Source: Geobacillus thermocatenulatus (GTDB taxonomy: Bacteria; Bacillota; Bacilli; Bacillales; Anoxybacillaceae). From it: a stretch of 64,000 nt of DNA. A program made the position numbers and the translations under genes. Location of the stretch: assembly GCF_002217655.1 (NCBI RefSeq), contig NZ_NEWK01000001.1, positions 1,374,001 to 1,438,000 of the forward strand, in the 5' to 3' direction. The stretch's first letter is position 1; the number at the start of each line of letters is the position of its first letter. The notes beneath the pieces are model-generated. The model had not been told where the DNA came from and made no database searches. It saw nothing but the letters and a program-made list of their open reading frames with translations. Below, one piece after another: positions 1 through 64,000 of the stretch.

Positions 1-50
1 TTGCCTCCTCGTGTTTTGGGTTGGCTGCTTTACGGACAGGAGAGAAACCG

Positions 51-206
51 ATGGGGGTTATAGGCATGATCGGATGGGTATGTTTGTTTGCTATCGCCTG
101 GCGATGGGGAATGCGCTATAATGTGCTGGAGGCCATAGCATGGAATGGGATTGGCGGTTTCTTGTTTACTCAGATTTATCGATTAATTCAAAAAATAAAG
201 AAGTAA
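51..206 (+). CDS. Small hypothetical membrane protein, 51 aa
   Basis: I do not recognise this protein. The ATG at 51 is chosen because GGACAGGAGAG lies just upstream. The product begins MGVIGMIGWVCLFAIAW, has two hydrophobic stretches (about residues 1-17 and 26-43) and ends in a basic tail (IQKIKK), so it looks like a small two-pass membrane protein. It sits alone before the acetamidase gene, and the window starts too close upstream to see its operon. It could be a real small protein or a chance frame; the good ribosome site and hydrophobic pattern favour a gene. Confidence 0.5.
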   Translation: MGVIGMIGWVCLFAIAWRWGMRYNVLEAIAWNGIGGFLFTQIYRLIQKIKK

Positions 207-248
207 CAAAAATGAATCAAAAAAATGCAAAATAGTTTGTTTGCTCCC

Positions 249-257
249 TGTTATAAT
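249..257 (+). promoter_or_regulatory. Extended -10 promoter for the acetamidase gene
   Basis: TGTTATAAT is a perfect -10 hexamer preceded by the extended TG element. No good -35 is seen. It lies about 30 nt upstream of the start codon and is followed by a strong ribosome site (AAGGGAGGAAA). Confidence 0.5.
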
Positions 258-287
258 GAGACAAAAACGAAAGGGAGGAAAGCGGAC

Positions 288-1193
288 ATGTCATTTGTTC
301 CATGCACAACGGCCATTTATGCATTTAGCAAAAACCACCAACCGGTTCGAACAGTCCAGTCAGGGGAAACGTTTGTCATCGAAACGTACGACTGTTTCCA
401 AAATCAAATTACTTCAAGCGAAACGCCGTTTGACTCGATCGATTGGAATCATATCAATCCGGCGACCGGACCGATCTATATTGAAGGGGCGGAACCCGGT
501 GACATTTTAGCGGTAAAAATTGAACAGATTCGCCTCAAAGGACAGGGGGTCATGGCTGTCGGCCCAGGGCTCGGGGTGCTTGGAGACCGGATTCCGCAGT
601 TTGAGGCAAAAATGATTCCAGTAGAAGAAAACCGGGCCGTATTTGACGAGCATCTTTCTATTCCATTAAATCCAATGATTGGCGTTATCGGGGTAGCGCC
701 GAGCGGTGAGGATGTGTCGTGCGGGATGCCCGGGCCGCATGGCGGCAATATGGATACAAAGCTCATTACAACAGGGGCAACCGTTTACTTCCCGGTTTTT
801 GTCAAAGGGGCGTTGTTCGCATTAGGCGATTTGCATGCGGCGATGGGGGACGGCGAAATCGGCGTGTCTGGTATCGAAATTTCGGGGGAAGTGACGGTCA
901 CCGTCCGGGTGATGAAAGGATATTCGCTCAACCATCCACTGTTGCAAAACGATGATGGCATTGCGACGATCGTCTCGGCCAAAACGTTGGATGAGGCGGT
1001 CAAACAGTCGGTTGAGGAAATGGTTAATTTGCTGTTGCCGCACACTCCGTTGACGCTGAACCATTTGACGATGGTGCTTAGCGCTGTCGGTCAGACACAA
1101 ATCAGTCAAGTCGTTGACCCGCTCGTCACGGCGCGTTTCTTTGTACCGCGATTTGTGCTTGAAGCGTATGGCATCCGCCTGTTTGAGGATTGA
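288..1193 (+). CDS. Acetamidase/formamidase family protein
   Basis: This is a 301-residue protein of the FmdA/AmdA family, which hydrolyses short-chain amides such as acetamide or formamide to the acid and ammonia. Supporting motifs are GPHGGNMD (about residue 150) and GDLHAAMGDGE (about residue 184), the histidine- and acid-rich active-site segments of the family; the length is typical. The ATG at 288 (MSFVPC) follows AAGGGAGGAAAGCGGAC. An amino acid permease follows after 13 nt, so the pair probably forms a small nitrogen-scavenging operon. The exact substrate cannot be read from sequence. Confidence 0.85.
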   Translation: MSFVPCTTAIYAFSKNHQPVRTVQSGETFVIETYDCFQNQITSSETPFDSIDWNHINPATGPIYIEGAEPGDILAVKIEQIRLKGQGVMAVGPGLGVLGDRIPQFEAKMIPVEENRAVFDEHLSIPLNPMIGVIGVAPSGEDVSCGMPGPHGGNMDTKLITTGATVYFPVFVKGALFALGDLHAAMGDGEIGVSGIEISGEVTVTVRVMKGYSLNHPLLQNDDGIATIVSAKTLDEAVKQSVEEMVNLLLPHTPLTLNHLTMVLSAVGQTQISQVVDPLVTARFFVPRFVLEAYGIRLFED

Positions 1194-1206
1194 GGAGGGA
1201 ACGGCG

Positions 1207-2571
1207 ATGGCGCAACTTGAAACGAACACATCGGTTGAGTCGCTCGGTTATAAACAGGAATTAAAACGGTCGCTCACATTTGTTGATTTGTTGATTTACG
1301 GAATGGTGTTCATGGTGCCGATCGCTCCTTTCGGCATTTACGGGTATGTAGCGCAAGGGTCAAAAGGGATGGTCGCCTTAGCATACTTAATCGGAATGGT
1401 GGGGATGATTTTCACCGCCTTGAGCTACGCCAGAATGGCCGAAGCGTTTCCAATCGCTGGTTCCGTGTATTCTTACGCCCAGCGGGGAATGAATGAATAT
1501 GTCGGTTTTATGGCAGGCTGGGTCATTTTGCTTGATTACATTTTTGTTCCGGCTCTTCTCTATTTGGTCAGCGCTGCTGCCTTAGCCGATATTGTGCCCC
1601 AAGTGCCGATTTCCGTGTGGCTCATTCTGTTCATTGGCATGAATACGATCATTAATATTCTTGGAATCGAGATGACGGCCAAAGCGAACAAAGTGATTGT
1701 TGTTTTAGAGCTCATCGTCCTTGCAGTGTTTGTGATCACAGGAATTATTGCGATTATAAAAGGCGTCAATGGAGCGCAGTTTACGTTCAAACCGCTGTAC
1801 GATCCTAATCATTTCAGCGCGGAGACGGTGATGGGGGCGGTGTCGGTGGCCGTCTTGAGCTTCCTTGGTTTTGATGCGGTGTCGACGCTGGCTGAGGAAA
1901 CAAGGGACGGGAAATCATCGATCGGCAAAGCGATCATTTTCGCTTTGCTCGTTGTCGGTGCGCTTTTCATCGTGCAAACATGGGTCGCCGCTCTCATTTG
2001 GCCTGATTATACGACGTTTAAAAACGCAGATGTGGCGTTTTATCAGATTGCGGAGCTGGCAGGAGGACCATGGCTGAAATGGACAACGATCATCGCCACT
2101 GCGCTTTCATGGGGGATCGCGAACGCGCTCGTCGCCCAGGCAGCCATCTCCCGCATTTTGTACAGCATGGGTCGCGACCGTAAACTGCCCAGTGTGCTGG
2201 CTAAAGTGCATCCGAAATTTCAAACGCCATACGTCAGCACATTGCTTGTAGCTGTGATTTCGCTCATTGTCACGACGGTGTTCGCCTCACAAATTGATAA
2301 ACTCGCTTCGCTTGTCAACTTTGGCGCCCTGACGGCTTTCCTCTTTTTGCATGTATCAGTGATGAACTATTTCTTGCGCAAACAAAAGAGTAACGATTAT
2401 ATCAATCATCTCTTGTTTCCGCTCATCGGTTTTGTTATCATCGGCTATGTATGGATGAACCTGGACCCGCTCAGCAAAAAGCTAGGATTGATTTGGATCG
2501 CGATTGGACTCGTTTATCTGGTCTTTTTGCGACTCACGAACAAAGACTCCCGTCTAAGCGGGGAACTGTAG
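1207..2571 (+). CDS. APC-family amino acid permease
   Basis: A 454-residue polytopic membrane protein of the amino acid-polyamine-organocation family, with about 12 hydrophobic segments. The N-terminal segment LTFVDLLIYGMVFMVPIAPFG matches the unwound first helix that binds substrate in this superfamily. The ATG at 1207 (MAQLET) follows GAGGAGGGAACGGCG. It lies 13 nt after the amidase stop and is followed by a strong terminator, so the two genes form one unit. The substrate is unknown; an amino acid or amide linked to the amidase is a plausible inference. Confidence 0.8.
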   Translation: MAQLETNTSVESLGYKQELKRSLTFVDLLIYGMVFMVPIAPFGIYGYVAQGSKGMVALAYLIGMVGMIFTALSYARMAEAFPIAGSVYSYAQRGMNEYVGFMAGWVILLDYIFVPALLYLVSAAALADIVPQVPISVWLILFIGMNTIINILGIEMTAKANKVIVVLELIVLAVFVITGIIAIIKGVNGAQFTFKPLYDPNHFSAETVMGAVSVAVLSFLGFDAVSTLAEETRDGKSSIGKAIIFALLVVGALFIVQTWVAALIWPDYTTFKNADVAFYQIAELAGGPWLKWTTIIATALSWGIANALVAQAAISRILYSMGRDRKLPSVLAKVHPKFQTPYVSTLLVAVISLIVTTVFASQIDKLASLVNFGALTAFLFLHVSVMNYFLRKQKSNDYINHLLFPLIGFVIIGYVWMNLDPLSKKLGLIWIAIGLVYLVFLRLTNKDSRLSGEL

Positions 2572-2581
2572 TTGCTTGTAA

Positions 2582-2624
2582 GGCCTGACGCCGTCATAAA
2601 AGGCGTTGGGTCTTTCGTTTTTTG
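2582..2624 (+). terminator. Rho-independent terminator after the permease gene
   Basis: GGCCTGACGCC pairs with GGCGTTGGGTC over 11 positions (counting G-U pairs) around an 8-9 nt loop, followed by a T-rich run. It closes the amidase-permease unit. Confidence 0.8.
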
Positions 2625-2751
2625 CCGACGATGAAACATTTTTTCGATCGCGGCGTATTACAGAATGAGGGTACGGCGCCTTGTTAAGGCAAAACGCCGT
2701 TCATCCGCCAATAGGTGGGCGCCGATAAAACGCGGAAGGAGCCGGAGGAAC

Positions 2752-3372
2752 ATGAGCATGTTTGGAAAAGTCGCCGCCGATGTGCTTGGGCTAAGCGACA
2801 TCGGCTCGGTTATTCAGCCGAAAGACTACGACAAAGTGGATGCCGATGATTATGTGATGCACGAGGATGGGGAAAAAATCTATTTCCTTATTAAATCGAA
2901 ATCCGATGAATATTGCTTCACAAACCGCGCGCTCATTCATCTGGACGGCACGAGCGCCGCGAGCAAAAAACGGACGCTGCGCCGCTACGATTACTACAAG
3001 CATCCGATTTCCGACGTATCGCTCGAAACGGCCGGGACGGTCGATTTGGATGCGGAAATTAAATTTAAAATTGGACCGCATTCCTACTCCATTGATGTGC
3101 ATAAAAAGCATATTGAGGAATTGAAAGATTTGTATAAATCGCTGCTGGCGATCGCGGAGATTTGCCATGAAAACGAAACGAAGTTCAACTATGCGGAGCG
3201 GAGTTTGGAACTGGCGGCCAAGGTGTTTGCCAACATGCGAGGCGACGGCGCCAATGTGTCGGCGGATTTTCAGACCGTGAATGAATACGCTTTTCGCTGG
3301 CTGACGGAAGCGAAAAAGAACTATACGGTCAAAGATTTTGGTTTTGTGTTTGACAAATATATTCAACAGTGA
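2752..3372 (+). CDS. PH-domain protein, YvbH-like
   Basis: A 206-residue cytoplasmic protein starting MSMFGKVAADVLGLSDIG, preceded by GGAGGAA. The N-terminal 120 residues resemble the bacterial pleckstrin-homology domain of the YvbH type (for example EKIYFLIKSKSDEYCFTNRALIHLDG). The C-terminal part is helical and resembles the YvbH C-terminal extension. Function is not established for the family. It is monocistronic, bounded by terminators on both sides. Confidence 0.7.
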   Translation: MSMFGKVAADVLGLSDIGSVIQPKDYDKVDADDYVMHEDGEKIYFLIKSKSDEYCFTNRALIHLDGTSAASKKRTLRRYDYYKHPISDVSLETAGTVDLDAEIKFKIGPHSYSIDVHKKHIEELKDLYKSLLAIAEICHENETKFNYAERSLELAAKVFANMRGDGANVSADFQTVNEYAFRWLTEAKKNYTVKDFGFVFDKYIQQ

Positions 3373-3393
3373 CGAATGGAGCCGGCAGTCAGA

Positions 3394-3426
3394 AAGGCGT
3401 CTTGCATAAAGGCGGGGCGCCTTTTC
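3394..3426 (+). terminator. Terminator after the PH-domain gene
   Basis: AAGGCGTCTTGC pairs along its full 12 nt (with G-U pairs) with GCGGGGCGCCTT, followed by TTTT. It begins about 20 nt after the stop codon. Confidence 0.75.
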
Positions 3427-3490
3427 CTATGGCGGTTAGGCGGCCGCTTGGCTGGGAACGCTGGTTTGGAGAGCTGGCTGCCAGTTTTCT

Positions 3491-3670
3491 ATAAACCTGA
3501 ATCCGTGACAGAAGTGCATCAAAAATGCTGGGAAACCCAATCGTGTCGAGACTTCGACTCCATTTCGAATGTTCACCTATTAGGTGAAGAACCCCGAGTG
3601 CAATATTTTGTTGATTGATCCAGTTTTCTTGGCAGCTTTGAACGCGTCTTTATCACGGATTCAGGATAAA
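3491..3670. mobile_element. MITE-like element with 13-bp terminal inverted repeats and 5-bp target duplication
   Basis: CCTGAATCCGTGA (3496-3508) and its exact reverse complement TCACGGATTCAGG (3653-3665) bound a 170-bp segment. Both outer sides carry the same five bases, ATAAA (3491-3495 and 3666-3670), as expected of a target-site duplication. No transposase fits inside, so this would be a non-autonomous element or a deleted insertion sequence. It contains the small palindrome TTCACCTATTAGGTGAA. It ends 6 nt before the -35 of the cobalamin promoter. I cannot assign its insertion-sequence family. Confidence 0.65.
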
Positions 3671-3675
3671 AATAG

Positions 3676-3704
3676 TTGTCAAACGGCAAACGCTGTTTTA
3701 ATAT
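3676..3704 (+). promoter_or_regulatory. Sigma-A promoter of the cobalamin operon
   Basis: TTGTCA (3676-3681) and TAATAT (3699-3704) are separated by 17 bp. This puts transcription start about 40 nt before the B12 riboswitch. The MITE-like element lies immediately upstream. Confidence 0.65.
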
Positions 3705-3743
3705 AAAAATATCCATATCCCATAACTGAATCCATTCGCAGCA

Positions 3744-3925
3744 AGGTGCCGAAACGGCTTAATAGGGAATCCGGTGGGAATCCGGAGCTGTCCCCGCAAC
3801 TGTCAATGCGGACGAAATGAAATCGCCACTGTACGGACAGATGGGTTGCGCTGTTTTCCGTACGGGAAGGCTTCAGAGTAGGATGAAGCATGAGCCAGTA
3901 GACCTGCCTTGCTTGCCGCAGTTTC
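3744..3925 (+). ncRNA. Cobalamin (B12) riboswitch
   Basis: The segment carries the hallmarks of the adenosylcobalamin riboswitch in order: AAGGTGCC near the 5' end, the core GGTGGGAATCC...GTCCCCGCAACTGT, and the B12 box GCCAGTAGACCTGCC at 3894-3908. It lies upstream of btuF, as expected. The downstream hairpins and the terminator at 3997 would form the expression platform, so ligand binding should reduce transcription of the whole uptake and salvage operon. Confidence 0.93.
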
Positions 3926-3996
3926 CGAATCTTCGGGGGGTGAGACGCGGAAACAGTCGCATCGGGCATTGTTGTGCCCATTGGCGGTCTGTTTCG

Positions 3997-4035
3997 CGCT
4001 CATTCCCAGATTTAGGCGGAATGGGCGTTTTTTAT
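3997..4035 (+). terminator. Riboswitch-controlled terminator
   Basis: CGCTCATTCC (3997-4006) pairs with GGAATGGGCG (4018-4027), followed by TTTTTTATT. It lies between the riboswitch and btuF, so it is best read as the off-state terminator rather than the end of another transcript. Confidence 0.8.
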
Positions 4036-4066
4036 TGTACATACATCACTGAAGGGGGAATGACGG

Positions 4067-5023
4067 ATGAAACGTTGGACATGGCCGGCGGTGCTGGCGG
4101 TGTTCTTCCTTTTGGCCGCCGTGCTCGTCGGCTGCGGCGGGGCGAATGGCAGCACCGAGCCAGCGAAAAAAGAAGAACCGAAAACGGAACAAGCGGCGTT
4201 TCCAGTGACGGTGAAAGACGGGCTTGGCGAGGATGTCACAATCAAAGCGGAACCGAAAAAGATCGTCTCGCTCATCCCGAGCAATACGGAAATCGCCTAT
4301 GCGTTGGGGTTGGGCGATCAGATCGTCGGCGTCAGCGATTTTGACAATTACCCGGAAGACGTCAAAACGAAAACGAAAATCGGCGGCATGGAATTCAATG
4401 TCGAGAAAATCATTTCGCTCAAACCGGATCTTGTCTTGGCCCACGCGTCAAGCGCCCATAACTCGCGCGATGGCCTCAAGCAATTGAAAGACGCCGGCAT
4501 CACCGTGCTTGTCGTGAATGACGCGAAGTCGTTCGACGATGTGTATGCGTCCATCGAATTGATCGGCAAAGCGACCGGGACGACAGACAAAGCGAAGCAA
4601 GTGATTGATGAGATGAAAGAGAAGCTTGCGCAAATTCAAGAAAAAGCGAAACAAATCCCGGCGGACAAGCAAGCGAACGTCTGGATTGAAGTGTCGCCGC
4701 CGCCGCAGCTGTATACGGCCGGCAAAGGGACGTTTATGGATGAGATGCTTCAAGTGATTTCAGCGAAAAACGTCGCCGGCAGCTTGGAAGGCTGGCCGAT
4801 GGTGACGGAAGAAAAAGCCGTAGCCTATAAGCCGGACGTGATCATCACGACATACGGCGGAGCGAAGCAAGTGTTGGCGCGCGTCGCTTGGAAAGACGTG
4901 CCGGCGGTGAAAAACAAGCGGGTGTATGACGTCAACACCGACTTAGTAAGCCGCCCGGGTCCGCGCCTTGTCGAAGGGGTCGAGGAACTTGCCAAAGCCA
5001 TTTACCCGGATGTGTTCAAGTAA
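4067..5023 (+). CDS. btuF: Cobalamin ABC transporter substrate-binding lipoprotein BtuF
   Basis: A 318-residue lipoprotein that captures cobalamin or corrinoids outside the membrane and delivers them to BtuCD. The signal peptide ends in the lipobox LVGC (Cys about residue 24), followed by a Ser/Thr/Glu-rich linker. The mature part is a periplasmic-binding fold of the TroA/BtuF class (KIVSLIPSNTEIAYALGLGDQIVGV). It is the first gene after the B12 riboswitch, which supports cobalamin rather than iron-siderophore as ligand. Start ATG 4067 follows GAAGGGGGAATGACGG. Confidence 0.88.
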   Translation: MKRWTWPAVLAVFFLLAAVLVGCGGANGSTEPAKKEEPKTEQAAFPVTVKDGLGEDVTIKAEPKKIVSLIPSNTEIAYALGLGDQIVGVSDFDNYPEDVKTKTKIGGMEFNVEKIISLKPDLVLAHASSAHNSRDGLKQLKDAGITVLVVNDAKSFDDVYASIELIGKATGTTDKAKQVIDEMKEKLAQIQEKAKQIPADKQANVWIEVSPPPQLYTAGKGTFMDEMLQVISAKNVAGSLEGWPMVTEEKAVAYKPDVIITTYGGAKQVLARVAWKDVPAVKNKRVYDVNTDLVSRPGPRLVEGVEELAKAIYPDVFK

Positions 5024-6044
5024 AACGTGGATGTATATATTGGCCGTCACGGCGGCCATGTTATCGTTGCTCGTAGGGATATCGACAGGATCGCTGTCGA
5101 TTCCCTTTTCTTCTATTGTTCACATTCTTGCGTCCGAATGGTTTGGTATGCCGCTTTCGTCTGACATTCCGGCCGATTGGGTGCCGATCGTGATGGCGAT
5201 CCGCTTGCCGCGCGTCGTGCTCGCTTTTTTGGTCGGGGCGTCATTGGCGCTGGCTGGCGCGGCGTTCCAAGGGTTGCTGAAAAATGCGCTCGCCGATCCG
5301 TACACGCTCGGCGTCTCGTCCGGTGCTGCGGTCGGAGCGGTGCTCGTCATCTTTCTCGGCTGGCAATGGCCGCTCTTTGGCACGTTCACGCTGCCGATCG
5401 TGAGCATTTTATGCGGCATGGCGACGCTTGCCGCCGTTTTGGCGTTCACTCGCATGGTTGAACGGCAAATGTCGGTCGAGACGATCATTTTAGCCGGCAT
5501 TATCTTCGGCGCGTTTTTCAGCGCCTTCATTTCACTGATGATCGCGTTGACCGGGGAAGAATTGCGGCAAATCATCTCGTGGCTGATGGGGAGCGTCGCA
5601 ATGCGCGGATGGAAATACAGCGGGCTGTTGCTGCCGTTTTTTCTCGCTGGTGCAGCGGTGCTTCTCGCCAACGGCCGCGAGTTGAACGCGTTTGCTTTTG
5701 GCGAGGCGGCGGCGCTTCATGTCGGCGTTGATGTTACGCGCCGAAAAGTCATCATTTTGACGGCGGCGGCGCTGCTCACCGGCGCGGCGGTGTCGGTGTC
5801 AGGGACGATCGGCTTTGTCGGGCTTGTCGTTCCGCATATGGTTCGGCTTGTGTGCGGGCCAAACTACCGGGTGCTCTTGCCGCTGTCGCTCTTGTACGGG
5901 GGGGCGTTTCTTGTACTTGCCGATGTGGCGGCGCGGATGATCATTGAACCGCGCGAACTGCCGATCGGCGTCATCACCGCACTGATCGGCGCCCCGCTAT
6001 TTGCCGTCTTGTTTTTCCGAAAAATGAAGCGAAAGATGGGATGA
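5010..6044 (+). CDS. btuC: Cobalamin ABC transporter permease BtuC
   Basis: An FecCD/BtuC-type permease with about 10 membrane helices that forms the channel for corrinoid import. Family signatures include RLPRVVLAFLVGASLALAG and LADPYTLGVSSGAAVGAV near the N-terminus and GFVGLVVPHMVR near the C-terminus. The start is uncertain: ATG 5010 overlaps the btuF end by 14 nt, and ATG 5031 is also in frame; neither has a strong ribosome site. It overlaps the next gene by 4 nt, so the products are probably translationally coupled. Confidence 0.88.
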   Translation: MCSSKTWMYILAVTAAMLSLLVGISTGSLSIPFSSIVHILASEWFGMPLSSDIPADWVPIVMAIRLPRVVLAFLVGASLALAGAAFQGLLKNALADPYTLGVSSGAAVGAVLVIFLGWQWPLFGTFTLPIVSILCGMATLAAVLAFTRMVERQMSVETIILAGIIFGAFFSAFISLMIALTGEELRQIISWLMGSVAMRGWKYSGLLLPFFLAGAAVLLANGRELNAFAFGEAAALHVGVDVTRRKVIILTAAALLTGAAVSVSGTIGFVGLVVPHMVRLVCGPNYRVLLPLSLLYGGAFLVLADVAARMIIEPRELPIGVITALIGAPLFAVLFFRKMKRKMG

Positions 6045-7513
6045 TGATGCTCGAGGTGCGGGCCGTATCGCATCGGTATGGACCAAAGCAAGTGCTTGAT
6101 CGTGTGACGTTTTCCGTGGAAAAAGGGGAGCTATTTGGCATCGTCGGGCCGAACGGCAGCGGAAAAACGACGCTGCTGAAACTCATTTGCAAAGAGCTTC
6201 CGCTTGCCAGCGGTGAGATCAAGATTCATGGCCAGCCGCTTTTGACGCTGTCTGCGAAGCAATGGGCGCGGTTTGCCGCCGTCCTGCCGCAGACAGCGGA
6301 GGCGGCGGCCGGCTATACGGTGAGAGAAACGGTGGCGCTCGGCCGCTACGCCCATCAGCGCGGCTTGTTTCCGACGTGGACGAAAGAGGATGAAGCGGCG
6401 GTTCAAGAAGCGCTTCGTGCGGTCGGCTTGGCTGACAAAATCGATGAGCCGCTTGAGCGGCTAAGCGGCGGCGAGCGGCAGCGCGCCTATTTGGCGCGGG
6501 CGCTTGCCCAAAAGCCGCAGCTGCTCTTGCTGGATGAGCCGACGAACCATATGGATGTGAGCGGCCAAGTCCGGCTTTTGGACCGGCTCGCGGAAGCTGC
6601 CCGCTCCCGCGGCTTGACGGTCGTCGCCGTCTTTCACGATATGAACGTCGCTAGCTTATATTGCGACCGGGTGCTTGTGTTAAAAGAAGGAAAAACAGCG
6701 GCGCTTGGAACGCCGACAGATGTGATGACGCCGGCGCTGCTTGAGGAAGTGTTTGCCGCGCCGATTGTGCGTCTGGCCCATCCGGCGACGGCAAAGCCGA
6801 TGTTTTCGTTCGTGCCGAAAGGGAAACAAGAAGAATCGTCGGCCGGCGAGCTGCGTTTGTTCTTTCTTGATGACGCCGCTGTTCTGGCTTCCCGCCAGCC
6901 GCTTCGCGTCCTGTCCTCGGCATTGATCGGCGCTGGGTTTCAATGGGCGACCCATTTTGTCAATCGCCAAGTCGGGTTGGATTACGATTGCGGCGATGCG
7001 GAAGGAGACATGCGCCGCTATTTGGAGCAGCACGGGTTTTCGCTGGAACGAACGATCGGCATGATGACGGCGGTTGATGTCCGTGATGCCGTTTGGCTTC
7101 AGAAAGAAGGGGAAGCGTTTTCGGTGGCGGTCATGGCGACCGCTGGCGTCGGCAATGCGGTTGATGCCGCTCGAGCGTGGCAGCATAAGCCGCTTGCGGC
7201 AAGGCCGGGAACGATCAATATGGTGATTGTCATTGACGGAGTGCTGACGGAAGCGGCGTTTGTCCAGGCGATGATGACGGCGACGGAAGCGAAGGTAAAA
7301 GCGCTCGCCGACTGTTCGGTTTGCGACCCGGAAACAGGGACGCTTGCCACCGGCACGTCGACCGATTCGCTCGCCGTGGCGGCGACGCAAACCGGGCCGA
7401 CGTTTGCCTATGCCGGAACGGCGACGGAACTCGGGCGCACGATCGGTCGGCTCGTGTATGAAGCGACGATCGAGGCGCTTGACCGCTACAAGCGGCGGAG
7501 GGGGCGGCGATGA
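6041..7513 (+). CDS. btuD: Fusion of BtuD ATPase and CbiZ adenosylcobinamide amidohydrolase
   Basis: A 490-residue two-domain protein. Residues 1 to about 245 are an ABC ATPase: Walker A GPNGSGKTT (about 35), signature LSGGERQRAYLA (about 142), Walker B LLLLDEPTNHMD, and the switch histidine in VFHDMN. This half powers the BtuFC importer. Residues about 275-490 match CbiZ, which cleaves the amide bond of adenosylcobinamide-type corrinoids to give adenosylcobyric acid (motifs TAGVGNAVDAARAW and GTLATGTSTDS). The fusion joins import to remodelling of incoming corrinoids. BtuD-CbiZ fusions are known in Bacillus relatives. ATGA overlaps occur at both ends. Confidence 0.88.
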   Translation: MMMLEVRAVSHRYGPKQVLDRVTFSVEKGELFGIVGPNGSGKTTLLKLICKELPLASGEIKIHGQPLLTLSAKQWARFAAVLPQTAEAAAGYTVRETVALGRYAHQRGLFPTWTKEDEAAVQEALRAVGLADKIDEPLERLSGGERQRAYLARALAQKPQLLLLDEPTNHMDVSGQVRLLDRLAEAARSRGLTVVAVFHDMNVASLYCDRVLVLKEGKTAALGTPTDVMTPALLEEVFAAPIVRLAHPATAKPMFSFVPKGKQEESSAGELRLFFLDDAAVLASRQPLRVLSSALIGAGFQWATHFVNRQVGLDYDCGDAEGDMRRYLEQHGFSLERTIGMMTAVDVRDAVWLQKEGEAFSVAVMATAGVGNAVDAARAWQHKPLAARPGTINMVIVIDGVLTEAAFVQAMMTATEAKVKALADCSVCDPETGTLATGTSTDSLAVAATQTGPTFAYAGTATELGRTIGRLVYEATIEALDRYKRRRGRR

Positions 7514-8484
7514 CGCATTTGCTGGCAATGACGTTGGCTTTGCTGTTGGATGCGCTGCTTGGCGACCCGCGCTGGCTGCCGCACCCTGTGCGCGGGATGG
7601 GAACGCTGATTGCGTGGTTGGACCGCCGCTGGAATCAAGGAACAAAGCGGCGGGCGAAAGGGGCGGCGGCCGTGGCGGTCGTGTTGGCCGCCGTCTACGG
7701 GTTGTCGGCGTTGGTCGTTTATGTGGGCTACGCGCTGTCCGTGTACGTGGGGGTGGCGATCGAGGCGGCGCTCATTTTCACCACCATTGCGACCAAAAGC
7801 CTCGCTGAAGCGGCTGAGGATGTGCGCCGGCCGCTTGAAGCGGGCGATCTTCCCGAGGCGCGGCGGGCGCTGTCGATGATCGTGGGCCGCGACACCGAGC
7901 GGCTCGATGAGGCCGGCATCACCCGCTCCTGCGTCGAAACGGTGGCGGAAAATACGAGCGACGGCATCACGGCTCCGCTCTTTTACGCGGCTTTGGGCGG
8001 CGCGCCGCTTGCCATGCTGTACCGAGCAGTGAACACGTGCGATTCGATGCTCGGCTATAAAAATGAAACGTATCGCGAATTTGGCTGGGCGGCCGCCCGG
8101 CTGGACGATGCGCTCAACTACATTCCGGCGCGGCTGACGGCGCTCGTGATGGTGTTGGTCTGCGGCGGCCGCCGCCTTCGTTTGGCGCTGTCGATCTTGT
8201 TTCGCGATGCCCGCCGCCACCCAAGCCCGAACAGCGGCTGGCCCGAGGCGGCGATGGCCGGACTGCTCGGCGTGCAGCTCGGCGGAACAAATACATACGG
8301 CGGCATTGTCTCTGAGCGGCCGACGCTCGGCGATCCCGATGTTCCGCTGCGCTCGGTTCATATTCGCCAGGCGGTCGGCATCATGATCAGAACGGTGCTC
8401 GCCTTTACGTTATTGCTGCTATGGATCGGGGGGATGATTGTTGCGTTGGCCGGCGCATGGGGCGAATCCGCGCGCGTTGTATGA
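7510..8484 (+). CDS. cbiB: Adenosylcobinamide-phosphate synthase CbiB
   Basis: A 324-residue integral membrane enzyme that attaches aminopropanol phosphate to adenosylcobyric acid. The N-terminal DALLGDPRWLPHPVRGMG is the CbiB/CobD signature. Other conserved blocks are ARRALSMIVGRDTERLDE and SCVETVAENTSDGITAPLFY. It acts just after CbiZ (which yields adenosylcobyric acid) and uses the product of the next gene, cobD. It starts in an ATGA overlap with the fusion gene. Confidence 0.92.
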   Translation: MTHLLAMTLALLLDALLGDPRWLPHPVRGMGTLIAWLDRRWNQGTKRRAKGAAAVAVVLAAVYGLSALVVYVGYALSVYVGVAIEAALIFTTIATKSLAEAAEDVRRPLEAGDLPEARRALSMIVGRDTERLDEAGITRSCVETVAENTSDGITAPLFYAALGGAPLAMLYRAVNTCDSMLGYKNETYREFGWAAARLDDALNYIPARLTALVMVLVCGGRRLRLALSILFRDARRHPSPNSGWPEAAMAGLLGVQLGGTNTYGGIVSERPTLGDPDVPLRSVHIRQAVGIMIRTVLAFTLLLLWIGGMIVALAGAWGESARVV

Positions 8485-9511
8485 GCAATGCGGATTGGCC
8501 CCTCCGAACGAATACATTGATTTCAGCGTCAATACGAACCCATATCGCCTGCCGCCGTCGGCTTGGCCGAACAGCGAGGAATGGATTCGCTGGGCCGGTG
8601 AGTATCCGGATTCGGAAGCGAAGGAGCTTAAGGAGCTTCTTGCCAAGCAAGAGCGGCTTCGGCCGGAACGAGTGTTGGTGACGAACGGGGCGGCGGAAGC
8701 GATTTATTTGTTGGCCGCGCTATTTGCCGGCCGTCGTGTCGGTGTTTTCGAGCCGACGTTTTCCGAGTATCGGCGCGCTTGCCTTGCTTACGGATGCGAA
8801 GTCAAGTCTTTGCTGGCAGAGGAAAGCGTCGGTTTTTCGTACGACATCGACAAAGCGGCGGCATGGTTGTCGGAATGCGACGCCGTTTTTCTCTGTCACC
8901 CGAACAACCCAACCGGAACCGTAATGCCGGAGCGTGATCTCCGCTCGCTCGTCGAGGCGGCAGACCAAACGGGGACGTATATCGTGGTGGATGAGGCGTT
9001 CTATCCGTTTTGGCGCGGCGGATTTACAGCCATGCGCTGGCTTGATCGCTATCCGCGCCTCATTGTGCTTCGATCATTGACGAAAATCCATCATCTGGCC
9101 GGCGCGCGCCTTGGTTATGTCGCTGCCGACGAGGCGTTGATCTCCTCTTTGAAAACGCGCCAGCCGCCTTGGAGCACAAGCCGCATTGCTCAACAATTGG
9201 CGCTTCGCTTCGTCGCGATGGAATCGTTTGTCAAGTGGGTGAGAGAACGGATCGTCGCCGAACGGGAGCGCGTGTTTCGGTCGCTGCCGGCCGGCCGGTA
9301 CGCCGTTTCGCCGTCGGTCGTCAATTTTTACTTGCTGCGTCCACTCTCCGGACGGACAGAGGATTTGTTTTTCTATTTATTGCAGCAAGGAATCGTCCCG
9401 CGGCATACAATGAATTTTCCTGGACTGGACGGACGTTACGTGCGGCTTGCGGTCAAAACGCAGGTAGAGAATGATCGGCTGCTTGAAGCGCTTGCGAGGT
9501 GGGGCGGATGA
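8438..9511 (+). CDS. cobD: L-threonine-O-3-phosphate decarboxylase CobD
   Basis: A PLP enzyme of the aminotransferase class I/II fold (357 aa) that makes aminopropanol phosphate, the linker used by CbiB. CobD features are AHGANPR near the N-terminus, FSVNTNPY, FLCHPNNPTGT, IVVDEAFYPFW and the PLP-lysine segment SLTKIHHLAGARLGY. The proposed start is TTG 8438 after a GGGGGGATGA ribosome site, giving a 47-nt overlap with cbiB. The co-location with cbiB separates it from the related HisC encoded at 60.2 kb. Confidence 0.88.
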   Translation: MLRWPAHGANPRALYEQCGLAPPNEYIDFSVNTNPYRLPPSAWPNSEEWIRWAGEYPDSEAKELKELLAKQERLRPERVLVTNGAAEAIYLLAALFAGRRVGVFEPTFSEYRRACLAYGCEVKSLLAEESVGFSYDIDKAAAWLSECDAVFLCHPNNPTGTVMPERDLRSLVEAADQTGTYIVVDEAFYPFWRGGFTAMRWLDRYPRLIVLRSLTKIHHLAGARLGYVAADEALISSLKTRQPPWSTSRIAQQLALRFVAMESFVKWVRERIVAERERVFRSLPAGRYAVSPSVVNFYLLRPLSGRTEDLFFYLLQQGIVPRHTMNFPGLDGRYVRLAVKTQVENDRLLEALARWGG

Positions 9512-10065
9512 TGGTGTTTGTCAGCGGCGCCGCGCGCAGCGGGAAAAGTGAAGTGGCGGAAGCATGCGCCATCCGGCTTTCTCGCGGCGGCCGACTTCAC
9601 TATATCGCCGCCGCGCAGGCAACGGATGAAGAAATGGAAGCGCGCATCCGCCGCCACCAAGAGCGGCGCGCCGCGCAGGCTGCGCATTGGACAGTGTGGG
9701 AAGTTCCGTTCTCTTCGCAGAAGATTGCCGCTTCCCTGCGCCCGGATGATGTCGTCCTGCTGGATTGCTTGACGGCCTGGCTGGCTTACGAACTGTTTTC
9801 CGGGGAACATTGGAAAACAGAAGAGGACGCCCGGGCCGCCGCACGCCGCTTGCTTGACGGAGTGCGGGCATGGGCCGCCGCCTGCCGTGCGGTTGTCGTG
9901 GTGTCGAACGAGCTGTTTGCTGGGGGTGTTCCGGATGATCTTGGCACATTTCGCTACATGAAAACGCTTGGCTCGCTTCACCAGCAGCTGGTCGCGGAAG
10001 CGGCGGCTGCCGCGGTCGTTGAATGCGGCCTTCTCCGCGTGAAAAAAGGACGGTGGCCGAGATGA
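9508..10065 (+). CDS. cobU: Adenosylcobinamide kinase / GTP guanylyltransferase CobU
   Basis: A bifunctional 185-residue enzyme that activates adenosylcobinamide (phosphate) to adenosylcobinamide-GDP. The P-loop is canonical (GAARSGKSEVAE, about residue 8). RIRRHQERR holds the histidine expected to take GMP, LLDCLTAWLA is the Walker B-like segment, and VVVSNELFAGGVPDD is the conserved C-terminal motif. The start ATG overlaps the cobD stop (ATGA). A second, degenerate copy lies at 11.39 kb. Confidence 0.9.
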   Translation: MMVFVSGAARSGKSEVAEACAIRLSRGGRLHYIAAAQATDEEMEARIRRHQERRAAQAAHWTVWEVPFSSQKIAASLRPDDVVLLDCLTAWLAYELFSGEHWKTEEDARAAARRLLDGVRAWAAACRAVVVVSNELFAGGVPDDLGTFRYMKTLGSLHQQLVAEAAAAAVVECGLLRVKKGRWPR

Positions 10066-10850
10066 AGTCGGCATGGAACGGTTGGTTGCTCGCGCTGCAG
10101 CTGTTTACGATCATCCCAATCCGCCGCTCGATCGAATGGAACGCCGCCCATGTCCGTTGGCTCGTGCGCTGTATGCCGCTTGCGGGGGCGCTGATCGGGG
10201 CGCTTTCGGCTGGAGTGTATGCACTCTTTTCCTCGTTTTCATTCAGCTCGCCGCTTGTTTGGGCGCTTCTTTTTCTTTGGCTTGGCATTTGGATGGCCGG
10301 GGGGATGCACGCTGACGGCTTTATGGATGTGAGCGATGCGTTTTTTTCGTACCGCGACGTCAAGCGGCGGCAAGAGATCATGTCCGATTCGCGCGTCGGC
10401 GCGTTTGCGGTGTTGTCGCTTATTTGTTTGTTGTCATTTCGTTGGCTGTTTCTGTACGAATCGCTCCAGACAGGCGTTCCGCCGGCGCTGTTCGCCGCCG
10501 TTCCGCTGTTGTCGCGGGCCGGGGCTGCCTGGCTTCTTTCCGTCGGCAAGCTGGCAAAGCCGACAGGAATGGCGGCATCGCTTCGCGAATATAGTTCATG
10601 TCGTGATGCCATTTGGGCGCTTGGACTCGCTTTTGTATTGCTTTCGCTTCTTTGTGCATTCACCGCCATTTCGGTGCAAACAGGGGCGGCGCTGGCTGCC
10701 GCGGCTGTCGTGTTGGCGGCGGCGGCAAAGCCGTGGGCAGAAAAACAGTTTGGCGGCATCACCGGCGATGTGCTCGGTGCGTTTATCGAAGGGGGAGAGA
10801 CCGTTCTATGGGGCGTCATTTGGCTCTTACACTCATCCGCCCTGGGATGA
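10062..10850 (+). CDS. cobS: Adenosylcobinamide-GDP ribazoletransferase CobS
   Basis: A 262-residue membrane protein that joins adenosylcobinamide-GDP to alpha-ribazole (phosphate), the last assembly step of cobalamin. Conserved features are LLALQLFTIIPIRR at the N-terminus, GGMHADGFMDVSDAFFSYRDVKRRQEIMSDSR-type acidic metal-binding residues (about residues 83-110), and several later hydrophobic segments. It starts in an ATGA overlap with cobU and overlaps the next gene by 43 nt. Confidence 0.92.
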   Translation: MKSAWNGWLLALQLFTIIPIRRSIEWNAAHVRWLVRCMPLAGALIGALSAGVYALFSSFSFSSPLVWALLFLWLGIWMAGGMHADGFMDVSDAFFSYRDVKRRQEIMSDSRVGAFAVLSLICLLSFRWLFLYESLQTGVPPALFAAVPLLSRAGAAWLLSVGKLAKPTGMAASLREYSSCRDAIWALGLAFVLLSLLCAFTAISVQTGAALAAAAVVLAAAAKPWAEKQFGGITGDVLGAFIEGGETVLWGVIWLLHSSALG

Positions 10851-11458
10851 CGGAACAAAACCGACGTCGGGCGTATATTGGCTGGACGGATGCACCGCTT
10901 GCAGCTGAGGAGCGTTGCAGGTTGCACCGCTTGCAGATGGAGCGGCCATGTGCGGTCGATTGCCTTGTGACAAGCGACCTTCACCGTTGTCGAGAAACGG
11001 CCGCCTTGCTGTTTGGCGGACGCGGGGCCGATTGGTGCACCAGCCGCTGGCGCGAGCTTCACTTTGGCGCTTGGGAAGGAAAAACGTTTGCTGAGCTGGA
11101 AGCGGAGCCCGCCTACCGGCAATGGCTTGCGTCGCCCTTTTCCGCGGCGCCGCCCGGCGGGGAGCGTTATGCCGATTTTCAAGCGCGCATCAAACAGGCG
11201 CTTGCGGAGACGATTGCGTTCGCTGAGCGGGCGGGCGCCCGTCATGTGGCTGTCATCACCCATGGCGGCCCGATTCGCCTCCTGCTCGAGCAGTATGCGC
11301 CCGATGCCCGTTCGTTTTGGGAATGGGAGGTGCCATTTGCCGGCGGATATATGTTGGAATCGACGATCGAGCGTTGGAAAGGGGGAGAGCGGTGCATTTC
11401 GTTATCGGCGGTGCGTTTCAAGGAAAACGAAAATGGGTGCGGGAACGGTATGGAATAA
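10808..11458 (+). CDS. cobC: CobC-like histidine phosphatase lacking the RHG histidine
   Basis: A 216-residue member of the histidine phosphatase superfamily in the position of CobC, which removes phosphate from alpha-ribazole phosphate or adenosylcobalamin phosphate. Most family residues are present: TSDLHRCRETA, the acid in WRELHFGAWEG, and the second histidine in VITHGGPIR. The N-terminal motif normally LIRHG reads LIRPG (Pro12, codon CCT), so the phospho-accepting histidine is missing. The ATG at 10808 has a good ribosome site (GGGGGAGAG) and lies within the end of cobS. It may be inactive, altered, or contain a base error. Confidence 0.75.
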   Translation: MGRHLALTLIRPGMTEQNRRRAYIGWTDAPLAAEERCRLHRLQMERPCAVDCLVTSDLHRCRETAALLFGGRGADWCTSRWRELHFGAWEGKTFAELEAEPAYRQWLASPFSAAPPGGERYADFQARIKQALAETIAFAERAGARHVAVITHGGPIRLLLEQYAPDARSFWEWEVPFAGGYMLESTIERWKGGERCISLSAVRFKENENGCGNGME

Positions 11459-11808
11459 ATGATGGAGTTCATATTGTATGGCATAACGGTTATGTGGAGC
11501 CGTATAGGCCGCCGGATGGCATCGAAACGGCAAAAACGGTCGTCTTTGACGGGTTGGAAGCCGCCATCCGCCCCCGTCCGGACCCAGACGAGTGGGAATC
11601 CTATTTCCGCGCTTGGCAGCGGTGGGAAGCGGCGGTGTCTGGCCGCACAGTCGTCTGGGTCGGCACCGATGTGACGCAAGGCGTTGTTCCGGTTGATCCA
11701 CAAGAGCGGCGCTGGCGCGACGCCGTGGGAATGTGCTACCAGCGACTAGCTTCCTTGTGCTGCCGCGTCGACCGCATTTGGTGCGGCCTTTCGGAACGAT
11801 TGAAATAA
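11392..11808 (+). CDS. Second, degenerate CobU-like protein
   Basis: A 138-residue protein whose C-terminal half aligns with CobU: VGTDVTQGVVPVDPQERRWRD followed by YQRLASLCCRVDRIWCGL, like the family's SNE.G.G.VP...R..RD...NQ..A motif. The N-terminus HFVIGGAFQGKRKW occupies the P-loop position, but the Ser/Thr after the lysine is Arg. The GMP-accepting histidine region of CobU is not evident. It starts at GTG 11392 after GGGGGAGAGC, overlapping cobC by 67 nt. It may be a diverged accessory protein or a decaying duplicate. Confidence 0.65.
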   Translation: MHFVIGGAFQGKRKWVRERYGINDGVHIVWHNGYVEPYRPPDGIETAKTVVFDGLEAAIRPRPDPDEWESYFRAWQRWEAAVSGRTVVWVGTDVTQGVVPVDPQERRWRDAVGMCYQRLASLCCRVDRIWCGLSERLK

Positions 11809-11823
11809 AGGGGGAGAGGAAAA

Positions 11824-12402
11824 GTGAATTTGTATACGCGAACAGGAGACCAAGGGAAAACGAGTTTAGTCGGCGGGCGCGTGGACAAAGATCATTTGCG
11901 CGTCGAGGCGTACGGAACGATTGACGAGGCGAATTCGTTCATCGGATGGGCGCTTGCGTTATTGGCCGGCGATGAACGGTTTCGCGACCTTTGCGCTGAG
12001 CTGCAAAAAATCCAGCACGAGCTGTTTGACTGCGGCGGCGACCTGGCCATCGTCAACGGCAAGCTTCCGTATAAGGTGACCGAGGCGATGGTCACATTTT
12101 TAGAAGAGCGCATTGATGCGCACGTGCAAGAAGCGCCGCCATTGCAAAAATTCATTTTGCCGGGCGGCTCCAAAGCGGCTGCGGCGCTCCATATGGCGCG
12201 TACGGTGGCAAGACGGGCGGAGCGGTGCATCGTTTCCTTGCAAAAAGCGGAGCCGATCAACGATGTTGTGCTCAAATATATGAACCGCCTGTCCGATTAT
12301 TTGTTCGCTGCTGCCCGGGTCGTGAACGCGCGTTTAGGGGTGAAGGACATCGAGTATGAACGGAGCGCGATTGTGTTCCGCGACAAGGAGGAGAAACAAT
12401 GA
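11824..12402 (+). CDS. PduO-type ATP:cob(I)alamin adenosyltransferase
   Basis: A 192-residue enzyme that transfers adenosyl from ATP to cob(I)alamin, giving coenzyme B12. Signatures are MNLYTRTGDQGKTSLVGG, the ATP-binding N-terminus, and VEAYGTIDEANSFIG. Later come KFILPGGSKAAAALHMARTVARRAER and NRLSDYLFAAAR. Start GTG 11824 follows GGGGGAGAGGAAA. It corresponds to B. subtilis YvqK. In this operon it also explains how incoming corrinoids become adenosylated substrates for CbiZ and CobU. Confidence 0.92.
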   Translation: MNLYTRTGDQGKTSLVGGRVDKDHLRVEAYGTIDEANSFIGWALALLAGDERFRDLCAELQKIQHELFDCGGDLAIVNGKLPYKVTEAMVTFLEERIDAHVQEAPPLQKFILPGGSKAAAALHMARTVARRAERCIVSLQKAEPINDVVLKYMNRLSDYLFAAARVVNARLGVKDIEYERSAIVFRDKEEKQ

Positions 12403-12887
12403 ACCGCCGCTTGGCTTGGACGGCCGTTTGTTTGGCGCTTTCGGCGATCGGATCGTTCATCAAGCTGCCGACGTTTGTCGGCAGCATCGCTTTGGACAGC
12501 GCACCGGCGCTTGTCGCCGCCGGGGTTCTTGGCCCGTGCGCCGGAGCGGCGGTCGCTGGGCTTGGGCATTTGGTTTCGGCGTTGATCGCCGGTTTTCCGC
12601 TCGGCCCAGTTCATTGGTTTGTCGCTCTTGAAATGGCGGGGCTTGGCGCCCTGTTCGCCGTGCTGCATCGGCGGGGATGGAAAATCGGCAGCGCCGTCGT
12701 CTTTTTCATCGGCAATGCGTTTTTGGCGCCGCTGCCGCTTGCCGTTTCGTTCGGCTGGCCGTTTGTTTTTGCCGTCATTCCGCCGCTTTCGGCAGCCGCG
12801 GCGGTCAACGTGTTGATCGCAGCAGCCATCATGCCGGTTGTCGTCCGGTTGGCGGCAAAAATGGGGGGAGAGGCGCCGCATGCGTGA
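12399..12887 (+). CDS. cblT: ECF transporter S component, predicted alpha-ribazole transporter CblT
   Basis: A 162-residue, five- to six-helix membrane protein resembling ECF substrate-binding subunits (SAIGSFIKLPTFVGSIALDSAP, then VLGPCAGAAVAGLGH). It starts in an ATGA overlap with the adenosyltransferase gene and overlaps cblS by 8 nt. The CblT/CblS pair is known from Listeria and Geobacillus as an alpha-ribazole uptake and phosphorylation route. The function here is inferred from the S-component look and from the cblS neighbour; no ECF A or T subunits lie in this window. Confidence 0.8.
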   Translation: MNRRLAWTAVCLALSAIGSFIKLPTFVGSIALDSAPALVAAGVLGPCAGAAVAGLGHLVSALIAGFPLGPVHWFVALEMAGLGALFAVLHRRGWKIGSAVVFFIGNAFLAPLPLAVSFGWPFVFAVIPPLSAAAAVNVLIAAAIMPVVVRLAAKMGGEAPHA

Positions 12888-13596
12888 TGTGCTTTTCCTT
12901 CCGTTTGCCGACGGCATGGAGCTCGCCGTTGCGGCCGACGGTTCGGCGGCGGTCGGGGACAAGCCGGGCGATGCGGTGTCCGTCTCGGTGGATATTGTTG
13001 CGTATTTTTCCGCCCGCGTTGCCTTGATGGAATTGTTAAGCGTCGGAGCGGAAGCGAAAGCCGTCGTGCTGCAAAACTTCATCGCCGATGACCGGTGGGA
13101 AGCCCTTTGCCGCGGCGTCAGGAGAACGTGCCGCGAGTTGGGGATCGATCTCCCGATCACCGGCAGCACGGAATCGAATTTTCCCACCGTGCAGTCGGCG
13201 CTTGGTGTGACGGCCATCGGGACGGTGGCCAACGAACGGAAACGAATCGGCATCACGCCCGAAGAGGCGAAGTTTGCTGTCATCGGCCGCCCGCTCGTCG
13301 GCCTGGCCGTGCTTTCGCATCCGGAATGGGTTGCGCCGCTTCCGCTGTTTGTTGAGCTTCTCGCCTCTCCGTCTGTTTATGAGCTCATTCCGATCGGTTC
13401 CAAAGGCATTTACTACGAATGGATGCAGCTGTTGGCCGCCAACGGCCGCCAAGGGCGGGCCTGCGCATGCCCGCTTCCGCTCTTTTCCTCCGGCGGCCCG
13501 GCGACATCGGTGCTTGTCAGTTATGATCCGGATGGCGAACGTGAAATCAAAAAGCAAGCCGGCTCTCTCTTTTTTCCACTGCACGTCGAGTGGTAA
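12880..13596 (+). CDS. cblS: Alpha-ribazole kinase CblS
   Basis: A 238-residue protein following cblT at the end of the cobalamin operon. It resembles the AIR-synthase (PurM)-related kinase assigned as CblS, which phosphorylates alpha-ribazole and so bypasses CobT. Visible conserved-looking blocks are NFIADDRWEALCRGVRRTC, ITGSTESNFPTVQSALGVT and VIGRPLVGLAVLSHPEWV. Start ATG 12880 follows ATGGGGGGAGAGG. The absence of cobT from the operon supports this role. Assignment rests on remembered family features and context. Confidence 0.78.
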   Translation: MRDVLFLPFADGMELAVAADGSAAVGDKPGDAVSVSVDIVAYFSARVALMELLSVGAEAKAVVLQNFIADDRWEALCRGVRRTCRELGIDLPITGSTESNFPTVQSALGVTAIGTVANERKRIGITPEEAKFAVIGRPLVGLAVLSHPEWVAPLPLFVELLASPSVYELIPIGSKGIYYEWMQLLAANGRQGRACACPLPLFSSGGPATSVLVSYDPDGEREIKKQAGSLFFPLHVEW

Positions 13597-13707
13597 AAGC
13601 CGGTTGCTTTTGGCAAAAAATTATTTCCTTTTTCGCTCGGACCCGTTATCATGAAGATAATGGGATTTTTTGTCGTGGTCCATGGGGGAGATAGGGGGAG
13701 AGAAGCG

Positions 13708-14253
13708 ATGGACCCCGTCTTTGAACAGTTGTATGAAAAGTACCATCATGATTTGTTTAATTTTTTATTCTACATGGTGCGGAATCGAGAGCAGGCCGAA
13801 GATTTGGTTCAGGAAGTGTACGTCAGAGTGCTGCGCTCATACAAACGGTTTAAAGGGCAGTGCAGCGAAAAAACGTGGCTGCTGTCCATTGCGCGCCATG
13901 TGGCCATTGATTTTTTTCGCAAGCAAAAACGCCGGCGCCAATGGGCTCGTTCGGCGGAATGGAGCGAGGAACAAATCGGCGCCGACGAGCCGGTTCCGGA
14001 GGAAATGGCGATTCAAAACGAGGAGATTCAGCTTATGTACCGCTGTTTGGCGCGCTGCACGGTTGATCAACGGCTTGTGCTCGTGCTTCGATTCATCCAG
14101 TCGTTGTCGATTGCGGAAACGGCGGAATCGCTCGGCTGGACGGAAAGCAAAGTGAAAACGACGCAGCACCGCGCACTGAAGGCGCTCAAGCAATATATGG
14201 AGGAAGAGGCAAAACAGGAGGGGTGGCGGTGTGAAAAAGCTCAATTGGAATGA
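13708..14253 (+). CDS. sigX: ECF sigma factor SigX
   Basis: A 181-residue extracytoplasmic-function sigma factor. Region 2 is DLFNFLFYMVRNREQAEDLVQEVYVRVL with FKGQCSEKTWLLSIARHVAIDFFRKQ; region 4 is LSIAETAESLGWTESKVKTTQHRALKAL. The sequence closely matches B. subtilis SigX, which controls envelope-modification genes. The gene overlaps the next by 23 nt, the usual sigma and anti-sigma arrangement. Start ATG 13708 follows AGGGGGAGAGAAGCG. I could not identify a SigX-type autoregulatory promoter with confidence. Confidence 0.88.
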   Translation: MDPVFEQLYEKYHHDLFNFLFYMVRNREQAEDLVQEVYVRVLRSYKRFKGQCSEKTWLLSIARHVAIDFFRKQKRRRQWARSAEWSEEQIGADEPVPEEMAIQNEEIQLMYRCLARCTVDQRLVLVLRFIQSLSIAETAESLGWTESKVKTTQHRALKALKQYMEEEAKQEGWRCEKAQLE

Positions 14254-15325
14254 GCGATGCATTGAACATGGCCTTGAACAGTTGCCTGTCATCAAAGACC
14301 GGCGCACGAAAGAAGAAGTGTATGTCCGGCTGGTGCGCGCTCAGCGGAGGGCGCGCTGGAAGCGGCGTTGGCTCAAAGTGGTGGCGTCGGCGGCCGTGCT
14401 TGCATCGGCGGTTTATGTCGGTCCGCATTTTATTGTTCCAACGCGTTCGGACAAAAACGAGGCTTCCTCATCCCCTGTTCAGACGCTAGAGGCGGATGGC
14501 GCTTCCTCTCACCCAAAAGCGATGATGGCCGCCAGCGAACCGGTGAATGCAGTGGTGATTGCCTTGCCCGATGAGCGGATCGGCCAAGTGGTGCCAGTCG
14601 TTGTTCCTCTTCCTGGCCGTTTTGCGCCGAACGAACGGCTGTCTGCGGCGCTCGGTGAGCTTGCTCGTTCCCCGTTGCGCGAGGCGTCTGCGTGGCTCGA
14701 CGGTGTGAAGATGGCCCCGGCGGCAGGCGATGGGCGTGTATGGGTTGTTCGTGTTCTAGCGAGCCATCGCGTGTTTGCCGCCGGCCATGAGGAACAGCGC
14801 CTCTTTTTCGACGCGGTCATGGAAACAGTGCGGCAGATGGGCGGGCAAAGCATCCGCTTTTTCACTGGGGAGGAAGAAGGGCTCGATTTGCCGGTGTTGG
14901 GTCGTCTAAAAACGGCAAAAATCAACCAGCAGAAGCGAATGTATTATCAAAACCGCTCCTCCTCCTTCGGCTATCCGGTGCTCATCCCGGCGCCAGGAAG
15001 CGCCCGCTCGTTTTCTGAGGCGCTCAAGCAGATGAAAAAATCGACGATCCATGGGCTTGAGCCGGCCATTCCACCAGGGGTGGAAGTTGATTCGGTCGAT
15101 GTCGATGCGCGCCATGCGACGGTCCGGCTTCATTTGTCCGCTCGGCCAAGCGCGGAAGAAGCGGCGAGCATGGCGGAGGCCGTGCTGCTGACGGCGAAAG
15201 AGTTTGGGCTGCTTGACGTCACATTCGAGTCGAGCGGGTTATCGACTCTTGGCCCGTATCCGCTTGGGAAGCCGATCCACGTGCCGGCCGGACCGAACGC
15301 CGCGTTGCTGGCAACCGGCCCGTAG
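14231..15325 (+). CDS. rsiX: Anti-sigma-X factor RsiX
   Basis: A 364-residue single-pass membrane protein that would hold SigX inactive. A short cytoplasmic N-terminus (to about residue 50) is followed by one hydrophobic segment (VVASAAVLASAVYVGPHFIV) and a long extracellular part, the architecture of B. subtilis RsiX (368 aa). It starts at GTG 14231 inside the end of sigX after AGGAGGGGTGGC, implying coupled translation. Confidence 0.85.
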   Translation: MKKLNWNERCIEHGLEQLPVIKDRRTKEEVYVRLVRAQRRARWKRRWLKVVASAAVLASAVYVGPHFIVPTRSDKNEASSSPVQTLEADGASSHPKAMMAASEPVNAVVIALPDERIGQVVPVVVPLPGRFAPNERLSAALGELARSPLREASAWLDGVKMAPAAGDGRVWVVRVLASHRVFAAGHEEQRLFFDAVMETVRQMGGQSIRFFTGEEEGLDLPVLGRLKTAKINQQKRMYYQNRSSSFGYPVLIPAPGSARSFSEALKQMKKSTIHGLEPAIPPGVEVDSVDVDARHATVRLHLSARPSAEEAASMAEAVLLTAKEFGLLDVTFESSGLSTLGPYPLGKPIHVPAGPNAALLATGP

Positions 15326-15358
15326 CCGCCAGCGTGAGCTCTTAGCGGTTTTTTTTGT
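15326..15358 (+). terminator. Possible terminator after rsiX
   Basis: CCGC...GCGG encloses a small AGC-GTGA-GCT hairpin and is followed by eight T. The stem is short and interrupted, but the T-run and position right after the stop codon support termination. Confidence 0.5.
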
Positions 15359-15440
15359 TAATGTCGACGCGAGGTCGTTCTATCGGCGTTCGTTTTGACA
15401 TAAGACATATATGGTGCGACATAGGCAAGGAGGGATGGAA

Positions 15441-15527
15441 ATGGGCGATGTGATGAGACGCCTCTTGGCGGTGGCTGGTGTGGCGGTATGCGTCGGACTG
15501 TTGTTTCTTGTCGGCGCCAACGGATGA
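15441..15527 (+). CDS. 28-residue single-pass membrane peptide
   Basis: A 28-codon frame starting MGDVMRRLLAVAGVAVCVGL and ending GANG. A near-perfect ribosome site (GCAAGGAGGGATGGAA) sits directly upstream. The product has a short basic N-terminus and one hydrophobic segment of about 19 residues. It lies alone between rsiX and the phosphatase promoter. I do not recognise it; it could be a small regulatory membrane peptide or a stress or sporulation micro-protein. Confidence 0.55.
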   Translation: MGDVMRRLLAVAGVAVCVGLLFLVGANG

Positions 15528-15550
15528 TTGGATGAATATTCGCAAAACGG

Positions 15551-15580
15551 TTGTCCTTTCTTGCGGTAATGCGTTATAAT
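15551..15580 (+). promoter_or_regulatory. Sigma-A promoter of the PHP phosphatase gene
   Basis: TTGTCC (15551-15556) and a perfect TATAAT (15575-15580) are separated by 18 bp, about 30 nt upstream of the start codon. Confidence 0.7.
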
Positions 15581-15610
15581 GAGAAAAACAGCAGGAGAGG
15601 AGAAACGCCG

Positions 15611-16423
15611 ATGTTGACCGATTACCATAACCATTTGGAACGAGGGACGTTGACGCTGGATTATTTGCGCCAGTTCACCGATGAAGCGGCGAAAAAAGGC
15701 ATCCAGCATTTCGGCATTTCCGAGCACGCGTACCATTTTTACCAAACGAAAAACATTTTATCCAATCCGTGGGTCGACGCGCGCCGCTGCTACGATATGG
15801 ACGATTATGTCCGGCTGTTCCACGAAGCGTGGGATGTGGGCCTCGATGTGAAAATGTCGATCGAAATGGATTATACGCCGGGCAAACACGAGGAAATGGC
15901 CGCCTTTATCCGCTCATACGAGTTTGACTATGTCATCGGTTCGATCCATTGGGTCGACGATTTCGGCATCGACTTAGCCGAATATCGCCACGAGTGGGAA
16001 CGGCGCGATTTGTACGATACATACCGCAAATATTTCGATCAAGTCGTGACGCTCGCCGAGTCGAATTTGTTTGACATTATCGGCCACCTCGATTTGGTGA
16101 AAATTTTTCAATACGTCCCGGAAGATGAGGAATTTTTGCTTGAACAATACGACCGGGCGACAACAGCGCTCGCCAATTCGAAAACGTGCGTCGAAATCAG
16201 CACCGCCGGGTTGCGCAAGCCGGTCGGCGAACTGTATCCGGCCCCGCGCCTGCTTCAAATGTGCTATGAAAAAGGCATTCCGATTGTGTTGTCGTCCGAT
16301 GCGCACGTGCCTGAGCATGTCGGCGCCGACTTTGACAAGGCGGTGGAACTCGCCCGCAGTGTCGGCTACACCGAGCTGATGACGTTCTCGAAAGGCGAGC
16401 GGAAGGCGGTGCCGCTCGGCTGA
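15611..16423 (+). CDS. hisJ: PHP-family histidinol phosphatase
   Basis: A 270-residue metal-dependent phosphoesterase of the PHP fold. Metal-ligand motifs are in order: DYHNHLE at the N-terminus, GISEHA (about residue 38), GSIHWVD, GHLDLVK and SSDAHVPEHVG. The length fits the HisJ/HisK type (B. subtilis HisK is 268 aa), which dephosphorylates histidinol phosphate. The his operon is not here, so the substrate is inferred from family alone. ATG 15611 follows AGGAGAGGAGAAACGCCG. It is monocistronic with its own promoter and terminator. Confidence 0.75.
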   Translation: MLTDYHNHLERGTLTLDYLRQFTDEAAKKGIQHFGISEHAYHFYQTKNILSNPWVDARRCYDMDDYVRLFHEAWDVGLDVKMSIEMDYTPGKHEEMAAFIRSYEFDYVIGSIHWVDDFGIDLAEYRHEWERRDLYDTYRKYFDQVVTLAESNLFDIIGHLDLVKIFQYVPEDEEFLLEQYDRATTALANSKTCVEISTAGLRKPVGELYPAPRLLQMCYEKGIPIVLSSDAHVPEHVGADFDKAVELARSVGYTELMTFSKGERKAVPLG

Positions 16424-16442
16424 ACGGAACTGACAAAACACC

Positions 16443-16476
16443 AGGGTGTCCCAAAAGGATCGGGACACCCTTTCTT
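16443..16476 (+). terminator. Terminator after the PHP phosphatase gene
   Basis: AGGGTGTCCC (16443-16452) is exactly complementary to GGGACACCCT (16462-16471), followed by a T-rich tail. The 140 nt beyond it, up to the serA terminator, show no gene. Confidence 0.88.
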
Positions 16477-16617
16477 AGTATGTAGGCGTAAAACAATCAT
16501 GAAGAAACGATGCATGGTGTTTGGTTTAAGGAAAAACAACCGTTTGGGTCATGATCATCGCCTTTTCGCAAGAGGGAACGATACGATGCGAATGGCTGCT
16601 GTGGGGCTTGCTCGAAC

Positions 16618-16657
16618 GAAAAACGCAGGCTCCTTTCTGGGAAGGCCTGCGTTTTTT
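16618..16657 (-). terminator. Terminator after serA, readable from both sides
   Basis: AAACGCAGGC (16621-16630) pairs with GCCTGCGTTT (16645-16654). A runs on one side and T runs on the other let it work in both directions; it lies 28 nt past the serA stop codon. Confidence 0.8.
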
Positions 16658-16684
16658 GTATGATCTGCCCGCAGAAGCGGGTGG

Positions 16685-18259
16685 TTACGCTTCGAGCCGC
16701 TTCACCGTTTCGATGTCATCAATTTGCGCCAACGCCTGCAATACCTCATCATCGACCGGTTTGTCAAGCGATAAGATCATCATCGCCTTGCCCCCCGCTT
16801 CTTGGCGGCCGACTTGCATGGTGGCGATGTTGACATCGTGCGCCCCAAGCACGTTCCCGACTTTGCCGATCATCCCCGGCCGGTCTTGGTGCTGGATATA
16901 CAGGAGATGGCCTTCCGGGGCAAAGTCGATGGCGACGCCGTCAAAATGGACGATGCGGTCGCCGTAGTTCGGCACGTGCGTTCCTTTGATCGTGAACGTT
17001 TTGTTTTCGCCATGGACGGTGAGCGAAATGCAGTTCGCATAGCCGTGCGTTTCATCGGAAAATTTTTCACCGTATGTGATGCCGCGCTCTTTGGCGACCA
17101 TAGCGGCGTTCACCTCGTTGACGGTTGAGGCGACGCGCGGCCGCAGGAAGCCGGCGAGCAGGCTGCGGGTGATGTACGTCGTCTCCAGATCAGCGACCGT
17201 GCCGGCGTAGGTGACCGACAGCTCTTGCACCGGGATGTTCATAAACTGCGATGCAATCAAGCCGAGCTTCCGGCCTAAATGATAGAATGCTTGAATTTTT
17301 TCATAGACGTCTTTCGACAACGCCGGCAAGTTGATCGATGAGGTGACGGGCCGCCCTTCAAAAAAGTGGAGCAGCTCTTCCGCGACTTGGGTGGCGACGT
17401 TCAGCTGCGCTTCGACGGTCGACGCCCCTAAATGCGGCGTGACGATCACATTGTCAAACGCGAAAAGCGGATGATCCCCTGGCGGTTCTTGTTCAAAGAC
17501 GTCGAGGGCGACGCCGGCGACATGCCCGCTTTCCAAGAACGGGATGAGCGCCTGTTCGTCGATGATGCCGCCGCGGGCGCAGTTGATCAAATAGACGCCC
17601 TTTTTCGTTTTCGCCAAGTTTTCCGTGCCAAGCAACCCGCGCGTTTCTTTCGTGAGCGGCGTATGAACGGTGATGATGTCAGCCGCGGCTAGCACTTCGT
17701 CAAGCGAGTGAATCGAGACGCCGAGTTTTTCGGCGCGTTCTTTCGTTAAAAATGGGTCGTACACGTGCACGCTCATGCCAAAGGCGCGCGCCCGTTTGGC
17801 GACTTCCGAACCGATGCGGCCGAAGCCGATGATGCCCAATTTTTTGCCAAACAGCTCGTTGCCGACAAACGCCGAGCGGTTCCACTCCCTCGATTTGACG
17901 GAAATGTGCGCCTGCGGGATGCGTCGGACGAGGGCGGCCATCATGGCAAAGGTATGCTCAGCGGCCGAAATCGTATTGCCGTTTGGCGCGTTAATGACGA
18001 CGATGCCGCGTTTCGTCGCTGCATCGACATCAATGTTGTCGACGCCCACCCCGGCGCGGCCGATAATTTTTAAGTTCGGCATTTTTTCCAATAGTTCTTC
18101 CGTCACTTTGGTGGCGCTGCGCACGAGCAAAGCGTCAAAGGTGTGCAATTCCTCTTCCGCTTCGGTTGTTTTCTTTTGCACGATGTCGATCTGCGCCGAT
18201 GCGCAGAGCGGCGCCAAACCTTCTTCACTGATGGCGTCGGAAACGAGTACGCGAAACAC
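16685..18259 (-). CDS. serA: D-3-phosphoglycerate dehydrogenase SerA
   Basis: A 524-residue enzyme oxidising 3-phosphoglycerate in the first step of serine synthesis. The N-terminal catalytic and NAD-binding part has GRAGVGVDNIDVDAAT, the Rossmann motif GFGRIGSEVAKRA (about residue 146) and HLGASTVEAQ near the active histidine. An allosteric-substrate-binding domain and a C-terminal ACT domain follow (HQDRPGMIGKVGNVLG). The GTG start giving MFRVLVSDAIS has AAAGGGG upstream and gives the family length (B. subtilis 525 aa). It has its own promoter and terminator. Confidence 0.95.
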   Translation of the reverse strand: MFRVLVSDAISEEGLAPLCASAQIDIVQKKTTEAEEELHTFDALLVRSATKVTEELLEKMPNLKIIGRAGVGVDNIDVDAATKRGIVVINAPNGNTISAAEHTFAMMAALVRRIPQAHISVKSREWNRSAFVGNELFGKKLGIIGFGRIGSEVAKRARAFGMSVHVYDPFLTKERAEKLGVSIHSLDEVLAAADIITVHTPLTKETRGLLGTENLAKTKKGVYLINCARGGIIDEQALIPFLESGHVAGVALDVFEQEPPGDHPLFAFDNVIVTPHLGASTVEAQLNVATQVAEELLHFFEGRPVTSSINLPALSKDVYEKIQAFYHLGRKLGLIASQFMNIPVQELSVTYAGTVADLETTYITRSLLAGFLRPRVASTVNEVNAAMVAKERGITYGEKFSDETHGYANCISLTVHGENKTFTIKGTHVPNYGDRIVHFDGVAIDFAPEGHLLYIQHQDRPGMIGKVGNVLGAHDVNIATMQVGRQEAGGKAMMILSLDKPVDDEVLQALAQIDDIETVKRLEA

Positions 18260-18302
18260 AGTGGGTGCCCCTTTCTGTTTCAAGGATGTTAAATTTCTGA
18301 TA

Positions 18303-18331
18303 ATTTAACATGCGAAAGCGGTTTCTGTCAA
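18303..18331 (-). promoter_or_regulatory. Sigma-A promoter of serA
   Basis: Read on the - strand, TTGACA (18331-18326) and TTAAAT (18308-18303) are 17 bp apart, about 45 nt upstream of the serA start codon. Confidence 0.7.
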
Positions 18332-18392
18332 TGGGGGGAAAAGAAGTCATACCAATGAAAACGTTTTTTTGAGCAGGAATGTTCGGGGTTTG

Positions 18393-18430
18393 AAAAAGAA
18401 AAGCGCCCATATCGAACGACATGGGCAAAA
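18393..18430 (-). terminator. Terminator after ppa
   Basis: On the - strand GCCCAT (18426-18421) pairs with ATGGGC (18410-18405), followed by GCTTTTCTTTTT. It lies about 50 nt past the ppa stop codon. Confidence 0.75.
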
Positions 18431-18480
18431 TTGTTCGGAAATAGAAAAACGGCGTCTGGTGAAATGAGATGTTGGACGGA

Positions 18481-18984
18481 TTACTTGTTTTTCTGTTCGT
18501 TGTAGCGGGCGATGCATTCGTCGATCAATTTGGCGGCTGCTTCCGGCCCCTCCCATGTGCCGATTTCCGTCCGTTTCCCTTGCAAGTCTTTGTAGCGTTC
18601 AAAGAAGTGGGCGATTTCTTTCAGTTTGTGCTGCGGGAGGTCTTCAATCGATCTCACTTCGTCAAAACGCGGATCTTCGACCGGAACGCCGATCAATTTC
18701 GCATCTTCTTCACCGCTGTCGACCATGTTCAAATAGCCAATGACGCGTGTGTCGATGACGCAGCCCGGGAACGTCGGATTTGTCGTGATGACCAAGATGT
18801 CGAGCGGGTCACCATCGAGCGCCAACGTGTTTTGCAAGTAGCCGTATTCAGCCGGATAAAACATCGGTGAATATAAGACGCGGTCGAGCTTGAAAATGCC
18901 CCGTTCTTTGTCGAATTCGTATTTGTTTTGGCTTCCGGTTGGAATTTCGATAAACGCTTCGACAATTTTATTTTCGAATGCCAT
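18481..18984 (-). CDS. ppa: Inorganic pyrophosphatase, family I
   Basis: A 167-residue soluble enzyme hydrolysing pyrophosphate to phosphate. The metal-binding family signature is DGDPLDILV (about residue 56), with EIPTGSQNKYEFD at the N-terminus and DPRFDEV later. The sequence is close to identical to the characterised G. stearothermophilus enzyme as I remember it. The ATG at 18984 follows AAAGGAGGAACGGGTT. Upstream on the - strand is an extended -10 (TGCTACAAT). Confidence 0.96.
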   Translation of the reverse strand: MAFENKIVEAFIEIPTGSQNKYEFDKERGIFKLDRVLYSPMFYPAEYGYLQNTLALDGDPLDILVITTNPTFPGCVIDTRVIGYLNMVDSGEEDAKLIGVPVEDPRFDEVRSIEDLPQHKLKEIAHFFERYKDLQGKRTEIGTWEGPEAAAKLIDECIARYNEQKNK

Positions 18985-19111
18985 AACCCGTTCCTCCTTT
19001 GTTGGTTATGTATACATGAAAACTTGTCCACCCAGCAGGCGCAGCGGACAAGCCAATCTTATTGTAGCACGTTCGTTCAAGATGCGCCACTTGTGATTTC
19101 ACGCTTGCATC

Positions 19112-19142
19112 AAAAAACCCTCTTGCCGACCAGGCAAGAGGG
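19112..19142 (-). terminator. Terminator after ferredoxin gene
   Basis: CCCTCTTGCC (19118-19127) and GGCAAGAGGG (19133-19142) form a perfect 10-bp stem with a 5-nt loop. On the - strand it is followed by TTTTTT, seven bases past the fer stop codon. Confidence 0.92.
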
Positions 19143-19148
19143 GGAATG

Positions 19149-19418
<270 letters not shown>

Positions 19419-19479
19419 TTATTGGAAACGGACGGGCCATCTCCGTGTTGCCTGCTCGGAAATGAACTTTTCACTTTTA

Positions 19480-19508
19480 ATAATAAGACCGTACGGCCGG
19501 CTTTTCAA
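19480..19508 (-). promoter_or_regulatory. Sigma-A promoter of fer
   Basis: On the - strand TTGAAA (19508-19503) and TATTAT (19485-19480) are 17 bp apart, about 80 nt upstream of the ferredoxin start. Confidence 0.6.
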
Positions 19509-19651
19509 CAAAAAAATCGCTCTCTTGTATTTTTACACATATGCATCTTATTTAGTTTTGTTATCATATGGCGGAACTGTCAACCGATCGATTTTTTCTG
19601 CCGACCGGTTGGGCGATTTTTGCTACAATAGAGGCGAGGGAGGAACGCAGA

Positions 19652-20698
19652 ATGCGGCATGGCTATGCCTCATTTTTGCTCGCCCATTGCTTGCGCCGCT
19701 TCAACGGCGAACGGATGCTGGCGGCGGTGTATCATGTATTTTCGGGAAAAAAATCGGCGCAGACGCTCCAAGACAGCAAATGGTTTCAGCTTGAGCCGCT
19801 GTTTGGCACATGGAAGAATGTGACGATGGCAGCGCTCGAGGAGGCGGCAATGGCGCTTGTCGAACAGCGGCTCGCTTTATCCGCGAAACAACGGACATAC
19901 ACGTTGACCGCGGCAGGGGAAGAATGGCTTGACAAACATGCGGCGCTGTTCCCCCGCCATCTGAACGGCTGGCGTTATCATGAGGCGGAGCCGCTGTTTT
20001 GGCAGCGTCTTTCCTTGATCGGGCAGACATTGTCAAACCTCGTCCATGGGCGGCGTTTTGCCCCGATTTGCCGCGACGAGCGGACGCTTCAATGGGTGAA
20101 GCAATATTTGCTTGCAAAAGGATCGCGCCAGATGTTGGCCAAGACGTTGCACCAAGAGCTCGTCCGGCTGCTTGAGGCGGTTTCCGAAGAGGCGGCGACG
20201 ATCTTTACGCTGCGTTTGACGAGCGCGGTTCGCATCGGCTGGACGATGGAGCAAATCGCGGCTCATTTGCAAAAGGAGGCGCTCTATGTGCAGTTTCAAT
20301 TCCGCAACGTGCTCCATTACATGATGGCGGAAGCTGAGGTCGGACGCGCTCCGATGATGGCTGAATTGATGAGTGGACTGGCGCCGGCGGTGCTGACACA
20401 ATCGGCGCAAAAAACGTACGAATGGTTGCGGAAAGGAAAAACGATGGAAGCTATTGCTGAGATCCGCCGCTTGAAGCGAAGCACGATTGAGGATCATATT
20501 GTCGAAATCGCTGCCAATGTGCCCGGTTTTTCAATCGCTCCGTTTGTCGATGATGAAAAGGCGGCGGCCATTCGAGCGGCGGCGCAGGCGCTTAGGACGC
20601 GGAAATTGAAAGAGATTCGCGAGGCGCTTGATGGCAAGGTCAGCTATTTTGAAATTCGGCTTGTGTTGGCAAAGGAAGTGGGACGTTGGACGAGTTGA
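19652..20698 (+). CDS. ypbB: YpbB-like helix-turn-helix protein, RecS partner
   Basis: A 348-residue protein matching B. subtilis YpbB in length and position directly before the RecQ-type helicase. The C-terminal part (KTYEWLRKGKTMEAIAEIRRLKRSTIEDHI) is the helix-turn-helix domain also found at the end of RecQ proteins. The rest is helical with no catalytic motif. Start ATG 19652 follows CGAGGGAGGAACGCAGA. It overlaps recS by 13 nt. A plausible reading is that YpbB supplies in trans the HTH domain missing from the short helicase. Confidence 0.8.
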   Translation: MRHGYASFLLAHCLRRFNGERMLAAVYHVFSGKKSAQTLQDSKWFQLEPLFGTWKNVTMAALEEAAMALVEQRLALSAKQRTYTLTAAGEEWLDKHAALFPRHLNGWRYHEAEPLFWQRLSLIGQTLSNLVHGRRFAPICRDERTLQWVKQYLLAKGSRQMLAKTLHQELVRLLEAVSEEAATIFTLRLTSAVRIGWTMEQIAAHLQKEALYVQFQFRNVLHYMMAEAEVGRAPMMAELMSGLAPAVLTQSAQKTYEWLRKGKTMEAIAEIRRLKRSTIEDHIVEIAANVPGFSIAPFVDDEKAAAIRAAAQALRTRKLKEIREALDGKVSYFEIRLVLAKEVGRWTS

Positions 20699-22209
20699 CG
20701 AAAACGCTGTATAGGCGGTTCGGACATGCTTCATTCCGTCCGGGGCAGCGGGAAGTGGTGGAAGATGTGCTTGCTGGGCGCGACGTGCTGGCGATGCTGC
20801 CGACCGGAAGCGGCAAGTCGCTTTGCTATCAGCTGCCAGCGTATTTGCTTCAAGGCAGTGTGCTGATCGTTTCGCCGCTTGTGTCGCTCATGGAGGACCA
20901 AGTCGAGCAGTTGCGCCGGCGCGGGGAAAAGCGGGTGATTGCTTTTCACAGCCTGCTTGATGCTGAAGAAAAATGGCAGGCGCTCGCTTCGCTTGCGGAG
21001 TTTCGCTTTATTTACGCGTCGCCGGAGATGCTGCAGTCGGCAAAATTTTTAACGGCGCTTCGGCGCGTATGCATTTCGCTTTTTGTTGTCGATGAAGCGC
21101 ACTGCATTTCTCAATGGGGATATGACTTTCGCCCGGACTTTTTAAAGCTTGGGGAGATCCGGCGCGCGCTCGGGGCCCCGCCGTGTTTGGCGTTGACGGC
21201 GACGGCGCCGCCCGAAGTGCAGGAGGATATTATTCGCACGCTCGGGATGGATGGCGCCCGCCGCCATATTCATTCCGTCGATCGTCCGAACATCGCCTTG
21301 TGCGTGGAGCATTGTTCATCAACGGAGGACAAAGCGGCGCGCTTGGTCGATTATGCCAAGCGTCTCGAAGGCCCGGGAATCATTTATTTTTCGAGCCGTC
21401 AATGGGCGGAAGAGACGGCGCGCCGGCTCGACCAGTGCGGCGCAGGAAGGGTCGCCTATTACCATGCCGGCATGGATGGGGAGCAGCGGCTGCTCGTGCA
21501 ACAGCAGTTTTTATACGGTCAGCTGGACATCGTTTGTTGTACAAGCGCATTCGGCATGGGCGTGAACAAAGAAAACGTCCGGTTTGTGCTTCATTTTCAT
21601 ATGCCGACCCAGCTTGAGGCGTACGTGCAGGAAATCGGGCGCGCGGGACGTGACGGAGCGCCAAGCCTTGCTGTGTTATTTTATGCGGACGGCGACCGGG
21701 CCATGGTCCAGGCGGTGGCCGAGGCCGAGTTGTTAAGTCCGCGCGAGCTGCACAACTGGTGTCAGCGGCTGCCGCAAGGAGCCGGATGGGAAGCAGCGAT
21801 GGCGGCGCTCGAGGCTCCTGGATTCACCGACATACAAAAGCGGCTGTTGGCGTATTTTTTAGAACGGGAACAACGGGAGATGCCCGGCTGGCTGACCGCG
21901 GAGGCGAAAGGGCGGCTGTACGGCAGGATGGCAGCCGCCATTGAGGCGCGGCGGCGCTGGAAGCGGAAAAAACTGCAGGAAATGGATGAATGGGTGAATT
22001 TGTCCTCGTGCCGGCGTCAGGCGCTTGTCCGCGCGTTTGGCGAGGAGCTGACGGGTCGGCGGGATGTCTGCTGCGATCGTTGCGGGCTATCGCTTGACGG
22101 CTATGGAAGAGCCGTCCACCGTCCGGAGGCGGCGCCGGTTCGCCATTGGCGCGAGGAGTTGTGGGACATGCTTTTTGGCGAGGGACGGACGAATGAAGCG
22201 GCAAAGTGA
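20686..22209 (+). CDS. recS: RecQ-family ATP-dependent DNA helicase RecS
   Basis: A 507-residue SF2 helicase. Motifs in order are PGQREVVEDVL (motif 0), LPTGSGKSLCYQLPA (I), VDEAHCISQWG (II), ALTATAPP (III), TSAFGMGVNKENVRFVLH (V) and QEIGRAGRDG (VI). A C-terminal zinc-type cysteine set follows (SSCRRQ and CCDRCG). It lacks the HRDC domain of full RecQ, as does B. subtilis RecS (YpbC, 496 aa). It starts at TTG 20686 inside the end of ypbB. It likely acts in fork repair and recombination. Confidence 0.92.
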   Translation: MDELTKTLYRRFGHASFRPGQREVVEDVLAGRDVLAMLPTGSGKSLCYQLPAYLLQGSVLIVSPLVSLMEDQVEQLRRRGEKRVIAFHSLLDAEEKWQALASLAEFRFIYASPEMLQSAKFLTALRRVCISLFVVDEAHCISQWGYDFRPDFLKLGEIRRALGAPPCLALTATAPPEVQEDIIRTLGMDGARRHIHSVDRPNIALCVEHCSSTEDKAARLVDYAKRLEGPGIIYFSSRQWAEETARRLDQCGAGRVAYYHAGMDGEQRLLVQQQFLYGQLDIVCCTSAFGMGVNKENVRFVLHFHMPTQLEAYVQEIGRAGRDGAPSLAVLFYADGDRAMVQAVAEAELLSPRELHNWCQRLPQGAGWEAAMAALEAPGFTDIQKRLLAYFLEREQREMPGWLTAEAKGRLYGRMAAAIEARRRWKRKKLQEMDEWVNLSSCRRQALVRAFGEELTGRRDVCCDRCGLSLDGYGRAVHRPEAAPVRHWREELWDMLFGEGRTNEAAK

Positions 22210-22762
22210 ACAAATCCGGCAGATGACGGAGCGCGAGGTGCTTTTTCACCTTTATGTCACGCAAGGGCTGCTTCTTCTGGCCGCCGGCGGCTGTTCCCTC
22301 TTTTTGTTCGATGGGGACGAGTGGCGCCGGCTTTGGCGGTTTGATCTCGCCGATGTGCTGCTGTACGGAGCGGGAGGCGCGTCGCTCGTGCTGGCGGTTG
22401 ATTTTTTCACCATGCGCTATTTGCCGGATGATTGGCATGACGACGGCGGGGTGAACGAAAAAATATTCCGCGGCCTCTCGATTCCTCATCTCTTTTTTTT
22501 ATGTGCGCTCATCGCTGTGACGGAAGAATGGCTGTTTCGCGGCGTTGTGCAGACGCATTGGGGGCTTGGACCGGCAAGCATCATTTTTGCTGTGCTGCAT
22601 GTACGCTATTTGGAAAAATGGTTTTTGTTTCTCATGGTGATGCTTGTCAGTTTGTTTCTCGGCATGTTGTATGAGCAAACCGGAAGCTTATGGGTGACCA
22701 TCACCGCGCACTTTTTGATCGATTTCGTGCTCGCGTTGCATATTCGGTCCGGAAAGGAGTGA
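22193..22762 (+). CDS. ypbD: CPBP-family intramembrane protease YpbD
   Basis: A 189-residue membrane protein of the CPBP/CAAX-protease family. The two family motifs are visible: EEWLFRG (about residue 107, the catalytic EExxxR pair) and later SLWVTITAHFLIDF with the metal-binding His. The substrate is unknown. ATG 22193 overlaps the recS end by 17 nt. The order ypbB-recS-ypbD-ypbE-ypbF is the same as in B. subtilis. Confidence 0.85.
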   Translation: MKRQSEQIRQMTEREVLFHLYVTQGLLLLAAGGCSLFLFDGDEWRRLWRFDLADVLLYGAGGASLVLAVDFFTMRYLPDDWHDDGGVNEKIFRGLSIPHLFFLCALIAVTEEWLFRGVVQTHWGLGPASIIFAVLHVRYLEKWFLFLMVMLVSLFLGMLYEQTGSLWVTITAHFLIDFVLALHIRSGKE

Positions 22763-22766
22763 AGCC

Positions 22767-23294
22767 ATGGGAAGGACAGAGGAGCGCCGGACGCGGCCGA
22801 GCCTGAGGTCGGACGAGAGCGCGCCGTTCTCACGCATCAAACGACGGAAGGAAAAAGAAGAACAAAAGCGAAAATACGTCCCGTCCCGCCTGCTCGTGTT
22901 CTTGTTTTTGGTGTTGCCGGCAGCCGTGCTGGCCATCCACCATGTCCAATCGAAGTCGGGCTCTGTGACGGTTGTCCGTCATGAAGAAAGAGGGGGTGAG
23001 ACCGTCCACATTATTCGAGGCGACGAAGGGAAGGAGTCAAAACAAACGGCCAAGCAGAAGCAAAAGAGCACCGCCGGTCGAGAAAACGCCGGCGGTCAGG
23101 AAAAGGTCAGCGATGAACAAGGAAAAATCATCACCCATGTCGTTGCCGCGGATGAAACGCTCTACAGCATTGCCATGAAATATTACGGTACGCCGGACGC
23201 CATCAATCTCATAAAAAAGGAAAACGGCTTATCGACCGGCCGCCTTCAGCCGGGGCAAACGCTGCGCATTCCGCTCCCCGCTCAAGCGGAATAA
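22767..23294 (+). CDS. ypbE: LysM-domain protein YpbE
   Basis: A 175-residue protein with a charged cytoplasmic N-terminus, one membrane helix (LLVFLFLVLPAAVLAIHHV, about residues 42-60), a polar linker, and a C-terminal LysM domain (HVVAADETLYSIAMKYYG with LQPGQTLRIP). It would be anchored in the membrane and bind peptidoglycan. The ATG follows AAAGGAGTGAAGCC, four bases after ypbD. Confidence 0.85.
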   Translation: MGRTEERRTRPSLRSDESAPFSRIKRRKEKEEQKRKYVPSRLLVFLFLVLPAAVLAIHHVQSKSGSVTVVRHEERGGETVHIIRGDEGKESKQTAKQKQKSTAGRENAGGQEKVSDEQGKIITHVVAADETLYSIAMKYYGTPDAINLIKKENGLSTGRLQPGQTLRIPLPAQAE

Positions 23295-23402
23295 TCGGCT
23301 GCGCCTGCTGACCGAAAAAATGGCCTCGTGCGTTCCCTTTGTTCTAATCTGTCTGTCGCCCGCATATGATGGACAATAGAACACGGACAAGGGGGAGAGC
23401 AC

Positions 23403-23849
23403 ATGGCCCGGTTTCCGGATGAATTTTCCCTCGATGAAGTGACAAAAGAAATGTTGCTTGCCGTCATTGAAAAAAAGAAAAAATGGGCGCGGCTTGAAAA
23501 GCGGTCGGCGCTTTCGCAGGCCGCCGCGTTTGCCGGCTTGGCCGCATTTCTTCTTTATATCATCGCCAACGCTGCGGCGATGACGGCATGGAGCGAACGA
23601 TTCGCCTGGTTTTTTGCCGCCCCGATCCATATTTTGATCCTGCTCTTGTTATGTACGGTGTATTGGCTGGCTGTTTATTATAAAGGAAAAAGCGAAAAGG
23701 CGGAAGACGACTTTCATGCCCTACGCTGCGAAATTATTCAAAAAAGCATCGACTTATGGAAAAATGAAGAACAATGGAATGGGCGTCACCGGCTGTTTGA
23801 ATGGCTGAAGCGGGAGTACGACATCAACCTGTATTATGAAAACAGCTGA
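23403..23849 (+). CDS. ypbF: YpbF-like membrane protein (DUF2663)
   Basis: A 148-residue protein with two membrane helices (about residues 42-61 and 74-93) flanked by charged helical segments. Length and position match B. subtilis YpbF; function is unknown. The ATG follows AAGGGGGAGAGCAC. It ends in a terminator shared with the opposing cotJC gene. Confidence 0.78.
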   Translation: MARFPDEFSLDEVTKEMLLAVIEKKKKWARLEKRSALSQAAAFAGLAAFLLYIIANAAAMTAWSERFAWFFAAPIHILILLLLCTVYWLAVYYKGKSEKAEDDFHALRCEIIQKSIDLWKNEEQWNGRHRLFEWLKREYDINLYYENS

Positions 23850-23877
23850 ATGGGGGCCCATCCAGCTGTGCTTTGTT
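23842..23877. terminator. Bidirectional terminator between ypbF and cotJC
   Basis: ACAGCTGAATGGG (23842-23854) and CCCATCCAGCTGT (23857-23869) pair over 13 positions with one mismatch. Runs of T on both strands allow it to serve the two converging genes, overlapping both stop codon regions. Confidence 0.75.
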
Positions 23878-24446
23878 TAGAATATTTTTTTCTGGCCGCG
23901 CTCTTCTTTCAAAATTTCCACCGCTTCGCGGAATCGCTGTGCATGGATGATTTCCCGTTCGCGCAAAAAGCGGAGCCCGTCGTTTAAATCCGGATCGTCG
24001 CTCATGTTGATGATCCACTGATAGGTGGCGCGCGCTTTCTCTTCAGCGGCGATGTCTTCGTACAAGTCGGTGATGGGGTCGCCTTTTGCTTGAATATACG
24101 TCGCCGTAAACGGGTTGCCGGCGGCGTTATGGTAAAAGAGGGCGCGCTCATGATCGACGTAATGAGGCTCAAGGCCGGCTTCTTTCAGCTGCTCCGGCGT
24201 CGCGTCTTTCGTCAGTTTGTACACCATTGTCGCGATCATTTCCAAATGGGCGAGTTCTTCGGTGCCGATGTCGTTAAGGAGCCCGATCACTTTCGGCGGC
24301 AGCGTATAACGCTGGTTTAGGTAACGGAGCGCCGCCGCCAGCTCTCCGTCCGCTCCGCCGTACTGCTCGATTAAATACTTCGCCAATCGCGGGTTGCACG
24401 TGCTGACGCGAACCGGGTATTGCAGTTTTTTTTCATAAATCCACAT
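23877..24446 (-). CDS. cotJC: Spore coat protein CotJC, manganese-catalase-like
   Basis: A 189-residue protein with the four-helix manganese catalase fold. Metal-binding glutamates are seen in GTEELAHLEMIATMV and IAAEEKARATYQ, with EIIHAQRF further on. It is a component of the inner spore coat and is the last gene of the cotJABC operon. The length equals B. subtilis CotJC. Confidence 0.93.
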   Translation of the reverse strand: MWIYEKKLQYPVRVSTCNPRLAKYLIEQYGGADGELAAALRYLNQRYTLPPKVIGLLNDIGTEELAHLEMIATMVYKLTKDATPEQLKEAGLEPHYVDHERALFYHNAAGNPFTATYIQAKGDPITDLYEDIAAEEKARATYQWIINMSDDPDLNDGLRFLREREIIHAQRFREAVEILKEERGQKKIF

Positions 24447-24479
24447 GATCCGTTCCTCCTTGCGTTCGTGATGAATCCG

Positions 24480-24740
24480 CTACACTTGCCAAGGCCAAGG
24501 CGCGTCATCCCAATTCCACGGGTAGTTGGAATAGCTGTGGCCAAACTGCTCAAGCGGGCCATAGGCGGCTTCAAACTGTTTTTTCAGCTGCTTCCGCTTT
24601 TGCGCGAGTTGGTTAAACTGTTGAATGGCTTGATAATCGTTCGGGTGGGTGTCCAAATAAAGCGTCAGCTCAACGAGGGCAAAATCGACGGCTTGCAGCT
24701 CCTCAAGCTGCTCGTAATACTCCTTTGGCATTTGTTTCAT
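24480..24740 (-). CDS. cotJB: Spore coat protein CotJB
   Basis: An 86-residue acidic helical protein (MPKEYYEQLEELQAVDFALV) ending in an aromatic- and Pro-rich tail (SNYPWNWDDAPWPWQV). Size and order match CotJB. Its start overlaps the end of cotJA by 4 nt, indicating coupled translation. Confidence 0.9.
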   Translation of the reverse strand: MKQMPKEYYEQLEELQAVDFALVELTLYLDTHPNDYQAIQQFNQLAQKRKQLKKQFEAAYGPLEQFGHSYSNYPWNWDDAPWPWQV

Positions 24741-24967
24741 GAACCATCACCTTTTCCCTTCGTTTCGTAAGGGCTGTAATACGGATCGTAAAATACTTGC
24801 CAAAGCGTTCCTTTCATTAACGCCTCGCGCAGTGGAAACTGCGGCAAGTTTGGCGGTTGGAAGCCGACGTATAAGTTGGGCGCGGTGACGTACGTTTTGA
24901 CGCGGATCGGCGGGCACGGGTCAAACGGGCTGATGTACGGCTCATATTGTTTGCGCGTCGTAAACAT
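24737..24967 (-). CDS. cotJA: Spore coat protein CotJA
   Basis: A 76-residue protein rich in Pro, Tyr and Phe (PYISPFDPCPPIRVKTYVTAPN, with LREALMKGTLWQVFYDPYY later), typical of CotJA. The ATG follows AAAAAGGAGGAGGGGG. It is the first gene of the cotJ operon, with a likely SigE promoter about 40-50 nt upstream. Confidence 0.9.
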   Translation of the reverse strand: MFTTRKQYEPYISPFDPCPPIRVKTYVTAPNLYVGFQPPNLPQFPLREALMKGTLWQVFYDPYYSPYETKGKGDGS

Positions 24968-25003
24968 AAAACCCCCTCCTCCTTTTTGGCGAAGTTCAGT
25001 CTA

Positions 25004-25011
25004 TATGTATG
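25004..25011 (-). promoter_or_regulatory. Possible SigE -10 element of the cotJ operon
   Basis: On the - strand CATACATA matches the SigE -10 consensus (CATACAnT). The -35 region is not clear. The cotJ operon is a known SigE target in B. subtilis, which supports the call. Confidence 0.4.
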
Positions 25012-25077
25012 ATAGTGGGTTGTTGTTCATGCCTGCTGATGATGGCGAATTGTTAAAGGAAAACGGAGGAGGGGAAC

Positions 25078-25362
25078 ATGGGCCGCCTATGGGTGACCGC
25101 CATGGCTACTGTTTTATGCACGTATTTGTTTTTTCGCTGGCTGCCGCCCCTTGAGCCATTTTCCCCAACCGTGTTTTTGACGCAGCTGTTGTTTTCCCCG
25201 CTTCGAACATGGCTTGCTTTTGCCTGTTTTTTGCTCGGCGTCGCTGCCAACGGGGCGCTTCTTAGCATCGCTGTAACCGGGACGGTGCGTTTGTTGTCCG
25301 GCCGGCGGCTGCGCTTAGGCCAATGGTTGCTCAGTTTGGCGTCGCTCGGCCATTTTTATTAG
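25078..25362 (+). CDS. Uncharacterised two-helix membrane protein, 94 aa
   Basis: I do not recognise this protein. It has an excellent ribosome site (ACGGAGGAGGGGAAC) and hydrophobic segments at about residues 5-20 and 45-68, with basic residues at SGRRLRLG near the C-terminus. It is transcribed divergently from cotJA and stands where B. subtilis carries ypbG, to which it shows no resemblance. It could be sporulation-linked by position, but nothing in the sequence proves that. Confidence 0.6.
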   Translation: MGRLWVTAMATVLCTYLFFRWLPPLEPFSPTVFLTQLLFSPLRTWLAFACFLLGVAANGALLSIAVTGTVRLLSGRRLRLGQWLLSLASLGHFY

Positions 25363-25629
25363 GCGTTTCAGTTCCATTGGCGGCTGGCGGCGCTTTTTTT
25401 CGTTTTTTCCTTTTTTTATGGTATGATGACGTTGAGAGGACGCCAGACGATGCCGCATCGCTGGCCATGACAGGGGGAAGTATGCTGATCCGGGGGAGCA
25501 ACCGAGAAAAAATGCTTGTCTAAAACGGGGAAAACGATGTAAACTCATTAATAACAACAAACGAACCAATTGCCACTTGCGTCATACAATAACGGTAAGA
25601 GATGGCTCTGTAGGTAAGGAGGGGTGCCG

Positions 25630-26220
25630 ATGCGTCTTGAGCGCTTGACCCACAACAAAATCAAAATTTTCCTGACGTTTGACGATTTGCTGGACCGCGG
25701 GTTGACGAAAGACGATTTATGGAAAGATACGTTTAAAGTCCATCAGCTGTTCCGCGATATGATCGAGGAAGCAAGCGAAGAGCTCGGCTTTGAGGTGAAC
25801 GGATCGATCGCGGTCGAAGTCTACTCTTTACCGGCGCAGGGCATGGTCGTTATCGTTACGAACGAAGGCGACTACGACGACATGGAAGAAGAATTCGCCG
25901 ACGATTATATTGAAATGCAAGTAACGCTCGATGAGAGCGATGACATATTTTACGAATTCCAAACGTTTGAAGATGTCATCCAGCTCGCTCATCGCCTGCA
26001 TGCGGTCGGCTGCCTCGACGGCACGCTTTATTCCTATCAAGGCCGCTTTTACTTGCACGTCGCCGAAGAACCGCCGATTCCGCTCGACAACTTTGTCGCC
26101 TTGCTGGCCGAGTTTGGCAACCCGGCTACGATAACGATACATCGTGTGCAAGAATATGGGAAGCGGCTGATTGAACGCCGCGCGATCGAACAGCTCGTTC
26201 GTTATTTCCGCGCCAACTAA
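25630..26220 (+). CDS. MecA-family adaptor protein (YpbH/MecB-like)
   Basis: A 196-residue acidic adaptor that delivers substrates to the ClpC ATPase. The N-terminal domain starts MRLERLTHNKIKIFLTFDDL; a variable acidic linker (DYDDMEEEFADDY) leads into the C-terminal ClpC-binding domain (FEDVIQLAHRL and LYSYQGRFYLHV). Position next to gudB matches ypbH (mecB) of B. subtilis, so it may be that paralog rather than the competence MecA. ATG 25630 follows TAAGGAGGGGTGCCG. The 267 nt upstream contain no gene but a hairpin at 25442-25465. Confidence 0.85.
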   Translation: MRLERLTHNKIKIFLTFDDLLDRGLTKDDLWKDTFKVHQLFRDMIEEASEELGFEVNGSIAVEVYSLPAQGMVVIVTNEGDYDDMEEEFADDYIEMQVTLDESDDIFYEFQTFEDVIQLAHRLHAVGCLDGTLYSYQGRFYLHVAEEPPIPLDNFVALLAEFGNPATITIHRVQEYGKRLIERRAIEQLVRYFRAN

Positions 26221-26229
26221 GGCATAGAA

Positions 26230-26264
26230 AGACTCCTTGAAATGGACAAGGAGTCTATTTTTTT
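26230..26264 (+). terminator. Terminator after the MecA-family gene
   Basis: AGACTCCTTG (26230-26239) is exactly complementary to CAAGGAGTCT (26247-26256), followed by ATTTTTTT. Confidence 0.93.
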
Positions 26265-26300
26265 GCGTCAACTGTTCGACGCCGCTTCGCCATTTTTCCT

Positions 26301-26328
26301 TTGCATCCGGCCACAGAAGGTGTATACT
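26301..26328 (+). promoter_or_regulatory. Sigma-A promoter of gudB
   Basis: TTGCAT (26301-26306) and TATACT (26323-26328) are separated by 16 bp, about 50 nt before the gudB start codon. Confidence 0.55.
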
Positions 26329-26379
26329 ATGACATGAAAGGCGACAAATTATTATAGCGAGCTTATAGGAGGTTTACGT

Positions 26380-27651
26380 ATGGCAGCCGATAAGCATACG
26401 GAAGAGAAAGAACAACAATACGACGTGCTGGCGTCGACACAAATTGTTATACATAGAGCGTTGGAAAAGCTCGGCTACCCGGAAGAGGTGTATGAGCTCT
26501 TGAAAGAGCCGATCCGCGTGCTGACGGTTCGCATTCCGGTGCGCATGGACGACGGATCGGTGAAAATTTTTACCGGCTACCGGGCGCAGCATAACGATGC
26601 AGTCGGTCCGACGAAAGGCGGGGTGCGTTTCCATCCTGATGTGACGGAACGAGAAGTGAAAGCGCTATCGATTTGGATGAGCTTAAAGTGCGGCATCGTC
26701 GACTTGCCATACGGCGGCGGCAAAGGCGGCATCGTCTGCGACCCGCGCACGATGTCGTTCCGCGAGCTTGAGCGGCTAAGCCGCGGTTATGTGCGCGCCA
26801 TCAGCCAAATCGTGGGGCCGACAAAAGACATTCCGGCGCCGGATGTGTTTACGAACTCGCAAATTATGGCGTGGATGATGGATGAGTACAGCCGAATCCG
26901 CGAGTTCGATTCGCCAGGGTTTATCACCGGGAAGCCGCTTGTCCTCGGCGGTTCGCACGGCCGGGAAACGGCGACGGCCAAAGGGGTGACGATTTGCATC
27001 CGGGAAGCGGCGAAAAAACGCGGCTTGTCGCTCAAGGGGGCGCGCGTCGTCGTTCAAGGGTTCGGCAACGCCGGCAGCTATTTGGCCAAATTTATGCACG
27101 ACGCCGGGGCGAAAGTCGTCGGCATTTCCGATGTGTACGGCGCGCTGTACGACCCGAACGGGCTCGATATCGACTATTTGCTTGAACGGCGCGACAGTTT
27201 TGGCACGGTGACGAAGCTGTTTAAAAATACGATTTCGAACAAAGAGCTGCTTGAGCTTGATTGCGATATTTTGGTGCCGGCGGCCATCGAAAACCAAATT
27301 ACGGCCGAAAACGCTCCGCGCATTAAGGCGAGCATCGTCGTTGAGGCGGCGAACGGGCCGACGACGCTTGAGGCGACGGAAATTTTGACGCAGCGCGGCA
27401 TTTTGCTCGTTCCGGACGTGTTGGCGAGCGCCGGGGGTGTGACGGTGTCGTACTTCGAATGGGTGCAAAACAACCAAGGGTACTATTGGACGGAAGAAGA
27501 AGTGGAACAGCGGCTTGAAAAAGTGATGGTCAAAGCGTTCAACAACGTGTATGAAATGGCGCAGACGCGCCGCGTCGACATGCGCCTTGCCGCCTACATG
27601 GTCGGCGTCCGCAAAATGGCGGAAGCGTGCCGGTTCCGCGGCTGGGTGTGA
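26380..27651 (+). CDS. gudB: NAD-dependent glutamate dehydrogenase GudB
   Basis: A 423-residue enzyme that oxidises glutamate to 2-oxoglutarate and ammonia. Key segments are GPTKGGVRFHPDV (substrate site), LPYGGGKGGIVCDPR (catalytic lysine region), DIPAPDVFTN, and the NAD fold GFGNAGSYLAKF (about residue 228). The segment that is duplicated and inactivating in the B. subtilis 168 gudB allele is present once (EVKALSIW), so this enzyme should be active. ATG 26380 follows TAGGAGGTTTACGT. Confidence 0.95.
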   Translation: MAADKHTEEKEQQYDVLASTQIVIHRALEKLGYPEEVYELLKEPIRVLTVRIPVRMDDGSVKIFTGYRAQHNDAVGPTKGGVRFHPDVTEREVKALSIWMSLKCGIVDLPYGGGKGGIVCDPRTMSFRELERLSRGYVRAISQIVGPTKDIPAPDVFTNSQIMAWMMDEYSRIREFDSPGFITGKPLVLGGSHGRETATAKGVTICIREAAKKRGLSLKGARVVVQGFGNAGSYLAKFMHDAGAKVVGISDVYGALYDPNGLDIDYLLERRDSFGTVTKLFKNTISNKELLELDCDILVPAAIENQITAENAPRIKASIVVEAANGPTTLEATEILTQRGILLVPDVLASAGGVTVSYFEWVQNNQGYYWTEEEVEQRLEKVMVKAFNNVYEMAQTRRVDMRLAAYMVGVRKMAEACRFRGWV

Positions 27652-27686
27652 GGCGAGCAAGCGCCGATGTTTGCAAGCTTTGGTGA

Positions 27687-27717
27687 AATCCCCTATCATA
27701 AGATAGGGGATTTTTTG
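27687..27717 (+). terminator. Terminator after gudB
   Basis: AATCCCCTATC (27687-27697) pairs perfectly with GATAGGGGATT (27702-27712) around ATAA, then TTTTT. Confidence 0.93.
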
Positions 27718-27740
27718 CTTCATGCGAGGTGGCAAAAACG

Positions 27741-28733
27741 ATGAAAGAGGAGAAAATCATTATTGTCGGCGGCGGTCCGTGCGGGCTGGCGGCGGCGATT
27801 GCTTTGCAAGACGCCGGGTTTTCGCCGCTGGTGATCGAGAAAGGAAACATCGTCCATTCGATTTACCGTTTTCCGACGCATCAGACGTTTTTCAGCACGA
27901 GCGATCGGTTGGAGATCGGCGGCGTGCCGTTTATTACGGAAAACCGGAAGCCGAAGCGAAATCAAGCGCTTGCGTATTACCGGGAAGTCGTGGTTCGCAA
28001 GCAAGTGCGCGTCAATGCGTTTGAAGAAGTGAAAACCGTCAAGCCGCAGGAAGATGGCGCATTTCTGATTGAAACGACAAAAGGGGTGTACCGCGCGCAG
28101 TACGTCGTCATCGCCACCGGCTATTACGACCATCCGAACTATATGAACGTGCCGGGGGAAGAGCTGCCGAAAGTGATGCATTACTTTAAAGAAGCGCATC
28201 CGTACTTCAACACCGACTGCGTTGTCATCGGCGGCAAAAACTCGAGCATCGACGCGGCGATGGAGCTTGTGAAAGCGGGGGCGCGCGTGACCGTGCTGTA
28301 TCGCGGCAACGAGTACTCGAAAAGCATTAAGCCGTGGATTTTGCCGGAGTTTGACTCTCTTGTGAAGAAAGGCGTCATCCGCATGGAGTTTCGCGCACAT
28401 GTGAAAGCCATTACCGAAGATGCGGTTGTGTATGAAGTCGACGGGGAAACGAAAACCATCAAAAACGACTTTGTGTTTGCCATGACCGGCTATCATCCGG
28501 ATCATCGCTTCTTGATGAACATCGGGGTGCAGATCGACCCGGAAAGCGGCCGGCCGCATTATGATCCGGAGACGATGGAGACAAACGTGCCGGGGGTGTT
28601 TATCGCCGGGGTGATCGCCGCTGGCAACGATGCGAATGAAATTTTTATCGAAAACGGCCGCTTCCATGGAGACGCTATTGCCGCCTGCATCGTCAAGCGC
28701 GAACGGGAGCGGGCAGCCAAGCAGCTGCAGTAG
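27741..28733 (+). CDS. ypdA: Bacillithiol disulfide reductase YpdA (Bdr)
   Basis: A 330-residue FAD/NADPH oxidoreductase that reduces bacillithiol disulfide. The FAD-binding glycine motif is IIIVGGGPCGLAAAIALQ at the N-terminus, carrying the cysteine (GPCG) proposed to be catalytic. A second dinucleotide motif is VVIGGKNSSIDAAMELVKAG (about residue 155). The family motif YYDHPNYMNVPGEE is also present. ATG 27741 follows GCGAGGTGG. It sits after gudB as in B. subtilis. Confidence 0.9.
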   Translation: MKEEKIIIVGGGPCGLAAAIALQDAGFSPLVIEKGNIVHSIYRFPTHQTFFSTSDRLEIGGVPFITENRKPKRNQALAYYREVVVRKQVRVNAFEEVKTVKPQEDGAFLIETTKGVYRAQYVVIATGYYDHPNYMNVPGEELPKVMHYFKEAHPYFNTDCVVIGGKNSSIDAAMELVKAGARVTVLYRGNEYSKSIKPWILPEFDSLVKKGVIRMEFRAHVKAITEDAVVYEVDGETKTIKNDFVFAMTGYHPDHRFLMNIGVQIDPESGRPHYDPETMETNVPGVFIAGVIAAGNDANEIFIENGRFHGDAIAACIVKRERERAAKQLQ

Positions 28734-28768
28734 CGCTTCGTGGCCAATATATCGACTGGCATATGACG

Positions 28769-28885
28769 GCATGACCTCCTCGAACAATGAACGCTTTGCG
28801 GGCAAATGACATTTGCCCGCCGGCGTTCTTGTTCGAGGGAAGAGGCAGAAAAGCTTGTGTTCAGCCATATCATTCTTTGTTTTTT
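28769..28885 (-). repeat. Dispersed 115-bp hairpin repeat, copy 1
   Basis: On the - strand this segment matches 57817-57931 at roughly nine bases in ten. Its core folds into one long hairpin: CTCGAACAAGAACGC pairs with GCGTTCATTGTTCGAG (one bulged A), enclosing GCGGGCAAAT paired with ATTTGCCCGC. It lies between ypdA and the asparaginase gene, opposite to their direction of transcription. It carries no convincing gene. It could be a REP-like or MITE-like sequence or a small structured RNA. Confidence 0.8.
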
Positions 28886-28950
28886 AGTAAAATAATGGAT
28901 CATCAACAATCGTGTCATGATGCGAAAGCGAGAAAGCGAGGGTGGCTTGC

Positions 28951-29922
28951 GTGACGAAACGGAAAGTGGTGCTCCTGACAACCGGCGGCACGATTGCGAG
29001 CAAGCGAAACGAACGATCCGGCCGCCTGCGGGCCGGGGCGCTAAGCGGTGAAGAACTCGCGGCGATGTGCCATTTGCCGAAAGAAATTGAAATCATCGTG
29101 GAAAGCGTATTTCAATTGCCAAGCATGCATTTGACGTTTTCGCATTGGCTTGAGCTAAAAAAACGGATTGAGGCGCATTTCACCGATCCATCCGTTGATG
29201 GCATCGTCGTCACTCACGGAACCGATGCGCTCGAAGAAACGGCCTATTTCCTGGATTTGACGATCGATGACCCGCGGACGATCGTCGTCACTGGTTCGCA
29301 GCGGGCGCCGTCTGATTTGGGCAGCGATGTATACATCAACATCCGCCATGCCATTTACGCCGCGTGCGCCGAGCCGTTGCGTGGGGCGGGGACGGTCGTT
29401 GTGTTCAATGAACGCATTTTTGCCGCGAAATACGTGAAAAAAGAACACGCCTCGAACATTCAAGGATTCAACGCTTTCGGCTTCGGCTATTTGGGCATCA
29501 TTGACAACGATGAGGTGTACGTGTACCAAAAGCCGATCCGACGCGAATATTACAAGCTTGTGCGCCCGCTTCCGCCGGTGGACATTGTGAAATGCTACTT
29601 GGAGGCGGACGGCAAGTTCATTAAAGCCGCCCGGGAAAGCGGCGTCGCTGGCATTGTGCTCGAAGGGGTCGGCCGCGGGCAAGTGGCGCCCAAAATGGTC
29701 GATGAAATCGTCAAAGCCATCGAAGCGGGGATCAAAGTCGTGGTGACGACGAGCGCCGAGGAAGGGGCGGTGTATACAACGTACGATTACCCCGGCAGCG
29801 CCTATGATTTGCATAAGAAAGGGGTTATTCTTGGCAGCGACTACGATGCGAAAAAAGCGCGCATTAAGCTTGCTGTTGCCCTTGCTGCCGACGCCGCCGT
29901 TGATGGCTTGTTCGCTTATTAG
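28951..29922 (+). CDS. L-asparaginase, cytoplasmic type
   Basis: A 323-residue enzyme hydrolysing asparagine to aspartate and ammonia. The two active-site threonine motifs are present: LLTTGGTIAS (N-terminus) and VVTHGTDALEETAYFLDL (about residue 87). No signal peptide is present, so it is the cytoplasmic form. GTG 28951 is preferred (GAGGGTGG upstream); GTG 28942 in frame is also possible. It resembles B. subtilis AnsA in length. Confidence 0.9.
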   Translation: MTKRKVVLLTTGGTIASKRNERSGRLRAGALSGEELAAMCHLPKEIEIIVESVFQLPSMHLTFSHWLELKKRIEAHFTDPSVDGIVVTHGTDALEETAYFLDLTIDDPRTIVVTGSQRAPSDLGSDVYINIRHAIYAACAEPLRGAGTVVVFNERIFAAKYVKKEHASNIQGFNAFGFGYLGIIDNDEVYVYQKPIRREYYKLVRPLPPVDIVKCYLEADGKFIKAARESGVAGIVLEGVGRGQVAPKMVDEIVKAIEAGIKVVVTTSAEEGAVYTTYDYPGSAYDLHKKGVILGSDYDAKKARIKLAVALAADAAVDGLFAY

Positions 29923-30010
29923 GCAACAAGCGGCCCAGCAATTCCTCTTTTTTTCTCCCCTGGTTCGTGGTACGATGAAGGTAAAAATGCCAAAGAAACG
30001 GGGATCGAGG

Positions 30011-30688
30011 ATGTTTTCGTTGATTTCCGCCGGCGTCGCCCCCGGGGTGGCGCTGCTTAGTTATTTGTATTTAAAGGACGAGTATGAGGCTGAGCCGTTT
30101 TCGTTTGTGTTGCGCATGTTTTTGTTCGGCGTCTTGCTTGTGTTTCCGATCATGTTCATCCAATATGTGTTGGCGGCAGAAGGGATCGTCGCGTCGCCGG
30201 CCGCCGAGGCGTTTCTTTCCGCTGCGCTCCTTGAGGAGTTTGTCAAATGGTTTGTCGTTTATTTTTTTGTGTATGACCACGACGAATTTGACGAGCCGTA
30301 TGACGGCATTGTGTACAGCGCCAGCGTCTCTCTTGGATTCGCGACGCTGGAAAACATTTTGTACTTGTTGGCCAACGGAGTGGAGACGGCCATTGCCCGG
30401 GCGCTTTTGCCGGTGTCCAGTCATGCGCTCTTTTCCGTCATCATGGGGTTTTATTTCGGCAAGGCGAAGTTTGCCGTAAAAAAGCGCCGCTATTATTTAT
30501 GGGCGTCGTTTTTGTTGCCGTTTTTCCTTCATGGCGTCTATGACTGGCTGCTGCTCGCCAAAGAGCGTTGGGGCTATTATATGGGACCATTTATGCTCGC
30601 CTTATGGTGGGCGGCGTTGCGCAAAGTAAAACAAGCGAAAGGATACGCCCGCCCTCAAGCGGTGCCGCCTGTGAAAAGCCAAGCGTAA
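30011..30688 (+). CDS. prsW: Intramembrane protease PrsW
   Basis: A 225-residue polytopic membrane protease of the glutamic type. In B. subtilis PrsW makes the first cut in anti-sigma factor RsiW. The catalytic glutamate pair is in AALLEEFVKW, with FDEPYDGIVYSASVSLGFATLEN and the histidine motifs PVSSHALFSVIMG and LLPFFLHGVYDW following. The start MFSLISAGVAPG fits the B. subtilis protein (218 aa); in-frame ATGs at 29975 and 29987 lie upstream but are less likely. Confidence 0.92.
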   Translation: MFSLISAGVAPGVALLSYLYLKDEYEAEPFSFVLRMFLFGVLLVFPIMFIQYVLAAEGIVASPAAEAFLSAALLEEFVKWFVVYFFVYDHDEFDEPYDGIVYSASVSLGFATLENILYLLANGVETAIARALLPVSSHALFSVIMGFYFGKAKFAVKKRRYYLWASFLLPFFLHGVYDWLLLAKERWGYYMGPFMLALWWAALRKVKQAKGYARPQAVPPVKSQA

Positions 30689-30779
30689 AAGCTTTGGCTT
30701 TTTTCTTTTTTTCGCATAAAAAAGGGAAACGGAAGGAAAATAGGGGTAAAAACGGTGAGTGTTGACGGGAGGTTCACAT

Positions 30780-31580
30780 ATGGCAAGAAAATGGGTTCTA
30801 TTCATCGCATTGGCTGTTTGGACATGCATTTACCCATCAGGCCATGCTTTCGCGTTTTCCCCGCAAGTGATTCAGCGTGGAGCAGTTGGCGATGATGTCA
30901 TTGAACTGCAGGCGCGGCTGCAATACCTTGGGTTTTACAACGGCAAAATTGACGGCGTGTTTGGCTGGCGAACGTATTGGGCGCTGCGCAATTTCCAATA
31001 CGAATACGGCTTGCCGGTCGATGGATTAGCCGGATCGGAGACGAAACGGAAGCTTGTGAACGCTTCAAAATATTACGAGCAGTTTGTGAAAGAGCAAATC
31101 CGCCAAGGAAACGATTTCACCCATTATGGCGGCATTCCGCTCAGCCAGCAGGTGAAAAAACGCGGCAGTTCAGCGGGTTCAGTGCGAGCGGCGAAAACGA
31201 CAGCATCCAATGTGCCAAAAGGGTTTTCGCAAAACGATATTCGGCTGATGGCAAACGCCGTTTACGGGGAAGCGCGCGGGGAGCCGTACATCGGACAAGT
31301 GGCGGTTGCCGCCGTTATTTTAAATCGGCTGGAGCATCCGTCGTTTCCGGATACGGTCGCCGGGGTGATCTTTCAGCCCGGCGCGTTTACCGCGGTCGCC
31401 GATGGGCAAATTTGGCTGACGCCGAATGAAACGGCGAAAAAAGCGGTGTTGGATGCGATCAACGGCTGGGACCCGACCGGCGGAGCGATTTACTACTTTA
31501 ACCCAGCCACGGCGACGAGCGCTTGGATTTGGAGCCGCCCGCAAATCAAGCGGATTGGAAACCATATTTTTTGCAAATAA
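30780..31580 (+). CDS. sleB: Spore cortex-lytic enzyme SleB
   Basis: A 266-residue secreted hydrolase that degrades spore cortex during germination. It has a signal peptide ending SGHAFA (about residue 28), a peptidoglycan-binding domain (QRGAVGDDVIELQARLQYLG), a linker, and the C-terminal hydrolase_2 domain (NDIRLMANAVYGEARGE, with the catalytic Glu, then VAAVILNRLEHP). ATG 30780 follows GACGGGAGGTTCACAT. It forms a forespore operon with ypeB. Confidence 0.94.
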   Translation: MARKWVLFIALAVWTCIYPSGHAFAFSPQVIQRGAVGDDVIELQARLQYLGFYNGKIDGVFGWRTYWALRNFQYEYGLPVDGLAGSETKRKLVNASKYYEQFVKEQIRQGNDFTHYGGIPLSQQVKKRGSSAGSVRAAKTTASNVPKGFSQNDIRLMANAVYGEARGEPYIGQVAVAAVILNRLEHPSFPDTVAGVIFQPGAFTAVADGQIWLTPNETAKKAVLDAINGWDPTGGAIYYFNPATATSAWIWSRPQIKRIGNHIFCK

Positions 31581-31595
31581 AAGGAGGGAGACGAG

Positions 31596-32939
31596 ATGGT
31601 GCGAAACTTACTGATTGCAGCGCTTGTCGTCGCTGTCGTCGGCACTGGCTACTGGGGCTACCGCGAGCATCAGGAAAAAAACGCGATCTTAATTCATGCG
31701 GAAAACAATTACCAGCGCGCGTTCCACGATCTGGCCTATCAGATCGATTTGTTGCATGACAAACTTGGAGCGACGCTGGCGATGAATTCGCACGCCTCAT
31801 TGTCGCCGGCGCTCGCCGAAGTGTGGAAAATCGCGTCTGAAGCCCATTCCGATGTCGGTCAACTGCCGCTGTCGCTTTTGCCGTTTAACAAGACGCAAGA
31901 GTTTTTATCGAAAATTGGCGAGTTCAGCTACCGGACGGCCGTGCGCGATTTGGAAAAAGAACCATTGACGAAAGAAGAGTATAAGACGCTCGAGGCGCTG
32001 TACAAAAGCGCCGGCGCGATCCGCCAAGAATTGCGCAACGTGCAGCATTTAGTGCTGGAAAACAATTTGCGCTGGATGGACGTCGAACTGGCGCTGGCGA
32101 CGAACGACGAAAAAGGCGACAACATCATTATTGACGGCTTGAAAGCGGTGGAGAAAAATGTTGATACATTCTCAAGTTCGTCCGAGTTCGGCCCGTCGTT
32201 CATCGGCCTCGCCAATGAGGAAAAAGGCTTTGTCCGCGCGAAAGGGCGCCCGATTTCCAAAGCGGAAGCCAAACGGATCGCCCGCGAGTTTCTTGGATTA
32301 AAGGGAACGGAGAACATCAAGGTGACGGACAGCGGCAATGGGGCGGATGAGCGTTTTTACAGTTTAACGATTCACGATCCGAAAACAAAGGGCGACATTT
32401 ATATGGATGTGACGAAAAACGGCGGATATCCGATTTGGGCGTTAAACAGCCGGCCAATCGGCAAGCCGAAGATCAGCCTGCATGAGGCGGCCAACCGTGG
32501 GATGGCGTTTTTGCGACGGCATCAATTCACCGGCTTTGAATTGTACGACAGCACGCAATACGATAATGTCGCCGTGCTGACGTTTGTCAAAAGCGAAGAC
32601 GGCATCCGCATTTATCCGGAAGCGATCCAAATGAAAGTGGCGCTTGACAACGGCCATGTCGTCGGCTTTACGGCGCGCGACTATTTGTCATCGTCCATTC
32701 CGCGTCCGTTGCCCAAACCGACGCTCACCGTCGAGGCGGCGAAGAAAAAGTTAAACCCACATTTGAAAGTGATGGAAGAGCGCCAGGCGGTCATTATGAA
32801 CGATTTGCAAAAACCGGTGCTTTGCTATGAGTTTTTAGGAACGCTTGGCGATGAAACGTATCAACTGTTCATTAACGCCGCAACCGGCCTTGAAGAAAAA
32901 GTCGAGAAGCTTGAAAGCGTGGAGCCGAATTACAGATGA
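31596..32939 (+). CDS. ypeB: Germination protein YpeB
   Basis: A 447-residue protein required to hold and stabilise SleB in the spore. It has an N-terminal signal anchor (LLIAALVVAVVGTGYWGY), a helical N-terminal region, and repeated PepSY-type domains in the C-terminal half (KAEAKRIAREFLG and LHEAANRGMAFL are repeat starts). The start 16 nt after sleB, at AAAAGGAGGGAGACGAG, supports co-expression. The length matches B. subtilis YpeB (450 aa). Confidence 0.94.
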   Translation: MVRNLLIAALVVAVVGTGYWGYREHQEKNAILIHAENNYQRAFHDLAYQIDLLHDKLGATLAMNSHASLSPALAEVWKIASEAHSDVGQLPLSLLPFNKTQEFLSKIGEFSYRTAVRDLEKEPLTKEEYKTLEALYKSAGAIRQELRNVQHLVLENNLRWMDVELALATNDEKGDNIIIDGLKAVEKNVDTFSSSSEFGPSFIGLANEEKGFVRAKGRPISKAEAKRIAREFLGLKGTENIKVTDSGNGADERFYSLTIHDPKTKGDIYMDVTKNGGYPIWALNSRPIGKPKISLHEAANRGMAFLRRHQFTGFELYDSTQYDNVAVLTFVKSEDGIRIYPEAIQMKVALDNGHVVGFTARDYLSSSIPRPLPKPTLTVEAAKKKLNPHLKVMEERQAVIMNDLQKPVLCYEFLGTLGDETYQLFINAATGLEEKVEKLESVEPNYR

Positions 32940-32948
32940 AAACAAAGG

Positions 32949-32988
32949 GAGGAAAAGCTGGGGCTGTCGGCTTTTCCTCTTTTTTTTG
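32949..32988 (+). terminator. Terminator after sleB-ypeB
   Basis: GAGGAAAAGC (32949-32958) pairs with GCTTTTCCTC (32970-32979), followed by eight T. Confidence 0.92.
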
Positions 32989-33009
32989 GTCAAAGGCAGC
33001 CGGACGGTA

Positions 33010-33018
33010 TGGTATAAT
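33010..33018 (+). promoter_or_regulatory. Extended -10 promoter of the PilZ gene
   Basis: TGGTATAAT combines the TGn extension with a perfect -10, about 75 nt before the PilZ-protein start. No good -35 is visible. Confidence 0.5.
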
Positions 33019-33091
33019 CGTCATGGGACATCATGCGGATCGGCGAAACGATCGCCGGTTCGGCAGCTGACTGAAAAGGGGAAAAGGGACC

Positions 33092-33763
33092 ATGATGATC
33101 AAAATCGGAGATTCGATCCGGCTTGAGCCGTCGGACGGCTCAGCGCGGCAATACCGAAGCAAGGCGCTCGCCGTTGCTGACGGGGCGGTTCATATCAGCT
33201 ATCCGATCGATGAACAGAGTGGAAAAACCGTTTATTTGTTGAACGGGATGCAGTTTAAAGCGACTTTTGTCGGGCAAGACGGCGGTTTATACATGTTTGA
33301 TACCGAAGTGAAGGGAAAAATCCGCGATCCGTTGCCGATGGTCGTCTTGGCTTACCCGGGCGAGGAATACGTCGTGCGCATCCAGCGCCGCCGTTATGTG
33401 CGGGTGAAAGCGAATGTTGATGCGGCCGTCCATCCGTCTGACAGCGAGTTCGCTCCGTTTACGACGATGACGGTGGATATCAGCGCCGGCGGCGCCGCCC
33501 TCCTTGTGCCGCCGGCGCACGCTTCGCTTCTTCGCCCCGGCATGGCGGTCGAGCTTTGGCTCGTGTTGGCGATGCGCTCCGGCGAATTCCATTACGTACA
33601 AACGAAGGCGTCGATTGTGCGCATGGCTGATGACGAGCGTGGCATGGCGAACATGTCGGTGGAGTTCACAGACGTCGCCCCCCAAGACCGCGTCCGGCTC
33701 ATTCGCTACAGCTTTGAACGGCAGCTTGAAGAGAGAAAATGGGAGAATGAACAGAATAAATGA
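33092..33763 (+). CDS. PilZ-domain c-di-GMP receptor, YpfA/DgrA-like
   Basis: A 223-residue protein with an N-terminal YcgR-like domain (about residues 1-90) and a C-terminal PilZ domain. The c-di-GMP-binding elements are visible: the RxxxR segment IQRRRYVRV (about residue 98) and DISAGGA (about residue 130). In B. subtilis the counterpart slows flagellar rotation by acting on MotA. Two adjacent ATGs (33092 and 33095) are equally possible, after GGGGAAAAGGGACC. Confidence 0.88.
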   Translation: MMIKIGDSIRLEPSDGSARQYRSKALAVADGAVHISYPIDEQSGKTVYLLNGMQFKATFVGQDGGLYMFDTEVKGKIRDPLPMVVLAYPGEEYVVRIQRRRYVRVKANVDAAVHPSDSEFAPFTTMTVDISAGGAALLVPPAHASLLRPGMAVELWLVLAMRSGEFHYVQTKASIVRMADDERGMANMSVEFTDVAPQDRVRLIRYSFERQLEERKWENEQNK

Positions 33764-33815
33764 GCTGGGCGCGTGGAATACTGCTAGAAAAAGTGGGAAG
33801 CAGGAGGCTTGCGCC

Positions 33816-33995
33816 ATGAAACGGATCGAACAGCTGTTGTGGAAGCTTGTCGTCATCCAGGCGATTTGTTTGCTAGTCGCCCAATGGCTTGTGTTGTACA
33901 CGAAAGCGCCCTTGTATATCGGCAAGGTGTACGAATACGAAGGTGTAGCCAAGCCGGAAAAAACGAAAACAGTTGAAACGGCCGTCGACCGTTGA
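33816..33995 (+). CDS. Small membrane protein YpfB-like, 59 aa
   Basis: A 59-residue protein with one membrane helix (LVVIQAICLLVAQWLVLY, about residues 11-28) and a short extracytoplasmic tail (KVYEYEGVAKPEKTKTVE). It resembles B. subtilis YpfB (DUF5359) in size, ending and position. The ATG follows CAGGAGGCTTGCGCC. Function unknown. Confidence 0.75.
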   Translation: MKRIEQLLWKLVVIQAICLLVAQWLVLYTKAPLYIGKVYEYEGVAKPEKTKTVETAVDR

Positions 33996-34025
33996 CGGCG
34001 GATATGGTACAATGAACATGGAGAC

Positions 34026-34050
34026 ATGCAGGGTTTTCCTGCATTTTTCT
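34026..34050 (+). terminator. Terminator after the YpfB-like gene
   Basis: ATGCAGG (34026-34032) pairs with CCTGCAT (34038-34044), followed by TTTTTCTTT. An extended -10-like TGGTACAAT lies only about 12-20 nt upstream, so a very short transcript could also start here. Confidence 0.7.
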
Positions 34051-34093
34051 TTGTGCACTCATCAAGCGATTTTCGGTAAAGCAGGAGGAAATG

Positions 34094-34768
34094 ATGAAAC
34101 GACGAATCAGCATCGCGATCGACGGACCCGCCGCGGCGGGGAAAAGCACGGTCGCCAAACGGATCGCTAGGCGGCTTTCCTACGTATACATCGATACCGG
34201 AGCCATGTATCGAGCGCTGACGTACCGGGCGCTTGCATGCGGCGTCGACATCCATGATGAGCAGGCGCTCCTGTCGCTGCTTCGCGATACATCGATTGAG
34301 TTGAAACCGTCGCCGCATGGACAGATCGTCCTAGTCAATGGCGACGATGTGACCGACATCATCCGCGGTGAGGCGGTGACGAATGCGGTGTCGTTTGTCG
34401 CGAAGCATCCGCTTGTGCGCGAGGAGATGGTCGCCCGTCAACGCGCCTTGGCGGAAGGGGGCGGCGTCGTCATGGACGGGCGCGATATCGGAACGCATGT
34501 GCTGCCGAATGCCGAAGTGAAAATTTTCCTGAAAGCTTCGGTCGAGGAGCGGGCGCGGCGCCGGCATGAGGAAAATCTTGCGCGCGGCTTTCCATCCGAT
34601 CTTGAAAAGCTGAAAGAAGAGATCGCCCGCCGCGATCGGCTCGATTCAGAACGAGAGACAGCGCCGCTTCGCAAGGCGCCGGATGCGGTGGAAATCGACA
34701 CGACATCGCTGTCCGTTGAGGAAGTGGTGGAGCGGATTATGGAGATTGTCAACGAAAGGATTGGATGA
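34094..34768 (+). CDS. cmk: Cytidylate kinase
   Basis: A 224-residue kinase that phosphorylates CMP and dCMP. The P-loop is [18 protein letters not shown] at the N-terminus; [36 protein letters not shown] and ARRRHEENL follow. ATG 34094 is preferred over the adjacent ATG 34091 for spacing from GCAGGAGG and gives the B. subtilis length. It overlaps plsC by 4 nt. Confidence 0.95.
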
Positions 34769-35358
34769 CGGTGGATTTTTATTCATTCGCCAAAGGAATC
34801 GTCAAAGGAGTGCTCACTCCTTTGTACCGCATTCAAACGATCGGGGTTGAACAATTTCCGAAGGAAGGCGGCGTGCTTCTTTGCGCCAACCATATCAGCA
34901 ACCTAGATCCGCCGGTCGTCGGCATTACGGCGCCGCGGCCGATTCGGTTTATGGCGAAGGAAGAGCTGTTTCGCGCACCGGTCGTGAAAACGCTTGTCAA
35001 AAGCTTGCATGCCTTTCCGGTCAAGCGCGGCATGAACGATCGCCAGGCGCTGCGCACCGGGCTTGAGGTGCTGAAGCAAGGCGAAGTGCTCGGCATTTTT
35101 CCGGAAGGGACGCGCAGCAAAGACGGCCGGCTGAAAAAGGCGCTCCCCGGCGTTGGCTTTTTCGCTTTGCGCACCGATGCCGCCGTCGTTCCGTGCGCCA
35201 TTGTCGGTCCGTATCGTCCGTTTGCGCCGCTTAAGGTTGTGTACGGAGCGCCGATCGATATGGCGCCGCTGCGCGCGCGGAAAGCGAGCCCAGAAGAAGC
35301 GGCCGATTACATTATGGATCATATCCGCCGGCTGCTGGAAGAGCATCAGCGGGCATGA
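34765..35358 (+). CDS. plsC: 1-acyl-sn-glycerol-3-phosphate acyltransferase
   Basis: A 197-residue membrane-associated acyltransferase that makes phosphatidic acid. The catalytic NHxxxxD-type motif is [10 protein letters not shown] (about residue 36) and the glycerol-phosphate-binding motif is [12 protein letters not shown] (about residue 110). It starts in an ATGA overlap with cmk. The same cmk-plsC-ypfD order occurs in other Bacillaceae. Confidence 0.93.
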
Positions 35359-35431
35359 AAGGAACAGGCTGTTCGAGGCATCTCTTCCGCCTCCTCCATG
35401 AGCATTATAGTACATGTTGATTGAGAAAATA

Positions 35432-35440
35432 TGGTATACT
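35432..35440 (+). promoter_or_regulatory. Extended -10 promoter of ypfD
   Basis: TGGTATACT is an extended -10 located about 100 nt before the ypfD start. The -35 is poor, as usual for extended -10 promoters. Confidence 0.5.
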
Positions 35441-35537
35441 AACTAGAAAAGCGTCCTTATTTTGCCGACAGCCGGCCGCGGCCTCGGCGCGAGGCGCGCT
35501 TTTGACAGTTGTCAGTCGATGAAGGAGGGTTTTTGCG

Positions 35538-36701
35538 ATGACAGAAGAGATGAATGTGCAAGTGAATGTGTATGAAGTGGGCGATATCGTCCGCGGCAAA
35601 GTGGTGAAGCTTGAGGACAAACAAGTGCTTGTCGAGGTGGAAAACAGCAAGCAAAGCGGCATCATTCCGATCAGCGAGCTGTCGAACTTGCATATTGAAA
35701 AACCGAGTGATGCCGTCGCTGTCGGCGATGAAGTGACGGCCAAAGTCAAAAAAGTGGAAGAAGGAAAAGACGGGGAAGAAGGGTTGCTCATTTTATCGAA
35801 AAGAGCGGTGGACGCCGAGCGGGCGTGGGAAGATCTAGAGCGCAAATTTGCAAGCGGCGAAACGTTTGAAACCGTCATTAAAGATATCGTCAAAGGCGGT
35901 CTTGTCGCCGACGTCGGCGTGCGCGGCTTCATCCCGGCGTCGCTTGTCGAGCCGCATTACGTCGAAGATTTTTCCGATTACAAAGGAAAAACGCTCTCCG
36001 TGAAAGTCGTCGAGCTTGACCGCGAGAAAAACCGCGTCATTTTGTCGCATCGGGCGGTCGTTGAGGAAGAACAAGCGCGGCAGCAAAAAGAACTGCTCTC
36101 CGGCCTTGAGCCGGGGCAAGTGCTCGATGGCGTCGTCCGCCGCATTGCCGATTTCGGCGTCTTTGTCGATGTCGGCGGGTTTGATGGGCTCGTACATATT
36201 TCCCAGCTTTCCCATACGCGCGTCGCTCATCCGTCGGAAGTGGTCAAAGAAGGCGATGCGGTGAAAGTGAAAGTGTTGGCCGTCGACCCGGAGAACGGGC
36301 GCCTGTCGCTGTCGATCAAAGAAGCGCTGCCGGGCCCATGGGAAGGCCTCAGTGAAAAAGTGAAACCGGGTGATGTCGTCACCGGGACGGTGAAACGGCT
36401 CGCTTCGTTCGGCGCGTTTGTGGAAGTCTTCCCAGGCGTCGAAGGATTGGTGCATGTGTCGCAAATCGCCAACCGCCGCATCGGCTCGCCGCATGAAGTG
36501 CTGAAAGAAGGCGACGTGGTGAAGGCGAAAGTGCTCGATGTCAACGAAGCGGATCACCGCCTCTCCCTCAGCATCCGCGCGCTGCTTGAGGAAGAGGCGG
36601 CCGCGCCGGCTGAGGACTACAGCCAATACACAAGAACGTCGGAAACGCGCGGCTTCCAGCTCGGCGAAGTGATTGGCGAGCAGCTGAAAAAATTAAAGTA
36701 A
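35538..36701 (+). CDS. ypfD: S1-domain RNA-binding protein YpfD (30S protein S1 homolog)
   Basis: A 387-residue protein made of four S1 domains beginning near residues 13 (GDIVRGKVVKLEDKQVLVEV), 97, 192 (GQVLDGVVRRIADFGVFVDV) and 278 (GDVVTGTVKRLASFGAFVEV). The last two are the closest to the consensus. It is the short S1-like protein of Firmicutes rather than the six-domain S1. The ATG follows AAGGAGGGTTTTTGCG. It has its own promoter and terminator. Confidence 0.93.
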   Translation: MTEEMNVQVNVYEVGDIVRGKVVKLEDKQVLVEVENSKQSGIIPISELSNLHIEKPSDAVAVGDEVTAKVKKVEEGKDGEEGLLILSKRAVDAERAWEDLERKFASGETFETVIKDIVKGGLVADVGVRGFIPASLVEPHYVEDFSDYKGKTLSVKVVELDREKNRVILSHRAVVEEEQARQQKELLSGLEPGQVLDGVVRRIADFGVFVDVGGFDGLVHISQLSHTRVAHPSEVVKEGDAVKVKVLAVDPENGRLSLSIKEALPGPWEGLSEKVKPGDVVTGTVKRLASFGAFVEVFPGVEGLVHVSQIANRRIGSPHEVLKEGDVVKAKVLDVNEADHRLSLSIRALLEEEAAAPAEDYSQYTRTSETRGFQLGEVIGEQLKKLK

Positions 36702-36740
36702 TGTAGAGCCGCAAGATCAACTAGCTGGCAAAACAAAGCG

Positions 36741-36796
36741 AAAGCTCCCTTCTGTCCGATGGCTTGAGCCATCTGGACGGAGGGAGCTTTTTTGCT
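36741..36796 (+). terminator. Terminator after ypfD
   Basis: AAAGCTCCCT pairs with AGGGAGCTTT, with an inner GATGGC/GCCATC stem, followed by TTTTTTT. Confidence 0.93.
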
Positions 36797-36875
36797 TGAT
36801 TCATTGCAGTAGGGTGCGGCTGTTGCTCGCATCGGGACAAGAGCGGCCGCAAGGGAAGATAAGGACCGCTTTTTC

Positions 36876-37010
36876 TTAATGGCGGTTCCGTTCCCGCGCT
36901 TCCTCCGGCGTGTCGAGCCGAGCCGCTCCTTTATAGGAGAGGGACTGATCCCGGTCTGACTCGACGCGCCGCGATTGCTTCAGCTTTTTTTCCTGTCGAT
37001 CTTTTCCCAT
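36876..37010 (-). CDS. ypzI: Small charged protein YpzI, 44 aa
   Basis: A 44-residue, strongly charged protein (MGKDRQEKKLKQSRRVESDR then LDTPEEARERNRH). Sequence and length match the YpzI family of Bacillaceae, of unknown function. AAAGGAG lies about 10 nt upstream on the - strand. It is divergent from yphA. Confidence 0.82.
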   Translation of the reverse strand: MGKDRQEKKLKQSRRVESDRDQSLSYKGAARLDTPEEARERNRH

Positions 37011-37085
37011 TTCGCCATGGCTCCTTTCTGCTTCGGTACAGCGATCATTTTTACTATGAACGAATGCTGTTTTTTCTATACAGGA

Positions 37086-37097
37086 ATGAACGTTCAT
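37086..37097. promoter_or_regulatory. 12-bp perfect palindrome between ypzI and yphA
   Basis: ATGAACGTTCAT is its own reverse complement and sits in the intergenic region of the divergent ypzI and yphA genes, about 40 nt before yphA. It resembles a repressor operator half-site pair, but no regulator is indicated. Confidence 0.3.
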
Positions 37098-37135
37098 AAA
37101 AGATGACATAATGAACATAATAAGGAGTGGAAAAG

Positions 37136-37732
37136 ATGGAAGGGGCCTATTTTTATTTCTTTTTTTGGGCGTTATGGATTGCAGCGACATTTTTGATGAA
37201 AAAGACTGTCGAGCGGACGAAGCTGGCTGCATTTTCGCTATTCATGATCAGTTCGGCTTCCATGACAGTGAAGATCAGCCCCCTTCATATGGCGTTGTCC
37301 TTTTTTGTGCTTTTTTTCTCCTCTTGTTACGTGGCGGTCACACAGCGGCCATGCGGATGGCTGCGGATGGCGCTGTCAGCGTCCGGCTTGGCGTTTGCCT
37401 ATGCCGCTTTTCGTCTGCTTGCCTTGTTTGATCCGGTCTGGATTTGGCTTGATGGCCAATGGATGCTTGGCTGGTGGATGGCCTTGATCAGCAGTCTGTT
37501 CCACCGCCGCATATCCGCCCGCCTTCTTTGTCTGGCGCTCGGCGGCTGTCAAGGGGAAGTGATGTACGCCATGTCCATCTTTCGCATGGCGCCGGGTTAT
37601 GTGCTTGGGTCGTTTTCCTTTTTGGATGTGCTCGCCATTAGCGCATCATCTTTGCTCGTTTGGGAATCGATCCGCTTCTTCTCGCTGCAGCTTGAGGAAA
37701 AACGGCCTGTAAGGAGGACGAGGCAGCCGTGA
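37136..37732 (+). CDS. yphA: YphA-like membrane protein
   Basis: A 198-residue protein with several hydrophobic helices (for example FYFFFWALWIAATFLM, then PLHMALSFFVLFFSS), matching B. subtilis YphA in size and position. Function unknown. ATG 37136 follows AATAAGGAGTGGAAAAG. It overlaps the YIEGIA-protein gene by 4 nt. Confidence 0.75.
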   Translation: MEGAYFYFFFWALWIAATFLMKKTVERTKLAAFSLFMISSASMTVKISPLHMALSFFVLFFSSCYVAVTQRPCGWLRMALSASGLAFAYAAFRLLALFDPVWIWLDGQWMLGWWMALISSLFHRRISARLLCLALGGCQGEVMYAMSIFRMAPGYVLGSFSFLDVLAISASSLLVWESIRFFSLQLEEKRPVRRTRQP

Positions 37733-38625
37733 ACGAATACACGTTTCCGATTTTATACGGTGTTGCCGCTGGGGTGTTGACGCGGCTTTATTTGTTGCGC
37801 ACCGATTACCGGCAATACCCGACGTATTTGCACGGTCGGACCATCCATATCGCCTTAGGGGCCATTGCCGCCGGCTTGGGAACGATCGCCGTGCCGGCGA
37901 TTATGGAAAAAGAGTTCGCAGCGATCACGTTTTTGGCCTTGGCCGCCTCACAATTTCGCGACGTGCGCAATATGGAGCGCAATACGTTGAACGAGTTGGA
38001 TCAGTATGAGCTGGTGCCGAGAGGAAAAACATACATCGAAGGCATCGCGATTGTGTTTGAAGGGAGGAACTATTTAGTCATTTTCGTCTCCTTTCTATCG
38101 ACGCTCTTTTATTTAGTATGGGACATTTGGGCCGCGCTTGCCGCCAGTATCATCGGCCTTATGACGGCGCGGCGGTTTATGAGCGGAAGCCGGCTGAAAG
38201 ACATTGCCGACGTCCAATATGTCAAGCCGCATTTTGAAGGGGCGGGGCTGTATGTTGATAACATCTATATCATGAACATCGGCTTGCCGGCGCGGCGCGA
38301 AGAAATTTTGCGCTACGGGATGGGGTTTATTTTAACGCCGAAAAACTTTAACGCGCGCACGACGATCGCCAACCTTGGGCAGCGGCAGGCGATTTTGCAT
38401 GATGTATCGACCGCCCTCGGCATTTACCGCGACTCCGGAACGCCGGCGCTCGTGCCGCTCGCCAAGCGCGATTTGAACGACGGGCGCGTCGGCATTTTCA
38501 TTTTGCCGCAAGTGGAGGATGTCGAGAAAGCGAAGGCTGTCATCGAAAACGTGCCGGTGCTTGAGAGCGCCATCCGCATGCCGAAGAAACGGCGATGGAA
38601 GCGGAAAAGGGGGGAGCGGCGATGA
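37729..38625 (+). CDS. YIEGIA-domain membrane protein (YphB-like)
   Basis: A 298-residue protein with several N-terminal membrane segments, the name-giving motif TYIEGIAIVFEGRNYLVIF (about residue 103), and a cytoplasmic C-terminal half (VQYVKPHFEGAGLYVDNIYI). It occurs in spore-forming Firmicutes; function is not known. GTG start at 37729 after AAGGAGGACGAGGCAGCC. It overlaps the next gene by 4 nt. Confidence 0.82.
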   Translation: MNEYTFPILYGVAAGVLTRLYLLRTDYRQYPTYLHGRTIHIALGAIAAGLGTIAVPAIMEKEFAAITFLALAASQFRDVRNMERNTLNELDQYELVPRGKTYIEGIAIVFEGRNYLVIFVSFLSTLFYLVWDIWAALAASIIGLMTARRFMSGSRLKDIADVQYVKPHFEGAGLYVDNIYIMNIGLPARREEILRYGMGFILTPKNFNARTTIANLGQRQAILHDVSTALGIYRDSGTPALVPLAKRDLNDGRVGIFILPQVEDVEKAKAVIENVPVLESAIRMPKKRRWKRKRGERR

Positions 38626-38807
38626 CGCATGAAAAAATCATTTTGGCCATCATTACGATGAACGGCGGGCGCGTCGCCGGCGGTGCGCCGATCTTTATTT
38701 GCCAAACGACAGAGGAAATGGAACAGATCGCCGCGAATTTAGAGGCGATTTTGGATGGCATCGCCCATGAAGTGGGCGAGGGGCTTCTTATTATTGTCAA
38801 ACATTAG
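38622..38807 (+). CDS. Small partner protein of the YIEGIA protein, 61 aa
   Basis: A 61-residue soluble protein (MTHEKIILAIITMNGGRVAG, ending GEGLLIIVKH) in an ATGA overlap with the YIEGIA gene. This family is annotated elsewhere as a capping subunit for YIEGIA; the pairing here supports a shared complex. The mechanism is unknown. Confidence 0.75.
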   Translation: MTHEKIILAIITMNGGRVAGGAPIFICQTTEEMEQIAANLEAILDGIAHEVGEGLLIIVKH

Positions 38808-38836
38808 TTGTTGAGCGTTTCGCTTTTTGATAAAAT
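38808..38836 (+). promoter_or_regulatory. Sigma-A promoter of the der leader
   Basis: TTGTTG (38808-38813) and TAAAAT (38831-38836) are 17 bp apart. It starts immediately after the preceding stop codon and about 180 nt before der, with a terminator in between. Confidence 0.6.
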
Positions 38837-38843
38837 AAAGCAG

Positions 38844-38972
38844 TTGTAGCCTACCTTGGTTCATCGCTAAAAGATGCACTTGATTGGCAAAAAGTCATTT
38901 CCTTCCCAGCCTCGCAGTCAAGTGCCCTTGGCGTTGATGGACCGATGCCCTTCCGAAAAGGGCGTTTTTTTT
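38844..38972 (+). ncRNA. Possible terminated leader RNA or small RNA ahead of der
   Basis: Between the promoter at 38808 and der lie two structures. GCACTTGA (about 38876-38884) pairs with TCAAGTGC (about 38914-38921) over a 30-nt loop. GCCCTT/AAGGGC (38947-38963) followed by TTTTTTTT is an intrinsic terminator. The terminator lies 45 nt before the der start, so the region is either an attenuator leader or an independent RNA of about 130 nt. It matches no riboswitch class I recognise. Confidence 0.5.
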
Positions 38973-39016
38973 CAGCGACAAAGGGTAAGGAGAAAACGAA
39001 GATAAAGGGTGGTAGC

Positions 39017-40327
39017 ATGGCAAATCCAGTCGTGGCCATTGTCGGCCGTCCAAATGTAGGAAAATCGACGATTTTCAACCGCATTGTCGGGGAACGCATT
39101 TCCATCGTCGAAGACGTGCCTGGAGTGACGCGCGACCGCATTTACAGCCGAGCCGAATGGCTGAACCATTCGTTTTATTTGATCGATACCGGCGGCATTG
39201 ACATTGGCGATGAGCCGCTGCTTGTGCAAATTCGCCAGCAGGCCGAAATCGCCATCGATGAGGCGGATGTCATCATCTTTATGACGAACGGCCGGGACGG
39301 TGTGACTGCGGCTGATGAAGAGGTGGCCAAGCTGCTCCGCCGGTCGAATAAGCCAGTTGTGCTCGCGGTGAACAAAATCGACAATCCGGAAATGCGTGAT
39401 TTGATTTACGACTTTTACGCTCTGGGCTTTGGGGAGCCGTATCCGATTTCCGGAGCTCATGGGACAGGGCTTGGCGATTTGCTTGATGCTGTTGTCCGTC
39501 ATTTTCCAAAGGGCGGTGGACAAGAGTATGAAGAAGACGTCATTAAGTTTTGCCTCATTGGCCGGCCGAATGTCGGCAAATCGTCGCTTGTCAACGCCAT
39601 TTTAGGTGAGGAGCGGGTCATCGTCAGCGACATCGCCGGTACGACGAGGGACGCCGTCGACACCTCGTTTGTGCGCGAAGGGCAGGAATATGTTATCATT
39701 GATACGGCGGGGATGCGCAAACGAGGAAAAATTTACGAAAGCACGGAAAAATATAGCGTCTTGCGCGCGTTAAGGGCCATTGAGCGCTCGGACGTCGTGC
39801 TTGTTGTGTTAAACGCTGAGGAAGGCATCATCGAGCAGGACAAAAAAATTGCCGGATACGCGCATGAAGCGGGTCGCGGTGTCATTTTGGTCGTCAATAA
39901 ATGGGATGCGATTGAAAAGGACGACAAAACGATGGTCGAATTTGAGCGGAAGATTCGCGACCATTTTCCGTTTTTGGACTATGCGCCGATTTTGTTCGTA
40001 TCGGCGAAAACGAAGCAGCGGCTGCATAAGCTCTTGCCGCTCGTCCGGCTTGTGAGTGACAATCATGCGATGCGCGTCCAGACCAATGTGCTCAATGAAG
40101 TCATCATGGATGCGGTGGCGATGAATCCGACGCCGACGCATAACGGGCGGCGTCTGAAAGTTTATTACATGACGCAAGTCGCCGTCAAACCGCCGACGTT
40201 TGTCGCGTTTGTCAACGACCCGGAACTGATGCATTTTTCATATGAACGGTTTTTGGAAAACCGCATCCGCGATGCATTCGGTTTTGAAGGCACACCGATT
40301 AAAATCATCGCCCGCCCGCGGAAATAA
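39017..40327 (+). CDS. der: Ribosome assembly GTPase Der (EngA)
   Basis: A 436-residue protein with two tandem GTPase domains acting in 50S subunit assembly. Domain 1: GRPNVGKST (G1, about residue 9), DTGG (G3), NKID (G4). Domain 2: GRPNVGKSS (about residue 182), DTAG, NKWD. A C-terminal KH-like domain follows ([13 protein letters not shown]). ATG 39017 follows AAAGGGTGGTAGC. The stop codon abuts the first unit of a structured repeat array. Confidence 0.96.
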
Positions 40328-40860
40328 GAAAAGCGGAGGCCGCGCGCCAAGCTCCCGAGGCAAAATGTTCTCCGCGCCGAGAAGTGCTTGCACTTCGAGG
40401 GCGGAGGTTATTTTGCGGAAGGGAGCTAGCGGCCGGAGCTAGACAGGAAGAAAAGCGGAGGCGAGCGGTTCGCCGCGACGGGCAAATGTTCTTCGCCTGG
40501 AGGGATTTACAATCCCGAAGGAGAAGGTTATTTGACCCCGAGCGGCGGCGAGCCGCAGCTAGACAGGAAGAAAAGCGGAGGCGCCGAGATTAGCTCTCGA
40601 AGCCAAATGTTCTTCACCCGCAGGGGGGCCTGCCCCCCGAGGGGGAAGGTTATTTGGCAGAAGAGAGCTAGGCGCCGCAGCTAGACAGGAAGAAAAGCGG
40701 AGGCCGCTTGCCCATCGGCGACACGCGCTGCGGGGCCGGCGAGGAGGCTCGAACCAAGGAAAGTTTGGTTCTGTGTGGGTGGTGTCACAGGAGCGTAAGC
40801 CATGTGTCGCCGCCGCGAAAGTCGGACGAACAGGAGCGAAGAGGCGGCGCGATTGCTATT
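40328..40860 (+). repeat. Array 1 of structured ~120-bp repeats (units A, B, C and divergent D)
   Basis: Four consecutive units begin with GAAAAGCGGAGGC at 40328, 40450, 40570 and 40692; the first three end with GCTAGACAGGAA. Each is a nested inverted repeat. Unit A: GCTCCC/GGGAGC, GCAAAATGTTCTCCGC/GCGGAGGTTATTTTGC, tip GAAGTGC-TT-GCACTTC. Unit B: CAAATGTTCTTC/GAAGGTTATTTG, tip GGGATT/AATCCC. Unit C: GGCGCC, AGCTCTC/GAGAGCT, tip GGGGGGC/GCCCCCC. Unit D shares its first ~60 nt with array 2, then diverges but still has GGCGACAC/GTGTCGCC. Stems change while pairing is kept; AATGTTCT and AGGTTATTT stay constant. The array starts right at the der stop codon and fills most of the gap to gpsA. Confidence 0.9.
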
Positions 40861-40900
40861 TTTCAAGGTTGCGACAATCGGATAAAGGAAGTGGAAAACG

Positions 40901-41935
40901 ATGGAGAACATCGCCGTATTGGGGGCTGGAAGCTGGGGAACGGCGTTGGCGCTCGTGCTGGCTGACAATGGGCACCACGTCCGGCTCTGGGGTCATCGGA
41001 CCGAGCAGATCAACGAAATCAACGAAAAGCGGACAAATGAAAAATATTTGCCAGGCGTTCGCCTGCCGGACGCCATTATCGGCTATGACGACCTTTGTGC
41101 TGCGCTTGACGACGTTGCGATCGTTGTGCTCGCCGTGCCGACGAAAGCGATCCGTACGGTGCTTGCGGACGTGCGCGCCTGCTTGGCCAAGCCGATCACC
41201 GTCGTTGCTGTCAGCAAAGGAATCGAACCAGGGACGCATAAGCGGGTGTCGGAAATGGTCGCCGAGGAAATGGGGGAATGGCTTGCAGATGTTGTCGTTC
41301 TCTCCGGGCCGAGCCATGCCGAGGAAGTCGTGCTCCGCCACCCGACGACCGTGGCGGTATCGTCGCCAAATATGGAAGCGGCGCGCCGCATTCAAGACAT
41401 CTTTATGAACCATCACTATTTTCGCGTGTATACGAACCCGGATTTAATCGGCGTCGAAGTCGGCGGGGCGCTGAAAAATATCATCGCCTTGGCCGCCGGA
41501 ATCAGCGACGGGCTTGGCTATGGGGATAATGCCAAAGCGGCCCTCATCACGCGCGGGCTCGCTGAGATTGCCCGCCTCGGCTGCGCCCTCGGCGCTAATC
41601 CGTTGACATTCGCTGGTTTGACGGGAGTCGGCGATTTGATTGTCACGTGCACGAGCGTCCATTCCCGCAACTGGAGAGCCGGCTACATGCTCGGCCAAGG
41701 AAAAAAGCTGGACAAGGTGCTTGAGAGCATGGGGATGGTCGTCGAAGGGGTGCGAACGACAAAAGCCGCCTATGAGTTGGCGAACGAACTCGGGGTGAAA
41801 ATGCCGATCACCGAAGCCCTCTATGAAGTGCTGTTTGCGGGGAAAGATCCGAAAGAGGCGGTCGATTCGCTCATGGCGCGCGGAAAAAAAGAAGAAATGG
41901 ATGACTTAAACAACATTTTTGCCAAACAAGAATGA
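40901..41935 (+). CDS. gpsA: NAD(P)-dependent glycerol-3-phosphate dehydrogenase GpsA
   Basis: A 344-residue enzyme making sn-glycerol-3-phosphate for phospholipids. The N-terminal nucleotide-binding motif is [21 protein letters not shown]. Further conserved blocks are [17 protein letters not shown], the catalytic-lysine segment [17 protein letters not shown] (about residue 187) and [22 protein letters not shown] 40901 follows AAAGGAAGTGGAAAACG. It may be transcribed with der through the repeat array; no terminator was found between them. Confidence 0.96.
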
Positions 41936-42030
41936 TGAAAATAGGCCAATGGCGGTACAAGTCGTCTTCGTTCTGCATACAATATGGCGAACCATCATCG
42001 GCTTGAGCTTCCGGAAGGGTATGAGGGGAT

Positions 42031-42071
42031 GCTGAAGTAAAGAAAGCCCCGCTTTACTTCAGCTTTTTTTT
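42031..42071 (+). terminator. Terminator after gpsA
   Basis: GCTGAAGTAAAG (42031-42042) is exactly complementary to CTTTACTTCAGC (42052-42063), followed by a run of T. Confidence 0.95.
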
Positions 42072-42077
42072 TGCCAA

Positions 42078-42086
42078 TGCTATAAT
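42078..42086 (+). promoter_or_regulatory. Extended -10 promoter of yphE
   Basis: TGCTATAAT is an extended, perfect -10, about 30 nt upstream of the yphE start codon. Confidence 0.5.
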
Positions 42087-42116
42087 GATAGTTGTCGAAA
42101 AAAAGGAGGAACGTCC

Positions 42117-42320
42117 ATGTCACCGGCGTTAGCGAAAATGTGGATCGCCATCGCCTCGATGGTGTTTATGTTTATTTCCGTCGGATTCATTTACTTAAGC
42201 CGCTACAAAGTCAAGATGAAATGGCTCCGCTTTCTGTTGGCGCTCGTCGCCTACATTCTTTTGATTTTCGCCGGCATCATCATCATTTTCGTCGTATTCA
42301 GCGGACCGACACCGCAATAG
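42117..42320 (+). CDS. yphE: Small membrane protein YphE (DUF2768)
   Basis: A 67-residue protein with two membrane helices (WIAIASMVFMFISVGFIYL, about residues 9-27, and LALVAYILLIFAGIIIIFVV, about residues 41-60). Size and position between gpsA and spoIVA match B. subtilis YphE. The ATG follows AAAAGGAGGAACGTCC. Function unknown. Confidence 0.82.
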   Translation: MSPALAKMWIAIASMVFMFISVGFIYLSRYKVKMKWLRFLLALVAYILLIFAGIIIIFVVFSGPTPQ

Positions 42321-42337
42321 GCAAAAAGGTGGGAAAG

Positions 42338-43060
42338 ATGAAACGAATCGCTCGCTTGTTGTTGTCATGTATATGTTTGGCGCTGCTTTCCGGCTGCTTG
42401 TATCCACAAGAGCGGCTGAAACAAAACCAAATTCCTTACAAAGACCAAGTGGCAGCCGTTCAATCGGCGGTGGATGAGTACCGGAAGGCGACCGGCGGGC
42501 TTCTGCCGATCAAGACGCGCGATATGAACACGCCGATGTATTTGAAGTATCCAGTCGATTTTCAAAAGCTCGTTCCCCGCTATATGCAGGAGCCGCCGGG
42601 AAATGCCTATGAAAGCGGGGGCGTCTTTCAGTATATGATCATCGATGCGGAAACGAACCCGACGGTCAAGCTGCTTGATCTGCGCTTAGCCGAACGCATC
42701 CGCGATCTGAAGCTGCGGCTTAGCATGTACACGGACAAGCATAAATATCCGCCGTTTCAAGACGTCGTTGCGCCGGGCGTATTTACGCTCGATTACAAAA
42801 AGCTCGGCTATAAAGAGCCGCCTTATGTCGTCAGCCCGTTTTCCGGCAACAACTTGCCGTTTGTCATCGATGGGAATGGAGAAATTTACATTGACTACCG
42901 TTCTGATTTGTATGCGGCGTTGAAAAAATATCCGCACCACTACAAGCCGGGTGACGATATTCGCCCGATTTTGACCGACCATTCGCTGTTTGTGCCGGCG
43001 TATTCGTTGCCCTATACGATCGACGCCAAGACGAATGAACCGATTTTTTTCACAAAATGA
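42338..43060 (+). CDS. yphF: YphF-like lipoprotein
   Basis: A 240-residue protein with a lipoprotein signal (MKRIARLLLSCICLALLSGC; lipobox LLSGC, Cys 20). The mature part starts YPQERLKQNQIPYKDQV and shows no catalytic motif I recognise. Length and place match B. subtilis YphF. ATG 42338 follows AAAAAGGTGGGAAAG, 17 nt after yphE. Confidence 0.8.
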   Translation: MKRIARLLLSCICLALLSGCLYPQERLKQNQIPYKDQVAAVQSAVDEYRKATGGLLPIKTRDMNTPMYLKYPVDFQKLVPRYMQEPPGNAYESGGVFQYMIIDAETNPTVKLLDLRLAERIRDLKLRLSMYTDKHKYPPFQDVVAPGVFTLDYKKLGYKEPPYVVSPFSGNNLPFVIDGNGEIYIDYRSDLYAALKKYPHHYKPGDDIRPILTDHSLFVPAYSLPYTIDAKTNEPIFFTK

Positions 43061-43068
43061 GTCATCTT

Positions 43069-43109
43069 CCCTTCTCTAGGAAAATACATTCTAGAGAAGG
43101 GATTTTTTC
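43069..43109 (+). terminator. Terminator after yphF
   Basis: CCCTTCTCTAG (43069-43079) and CTAGAGAAGGG (43091-43101) form a perfect 11-bp stem, followed by ATTTTTT. Confidence 0.93.
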
Positions 43110-43128
43110 TATTTTAGTCATAACCGAA

Positions 43129-43159
43129 TCGGACAACATCATATGCATATAGTGTCCGA
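43129..43159. promoter_or_regulatory. Inverted repeat upstream of spoIVA
   Basis: TCGGACA and TGTCCGA face each other across 17 nt in the spoIVA upstream region. Each half contains GGACA, the core of SpoIIID-type boxes, and spoIVA is a mother-cell gene, so a sporulation operator is a reasonable inference. The SigE promoter itself could not be placed surely. Confidence 0.35.
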
Positions 43160-43216
43160 CTATGCTAGCTCATTCCACTGTTTCTTATAACGACCGAAGG
43201 ACTGGAGGGGAGTCAT

Positions 43217-44695
43217 TTGGAAAAGGTCGATATTTTTAAAGATATCGCCGAGCGGACCGGCGGCGACATTTATTTAGGGGTCGTCGGCGCCGTCCGCACC
43301 GGAAAATCGACGTTTATTAAACGGTTTATGGAGTTGGTCGTGATTCCGAACATTAAAAACGAAGCCGATAAAGCGCGCGCCCAAGATGAACTGCCGCAAA
43401 GCGCCGCCGGCAAGACGATCATGACGACAGAACCGAAGTTCGTGCCCAACCAGGCGGTGACGGTGAAAGTCGACGAGGGTCTTGAAGTCAACATCCGGCT
43501 TGTCGACTGCGTCGGCTACGCCGTGCCCGGCGCAAAAGGATATGAAGACGAAAACGGGCCGCGGATGATCCACACGCCTTGGTATGAAGAGCCGATCCCG
43601 TTCCAAGAGGCGGCGGAAATCGGGACAAGAAAAGTCATCCAAGAACATTCGACGATTGGAGTCGTCATTACGACGGACGGCACGATCGGGGAAATTCCGC
43701 GCCAAGCCTATGTCGAAGCGGAAGAACGGGTGATCAGCGAGCTCAAAGAAGTCGGCAAGCCGTTCATTATGATCGTCAACACCGTTCGGCCGCACCATCC
43801 GGAAACCGAGGCGCTCCGCCGCGAGCTCGCCGAAAAGTACGACATCCCGGTGCTCGCCATGAGCGTGGAAAGCATGCGCGAAGCCGACGTGTATAACGTG
43901 CTTCGCGAAGCATTATATGAATTCCCGGTGCTTGAAGTGAACGTCAACTTGCCGAGCTGGGTGATGGTGCTGCGCGAAGATCATTGGCTGCGCGAAAGCT
44001 ACCAAGAAGCGGTGCGCGACACCGTCAAAGACATCAAACGGCTGCGCGACGTCGACCGGGTTGTGCAGCAGTTTGCCGAGTACGACTTTATCGAAAAAGC
44101 GGCGCTTGCCGGCATCGAAATGGGGCAAGGGATCGCCGAAATTGACTTGTATGCACCGGATGAGCTGTACGATCAAATTTTAAAAGAAATCGTCGGCGTC
44201 GAAATCCGCGGCAAAGACCATCTGCTTCAGCTCATGCAAGACTTCGCCCATGCGAAAGCGGAATATGACCAAATCGCCGACGCGCTGAAAATGGTCAAAC
44301 AAACCGGCTACGGCATCGCTGCGCCCGCCTTGTCGGACATGAGCTTGGATGAGCCGGAAATCATCCGCCAAGGGTCGCGCTTTGGCGTCCGTTTGAAAGC
44401 CGTCGCGCCGTCGATTCATATGATCAAAGTTGACGTCGAATCGGAGTTTGCCCCGATCATTGGCACAGAAAAGCAAAGCGAAGAGCTTGTCCGCTATTTA
44501 ATGCAAGACTTCGAAGACGATCCGCTGTCGATTTGGAACTCTGACATTTTCGGCCGCTCGCTCAGCTCCATCGTCCGTGAAGGCATCCAAGCGAAACTGG
44601 CGCTCATGCCGGAAAACGCCCGCTACAAGCTGAAAGAAACGCTTGAGCGCATCATCAACGAAGGCTCTGGCGGCCTCATTGCGATTATTTTATAG
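43217..44695 (+). CDS. spoIVA: Spore coat morphogenetic ATPase SpoIVA
   Basis: A 492-residue protein that polymerises on the forespore surface as the basement of the spore coat. The Walker A-like site is GVVGAVRTGKSTFIKRF (about residue 21); NTVRPHHPETEAL and the conserved C-terminus GSGGLIAIIL match the family. Length equals B. subtilis SpoIVA. It starts at TTG 43217 after CTGGAGGGGAGTCA. The TAG stop is fused to the start of the second repeat array. Confidence 0.96.
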   Translation: MEKVDIFKDIAERTGGDIYLGVVGAVRTGKSTFIKRFMELVVIPNIKNEADKARAQDELPQSAAGKTIMTTEPKFVPNQAVTVKVDEGLEVNIRLVDCVGYAVPGAKGYEDENGPRMIHTPWYEEPIPFQEAAEIGTRKVIQEHSTIGVVITTDGTIGEIPRQAYVEAEERVISELKEVGKPFIMIVNTVRPHHPETEALRRELAEKYDIPVLAMSVESMREADVYNVLREALYEFPVLEVNVNLPSWVMVLREDHWLRESYQEAVRDTVKDIKRLRDVDRVVQQFAEYDFIEKAALAGIEMGQGIAEIDLYAPDELYDQILKEIVGVEIRGKDHLLQLMQDFAHAKAEYDQIADALKMVKQTGYGIAAPALSDMSLDEPEIIRQGSRFGVRLKAVAPSIHMIKVDVESEFAPIIGTEKQSEELVRYLMQDFEDDPLSIWNSDIFGRSLSSIVREGIQAKLALMPENARYKLKETLERIINEGSGGLIAIIL

Positions 44696-45195
44696 AAAAG
44701 CGGAGGCGAGCAGTTCGCCGCGACGGGCAAATGTTCTTCGCCTGGAGGGATTTACAATCCCGAAGGCGAAGGTTATTTGACCCCGAGCGGCGGCGAGCCG
44801 GAGCTAGACAATAAGAAAAGCGGAGGCGAGCGGTTCGCCGCGACGGGCAAATGTTCTTCTCCTGGAGGGATTTACAATCCCGAAGGCGAAGGTTATTTGA
44901 CCCCGAGCGGCGGCGAGCCGCAGCTAGACAGAAAGAAAAGCGGAGGCGCCGAGATTAGCTCTCGAAGCCAAATGTTCTTCACCCGCAGGGGGGGGCCTGC
45001 CCTCCGAGGGGGAAGGTTATTTGGCAGAAGAGAGCTAGGCGCCGCAGCTAGACAGAAAGAAAAGCGGAGGCCGCTTGCCCATCGGCGACACGCGCTGCGG
45101 GGCCCGCGAGGAGGCTGTTGCCGCCGCAGAGGGACACGCAGCGTCGCAAGCCGATAGCGGCCGGAGCTAGACAGAAAGAAAAGCGGAGGCCGCGC
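44695..45195 (+). repeat. Array 2 of structured ~120-bp repeats (units B, B, C, D, truncated A)
   Basis: Units start at 44695, 44815, 44935, 45059 and 45178 with (G)AAAAGCGGAGGC; the four complete ones end with GCTAGACA. Two type-B units are nearly identical to each other and to unit B of array 1; unit C and the first half of D also match array 1. The complete D folds through GGCCGC/GCGGCC and ATCGGC/GCCGAT. The order B-C-D-A continues the A-B-C-D order of array 1 cyclically. The last unit keeps only its A-type start before running into a terminator. The first G of the array is the last base of the spoIVA stop codon. Confidence 0.9.
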
Positions 45196-45198
45196 GCC

Positions 45199-45226
45199 AA
45201 GCTCCCGGCAAGGGGGCTTTTTTTGA
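45199..45226 (+). terminator. Terminator closing array 2
   Basis: The A-type start AAGCTCCC is followed by GGCAAG and GGGGGCTTTTTTT; AGCTCCC pairs with GGGGGCT (one G-U), then seven T. The hairpin uses the 5' stem arm of an A unit. Confidence 0.7.
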
Positions 45227-45690
45227 TGCCATTTTTTCCGTTTGCAAAGCGGCGAAGGGAAAAATGGACAAAACCCTTGAGAAATCAGGATTGGCACTTG
45301 ATTACGGGCATGGCGTTATGGTAATCTTTTATCTGAAATCGTTGTTTTGGTGAAATATGCCTAAAATTGGCCGTTTTTGCGAAAAAAGATGTTGAATTTC
45401 CGTGGTCAATTGGTTAAGATTAGGCATGTCACCGCCTGTTGGCGGGAAGAAGGCGGTTTTCCTCGCCCTTGGCTTCGTTTGCGCCCGGCGAAAACAGGAG
45501 AAGCCCAAATTGTTGGGAAGGGGCTTCAGCCGGCGGCATAGGTGCATCTTAGGCGGACTGTCGCGGGGCAAACATAGAATGATTGGCTGCGCCGGCGCGC
45601 GGACCTTCTTGCCGCTGGAATTGGATGTCTATGTATAGAAAAGCAGAAAAGTGTGCACAAATGGTAGTAAACAAGACCAACCCCTTGGGA
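45227..45690. other. Intergenic stretch before hbs with no recognisable gene
   Basis: About 460 nt without a supported gene. It contains an inverted repeat ATGCCTAA (45357-45364) / TTAGGCAT (45420-45427), and GAAGCCC/GGGCTTC near 45501-45528. Short frames exist on both strands but lack ribosome sites and familiar sequence. The stretch probably holds the hbs promoters and possibly remnants of an inserted element. Confidence 0.5.
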
Positions 45691-45703
45691 GGAGGTGAAT
45701 GGC

Positions 45704-45976
45704 ATGAACAAAACGGAATTGATCAACGCAGTCGCTGAAACAAGCGGTCTTTCCAAAAAAGATGCGACAAAAGCCGTTGATGCGGTGTTTGATTCGATTA
45801 CAGAAGCGCTGCGAAAAGGCGATAAAGTGCAATTAATCGGTTTTGGAAACTTTGAAGTGCGCGAGCGCGCCGCCCGGAAAGGACGCAACCCGCAAACGGG
45901 CGAAGAAATGGAAATTCCGGCAAGCAAAGTTCCTGCATTCAAACCGGGCAAAGCATTGAAAGATGCCGTCAAGTAA
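45704..45976 (+). CDS. hbs: DNA-binding protein HU (HBs)
   Basis: A 90-residue histone-like protein that bends and compacts DNA as a dimer. The helical N-terminus is [20 protein letters not shown]; the DNA-binding arm carries [15 protein letters not shown]. The sequence matches the classical B. stearothermophilus HU, to my recollection without difference. The ATG follows GGGAGGAGGTGAATGGC. Confidence 0.98.
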
Positions 45977-46001
45977 GCCTACATAGCAGGAGCGCAGGAG
46001 G

Positions 46002-46036
46002 GAAGGGCAGGTGATCCACCGGCCCTTCTTTTTTGT
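46002..46036 (+). terminator. Terminator after hbs
   Basis: GAAGGGC (46002-46008) pairs with GCCCTTC (46022-46028), followed by a T run interrupted once. Confidence 0.88.
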
Positions 46037-46104
46037 TTTTTTTGGCTCCCTATGCTAGAATCGGATTACATGCAGCTTTTCTAATGCAGGAGGATGTTGT
46101 TTGT

Positions 46105-46671
46105 ATGCCAGAAATCAATTTTGCGCAAATTGAATATGCGGTCCGCCTCATTCTTGAGGCGATCGGGGAAGATCCAAACCGCGAAGGGCTCATCGATACG
46201 CCGAAGAGGGTGGCGAAAATGTACGCCGAGGTGTTCGCTGGGCTGCAGGAAGACCCAAAGAAGCACTTTCAAACCGTATTCAGCGAGGAACATGAGGAGC
46301 TTGTGCTCGTCAAAGATATTCCGTTTTATTCGATGTGCGAACACCATTTAGTGCCGTTTTTTGGCGCTGCCCACGTCGCCTATATTCCGCGGGAAGGGAA
46401 AGTGACCGGGCTGAGCAAGCTCGCTCGAGCCGTTGAGGCGGTGGCGCGCCGCCCGCAGCTGCAAGAACGCATCACGGCAACGATCGCTGATTCGATCGTC
46501 GAGGCGCTTGAGCCGCATGGGGTGATGGTCGTCGTTGAGGCGGAGCATATGTGCATGACGATGCGCGGGGTGAAAAAACCGGGGGCCAAAACAGTGACAA
46601 CAGCGGTGCGCGGCGTGTTTGAAACAGATGCCAACGCCCGCGCTGAAGTGCTTTCGTTAATCAAAGCGTAA
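46105..46671 (+). CDS. folE: GTP cyclohydrolase I (MtrA)
   Basis: A 188-residue enzyme opening the pathway from GTP to folate. Signatures are [20 protein letters not shown] (zinc Cys and His), [21 protein letters not shown] and [19 protein letters not shown] 46105 has GCAGGAGG about 10 nt upstream. It is followed after 12 nt by mtrB, the mtrAB order of B. subtilis. Confidence 0.96.
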
Positions 46672-46683
46672 GGAGGGAAGAGG

Positions 46684-46908
46684 ATGTACACAAACAGCGA
46701 TTTTGTCGTCATTAAAGCGCTCGAAGACGGGGTGAACGTCATCGGGCTGACGCGCGGCGCGGACACAAGATTTCACCATTCGGAAAAGCTTGACAAAGGC
46801 GAAGTGTTGATTGCTCAGTTCACGGAACATACGTCGGCGATCAAAGTGAGAGGAAAAGCGTATATTCAAACGCGCCACGGTGTGGTTGAATCGGAAGGGA
46901 AAAAGTAA
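46684..46908 (+). CDS. mtrB: trp RNA-binding attenuation protein TRAP
   Basis: A 74-residue subunit of the 11-mer ring that, with bound tryptophan, wraps RNA with 11 G/UAG triplets. The sequence begins [20 protein letters not shown]. The RNA-contacting residues (EKLDKGEVL and [15 protein letters not shown]) and tryptophan-binding loops agree with the structurally characterised B. stearothermophilus TRAP. The ATG follows AAGGAGGGAAGAGG. Its target, the trp leader, lies in this window at 53.67-53.80 kb. Confidence 0.98.
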
Positions 46909-46951
46909 ACCGGCAAATTTCTAGCAAACTAGAGCGTTTTCGACAAAATTA

Positions 46952-46960
46952 TGTTATAAT
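46952..46960 (+). promoter_or_regulatory. Extended -10 promoter of hepS-menG-hepT
   Basis: TGTTATAAT is an extended, perfect -10 about 45 nt before hepS. A weak TCTAG-CAAA-CTAGA hairpin with T's upstream may terminate folE-mtrB. Confidence 0.55.
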
Positions 46961-47002
46961 GGAGTCCGTCATGGCGGTGCGGATATTTTTTGGGGGACAA
47001 GG

Positions 47003-47803
47003 GTGAGAAGAGTGAATGACATCATGGTGAAATTGGCGTCATTGAAGGAACAAATCGAACGGCTGCTTGACCATCCGTATTTGCGCGCGCATGTGCCGGC
47101 GCCGGCTGTTGATGAAGACCGGCTGCTGCTTTCGCTGTCGATGATGATGGATGCTCCGGCGGCGCCAAATGAGCCGGACCGGTGCATCATCGCCATGATG
47201 CTCATGCAAATCGCCCTTGACACCCATGATCAGGTGACAGACCGCGGCGGCGATTTGCGGACGCGGCAGCTTGTCGTTTTGGCCGGCGACTTGTACAGCG
47301 GGCTTTATTACGACTTGCTGGCGCGCTCGGGCGATGTTGCGCTCATCCGTTTGTTCGCCGAAGCGGTCCGCGAGATGAATGAGCAAAAAGTGCGGCTGTA
47401 TGAAAAAAAGGTGGAGCGGATCGAGACGCTGTTCGCCGCGGTCGGCACGATCGAGTCGGCGTTGCTTGCGAAGCTTGCCGAGCGCATCGGGGCGCCGCAA
47501 TGGGGGGGATTTTCCGGCCATTACTTGCTGTTGCGGCGCTTGCTGCTCGAGCAGGAAGCGTTCGTCCGCACTGGGTCATCGATGCTGTTTGAGCAAATGG
47601 CGCATATCGCCTTTCCATGGGCCAAAGGGCTGACGAAAGAACAAAAGCGGCATTTGCTTCGCCTTTGCGAGCGTTATATTGACCATTGCAAGGAAGCGCT
47701 GCTGGCGGCGAATTTGCCGATGAACGACCTGCTGCGGTTTCGCATGGCGGAACTTGCCGGCGGATTTCAAGCCATCGTCAAAAAGTCGGTGGAAGAAGGG
47801 TAG
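47003..47803 (+). CDS. hepS: Heptaprenyl diphosphate synthase component I (HepS)
   Basis: A 266-residue helical, non-catalytic subunit that pairs with HepT to set the chain length of the menaquinone-7 side chain. [37 protein letters not shown] (about residues 73-110) is the recognisable family core. The start is taken at GTG 47003 after TGGGGGACAAGG; GTG 47012 is also possible. It is first in the known hepS-menG-hepT operon. Confidence 0.9.
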
Positions 47804-47807
47804 AACG

Positions 47808-48512
47808 ATGCATCAATCGAAAGAAGAGCGAGTCCATCGCGTATTTGAAAACATTTCTGCACATTATGACCGGATGAATTCTGTCATCAGCTTCCGCCGC
47901 CATTTGAAATGGCGCGAAGACGTCATGCGGAGGATGAATGTGCAAAAAGGGAAAAGGGCGCTCGACGTTTGCTGCGGAACGGCCGACTGGGCGATCGCGC
48001 TGGCTGAGGCGGTCGGGCCGGAGGGGGAAGTGTACGGCCTTGACTTCAGCGAAAACATGCTGAAAGTCGGCGAACAAAAGGTGAAGGCGCGCGGCCTCGG
48101 CAATGTCAAGCTCATTCACGGCAACGCCATGCAGCTGCCGTTTCCCGACAATTCGTTCGATTATGTGACGATCGGCTTTGGCTTGCGCAACGTTCCTGAT
48201 TATATGACGGTGCTTAAGGAAATGCACCGCGTCACCAAGCCGGGCGGCATGACCGTCTGTCTGGAAACGTCGCAGCCGACGTTGTTTGGTTTCCGCCAGC
48301 TTTACTATTTTTATTTTCGGTTTATTATGCCGCTGTTTGGCAAGCTGTTGGCGAAAAGCTATGAGGAATACTCGTGGCTGCAGGAATCGGCGCGCGAATT
48401 TCCAGGGCGGGACGAGCTGGCCGAGATGTTCCGCGAAGCCGGTTTCGTCGATGTCGAGGTCAAACCGTACACGTTCGGCGTAGCGGCCATGCATTTAGGC
48501 TATAAACGATGA
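47808..48512 (+). CDS. menG: Demethylmenaquinone methyltransferase MenG (UbiE)
   Basis: A 234-residue SAM-dependent C-methyltransferase making menaquinone from demethylmenaquinone. Motif I is [19 protein letters not shown] (about residue 50); [19 protein letters not shown] and [10 protein letters not shown] are UbiE/MenG signatures. ATG 47808 has a weak site (GGAAGAAGGGTAG) in the end of hepS. Confidence 0.95.
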
Positions 48513-48527
48513 GTCAAGGTGAACACC

Positions 48528-49490
48528 ATGAAGTTAAAGGCGATGTATTCGTTTTTAAGCGATGATTTGGCGGCGGTCGAAGAGGAGCTGGAGCGGACGG
48601 TCCGATCCGAATGCGGGCCGCTCGGGGAAGCGGCGCTCCATTTATTGCAAGCGGGCGGAAAGCGCATCCGTCCCGTTTTTGTCTTGCTGTCCGCCCGCTT
48701 TGGCCGTTATGATTTTGAACGGATTAAACATGTAGCCGTAGCGCTCGAACTCATCCATATGGCATCGCTTGTCCACGACGATGTCATCGATGACGCCGAC
48801 GTGCGGCGCGGCCGGCCGACGATCAAGGCGAGATGGAGCAACCGCTTTGCCATGTATACAGGCGATTACCTCTTCGCCCGTTCGCTTGAGCGGATGGCGG
48901 AGCTTGACAGCCCCCGTGCTCATCAAGTGCTGGCGAAAACGATCGTTGAAGTGTGCCACGGGGAAATCGAGCAAATCAAGGATAAATATCGATTTGATCA
49001 GCCGCTTCGCACGTACTTGCGGCGCATCCGCCGAAAAACGGCGCTATTGATCGCCGCCAGCTGCCAGCTTGGCGCCCTTGCCGCCGGCGCGCCGGAGGCG
49101 GTGGCCAACCAGCTGTATTGGTTTGGCCATTGCGTCGGCATGTCGTTTCAAATTACCGATGACATTCTCGATTTCACCGGCACGGAAGAGCAGCTCGGCA
49201 AGCCGGCTGGAAGCGACTTGCGGCAAGGAAACGTCACCCTCCCCGTGCTGTATGCCCTTTGTGATGAACAGGTGCGGGCAAAAATTACGGCGGTCAACGC
49301 GGACACGGATGCCGAGGAGATGGCGGCGGTGCTAGCGGCCATTAAACAGACGGACGCCATCGAACGATCGTATGCGCTAAGCGACCGCTATTTGGAAAAG
49401 GCGCTCCGCCTGCTTGGCGAGCTGCCGGCCAACGAAGCGCGCACGTTGCTTCATGATCTCGCTCTCTACATTGGGAAAAGGGATTATTAG
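48528..49490 (+). CDS. hepT: Heptaprenyl diphosphate synthase component II (HepT)
   Basis: A 320-residue catalytic prenyltransferase subunit. The first Asp-rich motif is [11 protein letters not shown] (about residue 83) and the second is ITDDILDF (about residue 211). [10 protein letters not shown] is the substrate-binding lysine/arginine region. ATG 48528 ([13 protein letters not shown]) gives the 320-residue length of the G. stearothermophilus protein; an upstream GTG at 48519 is less likely. Confidence 0.96.
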
Positions 49491-49588
49491 CGCTTTCAAG
49501 GACGCTGTTGCCAACGGCGGAAAACAATGATACTATGATGGGTGGGAATCCGTTTCCCAGTACATACGACAGTAGAGGTGGAGAGCGA

Positions 49589-50038
49589 ATGGCAGAACGG
49601 ACATTCATCATGGTGAAACCGGACGGGGTTCAGCGCAATTTGATCGGCGAGATTGTCGCCCGTTTTGAAAAAAAAGGCTTCCAGCTTGTCGGCGCGAAGC
49701 TAATGCAAGTGTCGCGCGAACTCGCCGAGCAACATTACGCTGAACATAAGGAGCGCCCGTTTTTTGGCGAGCTTGTCGACTTTATCACCTCGGGGCCAGT
49801 GTTTGCCATGGTGTGGGAGGGCGAGAACGTGATCGCCGCCGCCCGGCAAATGATGGGGAAAACGAATCCGCAGGAGGCTGCTCCTGGCACGATCCGCGGC
49901 GATTTCGGCTTGACGGTCGGCAAAAACGTCATCCACGGCTCCGACTCGCCGCAAAGCGCCGAACGCGAAATCAGCTTGTTCTTTAAAGAAGAAGAGCTCG
50001 TCAGCTATTCGAAACAGATCAATGCATGGCTGTACTGA
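49589..50038 (+). CDS. ndk: Nucleoside diphosphate kinase
   Basis: A 149-residue enzyme balancing nucleoside triphosphates. [18 protein letters not shown] opens the fold, and the active-site histidine is in [16 protein letters not shown] (about residue 115). ATG 49589 follows AGAGGTGGAGAGCGA. It lies between hepT and cheR as in B. subtilis. Confidence 0.97.
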
Positions 50039-50045
50039 TGCGAAG

Positions 50046-50071
50046 ACCGGCCGCCATTCGGCCGGTTTTTG
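50046..50071 (+). terminator. Terminator after ndk
   Basis: ACCGGCCG (50046-50053) pairs with CGGCCGGT (50059-50066) around CCATT, then TTTT. Confidence 0.88.
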
Positions 50072-50107
50072 CCGTTTTTGTACATTGACAGGGGAGAGGG
50101 ACAGGCG

Positions 50108-50881
50108 ATGATGGACGATTATGCGCAGTTCATTGCCAAAGTGAAGCGAAAAACAGGCATTGACTTATCGCTATATAAGGAAGCCCAAATGAGGCGGCGT
50201 TTAGCGTCGTTGTACATGAAAAAAGGGCTAAAGAGCTTTGCCGAGCTGTTTGCAGCGATGGAGAAAGAGCCGGCGCTATGGCATGAATGCTTGGATCGGA
50301 TGACGATCAACGTCTCGGAGTTTTACCGGAACGCCAAGCGTTGGGAGGTGCTTGAGCACACCATTTTGCCGCGGCTATTGGCGGAAAACCCGCGCCCGAA
50401 CGTGTGGAGCGCTGCCTGCTCAACCGGCGAGGAGCCGTATACGCTCGCGATGGTGCTCGCAAAACGATTGCCGCTTCACCGCGTGTCGGTGTTGGCGACC
50501 GACATTGACGATAATGCGCTCGCCCGCGCGCGCCTCGGTTTGTACAGCGAACGGTCGCTTGTAGAGCTGCCCGAGGAAATGAGAAAAAAGTTTTTTACGA
50601 AAGAAGGCGAGTATTATAAAATAGACGAAAAGATTAAACAAACGGTCAAGTTTCAAAAGCACAACTTGCTCGCGGATCCGTTTCCGCGCAACATGGATTT
50701 GATCGTCTGCCGCAACGTGCTCATTTATTTTACGGAAGAGGCGAAGCGGATGCTGTATCGCAAATTTCACGACGCGCTCCGGACGGGAGGCGTGCTGTTT
50801 GTCGGCAGCACCGAGCAGATTTTCAATCCCGGCCTGTACGGTTTTGAAGTCGAAGAGACGTTTTTTTACCGAAAAAAATAG
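50108..50881 (+). CDS. cheR: Chemotaxis protein methyltransferase CheR
   Basis: A 257-residue SAM-dependent enzyme methylating glutamates of chemoreceptors. It has an N-terminal helical domain ([20 protein letters not shown]) and a methyltransferase domain with [19 protein letters not shown] (about residue 100) and [18 protein letters not shown] 50108 or the adjacent ATG 50111 follow GGGGAGAGGGACAGGCG. Confidence 0.95.
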
Positions 50882-50980
50882 CTCGCGCCGGCTTCTTTTT
50901 TTCCTGAAACTATTTTCATTTTTCGAATTTATGATATATTTTTACTTAAACGCGTTAAAGAACTGAAGGGAGAGACAAAC

Positions 50981-52147
50981 ATGCGGTATTTGACGGCAGG
51001 GGAATCGCATGGGCCGCAATTGACGGCCATTTTGGAAGGAGTGCCGGCCGGGCTTGAGCTGCGAGCCGAGCACATCAATAAAGAGCTGGCGCGCCGGCAA
51101 AAAGGATACGGACGCGGCCGCCGCATGCAAATTGAAAAAGATGAAGTGAAAATCACAGGCGGCGTTCGGCACGGGAAAACGCTCGGCTCGCCGATTGCGC
51201 TCATTGTCGAGAATCGCGATTTTAAACATTGGCAAACGATTATGGCGGTTGAGCCGATTGATGACGAAACGGAAGTGAAGCGGAAAGTGACGCGTCCGCG
51301 CCCAGGGCATGCCGATTTAAACGGCGCTCTGAAATACGGACATCGCGATATGCGCAACGTGCTGGAGCGCTCGTCAGCAAGGGAAACGACGGTGCGCGTG
51401 GCGGCTGGAGCGGTGGCAAAACGCATTTTGGAGGAGGTCGGCATCCGCGTCGCCGGGCATGTCATCGAAATCGGCGGCGTGCGCGCAAAGAAGCTCGATT
51501 ATCGTTCGCTTGAAGAATTGCAGGCAGTGACGGAAGAATCACCGGTGCGCTGCTTTGACCCGGAGGCGGGGCAAAAAATGATGGAAGCGATCGATTGGGC
51601 GAAGAAAAACGGTGATTCGATCGGCGGCATTGTCGAAGTGATTGTTGAAGGTGTTCCGGCCGGAGTGGGCAGCTACGTCCATTACGACCGAAAACTTGAT
51701 GCGAAAATCGCGGCCGCGATCGTCAGCATCAACGCGTTTAAAGGCGTTGAATTCGGGATCGGCTTTGAGGCGGCACGCCGCCCGGGAAGCGAAGTGCACG
51801 ATGAAATCATTTGGAGCCCAGAACAAGGCTTTTCGCGCCGGACGAACCGGGCGGGCGGCTTTGAAGGCGGGGTGACGACCGGGATGCCGATCGTCGTGCG
51901 CGGAGTGATGAAACCGATCCCGACGCTGTACAAGCCGCTTCAAAGCGTGGATATCGAGACGAAAGAGCCGTTTGCGGCAAGCATTGAGCGATCGGACAGC
52001 TGCGCCGTGCCGGCGGCGAGCGTTGTCGCTGAGGCCGTTGTTGCCTGGGAAGTGGCAGCGGCGATCGTTGAGCAGTTTGGGCAGGATCGGATGGACTTGA
52101 TTAAGGAAAATGTCGAGCGCGCCCGCCGCTATGCAAAGGAGTTTTGA
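50981..52147 (+). CDS. aroC: Chorismate synthase
   Basis: A 388-residue FMN-dependent enzyme, the last step to chorismate. Signatures are [18 protein letters not shown] at the N-terminus, [28 protein letters not shown] (about residues 108-135) and [17 protein letters not shown] near the C-terminus. The ATG follows GAAGGGAGAGACAAAC. It is the first gene of the aromatic supraoperon (aroF in older Bacillus naming). Confidence 0.97.
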
Positions 52148-52149
52148 CG

Positions 52150-53250
52150 ATGATCGAATGGATGATTGAAACGGCGACGAAGCGCTATCCGCTTCTTTTG
52201 GGCGACGGAGCGGCCCGCGAGTTGCCAAGCTTGCTTCGGTCACTCGCCTGCCCCCCGGGGACGAAGCTTTTCATCATCACCGACGATACAGTAGCACCTC
52301 TTTATTTGGACGAGGTGCGCGCGACGCTCGCCGCCGCTGAGTATGATGTGTACGCCTACATCATTCCAAGCGGGGAAGCAGCTAAGTCGTTTGACAACTA
52401 TTACGCCTGCCAGACGGCGGCCATCAAGTGCGGGCTCGACCGCCGCTCGGTGATTGTCGCGCTTGGCGGCGGCGTTGTCGGCGATTTGGCTGGGTTTGTC
52501 GCCGCCACCTATATGCGCGGCATCCGTTACATTCAAATGCCGACGACACTCTTGGCTCATGACAGCGCCGTCGGCGGCAAAGTCGCCATCAACCATCCGC
52601 TCGGCAAAAATATGATCGGCGCCTTCCACCAGCCGGAAGCAGTTGTGTATGACACCTCCTTTTTGCGCACGCTGCCCGAGCGCGAGCTTCGGTCTGGGTT
52701 TGCCGAGGTGATCAAACATGCGCTGATCCGCGACCGCCGCTTTTACGACTGGCTGCGCGCGGAAATCAAGACGCTCGCCGACTTGCGCGGCGAGAAACTC
52801 GCCTATTGCATTGAAAAGGGCATTGACATTAAGGCGTCCGTCGTGCGTGAGGATGAAAAAGAAACCGGGGTGCGCGCCCATTTGAATTTCGGCCATACGC
52901 TCGGCCATGCGCTGGAAAGCGAGTTAGGCTACGGCGCGCTCACTCACGGGGAGGCGGTTGCGGTTGGCATGCTGTTTGCCGTCTTTGTCAGCGAACGGTT
53001 TTACGGCCGGTCGTTTGCTGAGCATCGACTGGCCGACTGGTTCGCCGGATACGGCTTCCCGGTGTCGCTGCCGGCAGCGGTTCAGACGCGCCGCCTGCTT
53101 GAGAAGATGAAAGGCGACAAAAAAGCGTACGCCGGAACAGTGCGGATGGTGCTTCTCTGTGAGATCGGCGACGTGGAAGTGGTGGAACTCGAAGACGACA
53201 ACCTGCTCACGTGGCTGGACGAGTTTTCCAGACAGGGGGGGAAAGGATGA
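52150..53250 (+). CDS. aroB: 3-dehydroquinate synthase
   Basis: A 366-residue NAD- and metal-dependent enzyme of the shikimate pathway. [20 protein letters not shown] (about residue 103), [29 protein letters not shown] and [12 protein letters not shown] (metal-binding histidines) are the family blocks. ATG 52150 follows AAAGGAGTTTTGACG, two bases past the aroC stop; it ends in an ATGA overlap with aroH. Confidence 0.96.
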
Positions 53251-53627
53251 TTCGCGGCATTCGCGGAGCGATTACAGTGGATCGAAATGACGCCGAGGAA
53301 ATCGTGGCGGCAACGGAAACGTTGCTTCGTGAAATGATCCGCGCAAACGATGTCGCCGCTTCTGATGTGTCGTTTGTGCTCATTTCCGTCACCGACGACA
53401 TCACCGCCGCGTTCCCGGCGCAGGCGCTGCGCCGTTTGGACGGCTGGACATATGTGCCGGTCATGTGCACGAGGGAAATTCCGGTGCCCGGTTCATTGCC
53501 GCGCTGCATTCGCGTCATGATGACGGTGGCGACTGAGAAACAGCAAGAAGAGATCTGCCACGTGTATTTAAAAGGGGCGGTCGTGTTGCGCCCGGATTTG
53601 TCGTTGACAAAAAAAACAGAAATGTAA
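53247..53627 (+). CDS. aroH: Chorismate mutase AroH type
   Basis: A 126-residue monofunctional chorismate mutase of the trimeric B. subtilis type. [18 protein letters not shown] opens the chain; catalytic arginines lie near the N-terminus and in [22 protein letters not shown] 53247 follows GGGGGGGAAAGG. The trp promoter overlaps its 3' end. Confidence 0.95.
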
Positions 53628-53633
53628 TATAGT
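53604..53633 (+). promoter_or_regulatory. trp operon promoter inside the end of aroH
   Basis: TTGACA (53604-53609) is followed after 18 bp by TATAGT (53628-53633); TAATAT at 53625 is an alternative -10. It gives the trp genes their own start within the supraoperon. Confidence 0.7.
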
Positions 53634-53648
53634 GAAAATAACCTCTTT

Positions 53649-53796
53649 GCCCCCTGAGACATCGGGGGCGTTAGAAGTGGAGCGAGAGTGGAGAGCGAGC
53701 GTAGGGTAGATGAGAATGAGCGAGTTTAGCTGAGGTGAGCGTTTTTTCATTCGCCGACATCTGCCCAAAGACGGTCGTCTTTGGGCGTTTTCTTTT
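53649..53796 (+). promoter_or_regulatory. trp leader: 5' stem-loop, TRAP-binding triplets and attenuator
   Basis: Three parts are visible. A 5' hairpin GCCCCC/GGGGGC (53649-53669) resembles the B. subtilis 5' stem-loop. Between 53672 and 53739 come about 12-13 GAG or TAG triplets, most spaced by 1-4 nt, enough for the 11 sites of a TRAP ring. Then GCCCAAAGACG/CGTCTTTGGGC (53763-53786) followed by TTTTCTTTT is the attenuator. With tryptophan, TRAP should bind the triplets, block the competing antiterminator and stop transcription before trpE. Confidence 0.93.
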
Positions 53797-53861
53797 CCCT
53801 CTCTTTTTTCGCCTCATAAACCCTCATTCTCCGCCCGCTGATCATGAAGGGAGGAGAAGTG

Positions 53862-55388
53862 ATGTCTGCTGATGGGCTGGCCGCTTTTTTGACGGAAGCG
53901 AACGAATTTCGAACCATCCCGATTGTGCGTAAATTTGTAGCCGATGTCATTGAGCCGCTCGGCGTGTTTGCCAATTTGCGCGAGGAAGCCGTGTTTTTGC
54001 TTGAAAGCAAGGATGACGAATCGCCGTGGGCGCGCTATTCGTTCATCGGTGTGGCGCCGTTTTTGACCCTAGAGAGCGAAACCGGCGAAACGTTTTCGGT
54101 GAAGGACGAAAACGGGAACGAACAAATCACCGCACCGACGCTGAAAGAAGCGTTTCAATGGGTCGAGCGGACGCTTGCCGTCAAGCCGCTTGCCGAGATG
54201 GTGCCGTTTACAGGCGGTGCAGTTGGGTTTTTAGGCTACGATTTCATTTCCGCCATCGAAAAAGTGCCGCGCCACCAAAACCGCGATGTGCCGATGAAGA
54301 CGGCCTATTTCGTGTTTTGTGAATCGCTGTTTGCGTTTGACCAAAAAAAGCGTGAGTTGCTCGTCATTCACTATATTCGGTTGAGCGGCAACGAAACGGA
54401 GGAAGAGAAAATCGAAGCGTACCGCGCGGCCGAACGGCGCATGGCCGATCTCGCGGCGAAAGCGGCCCGCCCTCAAGCCGAGCAGCCGCTCTTGCCGGCG
54501 GAAAGCGAATCGGGGCGGACCGCCTCGTTTGCCAAAGCGGTGTCCAACTATGACAAAAAACAGTTTTTGCGCGATGTGGAGGCCGTGAAACGGTACATCG
54601 CGGCCGGCGATGTGTTTCAAGCGGTTCTGTCGCAGCGCTTCTGCGTGCCGGTTCAAACCGGAGGCTTTGCCATTTATCGGCTGCTCCGATACATCAACCC
54701 GTCGCCGTACATGTTTTATTTCCAGCTTGACGGTGTGGAAATTGTCGGCAGTTCGCCGGAAAAACTGATTCAAGTGCACCGTCGGCGCGTTGAAATCGAT
54801 CCGATTGCCGGCACACGGCGGCGCGGCCGATCGCCGGAGGAAGACGAGAGGTTGGCTGATGAGCTGTACCACGACCCAAAAGAACGGGCTGAGCATTATA
54901 TGCTTGTCGATTTGGCGCGCAACGACGTCGGCCGGGTCGCCAAGTACGGAACGGTCGAGGTGCCGGTGTTGCTTCAGATCGGCAAGTTTTCACACGTGAT
55001 GCACTTAATTTCCAAAGTCGTCGGTGAACTGGACGACAACGTCCACCCGATCGATGCACTCCTTGCCGCCTTTCCGGCTGGAACAGTGAGCGGGGCGCCG
55101 AAAGTGCGGGCGATGCAAATTTTGCAGGAACTCGAACCGACAGCAAGGGGGCTGTATGCCGGAGCGATTGCCTATATCGGGTTTGATGGCAACATCGATT
55201 CGTGCATCGCCATCCGGACAGCGGTCGTGAAAGACGGCTATGCCTATGTGCAAGCCGGCGCCGGCATTGTCGCCGACTCCGTTCCGGAACTGGAGTGGAA
55301 AGAGACGCGCAATAAGGCGAGCGCCTTGATGAATGCGATTGAACAAGCGGAACGACTATTTGCGAAAGGGGAGAGGGCCGTATGTTGA
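53862..55388 (+). CDS. trpE: Anthranilate synthase component I
   Basis: A 508-residue enzyme turning chorismate into anthranilate. The N-terminal regulatory domain contains the tryptophan-site segment VFLLESKDDESPWARYSFIG; the C-terminal chorismate-binding domain has DPIAGTRRRGRSPEEDERLA and DLARNDVGRVAKYG. ATG 53862 follows GGGAGGAGAAGT. The amidotransferase partner (trpG/pabA) is not in this cluster, as in B. subtilis, where it lies in the folate operon. Confidence 0.96.
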   Translation: MSADGLAAFLTEANEFRTIPIVRKFVADVIEPLGVFANLREEAVFLLESKDDESPWARYSFIGVAPFLTLESETGETFSVKDENGNEQITAPTLKEAFQWVERTLAVKPLAEMVPFTGGAVGFLGYDFISAIEKVPRHQNRDVPMKTAYFVFCESLFAFDQKKRELLVIHYIRLSGNETEEEKIEAYRAAERRMADLAAKAARPQAEQPLLPAESESGRTASFAKAVSNYDKKQFLRDVEAVKRYIAAGDVFQAVLSQRFCVPVQTGGFAIYRLLRYINPSPYMFYFQLDGVEIVGSSPEKLIQVHRRRVEIDPIAGTRRRGRSPEEDERLADELYHDPKERAEHYMLVDLARNDVGRVAKYGTVEVPVLLQIGKFSHVMHLISKVVGELDDNVHPIDALLAAFPAGTVSGAPKVRAMQILQELEPTARGLYAGAIAYIGFDGNIDSCIAIRTAVVKDGYAYVQAGAGIVADSVPELEWKETRNKASALMNAIEQAERLFAKGERAVC

Positions 55389-56401
55389 AGCAGCTGCTTG
55401 TAAAATGTGCGGAAGGAAAGGCGTTGACGGAAGACGAAGCGTATGCGGCGATGAAGATCATCATGTCCGGCGAGGCGACGGACAGTCAAATCGCAAGTCT
55501 GTTGTCCATGCTCCGCCTGCGCGGAGAGACAGTCGATGAGCTCGTCGGATTTGTGCGGGCGATGCGCGACCGGATGACGGCCATTGAGGCTAGTGATGAT
55601 GTCATCGATACGTGCGGCACGGGCGGCGATGGGGCGGCGACATTCAACGTTTCCACCGCCGCGGCGATCGTCATTTCGTCGCTTGGCGTCAAAGTTGCCA
55701 AGCACGGCAACCGCGCTGTTTCGTCAAAAAGCGGCAGCGCTGATGTGCTCGAGCGGCTCGGCATCGACATTCAAACGTCGCCGTCGGCCGCCAAACAGGC
55801 GTTGGAAACGAAAGGGCTGGCGTTTTTGTTCGCCCCGCTCTATCACGCGGCGATGAAACACGCCGCCGGGCCGCGAAAGGAAATCGGTTTCCGCACCGTT
55901 TTCAACTTGATAGGCCCGCTCGCCAATCCGGCGCGCTGCAAGCGGCAAGTCGTCGGCGTCTATTCGACCTGCTACGCTGAGAAATTGGCGGAGGCGATGC
56001 GCCGCCTCGGCTCGGAACATGTGTTGTTTGTCACCGGGCGCGATGGGCTTGATGAATGCAGCATCACTGCAGAAACGGATGTCGTGGAGTTGAAAGACGG
56101 TGCGATCCGCCGCTTTGTCATCGCACCAGAAGACGCCGGCTTGCCGCGCGGCGAGCTTGCCGATGTGCAAGTGCGCGATCCGGAAGAGAGCGCCGCGCTT
56201 CTTGAGGCGGTGATGGAGGGAACAGCGCCAGAGAGCGCCATCAATATCGTGGCGCTGAACGCCGGCGCCGCCCTGTATGCCGCCGGCAAAGCCGAAACGA
56301 TTGCCGAAGGAGTGGCGATGGCGAAAGAGGCCATTTTGTCCAAAACCGCATACGAACAACTGCAACGCCTGCGGGCGAAGGAAGTGGTTCATGATGCTTG
56401 A
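55382..56401 (+). CDS. trpD: Anthranilate phosphoribosyltransferase
   Basis: A 339-residue enzyme joining anthranilate to PRPP. DTCGTGGDGAATFNVSTAAA (about residue 77) is the PRPP-binding signature; KHGNRAVSSKSGSADVLE follows and GPLANPARCKRQVVGVY is the other conserved block. It starts 7 nt before the trpE stop ends, indicating coupled translation. Confidence 0.96.
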   Translation: MLKQLLVKCAEGKALTEDEAYAAMKIIMSGEATDSQIASLLSMLRLRGETVDELVGFVRAMRDRMTAIEASDDVIDTCGTGGDGAATFNVSTAAAIVISSLGVKVAKHGNRAVSSKSGSADVLERLGIDIQTSPSAAKQALETKGLAFLFAPLYHAAMKHAAGPRKEIGFRTVFNLIGPLANPARCKRQVVGVYSTCYAEKLAEAMRRLGSEHVLFVTGRDGLDECSITAETDVVELKDGAIRRFVIAPEDAGLPRGELADVQVRDPEESAALLEAVMEGTAPESAINIVALNAGAALYAAGKAETIAEGVAMAKEAILSKTAYEQLQRLRAKEVVHDA

Positions 56402-57170
56402 GCAAATTTTAGCAGCCAAACGGGAAGAAGTGGAAACGTTGACGCTGCCGGCGCCATTGCCAGAGCGAAAGCGCCGGCCATTTGCGGAGGCGCTCCGTCG
56501 GCCGCGGCGGATGCTTGGCTTGATCGCTGAGGTGAAAAAAGCATCGCCGTCAAAAGGCATCATTCGCCCGGATTTTGACCCGGTGGCCATCGCGAAAGCA
56601 TATGAGCGCGCCGGTGCCGACGCGATCAGCGTGCTGACGGATGAACGGTATTTCCAAGGGCATCGCCGCTATTTGCGAGCGGTGAAAGAAGCGGTTAACG
56701 TTCCCGTGCTGCGCAAAGATTTCATCATCGATCGGCGGCAAGTCGAGGAAAGCGTCCGACTCGGGGCGGATGCGATTTTATTGATCGGCGAGGCGCTCCC
56801 GCCGGAAACACTCGAGCAGCTCTATCATGAAGCGTACAGCTTGGGGCTCGAATGTCTGGTCGAGGTGCATGCAAAAGAGACGCTCGAGCGGATTTTCGAT
56901 CGGTTTACGCCGGAGATCGTCGGCATCAACAACCGCGACTTGCATACTTTTGTGACAACACTTGAGGCGACCAAAACGCTTGCTCCGCTCATCCCGCCAT
57001 CATGCGTCATCGTCAGCGAAAGCGGGATCGGTTCCTTCCATGATGTGAAGACGGTCAAATCGTACGGAGCGCAGGCCATGCTCGTCGGCGAGTCGCTCAT
57101 GCGCCAAGATGATGTGGAGCGAGCGGTCTACCGGCTGTTTGGGGAGGAAGATGGGGATGATTCGAATTAA
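56394..57170 (+). CDS. trpC: Indole-3-glycerol-phosphate synthase
   Basis: A 258-residue TIM-barrel enzyme. Conserved segments are LIAEVKKASPSKGIIRPDFDP (catalytic Lys), SVLTDERYFQG, VLRKDFIID and GINNRDLHTF. ATG 56394 (MLEQILAAKREEV) is preferred to the adjacent ATG 56391 by comparison with other TrpC N-termini. It overlaps both neighbours by 8-14 nt. Confidence 0.95.
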   Translation: MLEQILAAKREEVETLTLPAPLPERKRRPFAEALRRPRRMLGLIAEVKKASPSKGIIRPDFDPVAIAKAYERAGADAISVLTDERYFQGHRRYLRAVKEAVNVPVLRKDFIIDRRQVEESVRLGADAILLIGEALPPETLEQLYHEAYSLGLECLVEVHAKETLERIFDRFTPEIVGINNRDLHTFVTTLEATKTLAPLIPPSCVIVSESGIGSFHDVKTVKSYGAQAMLVGESLMRQDDVERAVYRLFGEEDGDDSN

Positions 57171-57801
57171 ATATTGCGGCAACCGTTCGGCTGAAGACGT
57201 GCAGGCCGCTATCGCGAGCGGGGCTGATTACCTCGGCTTTATTTTCGCCGAAAGCAGGCGGAATGTCTCTCCGAGTGAAGTGCAGCAATGGCTCGCGCCC
57301 CATAAGCTTGGCGCAAAGCAACTTGTCGGCGTCTTTGTCAACGCCCCTGTTAGGCGGATCGCGGCTGTCGCCGCCGAGCTGCCGCTTCATGTCATCCAAT
57401 GCCACGGCCGTGAAACGCCGGCGGAGCTGGCGGCAGTGAAAGAGGCGGTGCCGCTTTCCATCTGGAAGGCGATCCACCATGGCGACGGTGCGCTTGCGGC
57501 GATGAGGCAGTACGCTGGCATTGCCGATGGCTATGTCGTTGACAGCCGCGCCGCCGGCGCCTGGGGGGGGACGGGCGTCGCTTTTGATTGGGAGGCGGTG
57601 CCGCACTATTTGGAAGAGGCGGCCCGCCAAGGCGTGCCGTGCTTCATCGCCGGCGGCATCACTCCGGACAATATCGAGCGGCTGCTTGTCTACCGCCCGG
57701 ACGGCATCGATATCAGCAGCGGCATTGAAACGGACGGATGCAAAGATCCAACGAAGATGAAACAAATCGAAGAAAAAATAAAGAATTACGGGTGTCGATG
57801 A
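57157..57801 (+). CDS. trpF: Phosphoribosylanthranilate isomerase
   Basis: A 214-residue TIM-barrel enzyme carrying out an Amadori rearrangement. Catalytic Cys is in MIRIKYCGNRS at the N-terminus; YLGFIFAESRRNVSP, VIQCHG and FIAGGITPDNI follow, with SSGIETDGCKD at the end. ATG 57157 is nine bases after GGGGAGG; ATG 57151 lies too close to it. Downstream the operon is interrupted by a 347-nt gap holding a repeat. Confidence 0.94.
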   Translation: MIRIKYCGNRSAEDVQAAIASGADYLGFIFAESRRNVSPSEVQQWLAPHKLGAKQLVGVFVNAPVRRIAAVAAELPLHVIQCHGRETPAELAAVKEAVPLSIWKAIHHGDGALAAMRQYAGIADGYVVDSRAAGAWGGTGVAFDWEAVPHYLEEAARQGVPCFIAGGITPDNIERLLVYRPDGIDISSGIETDGCKDPTKMKQIEEKIKNYGCR

Positions 57802-57816
57802 TCCGTTTTATGCACG

Positions 57817-57931
57817 AAAAAACACAGAATGATATGCTGAACATAAGCTTTTCTGCCTTTTCCCTCGAACAAGAACGCCGGAGGGCGAATGGCATTTGCC
57901 CGCAAAGTGTTCATTGTTCGAGGGGGCATGC
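57817..57931 (+). repeat. Dispersed 115-bp hairpin repeat, copy 2, inside the trp operon
   Basis: This matches the - strand of 28769-28885. The core hairpin is CTCGAACAAGAACGC against GTGTTCATTGTTCGAG, with inner GGGCGAAT against ATTTGCCC. Two of the changes from copy 1 turn Watson-Crick pairs into G-U pairs in this strand, keeping the RNA fold. It begins 16 nt after trpF. The other 217 nt before trpB show no gene, no clear terminator and no promoter I trust. Confidence 0.8.
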
Positions 57932-58148
57932 GGCAGCATGAGCGAGCCGCTTGCCGACTACGGCAGAAAAGCTCGGACTAGAGCCTTCTCGACAGACTTT
58001 TTATTGGTTCATCAACACACCTGATAAAAAATAACAAAACGAAGGGCCAAAAGACGGCGCTGACGCTCGGACGATGAACAAACGCAGGCTCTCTGAAGAA
58101 ATGCGGCTCTTCGTCTTTCAACTTTTATGAAGGAGAAGGTGGGGTTAG

Positions 58149-59340
<1,192 letters not shown>

Positions 59341-59366
<26 letters not shown>

Positions 59367-60156
59367 TCCGCCGCTATTTATCCCGTTTATCGTTGCTGGT
59401 GATCCGGCTCCCGATGTGACGATCGATCTCGCCTTGGCGCTTGAGGAGGCCGGCGCTGACATATTGGAGCTTGGCGTGCCGTACTCCGACCCGCTCGCTG
59501 ACGGACCGACGATTCAACGCGCCGCCGCAAGGGCGCTTGATGGGGGCATGACGCTGCCGAAAGCCATTCAGCTTATTGGCGCGATGCGAAAAAAAGGGGT
59601 AAACATTCCGATTATTCTCTTTACGTATTACAATCCTGTGTTACAATTAGGAGAAGAATCCTTTTTTGCTTTAGCGCAGGAAAATGGCGCCGACGGCGTG
59701 CTCATTCCCGATTTGCCGTTTGAGGAAAGCGGTCCGTTCCGCGAACTTGGCGAACGGTTTGGTCTCCCGCTCATTTCGCTTGTTGCGCCGACGTCGAAGC
59801 AGCGGATCGAGCGGATCGCTTCGGCGGCGCAAGGGTTTTTGTATTGCGTCTCCTCGCTAGGCGTTACAGGCGTGCGTGAGGCGCTGCCGGAGACGCTCGG
59901 CGATTTCCTCCGCGAAGTGAAGCGGCATAGCCGCGTCCCGGTCGCCGTCGGTTTTGGCATTTCGGCGCCGGGGCAAGTGGCGATGTTGAAAGAGGTGTGC
60001 GACGGCGTTGTCGTCGGCAGCGCGCTCGTGCAAAAAGTCGAGCAGCTGGCTCCGAGGTTGCAGGCGCCGGACGAAAGGGAAGCGGCCGTCGCCGAGTTTG
60101 CTGCCTACGCCCGTTCGCTTGCCGCGCCGCTTCGAGAAGCCTATTCTTCGCGCTAA
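59341..60156 (+). CDS. trpA: Tryptophan synthase alpha chain
   Basis: A 271-residue TIM-barrel subunit releasing indole for TrpB. The catalytic Glu and Asp are in [40 protein letters not shown] and [13 protein letters not shown] are conserved. The start is taken as GTG 59341 ([13 protein letters not shown]) after GAGGGAAG; TTG 59350 is an alternative. Confidence 0.95.
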
Positions 60157-60187
60157 AAGTTCCGAATTGAAGGAGTTGGCGACAATC

Positions 60188-61285
60188 ATGCAAGTAAAGG
60201 AATCGCTCCGGGGTCTTTCTCCGTACCAGCCGGGAAAATCGATCGAAGAAGTCAAGCGGGAATATGGCTTGCCTGACATTATCAAACTTGCTTCTAACGA
60301 GAATCCGTACGGTTCGTCGCCAGCGGCCAAAGCGGCCATCGCCGCTGAGCTTGACCGCCTCGCCGTCTATCCGGACGGCTACGCCCGCACGTTGCGCGAA
60401 AAGGTGGCGAAGTATCTTGGCGTCAAGGAAACACAGCTTCTGTTTGGCAACGGTTCGGATGAGGTGGTGCAAATTCTTTGCCGCGCCTTTTTAGAGCCGG
60501 GGGCGAATACGGTGATGGCGGCGCCGACGTTCCCGCAATACCGGCACAATGCCATCATCGAGCGGGCCGAGGTGCGCGAAGTGCCGCTTGTTGATGGGCG
60601 TCATGATTTGGAGGCGATGCTTGCTGTGATCGATGAAAACACGCGCATCGTCTGGATTTGCAATCCGAACAACCCGACGGGCACGTATGTGAATGACAAC
60701 GAGCTGCGCGCTTTTTTGGATCGCGTGCCGCGTCATGTGCTTGTCGTCGTGGACGAAGCGTACTACGAATATGCGACGGCGCCCGACTACCCGCAGACGG
60801 TGCCGCTTTTAAACGAGTACGAGCAGCTTGTCGTCATGCGCACGTTCTCGAAAGCATACGGGCTCGCTGCGCTCCGCGTCGGCTACGGCGTGGCGAGTGA
60901 GACGCTTATCCGTGCCGTCGAGCCGGCGCGCGAGCCGTTTAACACGTCGACCATCGCCCAAGCGGCCGCGGCGGCCGCACTTGACGATCAAGCGTTTATC
61001 CGCGCCTGCGTCGAACGAAATCGCGCCGAGCTTGAGCGGTATTATCGCTTTTGCGAGGAGAACGGCCTGAAGTACTACCCGTCGCAAACAAACTTTTTGT
61101 TCATTGATTTCGGGTTGGACGGCGACGAAGTGTTCCGCTATTTGCTGGAGCGCGGCGTCATTGTCCGCTCTGGCCAAGCGCTTGGGCTGCCGACCGGCGT
61201 GCGTGTGACGGTTGGCACGAAAGAGCAAAACGACCGGGTGTTGGAACTCGTTTCGCAACTGCTTCGGGAAAAACAGCTCGCCTGA
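60188..61285 (+). CDS. hisC: Histidinol-phosphate aminotransferase
   Basis: A 365-residue PLP aminotransferase also serving tyrosine and phenylalanine synthesis in Bacillus, which fits its place between trpA and tyr[40 protein letters not shown] and the PLP-lysine segment [15 protein letters not shown] are visible. ATG 60188 follows GAAGGAGTTGGCGACAATC. Confidence 0.95.
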
Positions 61286-61372
61286 CCGTTCAGGGGCGGG
61301 ATGGATAGAAAAGATCGGCCCGTTGCTTTTCGAAAGCGGCGGGCGTACGTTTACATAAAGTAGGTGGGACGA

Positions 61373-62476
61373 TTGGAAGGAAAAGTGTTCATTGTCGGCC
61401 TCGGCTTGATCGGCGGATCGATTGCATTGGCGATTAAAAAAGCGCATCCGGAGGCGATGATCATCGGCTACGACGTCAATGAGCGGCAGCTCGGCTTGGC
61501 GCGTTCCCTCAAGGTGATCGACGAAGCCGCCCGTTCGCCCGAAGACGGATACGGACAGGCGGATTTGATCGTTCTGGCCGTTCCGGTCATGCAGACGGAG
61601 GCGCTGCTTTCGTCGATGCCGATCGAGCGGTTGAAGCGCGGCGTGATCGTGACCGATGTCGGCAGCACGAAGCAGCGCATCGTCCAAGGCGCCCGCCGCC
61701 TGTTGGATCATGGCGTAGCGTTCATCGGCGGCCATCCGATGGCTGGGTCGCATAAAAGCGGTGTGGCAGCGGCAAGGGCTCATCTGTTTGAAAACGCCTT
61801 TTACATTTTGACGCCGACGGACGATGTGCCGCCGCAGCAAGTCGAGGCGTTGAAACAGTGGCTTGCGGGAACGAAAGCGCAGTTTGTCATCTTAACGCCC
61901 AAAGAGCACGACCGCATCACTGGCGTCATCAGCCATTTTCCGCATTTGATTGCGGCGAGCCTCGTTCATCAGGCGCGCGAATACGAGTGCGAAAACGCCC
62001 TCGTCAGCCGGCTGGCGGCTGGCGGCTTCCGCGACATCACCCGCATCGCGTCGAGCAATCCGGAAATGTGGCGCGATATTTTTATCCATAACAAGCATGA
62101 ACTGCTTGCGCTCTTTGACCGCTGGATCGCCGAAATGGAGCGGCTGCGTTCGTTTGTCGAAGAAGAAAACAGCATCGCGATTTACCATTACTTTTTGGAG
62201 GCGAAACAGTTTCGCGACGGGCTGCCGTCGAGAACGAAAGGAGCGATTCCGTCGTTTTACGATTTGTATGTCGACGTGCCGGATTATCCAGGCGTCATCT
62301 CCGAAGTGACCGGCTATTTGGCCGAGGAAAACATCAGCATCACGAACATCCGCATCATTGAGACGCGCGAAGAAATTTACGGCGTGCTCCGCCTCAGCTT
62401 CCAAAGCGAAGACGATCGGGCGCGGGCGAAAGCGTGCCTCGCCAAACATACGAACTATGCCACCTATGAAGGGTAG
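61373..62476 (+). CDS. tyrA: Prephenate dehydrogenase
   Basis: A 367-residue enzyme of tyrosine synthesis. The NAD-binding motif is VFIVGLGLIGGSIALAIKKA; VTDVGSTKQRIV, GGHPMAGSHKSGV and SHFPHLIAASLVH are catalytic-core blocks, and a C-terminal ACT domain (VDVPDYPGVISEVTGYLAEE) suggests feedback control. TTG 61373 is chosen for its spacing from GTAGGTGGG. Confidence 0.93.
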   Translation: MEGKVFIVGLGLIGGSIALAIKKAHPEAMIIGYDVNERQLGLARSLKVIDEAARSPEDGYGQADLIVLAVPVMQTEALLSSMPIERLKRGVIVTDVGSTKQRIVQGARRLLDHGVAFIGGHPMAGSHKSGVAAARAHLFENAFYILTPTDDVPPQQVEALKQWLAGTKAQFVILTPKEHDRITGVISHFPHLIAASLVHQAREYECENALVSRLAAGGFRDITRIASSNPEMWRDIFIHNKHELLALFDRWIAEMERLRSFVEEENSIAIYHYFLEAKQFRDGLPSRTKGAIPSFYDLYVDVPDYPGVISEVTGYLAEENISITNIRIIETREEIYGVLRLSFQSEDDRARAKACLAKHTNYATYEG

Positions 62477-62503
62477 CAAGGAAAAACAATGGAGGGATTT
62501 TGC

Positions 62504-63787
62504 ATGCAGTTGCCAACCAACGTGTCGTCGCTCCGAGGAATGATCGAAGTCCCCGGCGACAAATCGATTTCCCATCGCGCCGTCATGCTCGGGGCGCTTG
62601 CTTCTGGACGGACGGTGATTGACCATTTTTTGCCTGGGGCGGACTGTTTAAGCACGATCGACTGTTTCCGGAAACTCGGCGTTGACATTCGCCAGGACGG
62701 GACGACAGTCGTTGTCGAAGGAGCCGGTCCCGGCGGGCTGCGCGAGCCGGCCGCGGTGCTTGATGTCGGCAACTCCGGAACGACGGCGCGCCTGCTTTTG
62801 GGCATTTTGGCCGGCCAGCCGTTTCACGCCTGCCTTGTCGGCGATGAATCGATCGCCAAGCGGCCGATGGGGCGGGTGACGAAACCGCTTCGCGAAATGG
62901 GAGCGCGTATTGACGGGCGTGAGGGCGGCAATTATACGCCGCTTTCCATCCGCGGCGGCGCGCTTCGTCCGCTTCGCTACACTTCGCCGGTGGCGAGCGC
63001 GCAAGTGAAATCAGCCGTTTTGCTTGCGGGCTTGTTCACCGACGGTGTAACGTCGGTCACCGAGCCGCACCGCTCGCGCGACCATACCGAGCGGATGGTT
63101 CGGTTGTTTGGCGGTGAAGTGAATGTGGATGGCTTGACTGTCTCGGTGACCGGTCCGCAACGCTTGCGCGGGGCGCACATTTACGTTCCCGGCGATATTT
63201 CGTCAGCTGCCTTTTTCCTTGTCGCCGGCGCTATTGTGCCGAACAGCGAAATTACGCTGAAAAACGTCGGCTTAAATCCAACGCGGACCGGCATCATCGA
63301 TGTGCTTACACAAATGGGGGCGGATATGGCGATTGACAACGTCCGCAACGAGGAAACCGAGCCGGTCGGTGATATGACCATCCGCACGTCGATGCTTCAG
63401 GCGGTCGAAATCGGCGGGGATCTGATTCCAAGATTGATCGACGAAATTCCGATCATTGCCTTGCTCGCGACGCAGGCAGAAGGAACGACCGTCATCAAAG
63501 ACGCGAGCGAACTGAAGGTGAAAGAGACGAATCGGATCCATACGGTCGTCACTGAGTTGAAAAAACTCGGCGCTGACATCGAAGCAACCGACGACGGCAT
63601 GATCATCCGCGGCAAAACGCCGCTTTATGCCGATGGGATTGTTGTCGACAGCCATGGCGACCACCGCATCGGCATGATGCTCGCCGTTGCTGCCTGCATC
63701 GCTAAAGGGACGGTCCGCCTCGAGCGTTCGGAAGCGGTCGCCGTTTCCTATCCGGCGTTTTTTGCCGATCTCCGCTCGCTGCTGTAA
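62504..63787 (+). CDS. aroA: 3-phosphoshikimate 1-carboxyvinyltransferase (EPSP synthase)
   Basis: A 427-residue shikimate-pathway enzyme. Substrate-binding segments are [21 protein letters not shown] (Lys and Ser-Arg), [17 protein letters not shown] (about residue 89), KSAVLLAGL and the C-terminal [20 protein letters not shown] 62504 follows GGAGGGATTTTGC. It is named aroE in older B. subtilis nomenclature and ends the aromatic block in this window. Confidence 0.97.
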
Positions 63788-63788
63788 A

Positions 63789-63830
63789 AGGCCTCCCGCC
63801 CCAAGCGGGCGGGCGGTCATATTTTGCGTT
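63789..63830 (+). terminator. Possible terminator after aroA
   Basis: CCTCCCGCC pairs well with GGGCGGGCGG around CCAAGC, but only a short broken T run (ATATTTT) follows several bases later. The remaining bases to the end of the window show no gene. Confidence 0.5.
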
Positions 63831-64000
63831 GTTCGTTCATATATTGTCAGTGAGAGGAATTGGCTTCGCATTTTTTGAAAGCGGATACATTCCCGGTTTC
63901 CGGCCGAAAAACGGCGCACCTTCCAGACAGCGAGCGGTTTGGTTGCGGAAACGGCCATGATCGATTATCATCATTCATGTTCCCGTTGTAACGGTACATA

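Follow-up and report, generated by a model that had tools for sequence, protein, structure and literature searches.

Intergenic regions of Geobacillus thermocatenulatus carry arrays of hairpin units of about 120 nt, which belong to a large interspersed family found in many Bacillales. We consider these units probably to be modular, non-autonomous mobile hairpin repeats, similar in kind to the BOX elements of streptococci. A constant frame with exchangeable interiors, pairing maintained through sequence change, differing sets of units at the same site in close species and a pronounced concentration of sense arrays at stop codons are the main observations considered below. If correct, this reading would provide a common frame for rRNA-spacer hairpins of Geobacillus, strange 3' UTRs and the Bacillaceae-1 RNA, and a covariance model is now available to annotate the units.

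Hairpin units in the window

The window is the whole stretch of 64,000 nucleotides that was analyzed; its features are listed in Table 1. Gene names are from NCBIfam matches over the cut-offs, and the true start of der may lie about 24 codons inside the called open reading frame. Between der and gpsA, units A, B and C follow each other head to tail, starting one base past the der stop codon TAA (40325-40327). They have common ends, GAAAAGCGGAGGC at the 5' side and GCTAGACAGG / GCTAGACAGGAA at the 3' side, and different interiors. With up to two mismatches GAAAAGCGGAGGC is found 18 times in the window compared to 3.9 expected, and none of 100 shuffles had as many; nine of the 18 matches are exact, and all nine are inside the two arrays, partial units counted. 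Each of the three units forms one long imperfect hairpin, with fold z scores of -5.3, -5.6 and -6.9 for A, B and C against 200 dinucleotide shuffles per unit (1, 0 and 0 shuffles, respectively, folded as well).

A previous, sequence-only reading of this DNA described an array at 40328-40860 of structured units of about 120 nt with shared ends, whose outer stems and hairpin tips change completely yet remain self-complementary. Repeated structured units from 40328 onward are confirmed and their extent is larger than it noted; GAAAAGCGGAGGC and GCTAGACAGG are present in A, B and C, as are all three of the hairpin tips it quoted (GAAGTGC/GCACTTC, GGGATT/AATCCC and GGGGGGC/GCCCCCC). Its array has three full units to 40691, but the fourth stretch is only a partial, type D-like one. 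The first ~57 nt of this stretch (40692 to about 40860) match unit D, which is complete at 45059-45177, the remainder is divergent, and no clear folding beyond chance was observed there (z -1.8 and -1.0 compared to shuffles). The outer stem of B does differ from those of A and C, but A and C have it partly in common (AGCTCYC in both).

A second array, absent from that reading, follows spoIVA at 44695-45177 and ends with a partial unit, the order being B, B, C, D and partial A-type. The first G of this array is also the last base of the spoIVA stop codon TAG (44693-44695). An intrinsic-terminator-like hairpin with its stem at 45199-45219 and a T run is found in the partial unit.

Table 1. Repeat units and neighboring genes in the window. 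R1 is the covariance model built from the six A, B and C units.
Feature	Position	Strand	Basis or remark
der (ribosome biogenesis GTPase), upstream of array 1	38945..40327	+	TIGR03594 above cut-off
Unit A, type II interior, first of array 1	40328..40449	+	122 nt; R1 match
Unit B, type II interior	40450..40569	+	120 nt; R1 match
Unit C, type II interior	40570..40691	+	122 nt; R1 match
Partial unit, type D-like 5' part	40692..40750, end approximate	+	alignment to D
gpsA, downstream of array 1	40901..41935	+	NF000941 above cut-off
spoIVA, upstream of array 2	43217..44695	+	TIGR02836 above cut-off
Unit B, first of array 2	44695..44814	+	R1 match
Unit B, second copy	44815..44934	+	R1 match
Unit C of array 2	44935..45058	+	fold and R1 match
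Unit D, frame as in the other units, AATGTTCT core absent from the interior	45059..45177	+	fold z -2.9; R1 50.5 bits
Partial A-type unit	45178..45222, end approximate	+	AAGCTCCC arm pairs into terminator-like hairpin with T run

One frame with several interiors

Reading units out by their ends gave 84 units with a stricter pattern and 338 with a looser one, of which 261 are distinct. A constant frame, GAAAAGCGRARGC ... GGAGCTAGACA, closes a long imperfect hairpin, while interiors and accessory hairpins are interchangeable; longer units hold extra hairpins, and units occur singly or head to tail. Type I interiors (CATAAG...CTTATG) are found in 73 of the distinct units and type II interiors, with the core AATGTTCT...AGGTTATTT, in 61. 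Type III units, about 147 nt long and carrying GAGATAAAGGAAACACG...TGTTGACTTATC, and type IV interiors (CTGGA...GAAG) account for 29 each, with 69 units untyped. In many arrays of the genome G054 (L275-L290), a similar tail, approximately CTAAAACTGAGTTCAAAATTTATA, comes after the last unit; this tail is not seen between tandem units.

The type II core is the one quoted by the sequence-only reading, which took the units for a family of tandem structured RNAs that bind a protein through this conserved core. The units are indeed structured and tandem, and type II interiors have invariant G-U and U-G pairs (23 of 23 units each). However, AATGTTCT/AGGTTATTT is limited to type II and not conserved family-wide: the other 200 distinct units are of other types or untyped, the other types keep the frame around different interiors, and single units are common. 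The data therefore do not indicate a core through which the whole family would bind a protein. We found no specific support for such an RNA and regard it as highly improbable.

Base pairing and the folded strand

Pairing was examined in alignments of 46 type I and 23 type II units out of 129 short representatives, the others being 21 of type IV and 39 of other kinds, with 48 long units in addition. In type I, 95.3% of cells are paired compared to 75.0% in shuffles and 26.9-47.8% with the partner slid, where the comparison with slid partners favors the consensus structures, as these were taken from the same alignments. Changes on both sides were found for 27 of the 35 type I pairs and double changes for 19 of the 30 type II pairs, counts which are not of independent events since the units are related by descent. 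None of 500 shuffles reached the observed type I values, except for pair types (1 of 500). In type II, 97.4% of cells are paired and 0 of 500 shuffles did as well.

The sequence-only reading saw selection on structure here, a claim it made dependent on significant covariation. Covariation was found beyond both shuffled and slid controls, and the pairing kept in the two alignments agrees with selection or some other mechanism that preserves pairing.

At paired columns G-U outnumbers A-C by 57:7 in the type I alignment and by 57:6 in that of type II, or by 33:7 and 11:6 when pairs dominated by G-U are left aside. This large excess of G-U over A-C indicates that the strand with GAAAAGC at its 5' end, the plus strand in the window, is the folded one. 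The folded form may act as RNA or as single-stranded DNA. The units had been placed on the gene-sense strand; the named strand does fold, but gene-sense orientation is frequent and not universal, with 24 of 55 arrays in a wider set (described below) running opposite to the upstream ORF.

Copies in rRNA operons

R1 matched the host genome 23 times. Eight of these matches are in the window, one of them being the antisense echo of a unit, and 15 are outside it. Judged by their flanks, all 15 copies outside the window sit in rRNA operons in the transcribed orientation, some immediately behind the 23S gene, others between 23S and 5S or ahead of 16S, the start of which was recognized by sequence. 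Four of these loci (L014, L019, L020 and L025) were scanned with Rfam and the rest assigned from flanks; in L014 the Rfam 23S model ends at the base adjoining the unit. Two of the rRNA-linked copies are chimeras, half B and half C, with outer stems that do not pair and z scores of -2.2 and -2.6 compared to -6.0 and -7.5 for two intact copies. The persistence of chimeras with broken outer stems in rRNA operons counts against strict maintenance of pairing.

These copies bear on an alternative in which the units serve the host as 3'-UTR or rRNA-spacer RNAs, their hairpins protecting or processing transcripts just past a coding region or the 23S rRNA, by RNase III-type cleavage or by blocking 3'-5' exonucleases. 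The transcribed orientation of all 15 copies within rRNA operons argues for this, as do the conserved pairing and the terminator-like hairpin at the end of array 2, while the chimeric units argue against it. Further evidence on this alternative comes from orthologous sites and from the position of arrays relative to genes.

Turnover at orthologous sites

The region after spoIVA was compared among Geobacillus-group genomes in which the end of spoIVA is 95-98% identical to that of the host. G012 has the partial unit only. Ahead of the partial unit, G009 and G007 have A, G008 has an A-like unit, G011 has A, C, G010 has B, A, C, and the host has B, B, C, D. The site between der and gpsA varies from no units through degenerate copies to one to three units; L071 and L073 reach R1 scores of just 30.7 and 31.8 bits, and L064, L067, L068 and L069 gave no R1 match. 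The C-terminal residues of Der and SpoIVA are the same in genomes without units (e.g., L080 and L234).

The array is not a fixed feature of the site between der and gpsA: copies are interspersed, gained and lost between close species, and degenerate at some orthologous sites. Gain of a different unit type is not simple tandem duplication and needs either exchange with another copy or insertion, and arrays could grow by recombination alone, without transposition. No filled and empty pair with a clean target site duplication was obtained from the orthologous sites, and the empty site in G010 may be a deletion. That units at one orthologous site differ between close species, and are degraded in some, speaks against a host-serving RNA.

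Placement at stop codons

In loci selected by unit junctions, 80 of the 122 groups could be used. Of the 47 sense arrays among them, 34 begin between -1 and +5 nt of a stop codon, and none of the 33 arrays whose upstream ORF is on the opposite strand lies at this distance, locus L165 supplying three of those 33 groups. A unit so near a start codon, as it would be in opposite-strand arrays, would be disfavored anyway. As this set is possibly biased, a second one was taken from 40 stretches around the listed model hits of two genomes. It holds 75 units in 55 arrays by pattern, compared to 122 model matches, some of which are antisense echoes; some of the 55 arrays belong together as parts of a single array that a different module interrupts. 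In this set 31 arrays are sense and 24 opposite to the upstream ORF; 20 of the 31 sense arrays start at -1 to +5 nt from the stop codon and all 24 opposite ones are at least 18 nt away.

Arrays are mostly preceded by an A, and the triplet ahead of the first unit is often TAA. This flank preference is also seen with the upstream ORF on the other strand, where TAA was found in 12 of 49 cases compared to a background of 2.6%. With the flank preference taken into account, 4.9 stop-codon starts are expected and 20 were observed (P about 5e-13), and with uniform sites 2.4 are expected (P 7e-20), where the weighting is from 21 flanks, the calling of ORFs was crude and arrays from the same genome are not entirely independent of each other. 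The flank preference alone is therefore insufficient, which leaves directed insertion at gene ends or survival of copies at these places. Such tight placement would be unexpected for neutral debris and points to targeting or selection.

In the reading that we favor, copies would arrive by insertion beside TAA-like sites through a mobilizing enzyme, and arrays would then be altered through recombination between units. Copies would survive best where they are transcribed but harmless, between the end of a gene and its terminator, a position seen at array 2 and presumed for the other arrays. Each hairpin there would be a passive element of the 3' UTR, slowing down 3'-5' exonucleases or providing a cleavage site for RNase III. 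A benefit to the host, such as stabilized messages, RNase III sites or rRNA processing, is possible.

Service to the host as the reason for the units is a different matter. It agrees with sense arrays at stop codons far beyond chance, even given the flank preference, but 24 of the 55 arrays have their upstream ORF on the other strand, and R1 copy number ranges from 0 to at least 55 per genome. Together with the evidence from rRNA operons and orthologous sites, we take this alternative to be possible, though rather unlikely.

Placement just past functional sequence in two classes of genes, after stop codons and after 23S, also brings to mind insertion at the RNA level, with a folded RNA copy joined or copied into message ends by reverse transcription or recombination. 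The precise 5' end, the frequent termination of arrays in 3'-truncated partial units and the structure on the sense strand are consistent with this. Against it, no reverse transcriptase or ribozyme has so far been linked to the units and 24 of the 55 arrays are not sense to the upstream ORF. Retro-copies are usually 5'-truncated, and the 3' truncation seen here is the opposite of this pattern. We think such insertion very unlikely. A broader proposal would be a large system of RNA-like parasites in Bacillales. In it, a hairpin frame would take up exchangeable cargo hairpins such as Bacillaceae-1 and would be delivered, at the RNA or transcription level, immediately behind stop codons and mature 23S rRNA; this appears to us quite unlikely.

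Search for a mobilizing enzyme

No mobilizing enzyme or autonomous copy was seen in 122 loci, where, among the long spans, those of L165 were opened for ORFs. These loci have 29 spans of 203-3978 nt between 5' and 3' ends, of which those up to about 300 nt are read as nested or fused units. An autonomous element with an ORF between its ends was considered for three spans of L165, a Bacillus testis scaffold with Ns, and rejected, as they trace to an IS110-type insertion and the gap-containing scaffold. There, an IS110-family transposase (PF02371 and PF01548; reverse strand ORF, 1346-2629 of the locus) lies between the halves of a type III unit, so that the unit was the target here and not the carrier. 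Parts of this region are repeated, perhaps by assembly.

A strand-specific fold, tandem arrays and a short flank preference are features that would also fit a REP-like system, in which a Y1 (RAYT/IS200-type) transposase mobilizes the elements as folded single-stranded DNA, and Y1 genes are common (PF01797 in 52 of 61 genomes). Six of the nine genomes without PF01797 nevertheless carry units by R1 (29 in G005, 15 in G006, 41 in G013, 7 in G014, 1 in G016 and 29 in G017), and a seventh, G048, has six R2 matches (R2 is a second covariance model, from 46 type I units). A Y1/RAYT transposase is thus ruled out as a requirement, and we consider movement of the units by one extremely improbable. Three of the nine genomes without Y1 are also without an R1 match, which may reflect a weak link to Y1.

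Distribution across Bacillales

A search of genomes with a covariance model had been suggested by the sequence-only reading as a check. Run with R1, it gave, besides the 23 host matches, positives in 51 of the 61 genomes searched, host included; the high counts per genome are lower bounds, as at most the best 58 candidates were scored in each. In five genomes taken for their high R1 counts, R2 matched 40, 76, 84, 117 and 93 times. In a class-wide sample, at least 58 of 398 genomes were positive for R2 with the best nine candidates of each scored, and all 58 belong to the order of the host or to two further families of the class. One genus of the host's order (g34) had no R2 match in its six genomes listed, again with the best nine candidates scored in each.

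A scan for unit junctions in one genome per species found at least 120 stretches. The 80 titles listed are all from Bacillales, judged by genus name, and include Geobacillus, Anoxybacillus, Planococcus, Lysinibacillus, Cytobacillus and Terribacillus. Similar sequences are presumably present in Bacillus genomes, with no name for them known to us.

A phage origin was rejected, with no match of array 1 among 50,697 phage records, as was a plasmid origin, with a match in only one of 72,556 plasmid records. A unit junction is present in two IMG/VR contigs (L211 and L212), possibly in host flank of a prophage. The plasmid match is an 11.4-kb Geobacillus subterraneus record (NZ_CP051163.1, L031) with units, hisD, cmpA and a SprT-family gene, and this record may be a chromosomal fragment.

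Relation to known repeats

Small modular hairpin repeats are known as a kind. BOX elements of Streptococcus pneumoniae and S. suis are likewise short, non-coding, modular, hairpin-forming and interspersed, have variable numbers of tandem modules with array lengths that vary between strains, and have no proven mobilizing enzyme (PMC3049150). The units here are also modular repeats with a variable number of tandem modules. BOX has the order boxA-boxB-boxC, which was not seen here; instead, every module is a hairpin that keeps one frame and can exchange its interior. The units have the same two ends, and their arrays end in partial units or other sequence, an arrangement that looks unlike boxA and boxC flanking boxB. 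BOX gene distances are reported to be like those of intergenic sequence (PMC3049150), whereas sense units here are pinned to stop codons. This placement opens two questions, by what route small non-autonomous repeats come to lie at transcribed 3' ends and whether mRNA stability is something that hosts set with them. Both mobile-parasite and mRNA-stabilizing readings have been discussed for such repeats (PMC3049150).

Other repeats were also compared by description. The bcr1 repeats of the Bacillus cereus group and MITE-like repeats resemble the units as interspersed, structured sequences of ~150 nt in Bacillaceae with mobile features (PMC3733652, PMC2267715), but bcr1 is specific to the B. cereus group by the cited title whereas the units span many genera. 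Terminal inverted repeats like those of an autonomous IS are expected of MITEs, and the unit ends are only partly inverted, by eye. REP/BIME sequences are palindromic, tandem, intergenic and often 3' of genes (see PMC3733652), but they are 20-40 nt compared to ~120 nt here, and the units have no requirement for a Y1 transposase. Bhal-1 and Bhal-2 of B. halodurans are stem-loop repeats of 74 and 76 nt with 36 and 50 copies (PMC2267715); they could in principle be part of the unit family. A CRISPR array was rejected, as unit interiors recur between arrays and self-pair.

None of the families in Rfam 15 matches any window unit at the gathering threshold, and a permissive scan of 40300-40900 returned only weak, unrelated hits to viral and miRNA families. 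The statement that no named RNA family fits is accordingly supported for the whole unit, though Rfam does hold a frequent companion module, Bacillaceae-1. Bacillaceae-1 (RF01690) as the whole unit was rejected, since it has no window match at the gathering score and elsewhere is an inserted or adjacent module. The same window has a cobalamin riboswitch (RF00174) at 3727-3925. Among the open-access papers listed, none describes the unit family by its title or the start of its abstract, and those containing an 11-base motif deal with unrelated subjects; a description may exist in subscription papers or bioRxiv. Within this scope we came across no account of the frame, its exchangeable interiors, the association with Bacillaceae-1 or the position at stop codons.

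Bacillaceae-1 RNA as a companion module

We know of no established function of the Bacillaceae-1 RNA. It is a motif of its own with 67 positions and is represented in Rfam as RF01690 (PMC2864571). It frequently occurs between or inside units on the same strand, and in L180 a match lies inside a 207-nt unit. In 13 loci of G045 that were chosen for their units, there are 26 Bacillaceae-1 matches, every one of which has the same strand as the unit nearest to it; 16 of them lie no more than 10 nt from an R2 unit. Nine further matches in these loci are 44 to 187 nt away, several of them, by eye, within a divergent neighboring unit, and the remaining match lies in a different repeat at a distance of 4.3 kb. 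Across the whole G045 genome, where distances are to 49 listed units of 76, 19 of the 53 Bacillaceae-1 matches listed are within 10 nt and 37 within 500 nt of a listed unit, and 16 are more than 1.6 kb from any of them. The partnership is strong but not exclusive, the genome-wide count being weaker than that in the unit-chosen loci.

Bacillaceae-1 is a separate module that can occur apart from the unit: R2 gave 117 units in G054, where Bacillaceae-1 has no match, and in G049 the motif matched 45 times but neither R1 nor R2 gave a unit. A single Bacillaceae-1 match is present in the host genome, at 1574-1642 of L019, in an rRNA-linked array upstream of 16S, and the named control Bacillus subtilis has the motif as well. 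As a module it appears to move freely. In G049 (L291-L302) it was found in other repeat settings without the frame, some of them tandem (AAAGGAACTTTCGCTAAG...CGTCCTG...CATCCTG). By eye, Bacillaceae-1 is also part of two or more further repeat families whose frames differ, in L305 and L306 of G043 and at 10064-10129 of L256.
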